From Candidatus Altarchaeum sp. (GTDB lineage Archaea; Altiarchaeota; Altiarchaeia; Altiarchaeales; Altiarchaeaceae), in contig JAGTWP010000043.1 of the NCBI GenBank assembly GCA_018260755.1, positions 3,570 to 11,942 of the forward strand: a stretch of 8,373 nucleotides of DNA. Reading direction: 5' to 3'. Positions within the stretch are counted from its first letter, which is position 1, and the number at the start of each line of letters is the position of its first letter. A program made the position numbers and the translations under genes. Below are positions 1-8,373 of the stretch, in pieces. The notes beneath the pieces were generated by a model, which was given only the letters and a program-made list of their open reading frames with translations, did no database searches and was not told where the DNA came from.

Positions 1-60
1 AACTGCTAAATTAACTGCTAAATTAACTGCTAAATTAACTGCTAAATTAACTGCTAAATT
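1..60. repeat. Five perfect tandem copies of a 12-bp unit
   Basis: The unit aactgctaaatt is repeated five times without a mismatch, and the array runs off the left edge of the window, so its full length is unknown. Because 12 is a multiple of 3, the array is open in one + frame, reading Thr-Ala-Lys-Leu five times and then seven more residues to a TAA at 83-85. It could therefore be the 3' end of an upstream gene that stops 8 nt before the DUF460 start. It is also open in one minus frame (Asn-Leu-Ala-Val). Equally it may be a non-coding minisatellite like the shorter duplications elsewhere in this window. There are no spacers, so it is not CRISPR. Confidence 0.95.
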
Positions 61-63
61 AAA

Positions 64-71
64 TTTTAAAA
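64..71 (+). promoter_or_regulatory. Probable TATA box of the DUF460 gene
   Basis: ttttaaaa is centred about 26 nt before the ATG at 94. This is the spacing expected for an archaeal TATA box serving a leaderless transcript. The surrounding DNA is so A/T-rich that the exact box is uncertain. Confidence 0.4.
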
Positions 72-93
72 TTTTAGTCAAATAAATTTCATA

Positions 94-1158
94 ATGTATC
101 TTATCGTTGGCTTTGACCCCGGAACAAGTGTCGGAATCGGAATAATAAATTTTAACTGCGAGGTTATTGATTTATTCAGTGCCAAGAATATGGGAATAAA
201 CGAAGTAGTTGCACACATTATAAAATTCGGCACGAGCGTTTTAGTTGCTTCCGATGTTGACCACATTCCTAATTCCCTTTATAAAGTTGCCACCGCGCTG
301 GATGCAAAAATTTTTATTCCTGAGAAATCTATAAGCGTTTCCGAGAAGGTATTTCTGACGAGAAATGTAAAATATCATGATGCGCATCAGCGCGATTCAT
401 TATCTGCTGCTTTGTATGCATATAAAAGATATAAAAATTTATTTGAAAAGATAAAAAATTTAGGTTACGGAGATGATGTCCGGGCATTAGTAATCAAAGG
501 AAAGTCAATAGCAGAGGCAATCGCCGAAACATCCGCCGAACCCATTGAAGCAGCAAAATTTTTACAGGAGCCGGAGGTTTCTGAAACATCTTTTGAAATA
601 AGCAAAGAAAAATTTAACGACATAAAAGAGCACTTGCGAATATTGGAAAAAGCAAATAAAATTTTAAAAGCCGAAATTAAGACAAAAGATGCGGAAATAG
701 AAAATTTAAATTATGCAGTCAAATCACTTGAAAGAGATATAAAATTTAAGTCCGAAAAGGCGATTATAGAAAAAGAAAAATTTGAAAAAAGAGCGATGGA
801 AATTTCGCTTAAAGGTATTATAGAGCAGATAAAAAATGCAGAAGGAGTAATTAAAGAACTTGAAAATTTTTATGAAAGGGTGGGTAAAGAAGAAATTGAG
901 CTGGTTGGAAATTATCCTGAAATTTTTAACGGACTTACTTATATTGATAAAAATATAGTTGTTGAGCCTGCGGACTTAAACAAAATAGAAATTGCATGGA
1001 CAGAGAAAAAAATAAGTAACTGCAAAACAGTCTCACCGAAAAAGCTGAAAAAATTTTCAAATATTTATTATATTGAAAATAAGGATTTGAATGAAATAAG
1101 AATAAGTGGTAATGTTGAAAGTATTGTTGAAGAATACAGGAAGGAAAGAAGAAGATAA
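94..1158 (+). CDS. DUF460 family protein: RNase H/RuvC-like domain plus coiled coil
   Basis: This is a 354-residue protein of unknown cellular role in the archaeal DUF460 family. Residues 1-125 form an RNase H-like (RuvC/YqgF-type) domain. The first strand reads IVGFDPGTSVGIGI with Asp8, a second acidic cluster is at Asp54/Asp56, and a helix carries HDAHQRD (95-101) with Asp101; together these look like the acidic site of the fold. Residues 127-145 match the family segment that follows the domain (DDVRALVIKGKSIAEAI). Residues about 168-260 are a charged, heptad-like coiled coil. Residues 260-354 form a C-terminal domain I do not recognise. From memory, many DUF460 proteins are about 600 residues or longer, so this one is compact. 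No frameshift is visible. A nuclease or nucleic-acid-binding role is inference from the fold. The ATG at 94 has no Shine-Dalgarno but has an A/T box 26 nt upstream. Confidence 0.85.
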   Translation: MYLIVGFDPGTSVGIGIINFNCEVIDLFSAKNMGINEVVAHIIKFGTSVLVASDVDHIPNSLYKVATALDAKIFIPEKSISVSEKVFLTRNVKYHDAHQRDSLSAALYAYKRYKNLFEKIKNLGYGDDVRALVIKGKSIAEAIAETSAEPIEAAKFLQEPEVSETSFEISKEKFNDIKEHLRILEKANKILKAEIKTKDAEIENLNYAVKSLERDIKFKSEKAIIEKEKFEKRAMEISLKGIIEQIKNAEGVIKELENFYERVGKEEIELVGNYPEIFNGLTYIDKNIVVEPADLNKIEIAWTEKKISNCKTVSPKKLKKFSNIYYIENKDLNEIRISGNVESIVEEYRKERRR

Positions 1159-1170
1159 TAAGATAAGTCA

Positions 1171-1178
1171 TATTTAAA
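1171..1178 (+). promoter_or_regulatory. Probable TATA box of trm1
   Basis: tatttaaa lies in the 48-nt gap after the DUF460 gene. Its centre is 26 nt before the TTG at 1201 and 32 nt before the ATG at 1207. It therefore allows either a leaderless start at the TTG or a leader of about 6 nt before the ATG. Confidence 0.45.
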
Positions 1179-1206
1179 ACAAAATACCAAAAACTAATTT
1201 TTGAGC

Positions 1207-2301
1207 ATGGCGAATATAAAGATAAAAGAGGGCGATATAGAAATTTCAATTCCCGAAAACGAAAAACTTTCAGGAAAAATCCCTTTCTTTAATCCCATAA
1301 TGAAATTTAACAGAGACTTCACAATAGGCATCGCAAAAATTTTTAATGTCCGGCGATTTCTTGACGGATTATCTGCCTGCGGGGCACTTTCAATACGAAT
1401 GAAAAAAGAAATAGAAGATATTGAAGTCAATGCCAATGAAATAAACAGAGAAACAATAAAATTTTTACAGCAAAATAAGGAAGATAATAATGTTGCTCTT
1501 GTTATTCACAACAAGGACTTAAATTTATTGCTGAACGAAGATGGAAATTTTGACTTTATTGATATTGACCCTTTTGGTTCTCCAGTTCCTTTTTTATCTA
1601 ATGTGTTGTCGAATGCCAGACATAACGCAATAATAGGCATAACTGCAACTGATCTGGGAACATTGTGCGGGAGATTTAAGGATGCATCCGTCAGAAGATA
1701 CGGAACATTTTCAGCGGAAACCGACTTTGATAAGGAATTCGGACTGAGAAATTTAATTGGTTATGTTGCAAGAGAGGCGGCAAAATATGAGGTAGGGATA
1801 GAAATTTTATTTTCATATTACTTTATGCACTACTTTAAGGTTTATTTCAGAGTAAAAAGGTCAAGAAGTCGTGCAGATGAAACACTGAAAAATTTAAATT
1901 TTCTTTTATACTGTGACATAAGTATGAGCAGAAGGTATTTTGACATTGATGGAGTAGATGTAAACAAAAATTTTTGTGAGTGCGGAAATAAATTTAAAAT
2001 TTTAGGACCAATATGGAAAGGTAAATTTGCCGCTCAGAATGTTTGTGATTTATTAAGTAAAGAAGTCAAAGAAAAAACAGAGCAAAAAATTTTGACACTT
2101 GTTAAAGAAGAACAGAATATACTTGTTCCTTATTACAACATACATAAATTTTGCAAAATTGCGCATATCCAAATCAAAGGAACAGAGGAGATTATAAAAA
2201 TTGCAGATGAAAGCGGATTAAGAGCAACAAAGACCCATTTTGATGGAAAAGGATTAAGATTTAGCGGAAATGTGAAGGAATTGACAGAGATTTTGAAGTA
2301 A
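1207..2301 (+). CDS. trm1: tRNA (guanine26-N2)-dimethyltransferase Trm1
   Basis: Trm1 uses S-adenosylmethionine to make N2,N2-dimethylguanosine at position 26 of tRNA. From the ATG the protein has 364 residues, close to the usual archaeal length. Family hallmarks appear in order: EGDIEISIPE near the N-terminus, FFNPIMKFNRD (27-37), the SAM-binding LDGLSACGALSIRM (52-65), the catalytic DIDPFGSP (119-126) and TATDLGTLCGR (146-156). A CECG pair with a GPIWKGKF motif lies in the C-terminal half, matching the family's Cys-rich/GPlW region. I chose the ATG over the in-frame TTG at 1201 because homologues begin just before the EG..I.IP segment; the TTG would add only Met-Ser and fits the TATA spacing slightly better. 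The gene follows the DUF460 gene by 48 nt on the same strand but appears to have its own promoter. Confidence 0.96.
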   Translation: MANIKIKEGDIEISIPENEKLSGKIPFFNPIMKFNRDFTIGIAKIFNVRRFLDGLSACGALSIRMKKEIEDIEVNANEINRETIKFLQQNKEDNNVALVIHNKDLNLLLNEDGNFDFIDIDPFGSPVPFLSNVLSNARHNAIIGITATDLGTLCGRFKDASVRRYGTFSAETDFDKEFGLRNLIGYVAREAAKYEVGIEILFSYYFMHYFKVYFRVKRSRSRADETLKNLNFLLYCDISMSRRYFDIDGVDVNKNFCECGNKFKILGPIWKGKFAAQNVCDLLSKEVKEKTEQKILTLVKEEQNILVPYYNIHKFCKIAHIQIKGTEEIIKIADESGLRATKTHFDGKGLRFSGNVKELTEILK

Positions 2302-2305
2302 TATT

Positions 2306-2335
2306 TTGCCTATTAAAAATTTGCCTATTAAAAAT
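2306..2335. repeat. Exact 15-bp tandem duplication after trm1
   Basis: ttgcctattaaaaat occurs twice back to back, starting 5 nt after the trm1 stop codon. It is followed by a run of five T (2335-2339). It looks like a slippage duplication; each copy ends in an A-run followed by T, and I see no inverted symmetry beyond simple A/T content. Confidence 0.9.
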
Positions 2336-2339
2336 TTTT
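2335..2339 (+). terminator. Possible T-run terminator of trm1
   Basis: TTTTT lies 34-38 nt after the trm1 stop. Archaeal RNA polymerases terminate at T-runs on the non-template strand without needing a hairpin. In DNA this A/T-rich the assignment is weak. Confidence 0.3.
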
Positions 2340-2372
2340 CAAAATACAAATTTGTTTATCCGTTCATAATTG

Positions 2373-2380
2373 TTTTTAAT
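2373..2380 (+). promoter_or_regulatory. Probable TATA box of the GT2 gene
   Basis: tttttaat is centred about 27 nt before the ATG at 2404, consistent with a leaderless transcript. No Shine-Dalgarno lies between it and the start. Confidence 0.4.
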
Positions 2381-2403
2381 ATTACCAAGTATAAAGTATA
2401 AAT

Positions 2404-3126
2404 ATGGATAAAAAAATTTCAATTATAATTCCAGCATACAACGAAGAAAAATATATCGGAACAACTTTGTCAAAACTCAAAGAAATAAAGGAAAAGGAGT
2501 ATAAAAATTTAGAGGTAATTGTAGCTGAAAACGGAAGCACTGACAGGACTTATGAAATAGCAAAGCAATATGCCGATGCAGATAGAAATTTTAAGGTGTT
2601 TCATTTAGGCAAAGCAAGTGCTGCGATAGCGACAAATTTCGGAGCAAAAAATGCAACAGGAGAAATTTTAATTTTGATGGATGCCGATACTTTTCCCTTG
2701 GACAGAGCAATAAGTGAAATTGCTGAGAAATTTGAAGATAATAATATTGTTAGCGTCTGCACTTATATTAAAACAAATTCATCACCTGTTAATAATCTGC
2801 TATTTTCTTTATCGTCTGAACTTGCATACCTTTCCTCAAAAATTGGTGTGCCTTTATTTTATACTATATGTGTTGCTTATCGCAAGGACATATTTGAGCA
2901 ATTAAACGGTCTTAAAGAAAATTTTGTTACTGCTTATGACCTTGATTTGAGTAAAAGGGCATCAAAATTCGGAAAATGTGTTTTTGCAAGAAAAGCGAAT
3001 GTATTTACATCACCGAGAAGGGTTGAAAAGGGCGGAACTGCAAACATCATTATGTATCATCTGAAAAATTTTATTAAATTTTCCATTTACAAAAAACCAT
3101 CGGATGACTATGAACCATACAGGTAA
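2404..3126 (+). CDS. Family 2 glycosyltransferase, soluble, single GT-A domain
   Basis: This 240-residue protein transfers a sugar from a nucleotide or lipid-phosphate donor; donor and acceptor cannot be read from the sequence. The GT-A fold is clear: the first strand and loop IIIPAYNEE (7-15), the nucleotide-binding strand VIVAENGSTDRT (38-49, with NGSTD where DDGSTD is commoner), the metal-binding DAD (93-95), and YDLDLSKR (178-185), which matches the family's catalytic-acid segment. FTSPRR (201-206) comes next. There is no predicted membrane helix, so it should be cytoplasmic or peripheral. It ends shortly after the catalytic domain and lacks the C-terminal membrane segments of dolichol-phosphate sugar synthases. 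A role in archaellum or S-layer N-glycan or lipid glycosylation is inference. It converges on a GT4 gene, leaving 68 nt between the stops. Confidence 0.9.
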   Translation: MDKKISIIIPAYNEEKYIGTTLSKLKEIKEKEYKNLEVIVAENGSTDRTYEIAKQYADADRNFKVFHLGKASAAIATNFGAKNATGEILILMDADTFPLDRAISEIAEKFEDNNIVSVCTYIKTNSSPVNNLLFSLSSELAYLSSKIGVPLFYTICVAYRKDIFEQLNGLKENFVTAYDLDLSKRASKFGKCVFARKANVFTSPRRVEKGGTANIIMYHLKNFIKFSIYKKPSDDYEPYR

Positions 3127-3148
3127 TACCTATAAGTAATACCTACAA
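3123..3148. repeat. 13-bp tandem duplication overlapping the GT2 stop codon
   Basis: gtaatacctataa (3123-3135) is followed directly by gtaatacctacaa (3136-3148), with one mismatch. The first copy contains the GT2 stop codon TAA (3124-3126), so the duplication began exactly at the end of the gene and left the protein unchanged. Confidence 0.88.
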
Positions 3149-3151
3149 ATA

Positions 3152-3179
3152 ATAACTAATATGATATTTCATAAGTTAT
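3152..3179. terminator. Hairpin between two convergent genes
   Basis: ataact (3152-3157) pairs with agttat (3174-3179), and tatga (3160-3164) pairs with tcata (3169-3173). This gives 11 base pairs with an AA bulge and a TATT loop. It lies between the stop codons of the converging glycosyltransferase genes, 26 nt after one and 16 nt before the other. It may act in both directions as a 3' end or RNA-stabilising element. Archaeal termination does not depend on hairpins, so the function is inference. Confidence 0.4.
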
Positions 3180-3194
3180 GTTTCAAGGTTTTCA

Positions 3195-4247
3195 CTATTT
3201 CTTATTTCTGTTTTTAAGTAACCTATTATATATTTTTTTATACTTTTTCCCTGTGTTTTTTAAATTATGTCCCTGGGATATTAATTTTTTATAAGCGTTT
3301 TCAGCCAATTTTTTTCCAAGCCGGTGATTATTTAACAATATCCTTGTTTTTGCAATAAATTCTTCATCATTTTTCGCCTTCAAACAATCAATTCCATCAT
3401 CAAGCCAGTCAAATACCGTAATGTCTCTTATGATTACTGGTTTTTTTGATGCTATGGCTTCAAGTAATGCAATTCCCTGATTTTCTTCTTTCGTGGGAAA
3501 AAGAAATATATCTCCTGATGCATAAACCGCCTGTATATCTTCTACATAATCTGTAAATATCGCATCTTTTTGATTTATATATGTCTTTAAAGTTGTTGCA
3601 GGTGTCAAAAAAGAAATGATTTTTCCAAACCAGACAAAAGAAACCTTATTTTTGGCTTTTGATTTTGATGTATTCTTTAATGCTTTGGCAACTTCTATAA
3701 ATGTAGAAACTCCTTTTCTTTCAAATACCCCCGCACAACAAAAAACAACCTTTCCTTCCAACTTAAATTTTTTTCTGTAAATATCCCTCTTTGCACGCAA
3801 AAGAGTATCTTTAAATTTCTCAATATCAACACCGTTACTTATAACTTCTATTGGCTTCGTGATATTGTACTGCTCAATAAGCAATTTTTTTGTGTATTCG
3901 CTCGGACAAACAAGCATATCAGCGAGACCATAAAAATATTTTAAGTAGTCCTTAACAACCGGCGAGAGAGCATTACTAAAAATAAAACTGTTTTTAAAGT
4001 CCTCTGCACTGCTATGTGTGTGTATTATAACCGGCTTATTTTTTGCTTTTGCTTCATATATTGCATAAAGCGAAAAGGGATCTACCGTATTTATTTGAAG
4101 AATGTCAAAATTAGTATTAGTATTTTCTGCAACTTCAATTTTATTCATTTTCAGTGTAATCATTTGCTGGGTTATAGCAGAACTAATTCCATTTCCGTTC
4201 ATTACACTTTTTATAGGGTTATATACGCATATCTTCATTTCGGCCAT
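3195..4247 (-). CDS. Family 4 glycosyltransferase, GT-B fold (lipid glucosyltransferase-like)
   Basis: This is a 350-residue retaining glycosyltransferase with two Rossmann-like domains. The N-terminal domain has the glycine-containing loop NGNGISSAITQQ (17-28) and the segment HTHSSAEDFKNSFIFSN (76-92). SEYTKKLL (116-123) follows, then SNGVDIEKF (137-145) at the domain junction. The C-terminal donor-binding domain has AGVFERKGVSTFI (172-184) and the EX7E motif, Glu255 and Glu263 in EENQGIALLE. The HTHSSAEDF and PSEYTK segments resemble diacylglycerol glucosyltransferases of Gram-positive bacteria and their archaeal relatives, so glycosylation of a membrane lipid is a reasonable but unproven role. 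The lysine-rich C-terminus (LLKNRNKK) could help bind a membrane. The start at 4247 fits a TATA box 24 nt upstream; Met4 (4238) is the alternative and would give the commoner MKICVYN start. Confidence 0.9.
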   Translation of the reverse strand: MAEMKICVYNPIKSVMNGNGISSAITQQMITLKMNKIEVAENTNTNFDILQINTVDPFSLYAIYEAKAKNKPVIIHTHSSAEDFKNSFIFSNALSPVVKDYLKYFYGLADMLVCPSEYTKKLLIEQYNITKPIEVISNGVDIEKFKDTLLRAKRDIYRKKFKLEGKVVFCCAGVFERKGVSTFIEVAKALKNTSKSKAKNKVSFVWFGKIISFLTPATTLKTYINQKDAIFTDYVEDIQAVYASGDIFLFPTKEENQGIALLEAIASKKPVIIRDITVFDWLDDGIDCLKAKNDEEFIAKTRILLNNHRLGKKLAENAYKKLISQGHNLKNTGKKYKKIYNRLLKNRNKK

Positions 4248-4267
4248 AAAGTATTTAAATGAATGTG

Positions 4268-4275
4268 TTATATTA
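4268..4275 (-). promoter_or_regulatory. Probable TATA box of the GT4 gene
   Basis: Read on the minus strand this is taatataa, centred about 24 nt before the start at 4247. It lies beside the 14-bp tandem repeats, which would sit just upstream of the promoter box. Confidence 0.4.
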
Positions 4276-4277
4276 GG

Positions 4278-4310
4278 TTATAATAAAGGTGTTATAATAA
4301 AGGTGTTATA
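4278..4310. repeat. 14-bp tandem repeat in a divergent promoter region
   Basis: ttataataaaggtg occurs at 4278-4291 and 4292-4305, followed by the first five bases of a third copy. A degenerate copy precedes it (gtgttatattagg). The block lies in the 128-bp region between the divergently transcribed GT4 and GHMP-like genes, immediately upstream of the GT4 promoter box. It could be a set of regulator sites or only a slippage product. Confidence 0.9.
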
Positions 4311-4344
4311 CTAAATATTATGATTAAAACAAAATTTATGTTAC

Positions 4345-4356
4345 GAAACTTATTTA
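4345..4356 (+). promoter_or_regulatory. BRE/TATA element of the GHMP-like gene
   Basis: gaaacttattta contains a purine-rich BRE-like half (gaaa) followed by cttattta. The TATA part is centred about 23 nt before the ATG at 4376, consistent with a leaderless transcript. Confidence 0.45.
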
Positions 4357-4375
4357 GACGACTATAAAATATAGA

Positions 4376-5398
4376 ATGAAATATAGAAATAATCCAAGCA
4401 ATATAAATACTGACAAACAGGAAATTTCTGCAATTTGTTTTTCATCGCTTCCGTTAGTAAATTTTGGTGATGAAAGAGCGGCATTCTTTGGCATATCTTT
4501 AAAAACAACCGCGAAAGCAACAATCAGTGAAAAAAGTAATGAAAATAGTGAAAGCAGGATTGAAATAAACGGGTGTGACGAATTAAAAAATGAATTAGAA
4601 ACACTCATCAATAAAGTTTTTAAAAAATTTGAATTTCCTTACGGAATAAACATCCAAATTTTTCCTGAAAACAAAAATGATAAATTTTCAATATTTTCCG
4701 CTGTTGGTATTGCAGCTTACGGTATAGTAGCAACAAAATATGGTATAATTTATGATGAAATAATGGAAAAAAAAATAAGGAGCGACAAGACAACAAAAAG
4801 AAAACTCATAAAAATTCACAAAAAAATATATACCTACAATGAAATTTTTGATGATGTCATTTCTTTGATAAATTCAGATATAAATTATATTAATTATATT
4901 CAGGCATATTCTTCTTATTTTGGTGGAATTGCTGTTGGAAAAATGAATGAAACAAATAATAACTCCAAACATAACTCCAAATGTGAAATTTTGCGATATG
5001 GAGAAAATGAAAATTTGGATGTTGTGTTAATTCCGAAAGGCAAAGAAAATGCAGACGAAAACAGAAAAGAAAATGATGAAAAAAATAAAGACACAAATAT
5101 AAATGGTGCCGATGATATTTTATGGGATGAAATTTTAAAAGGAAATTTTTACACGGCAGCAAATTTAGGATGCATATTGGAATTATTCAAAGATGACTGC
5201 AAATTTTATGAAATTATCGGATATTTAATGAAGGATGCATTATATTGCGGAATGACCGACAATTATATTTTAGGTGTATTCAGAAAAGGTACTAACAAAA
5301 ATTTAGGCAGCATATCAAAGGAATTAAAAAATTTAAGAAAATTTAATGAAAATTTAATTATGACAACCGCAAATAATTCTCCTGCGGGGATTTATTAA
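4376..5398 (+). CDS. Archaeal shikimate kinase homologue (GHMP fold), catalytic motifs not recognisable
   Basis: This 340-residue protein resembles archaeal GHMP-type shikimate kinase, which normally has about 280 residues. Shared landmarks are AAFFGISLKTTAKATI near the N-terminus (35-50), AYSSYFGGIAV (177-187), NENLDVVLIP (211-220), LKGNFYTAANLGCIL (254-268) and a C-terminal NNSPAGIY, against a family ending of the N(N)xGAS type. The catalytic parts are gone. Where the family has the GLxSSSA phosphate loop, this protein reads KFSIFSAVG (103-111). The DDA of the catalytic loop before SYxGG is IQA (175-177). The GTGPS motif near the C-terminus is missing before YILGVF (297-302). Extra length comes from an N-terminal extension and Lys/Asn-rich insertions at about 130-150, 190-203 and 222-245. 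The frame is intact. It may be a pseudoenzyme, a repurposed GHMP protein or a gene in early decay. The comparison is from memory of the family, not an alignment run. Confidence 0.65.
   Translation: MKYRNNPSNINTDKQEISAICFSSLPLVNFGDERAAFFGISLKTTAKATISEKSNENSESRIEINGCDELKNELETLINKVFKKFEFPYGINIQIFPENKNDKFSIFSAVGIAAYGIVATKYGIIYDEIMEKKIRSDKTTKRKLIKIHKKIYTYNEIFDDVISLINSDINYINYIQAYSSYFGGIAVGKMNETNNNSKHNSKCEILRYGENENLDVVLIPKGKENADENRKENDEKNKDTNINGADDILWDEILKGNFYTAANLGCILELFKDDCKFYEIIGYLMKDALYCGMTDNYILGVFRKGTNKNLGSISKELKNLRKFNENLIMTTANNSPAGIY
4959..4982 (+). repeat. 12-bp in-frame tandem duplication inside the GHMP-like gene
   Basis: ataactccaaac is followed directly by ataactccaaat, 11 of 12 bases identical. 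In the protein this gives the repeated residues NSKH-NSKC (196-203), within an Asn/Lys-rich insertion just after the SYFGG segment. The length is a multiple of three, so the frame is preserved. Confidence 0.85.
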
Positions 5399-5427
5399 GG
5401 TTAAATTTAATGCCCTAAATTTCTAAA

Positions 5428-5432
5428 TTTTT
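5428..5432 (+). terminator. Possible T-run terminator of the GHMP-like gene
   Basis: TTTTT lies 30-34 nt after the stop codon and directly follows a small 8-bp direct repeat (ctaaattt at 5415-5422 and 5423-5430). It is a weak call in A/T-rich DNA. Confidence 0.3.
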
Positions 5433-5468
5433 ATTCATAGTTGTAATTAATAGTTTAAATATAATCAA

Positions 5469-5477
5469 CTTTTATAC
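5469..5477 (+). promoter_or_regulatory. Probable TATA box of psmB
   Basis: cttttatac is centred about 24 nt before the ATG at 5497. A second candidate, gtttaaata (5453-5461), would give a leader of about 13 nt. No Shine-Dalgarno is visible. Confidence 0.4.
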
Positions 5478-5496
5478 TTTTATTATTAAAATCTAA

Positions 5497-6165
5497 ATGG
5501 ATACAAATGACATGTATAGGGGAATAGACACAAAGGACATATATAAGGGAACAACAACAATCGGACTAAAATGTAAAGACGGTGTTGTGCTTGTATCGGA
5601 CTCAAGGGCATCTATGGGAAGTTTCATAGCGAGCAAAGAAGCAAGAAAAATTTACAAAATTTCAGACCATGTGGCAGGAACGGTTGCAGGGTCTGTCGGA
5701 GATGCGGAAAAATTTATGGAACTGCTCAATGTAGAGGCGGCATTTTACAAGATGCAAAACGGTAAGGAATTATCACCGAAAGGAATTTCATCGCTTGGAA
5801 CAAATATTTTACATGGGAACAGATATTACCCTTATCTTGTGCAAATTTTGATTTGCGGATATAATACGGAGACAAACACAGGAGAAATTTATTCAATTGA
5901 CCCAATAGGAGGTGTTACAGAGGAAGATGCCGCTTCAACCGGTTCGGGAAGTTTAACAGCTTACGGAGTTCTTGAAGCCGAATATTCCGCTGAAAAAACA
6001 ATTGAGGAAAATTTAAAATTAGGAATAAAGGCACTTAGTATTGCTATGGAGAGGGATTCCGCTACTGGAAATCACATAAGATCCGCATTTATAACAAGAG
6101 AGGGATATAAAGAACTGCCAGATGATGAAGTAAAGAAAATTTATGCGGATGTAAAAAGAAAGTAA
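5497..6165 (+). CDS. psmB: Proteasome beta subunit, self-processing N-terminal threonine hydrolase
   Basis: This is the catalytic subunit of the archaeal 20S proteasome, which forms the two inner seven-membered rings and degrades unfolded proteins fed by an ATPase such as PAN. The 222-residue precursor has an 18-residue propeptide ending in Gly, cleaved before Thr19 in YKGTTTIG. With Thr19 as mature residue 1, Asp35 is D17 and Lys51 is K33, so the catalytic triad is complete. SVGDAEKF (66-73), the serine of ASTGSGS (Ser147, mature 129) and RDSATG (186-191, with Thr where Ser169 is common) are also family features. The C-terminus ends soon after the fold, as is usual. The propeptide is an imperfect tandem duplication (see the repeat entry). 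Met6 (5512) is a possible alternative start. No alpha subunit gene is in this window. Confidence 0.97.
   Translation: MDTNDMYRGIDTKDIYKGTTTIGLKCKDGVVLVSDSRASMGSFIASKEARKIYKISDHVAGTVAGSVGDAEKFMELLNVEAAFYKMQNGKELSPKGISSLGTNILHGNRYYPYLVQILICGYNTETNTGEIYSIDPIGGVTEEDAASTGSGSLTAYGVLEAEYSAEKTIEENLKLGIKALSIAMERDSATGNHIRSAFITREGYKELPDDEVKKIYADVKRK
5500..5553 (+). repeat. 27-bp imperfect tandem duplication forming the PsmB propeptide
   Basis: Residues 2-10 (DTNDMYRGI) and 11-19 (DTKDIYKGT) are a tandem duplication; by my count the DNA copies share 22 of 27 bases. The second copy ends with the catalytic Thr19. In the first copy the equivalent residue is Ile10, so only the second site can undergo Gly-Thr self-cleavage. 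Confidence 0.85.
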
Positions 6166-6181
6166 AATTTTAAGGCTCTTA

Positions 6182-6186
6182 TTTTT
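6182..6186 (+). terminator. Possible T-run terminator of psmB
   Basis: TTTTT preceded by ctctta lies 17-21 nt after the psmB stop codon. It is a plausible archaeal T-run terminator, not a proven one. Confidence 0.35.
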
Positions 6187-6194
6187 AATATCGT

Positions 6195-6410
6195 GCTCCT
6201 GCTGTGAAATTTCAAAAATTTTTAGTATCTTCACGGAGTTGAAAATATGAGCCAAAAATCTTAAAGGAGATGTGGCAGACTAATCTAATTCCAAACGTCT
6301 TGAAGGTTGACAATGATTCTGCTTTCGGAAGAAATTTAGTATATGAAAGATGTATTGGAAGATTAACTTTATTTTTACCAATTGTGATAAAAATTTTTCA
6401 TTCAGGATAA
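6195..6410 (+). pseudogene. Remnant of a DDE (rve-type) transposase
   Basis: From the ATG at 6270 one frame gives 46 residues containing IPNVLKVDNDSAF and RCIGRLTLFL. This matches the integrase-core pattern around the second catalytic Asp (D at 6309-6311) as I remember it from DDE transposases, where the text normally continues through a PWNNG..EG.N segment to the catalytic Glu. Here the frame degenerates after LTLFL and stops at 6408-6410, so the Glu region is absent. Upstream, the same frame continues back to about 6195 (FLVSSRS, then KYEPKILKE) but is broken by TGA at 6240-6242. Both ends of the element and the first catalytic Asp are missing, and I found no terminal inverted repeats. It is a relic with no expected activity; the IS family cannot be assigned. 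Confidence 0.6.
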
Positions 6411-6455
6411 TTCTGTTTTGAGAATAAATTAACTCCATTCTCTATATAATTACAA

Positions 6456-6599
6456 TTACTCCGAAAGCTCTGCCTGCTGGCGCGACCATTCACGATTAGG
6501 TGTCTTTTTCAGCCACTCAACATAACGGTCAATAAATTTCAGCCGTTCTTCAAAGTTTTTCTTCTTTTCTTCGCGGAGTTCGTATAAATTTATTTTCAT
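6456..6599 (-). CDS. Small conserved-looking protein with a WSRQQ motif, function unknown
   Basis: This 47-residue charged protein begins MKINLYELREEKKKNFEERL, which should be helical, and ends in DRYVEWLKKTPNREWSRQQ plus AELSE. The pattern YxEWLKxTPNxxWSxQQ is familiar to me from short archaeal hypothetical proteins, in which I recall the segment after QQ being longer. If so, this copy may be shortened at its C-terminus. No function should be inferred. I chose the ATG at 6599 because an A/T box (6622-6629) is centred 26 nt upstream and the recognisable sequence begins there. An in-frame ATG at 6644 would add 15 hydrophobic residues but has no suitable promoter. It lies between the transposase remnant and pheS and looks richer in G+C near its 3' end than the flanking spacer. 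Confidence 0.55.
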   Translation of the reverse strand: MKINLYELREEKKKNFEERLKFIDRYVEWLKKTPNREWSRQQAELSE

Positions 6600-6835
6600 T
6601 GTTGCAAAGATTATAAAGAAGTTTAATAATTTGTATTCGCTCATATACTTATTATTATTGAACTTTTGTGTTTTGCATTTTTAGTGTATTTGACTTAATT
6701 TATATTTGAGTTTGTGCTTGAATTTTAAAATTTGCAAAACTTCAACAATGTATTTGAACTCCATCAGTAAAAATCAAGATAAGAGCAATTTCTATTTACT
6801 TCCACGGTGATTTAAATTCATCAGTCATTCATCCG
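6600..6835. other. Spacer without a recognised gene
   Basis: Apart from the promoter box of the small WSRQQ gene, this 236-bp stretch holds only very short frames (27 and 20 codons). A run of five T on the minus strand (6773-6769), 63 nt after the pheS stop, could terminate pheS transcription. No RNA gene or repeat was recognised. Confidence 0.5.
6622..6629 (-). promoter_or_regulatory. Probable TATA box of the small WSRQQ protein gene
   Basis: Read on the minus strand this is ttattaaa, centred about 26 nt before the ATG at 6599. It supports that start over the ATG at 6644. Confidence 0.35.
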
Positions 6836-8308
6836 TCATCCTTTATTATTCTTTCTCAGCCAGTCAATATCACTAATGTATAAATCCCTGATATCACTTA
6901 AATTTAGCCGTAACGCTGCAATCCTGTCAAGTCCTAAACCCCATGCTAAAACAGGACATTCAAATCCAAGTAATGGCTTAACTACTTCCGGCCTGAAAAT
7001 TCCTGCTCCTCCCAATTCCATCCACTGCCCTTTGCTTTCAAGATAAATTTCCGGCTCAACGCTCATCTCCGTATAGGGAAAGTATCCGGGCCTGAATCTG
7101 ATTTTTTCAAATCCGAGCGAATTGTAAAAATTTTTCAAAATCCCGAGCAGATTCCTAAAATTTACATCTTCGCCGACAATAATTCCCTCAACCTGATAAA
7201 ATTCCGGCAGATGTTTAAAGTCAATTGTCTCATTCCTGAATACCTTTCCGATTGTAAAAATTTTGGCAGGCAGGTCATGTTTTTTGAGCGTAGTTAAGTA
7301 ATGTGCAGAAACAGCTGTTGTGTGAGTTCGCAATATAAATTTTTTTGCTTCTTCTTCATTCCATTTATATTTCCAGCCCTTTTCATGTGCTTCTTTTATT
7401 GCACCCTTAAATTTCTCAAACCCGTAAATTTCGCCCTTAAAATTTTTCAGATAAAATGTATCTTGCATATCCCTTGCGGGATGGTCCTGCGGCTGAAACA
7501 ACGCATCAAAATCCCAAAATGTCGGCTCAATTAAATTTCCCTGCATCTCTTTGAATCCGAGTTCCATAAAAATTTGTCTTATGTTGTTTATTAAATTTGT
7601 CAGAGGGTGAAATTTTGCAGGATATTGCGGCTCAACAAAGACATTGACATCGTATTTTCTGAATTCCGCACCCGTCCAGGATTTTTTTGCAATCATTTCC
7701 GGAGTCAGCTGGGAAATTTGTTCCTTTAACTCGGCGATATTTTCCTTAATTTTTCTTCCTTCATCAGTAAGTGAGGCAAAAATTTCTTTCGTTTCCTTAT
7801 TGTTAAGTATTTTCCTGCCGTTTAAAATTTCATAACTTTTTCTTTCCGGGTCAGACAGAGTATTTAAATCCTTTCCGTCAAGACATTTCAATAAAATTTC
7901 ATCATCCCGCACGGCAAAATCGGAAAATATAATTACTTTGTCCTTAAATGTTATGTGTTTCTTTTTTCTCAGCCATCCGATTGTCAAATTCACATTAACT
8001 TTGAGGTTGTTTTCATTTATGATTTTGTTTAAGTCGTCAAGACCTATTTCAGAAATATTTTTCGCTTTAATTAAATTTAATATTTGTCTTTCCGGAAGTC
8101 CGCTGTTTAAATAGTCCTTTCCTTCGTCATTCAGAAAAACAAATTTCTGGACTTTTTCCTCAACATTAACTAAATTTTTTGTTTTAAGCCAGTCAATTGT
8201 TCTCGCTACCGTATCTATGTTTAAATTTGCTCTTTCTGAAATTTCCTTAATATCCTGTTTTCCTCCTAAAATTTTTAAAATTTTTATTTCGTTCGGATGA
8301 AAATCCAT
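6836..8308 (-). CDS. pheS: Phenylalanyl-tRNA synthetase alpha subunit, archaeal type
   Basis: PheS is the catalytic subunit of the (alpha-beta)2 enzyme that charges tRNA-Phe. The 490-residue length is typical of archaeal/eukaryotic forms. Residues about 1-200 contain repeated winged-helix-like segments (for example DTVARTIDWLKTKNLV, 32-47, and VNLTIGWLRKKKHI, 106-119) used for tRNA contact. The class II catalytic domain follows: motif 1 around KFHPLTNLINNIRQIF (232-247), the QPQDHPARDMQDTFYL segment (272-287), motif 2 with GKVFRNE...HLPEFYQVEG (354-375), GGAGIFRPEV (433-442) and motif 3 GLGLDRIA (457-464). All are intact. The start follows the stop of an upstream minus-strand gene by 10 nt, yet an A/T box (8329-8338) is centred 25 nt before the ATG. 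No Shine-Dalgarno is well placed. pheT, often adjacent in archaea, is not immediately downstream here. Confidence 0.97.
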   Translation of the reverse strand: MDFHPNEIKILKILGGKQDIKEISERANLNIDTVARTIDWLKTKNLVNVEEKVQKFVFLNDEGKDYLNSGLPERQILNLIKAKNISEIGLDDLNKIINENNLKVNVNLTIGWLRKKKHITFKDKVIIFSDFAVRDDEILLKCLDGKDLNTLSDPERKSYEILNGRKILNNKETKEIFASLTDEGRKIKENIAELKEQISQLTPEMIAKKSWTGAEFRKYDVNVFVEPQYPAKFHPLTNLINNIRQIFMELGFKEMQGNLIEPTFWDFDALFQPQDHPARDMQDTFYLKNFKGEIYGFEKFKGAIKEAHEKGWKYKWNEEEAKKFILRTHTTAVSAHYLTTLKKHDLPAKIFTIGKVFRNETIDFKHLPEFYQVEGIIVGEDVNFRNLLGILKNFYNSLGFEKIRFRPGYFPYTEMSVEPEIYLESKGQWMELGGAGIFRPEVVKPLLGFECPVLAWGLGLDRIAALRLNLSDIRDLYISDIDWLRKNNKG

Positions 8309-8318
8309 TTTTAATAAA

Positions 8319-8373
8319 TCAATTTTCCTTTAAAATTTCTCTGATTGCAAGTAAGTCAACCCTTGATTGCGAT
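8319..8373 (-). CDS. 3' end of an unidentified gene upstream of pheS (partial)
   Basis: One minus frame is open from the window edge to TGA at 8321-8319 and reads SQSRVDLLAIREILKEN, an amphipathic, helix-like C-terminus. It ends 10 nt before the pheS start, a typical operon spacing. A second minus frame is also open for 13 codons before a TAA, but its product looks less protein-like. Seventeen residues are too few to name the gene. Confidence 0.5.
   Translation of the reverse strand, partial: SQSRVDLLAIREILKEN
8329..8338 (-). promoter_or_regulatory. Possible pheS promoter box inside the upstream gene
   Basis: aaattttaaa on the minus strand is centred 25 nt before the pheS ATG, the same spacing as the other promoters in the window. 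It overlaps the last codons of the upstream gene, so it could equally be coding sequence in A/T-rich DNA. Confidence 0.3.

Follow-up and report, generated by a model that had tools for sequence, protein, structure and literature searches.

A second copy of shikimate kinase lacking the residues of phosphate transfer is kept under selection in Altiarchaeota

Members of the GHMP kinase family that serve without catalysis have been described in eukaryotes. In the passage of PMC11349215 that cites Luz et al. (2003), XOL-1 of Caenorhabditis elegans is presented as a protein of GHMP structure for which ATP binding was undetected in vitro. The yeast protein Gal3p, also a member of the GHMP kinase family, functions as a transcriptional inducer (PMC11349215). 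The non-catalytic GHMP examples that can be named are thus eukaryotic, and we found no description of a GHMP-type pseudoenzyme in prokaryotes in the open-access literature, nor anything relevant there on Altiarchaeum and shikimate kinase. Here we report that in the uncultivated archaeal phylum Altiarchaeota a second copy of the archaeal shikimate kinase, devoid of the residues needed for phosphate transfer, is still kept under selection. It derives from an enzyme of central metabolism and is spread phylum-wide.

The window (the whole stretch of 8,373 nucleotides analysed, G000:C77:3570-11942) belongs to a genome of 1.32 Mb that is 85% complete; of its named relatives, Candidatus Altarchaeum and Altiarchaeales MAGs are the nearest. 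Codes in G, g and f designate genomes, genera and families of the searched set, G000 being the genome of the window. The degenerate GHMP shikimate-kinase paralog, hereafter pSK, is encoded at 4376..5398 on the plus strand (340 amino acids), as delimited by the ORF call and profile comparisons. It lies among ordinary archaeal genes, recognized with Pfam and NCBIfam models: DUF460, Trm1, two glycosyltransferases, a proteasome beta subunit and PheS. The next gene, psmB for the archaeal proteasome beta subunit (5497..6165, plus strand), is co-directional with pSK and occupies this place in all four genomes of the genus; its role is unproven. A 12-bp unit, AACTGCTAAATT, is present in five perfect copies at 1-62, immediately upstream of the DUF460 gene. 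The gap of about 660 bp between psmB and pheS (6170-6835) contains a 62-residue ORF on the minus strand as its sole ORF, and gave no Rfam match.

Pfam and NCBIfam scans, TIGR01920 included, returned no significant family match for the ORF at 4376-5398, and the family assignment made in an earlier note on this DNA was therefore tested with profiles. Homology to the TIGR01920 family extends over the full length: residues 16-339 were aligned by hhalign with nine intact archaeal shikimate kinases (98.2%, E 3.7e-14). The match with degenerate paralogs of other Altiarchaeota is stronger than that with the kinases (hhalign 99.6%, E 1.9e-24), and an HMM built from twelve degenerate paralogs detects the window ORF at E 3.6e-22, so that the description of this protein as a shikimate kinase homologue is borne out. 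Searching the PDB with the window protein alone gave no match, the pSK profile gave weak matches to GHMP homoserine and mevalonate kinases, and no GHMP shikimate kinase was among the PDB matches to the kinase profile. The AlphaFold model computed from the four sequences of the genus has a pLDDT of 33, too low to be of use. The protein is a paralog that fails three defining features of archaeal shikimate kinase, and it should not be annotated as such.

These features are the GLxSSS phosphate loop, the DDA motif and the GxGP loop, which are found in all or nearly all of 31 aligned intact kinases (20 from Altiarchaeota and 11 from other archaea) and are missing in the window pSK. The GLxSSS loop is present in 31/31 kinases and in none of the pSKs. 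At 4679..4702 of the plus strand, on which all features given here lie, the GLKSSSAA of the kinases corresponds to DKFSIFSA, GLKSSS having become a shortened DKFSIF. At 4895..4915 FDDAAAS corresponds to YIQAYSS, followed by a kept YFGG; the catalytic Asp of DDA is replaced by Gln in the window and by Arg in one ortholog of the genus. The GxGP loop is deleted at 5246..5269. Landmarks on either side of each site are in register, which confirms that all three GHMP motifs are gone and not merely displaced. The SYFGG, GNFYTA and C-terminal NN..A landmarks are kept. The former N-terminal substrate motif (4451..4501; TIVNAIATGKGAAFGIDL in the kinases, PLVNFGDERAAFFGISL in the window) changes slowly in the genus, and the kept helix motif GNFYTAANLG (5141..5170) corresponds to GNLYTAM.LN in the altiarchaeal kinases.

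Outside the window's genus, the dead site of pSK has been remodelled. The third Ser of the phosphate loop is Glu in 14/15 of these pSKs, and the catalytic Asp position is occupied by Arg in 11, Met in 2, Lys in 1 and Asp in 1; this last pSK, from G025, is the only one without the Glu. We infer that a Glu-Arg salt bridge replaces Mg-ATP in these proteins. In the window's genus, which has diverged further, the Glu is lost and the Arg mostly absent. The note raised sugar or nucleotide binding as possible new roles. A nucleotide is unlikely to bind at the old site, given the loss of the phosphate loop and, in the majority of paralogs from other genera, a Glu in the loop and an Arg in place of the Asp. 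A C-terminal tail, KPxxIxKxxEFLKLKGxxEFxWL, typical of pSKs, is conserved outside the genus wherever the available sequence reaches the C-terminus, and is found in 0/4 orthologs of the genus. This tail (L022-L028, L065-L070) ends in most cases with an aromatic-hydrophobic pair, like a short docking motif.

Related genomes encode two kinds of homologue: intact kinases of TIGR01920, and degenerate paralogs that have lost what the window protein has lost. The latter occur in 19/29 Altiarchaeota genomes, MAGs of 60-92% completeness for which single absences are uncertain. None was found outside the phylum, the 394 genomes around the window giving only kinase-like matches there, and viral contigs contain no relative. 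In a maximum-likelihood tree built without the insert (described below) and tail columns, all 19 pSKs form one group (support 97/100, 19 rows), with the window pSK inside it, adjoining the altiarchaeal kinases. This shows a single origin next to the intact altiarchaeal kinases; a clade of altiarchaeal kinases that excludes pSK was not rejected (p 0.36). The pSKs of the window's genus form a fast-evolving clade on a long branch.

All four orthologs of the genus are open and 69-79% identical, with dN/dS values of 0.17-0.33 between all pairs; those of the neighbour psmB are 0.11-0.19. The most constrained parts are the stretches that once formed the N-terminal motif and the P-loop region, together with the GNFYTAANLG helix and the C-terminus. 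No internal stop occurs in the 19 pSK copies, which are retained in 12 genera of 5 families. The window pSK is under purifying selection and is not decaying, and the proposal of a pseudoenzyme as opposed to simple decay thus holds. The same note credited the gene with its own promoter, which was not demonstrated: sites of sigma-70 type are no more frequent in the scan than in shuffled sequences, and the scan omits archaeal promoters.

Loss of the aromatic pathway, another suggestion of the note, is rejected, since aroA, aroC and an archaeal dehydroquinate synthase gene are present in the genome of the window. The search for aro genes and a second kinase succeeded for the former; no intact GHMP kinase was found, with a bacterial-type AroK instead. 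None of the four genomes of the genus has a GHMP shikimate kinase that reaches the cut-off of the family, and three of them (G003, G000 and G002; L089, L090 and L091) encode an AroK (PF01202, E 1e-37 to 1e-40) with the Walker A, shikimate-binding and GGG motifs (GFRGTGKS..SDDEIE..FRRLE..ATGGG..DRP). The best NCBIfam name for these proteins is shikimate kinase, with scores below the strict cut-off of that model; in the rest of the class, PF01202 matches are weak only. A bacterial-type AroK appears to replace the GHMP kinase in this genus, which seems to be without shikimate kinase yet has one, an annotation trap that is corrected here.

All pSKs contain an insert of about 24 residues after the helix that follows the P-loop, with the consensus NELRIDKYxxEQFxxIDxKxVDKK. 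In the window it covers residues 126-155 (4751..4840; YDEIMEKKIRSDKTTKRKLIKIHKKIYTYN) and is diverged yet alignable. The same insert is present in six intact altiarchaeal kinases (G004, G007, G010, G021, G024 and G026) and absent from the other 14 and from the 11 aligned kinases of other archaea. None of the six genomes with an insert-bearing kinase has a pSK, which is found in 13/14 genomes with an insert-less kinase. No genome holds both an insert-bearing kinase and a pSK, these absences being confirmed with a broader profile, and 19/20 scorable genomes have the insert in exactly one shikimate-kinase-like protein. The naive Fisher p of 1.8e-4 is uncorrected for phylogeny and the lineages are not independent; perhaps 2-4 independent switches underlie the pattern, counting one inside family f4 and the contrasts between families. 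The f4 switch opposes G028, whose bin is 6% contaminated, to G007, G010, G021 and G024. In G016 the kinase lacks the insert and no pSK was found; the genomes G013 and G019 of genus g11 yielded no GHMP shikimate kinase and no pSK, although they contain aroC.

Five of the six insert-bearing kinases group weakly with pSK (87/60) and that of G026 is placed elsewhere; a single clade of all six was not rejected (p-AU 0.13). In the tree, the G028 kinase and those of genus g12 branch with kinases of other archaea, apart from the altiarchaeal ones; pSK hence accompanies AroK as well as insert-less kinases with two or more origins. The intact kinases of G014, G022 and G028 (L074, L041 and L072) all branch with those of other archaea, which suggests horizontal replacement. 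The f4 insert-bearing kinases have a divergent acylphosphatase gene upstream, as do several f3 pSKs, and UPF0047 downstream, as do the f3 kinases. This synteny suggests a common locus for the f4 insert-bearing kinases, the f3 pSKs and the f3 kinases.

We propose, with a probability of roughly 60%, that pSK is a GHMP-type pseudokinase that arose from one duplication of an altiarchaeal shikimate kinase, and in which a non-catalytic function of the insert was split from catalysis. The ancestral altiarchaeal kinase, or the parent copy of pSK, would have carried the segment that separates the P-loop helix from the one after it, and this insert would serve a second, non-catalytic function, most likely docking of a protein partner. 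We take the insert to lie, as expected from the GHMP fold, at the end of the P-loop helix that is remote from the active site, a distance that suits docking. After duplication the two functions would have been divided, a single kinase retaining both in some lineages. Elsewhere catalysis would be ensured by an insert-less kinase, whether altiarchaeal, of the GHMP type grouping with other archaea, or AroK as in the window's genus, and the insert-bearing copy would then have lost catalysis and stayed as a scaffold or regulatory protein. Because the insert is kept without catalysis, it more likely serves in binding or as a scaffold than in an enzymatic role. Its confinement to one shikimate-kinase-like protein per genome suggests a second, non-enzymatic and previously undescribed function of the insert-bearing protein. 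The broader idea that the altiarchaeal shikimate kinase is bifunctional, the insert providing a phylum-specific non-enzymatic function that a dead kinase repeatedly keeps once another kinase catalyses, is more tentative and falls somewhat short of even odds. If true, the phylum would constitute a repeated natural separation-of-function experiment. The comparative pattern predicts both the site of the second function, namely the insert, and the genomes whose intact kinase should still bear it.

Since pSK derives from shikimate kinase, it could regulate the shikimate pathway or serve it as a structural partner, either as a dead subunit of the active kinase or as a sensor of an intermediate. The stretches that change most slowly in the genus, among them the old N-terminal substrate motif, the old P-loop region and the GNFYTAANLG helix, would fit such a role, and an active kinase accompanies pSK in most genomes that have it. 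However, pSK persists in 4/4 genomes of the window's genus, where no GHMP kinase was found and an AroK of unrelated fold takes its place; its survival beyond the GHMP kinase speaks against an obligate role as a dead subunit of that enzyme. Moreover, G025 (a 70% genome) has pSK, whereas a kinase, aroA and aroC were not found in it and dehydroquinate synthase is present, and no aro gene adjoins pSK in the loci read. A pathway partner is for these reasons unlikely. Neighbouring genes hint at a different kind of partner, a radical SAM enzyme of the tRNA wobble uridine (MnmL/TIGR01212 or Elp3). The pSK gene is tail-to-tail with a TIGR01212 (MnmL-like) gene in 8 genomes from 5 genera and 2 families (G005, G006, G008, G009, G014, G015, G022 and G023), and in G025 it lies directly downstream of elp3, on the same strand and about 20 bp away. 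Convergent genes, however, are not co-transcribed, and the gene order may be inherited. TIGR01212 is near-universal (26/29 Altiarchaeota), making co-occurrence uninformative, and is located elsewhere in the other pSK genomes, that of the window included; in the loci read, no insert-bearing kinase adjoins it. We consider this association no likelier than a pathway role. A GTP-type PEP carboxykinase gene precedes pSK on the same strand, adjacent or at about 40 bp, in two genera (G014, L069; G011, L070). A link with the proteasome, considered because psmB is the next gene and the aromatic-hydrophobic pair of the tail recalls HbYX, was rejected: the genus is without the tail, and other pSKs are not located by proteasome genes. 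As clues to a partner, the two wobble-uridine enzymes, PEP carboxykinase and psmB are no more than hints.

Could pSK instead catalyse some other reaction, from a new active site housed in the former cleft? Certain GHMP-fold proteins have non-kinase activities, such as diphosphomevalonate decarboxylase, which still uses ATP. The Glu and Arg that other genera conserve where the catalytic residues were, and the strong conservation of YGGF, RxGEME and EALKGNLYTAM, might be read in this way. Against this, the Glu is gone and the Arg largely missing in the window's genus, and only 5 columns are invariant across 18 pSKs, with no obvious catalytic set among them; we judge such an enzyme quite improbable. 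That pSK is a functionless leftover in slow decay is hardly credible. Its fast evolution, the long branch of the genus and the loss of the tail would be expected of such a relic, but the dN/dS well below 1 in all genus pairs, the stop-free copies and the wide retention all speak against it.

Compared with the archaeal GHMP shikimate kinase (TIGR01920), from which it originates, pSK shares homology over the whole length, the order of landmarks and the C-terminal NN..A. It differs by the loss of the phosphate loop, catalytic Asp and GxGP loop, by the insert, otherwise present in six altiarchaeal kinases only, and by the C-terminal tail outside the window's genus. The bacterial AroK/AroL enzymes (PF01202), unrelated in fold, would supply the missing reaction in the window's genus. 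With Gal3p, pSK would share the fate of a metabolic GHMP kinase paralog turned to a non-catalytic role, but Gal3p belongs to another family and pSK is not expected to bind a ligand or nucleotide at the old site. The likeness to XOL-1 would be that of a GHMP-family protein kept for a regulatory role without detectable ATP binding. XOL-1 is an animal sex-determination switch for which no close sequence relation to pSK is expected, whereas pSK is an archaeal protein derived from shikimate kinase, whose intact kinase paralogs persist within its own phylum.
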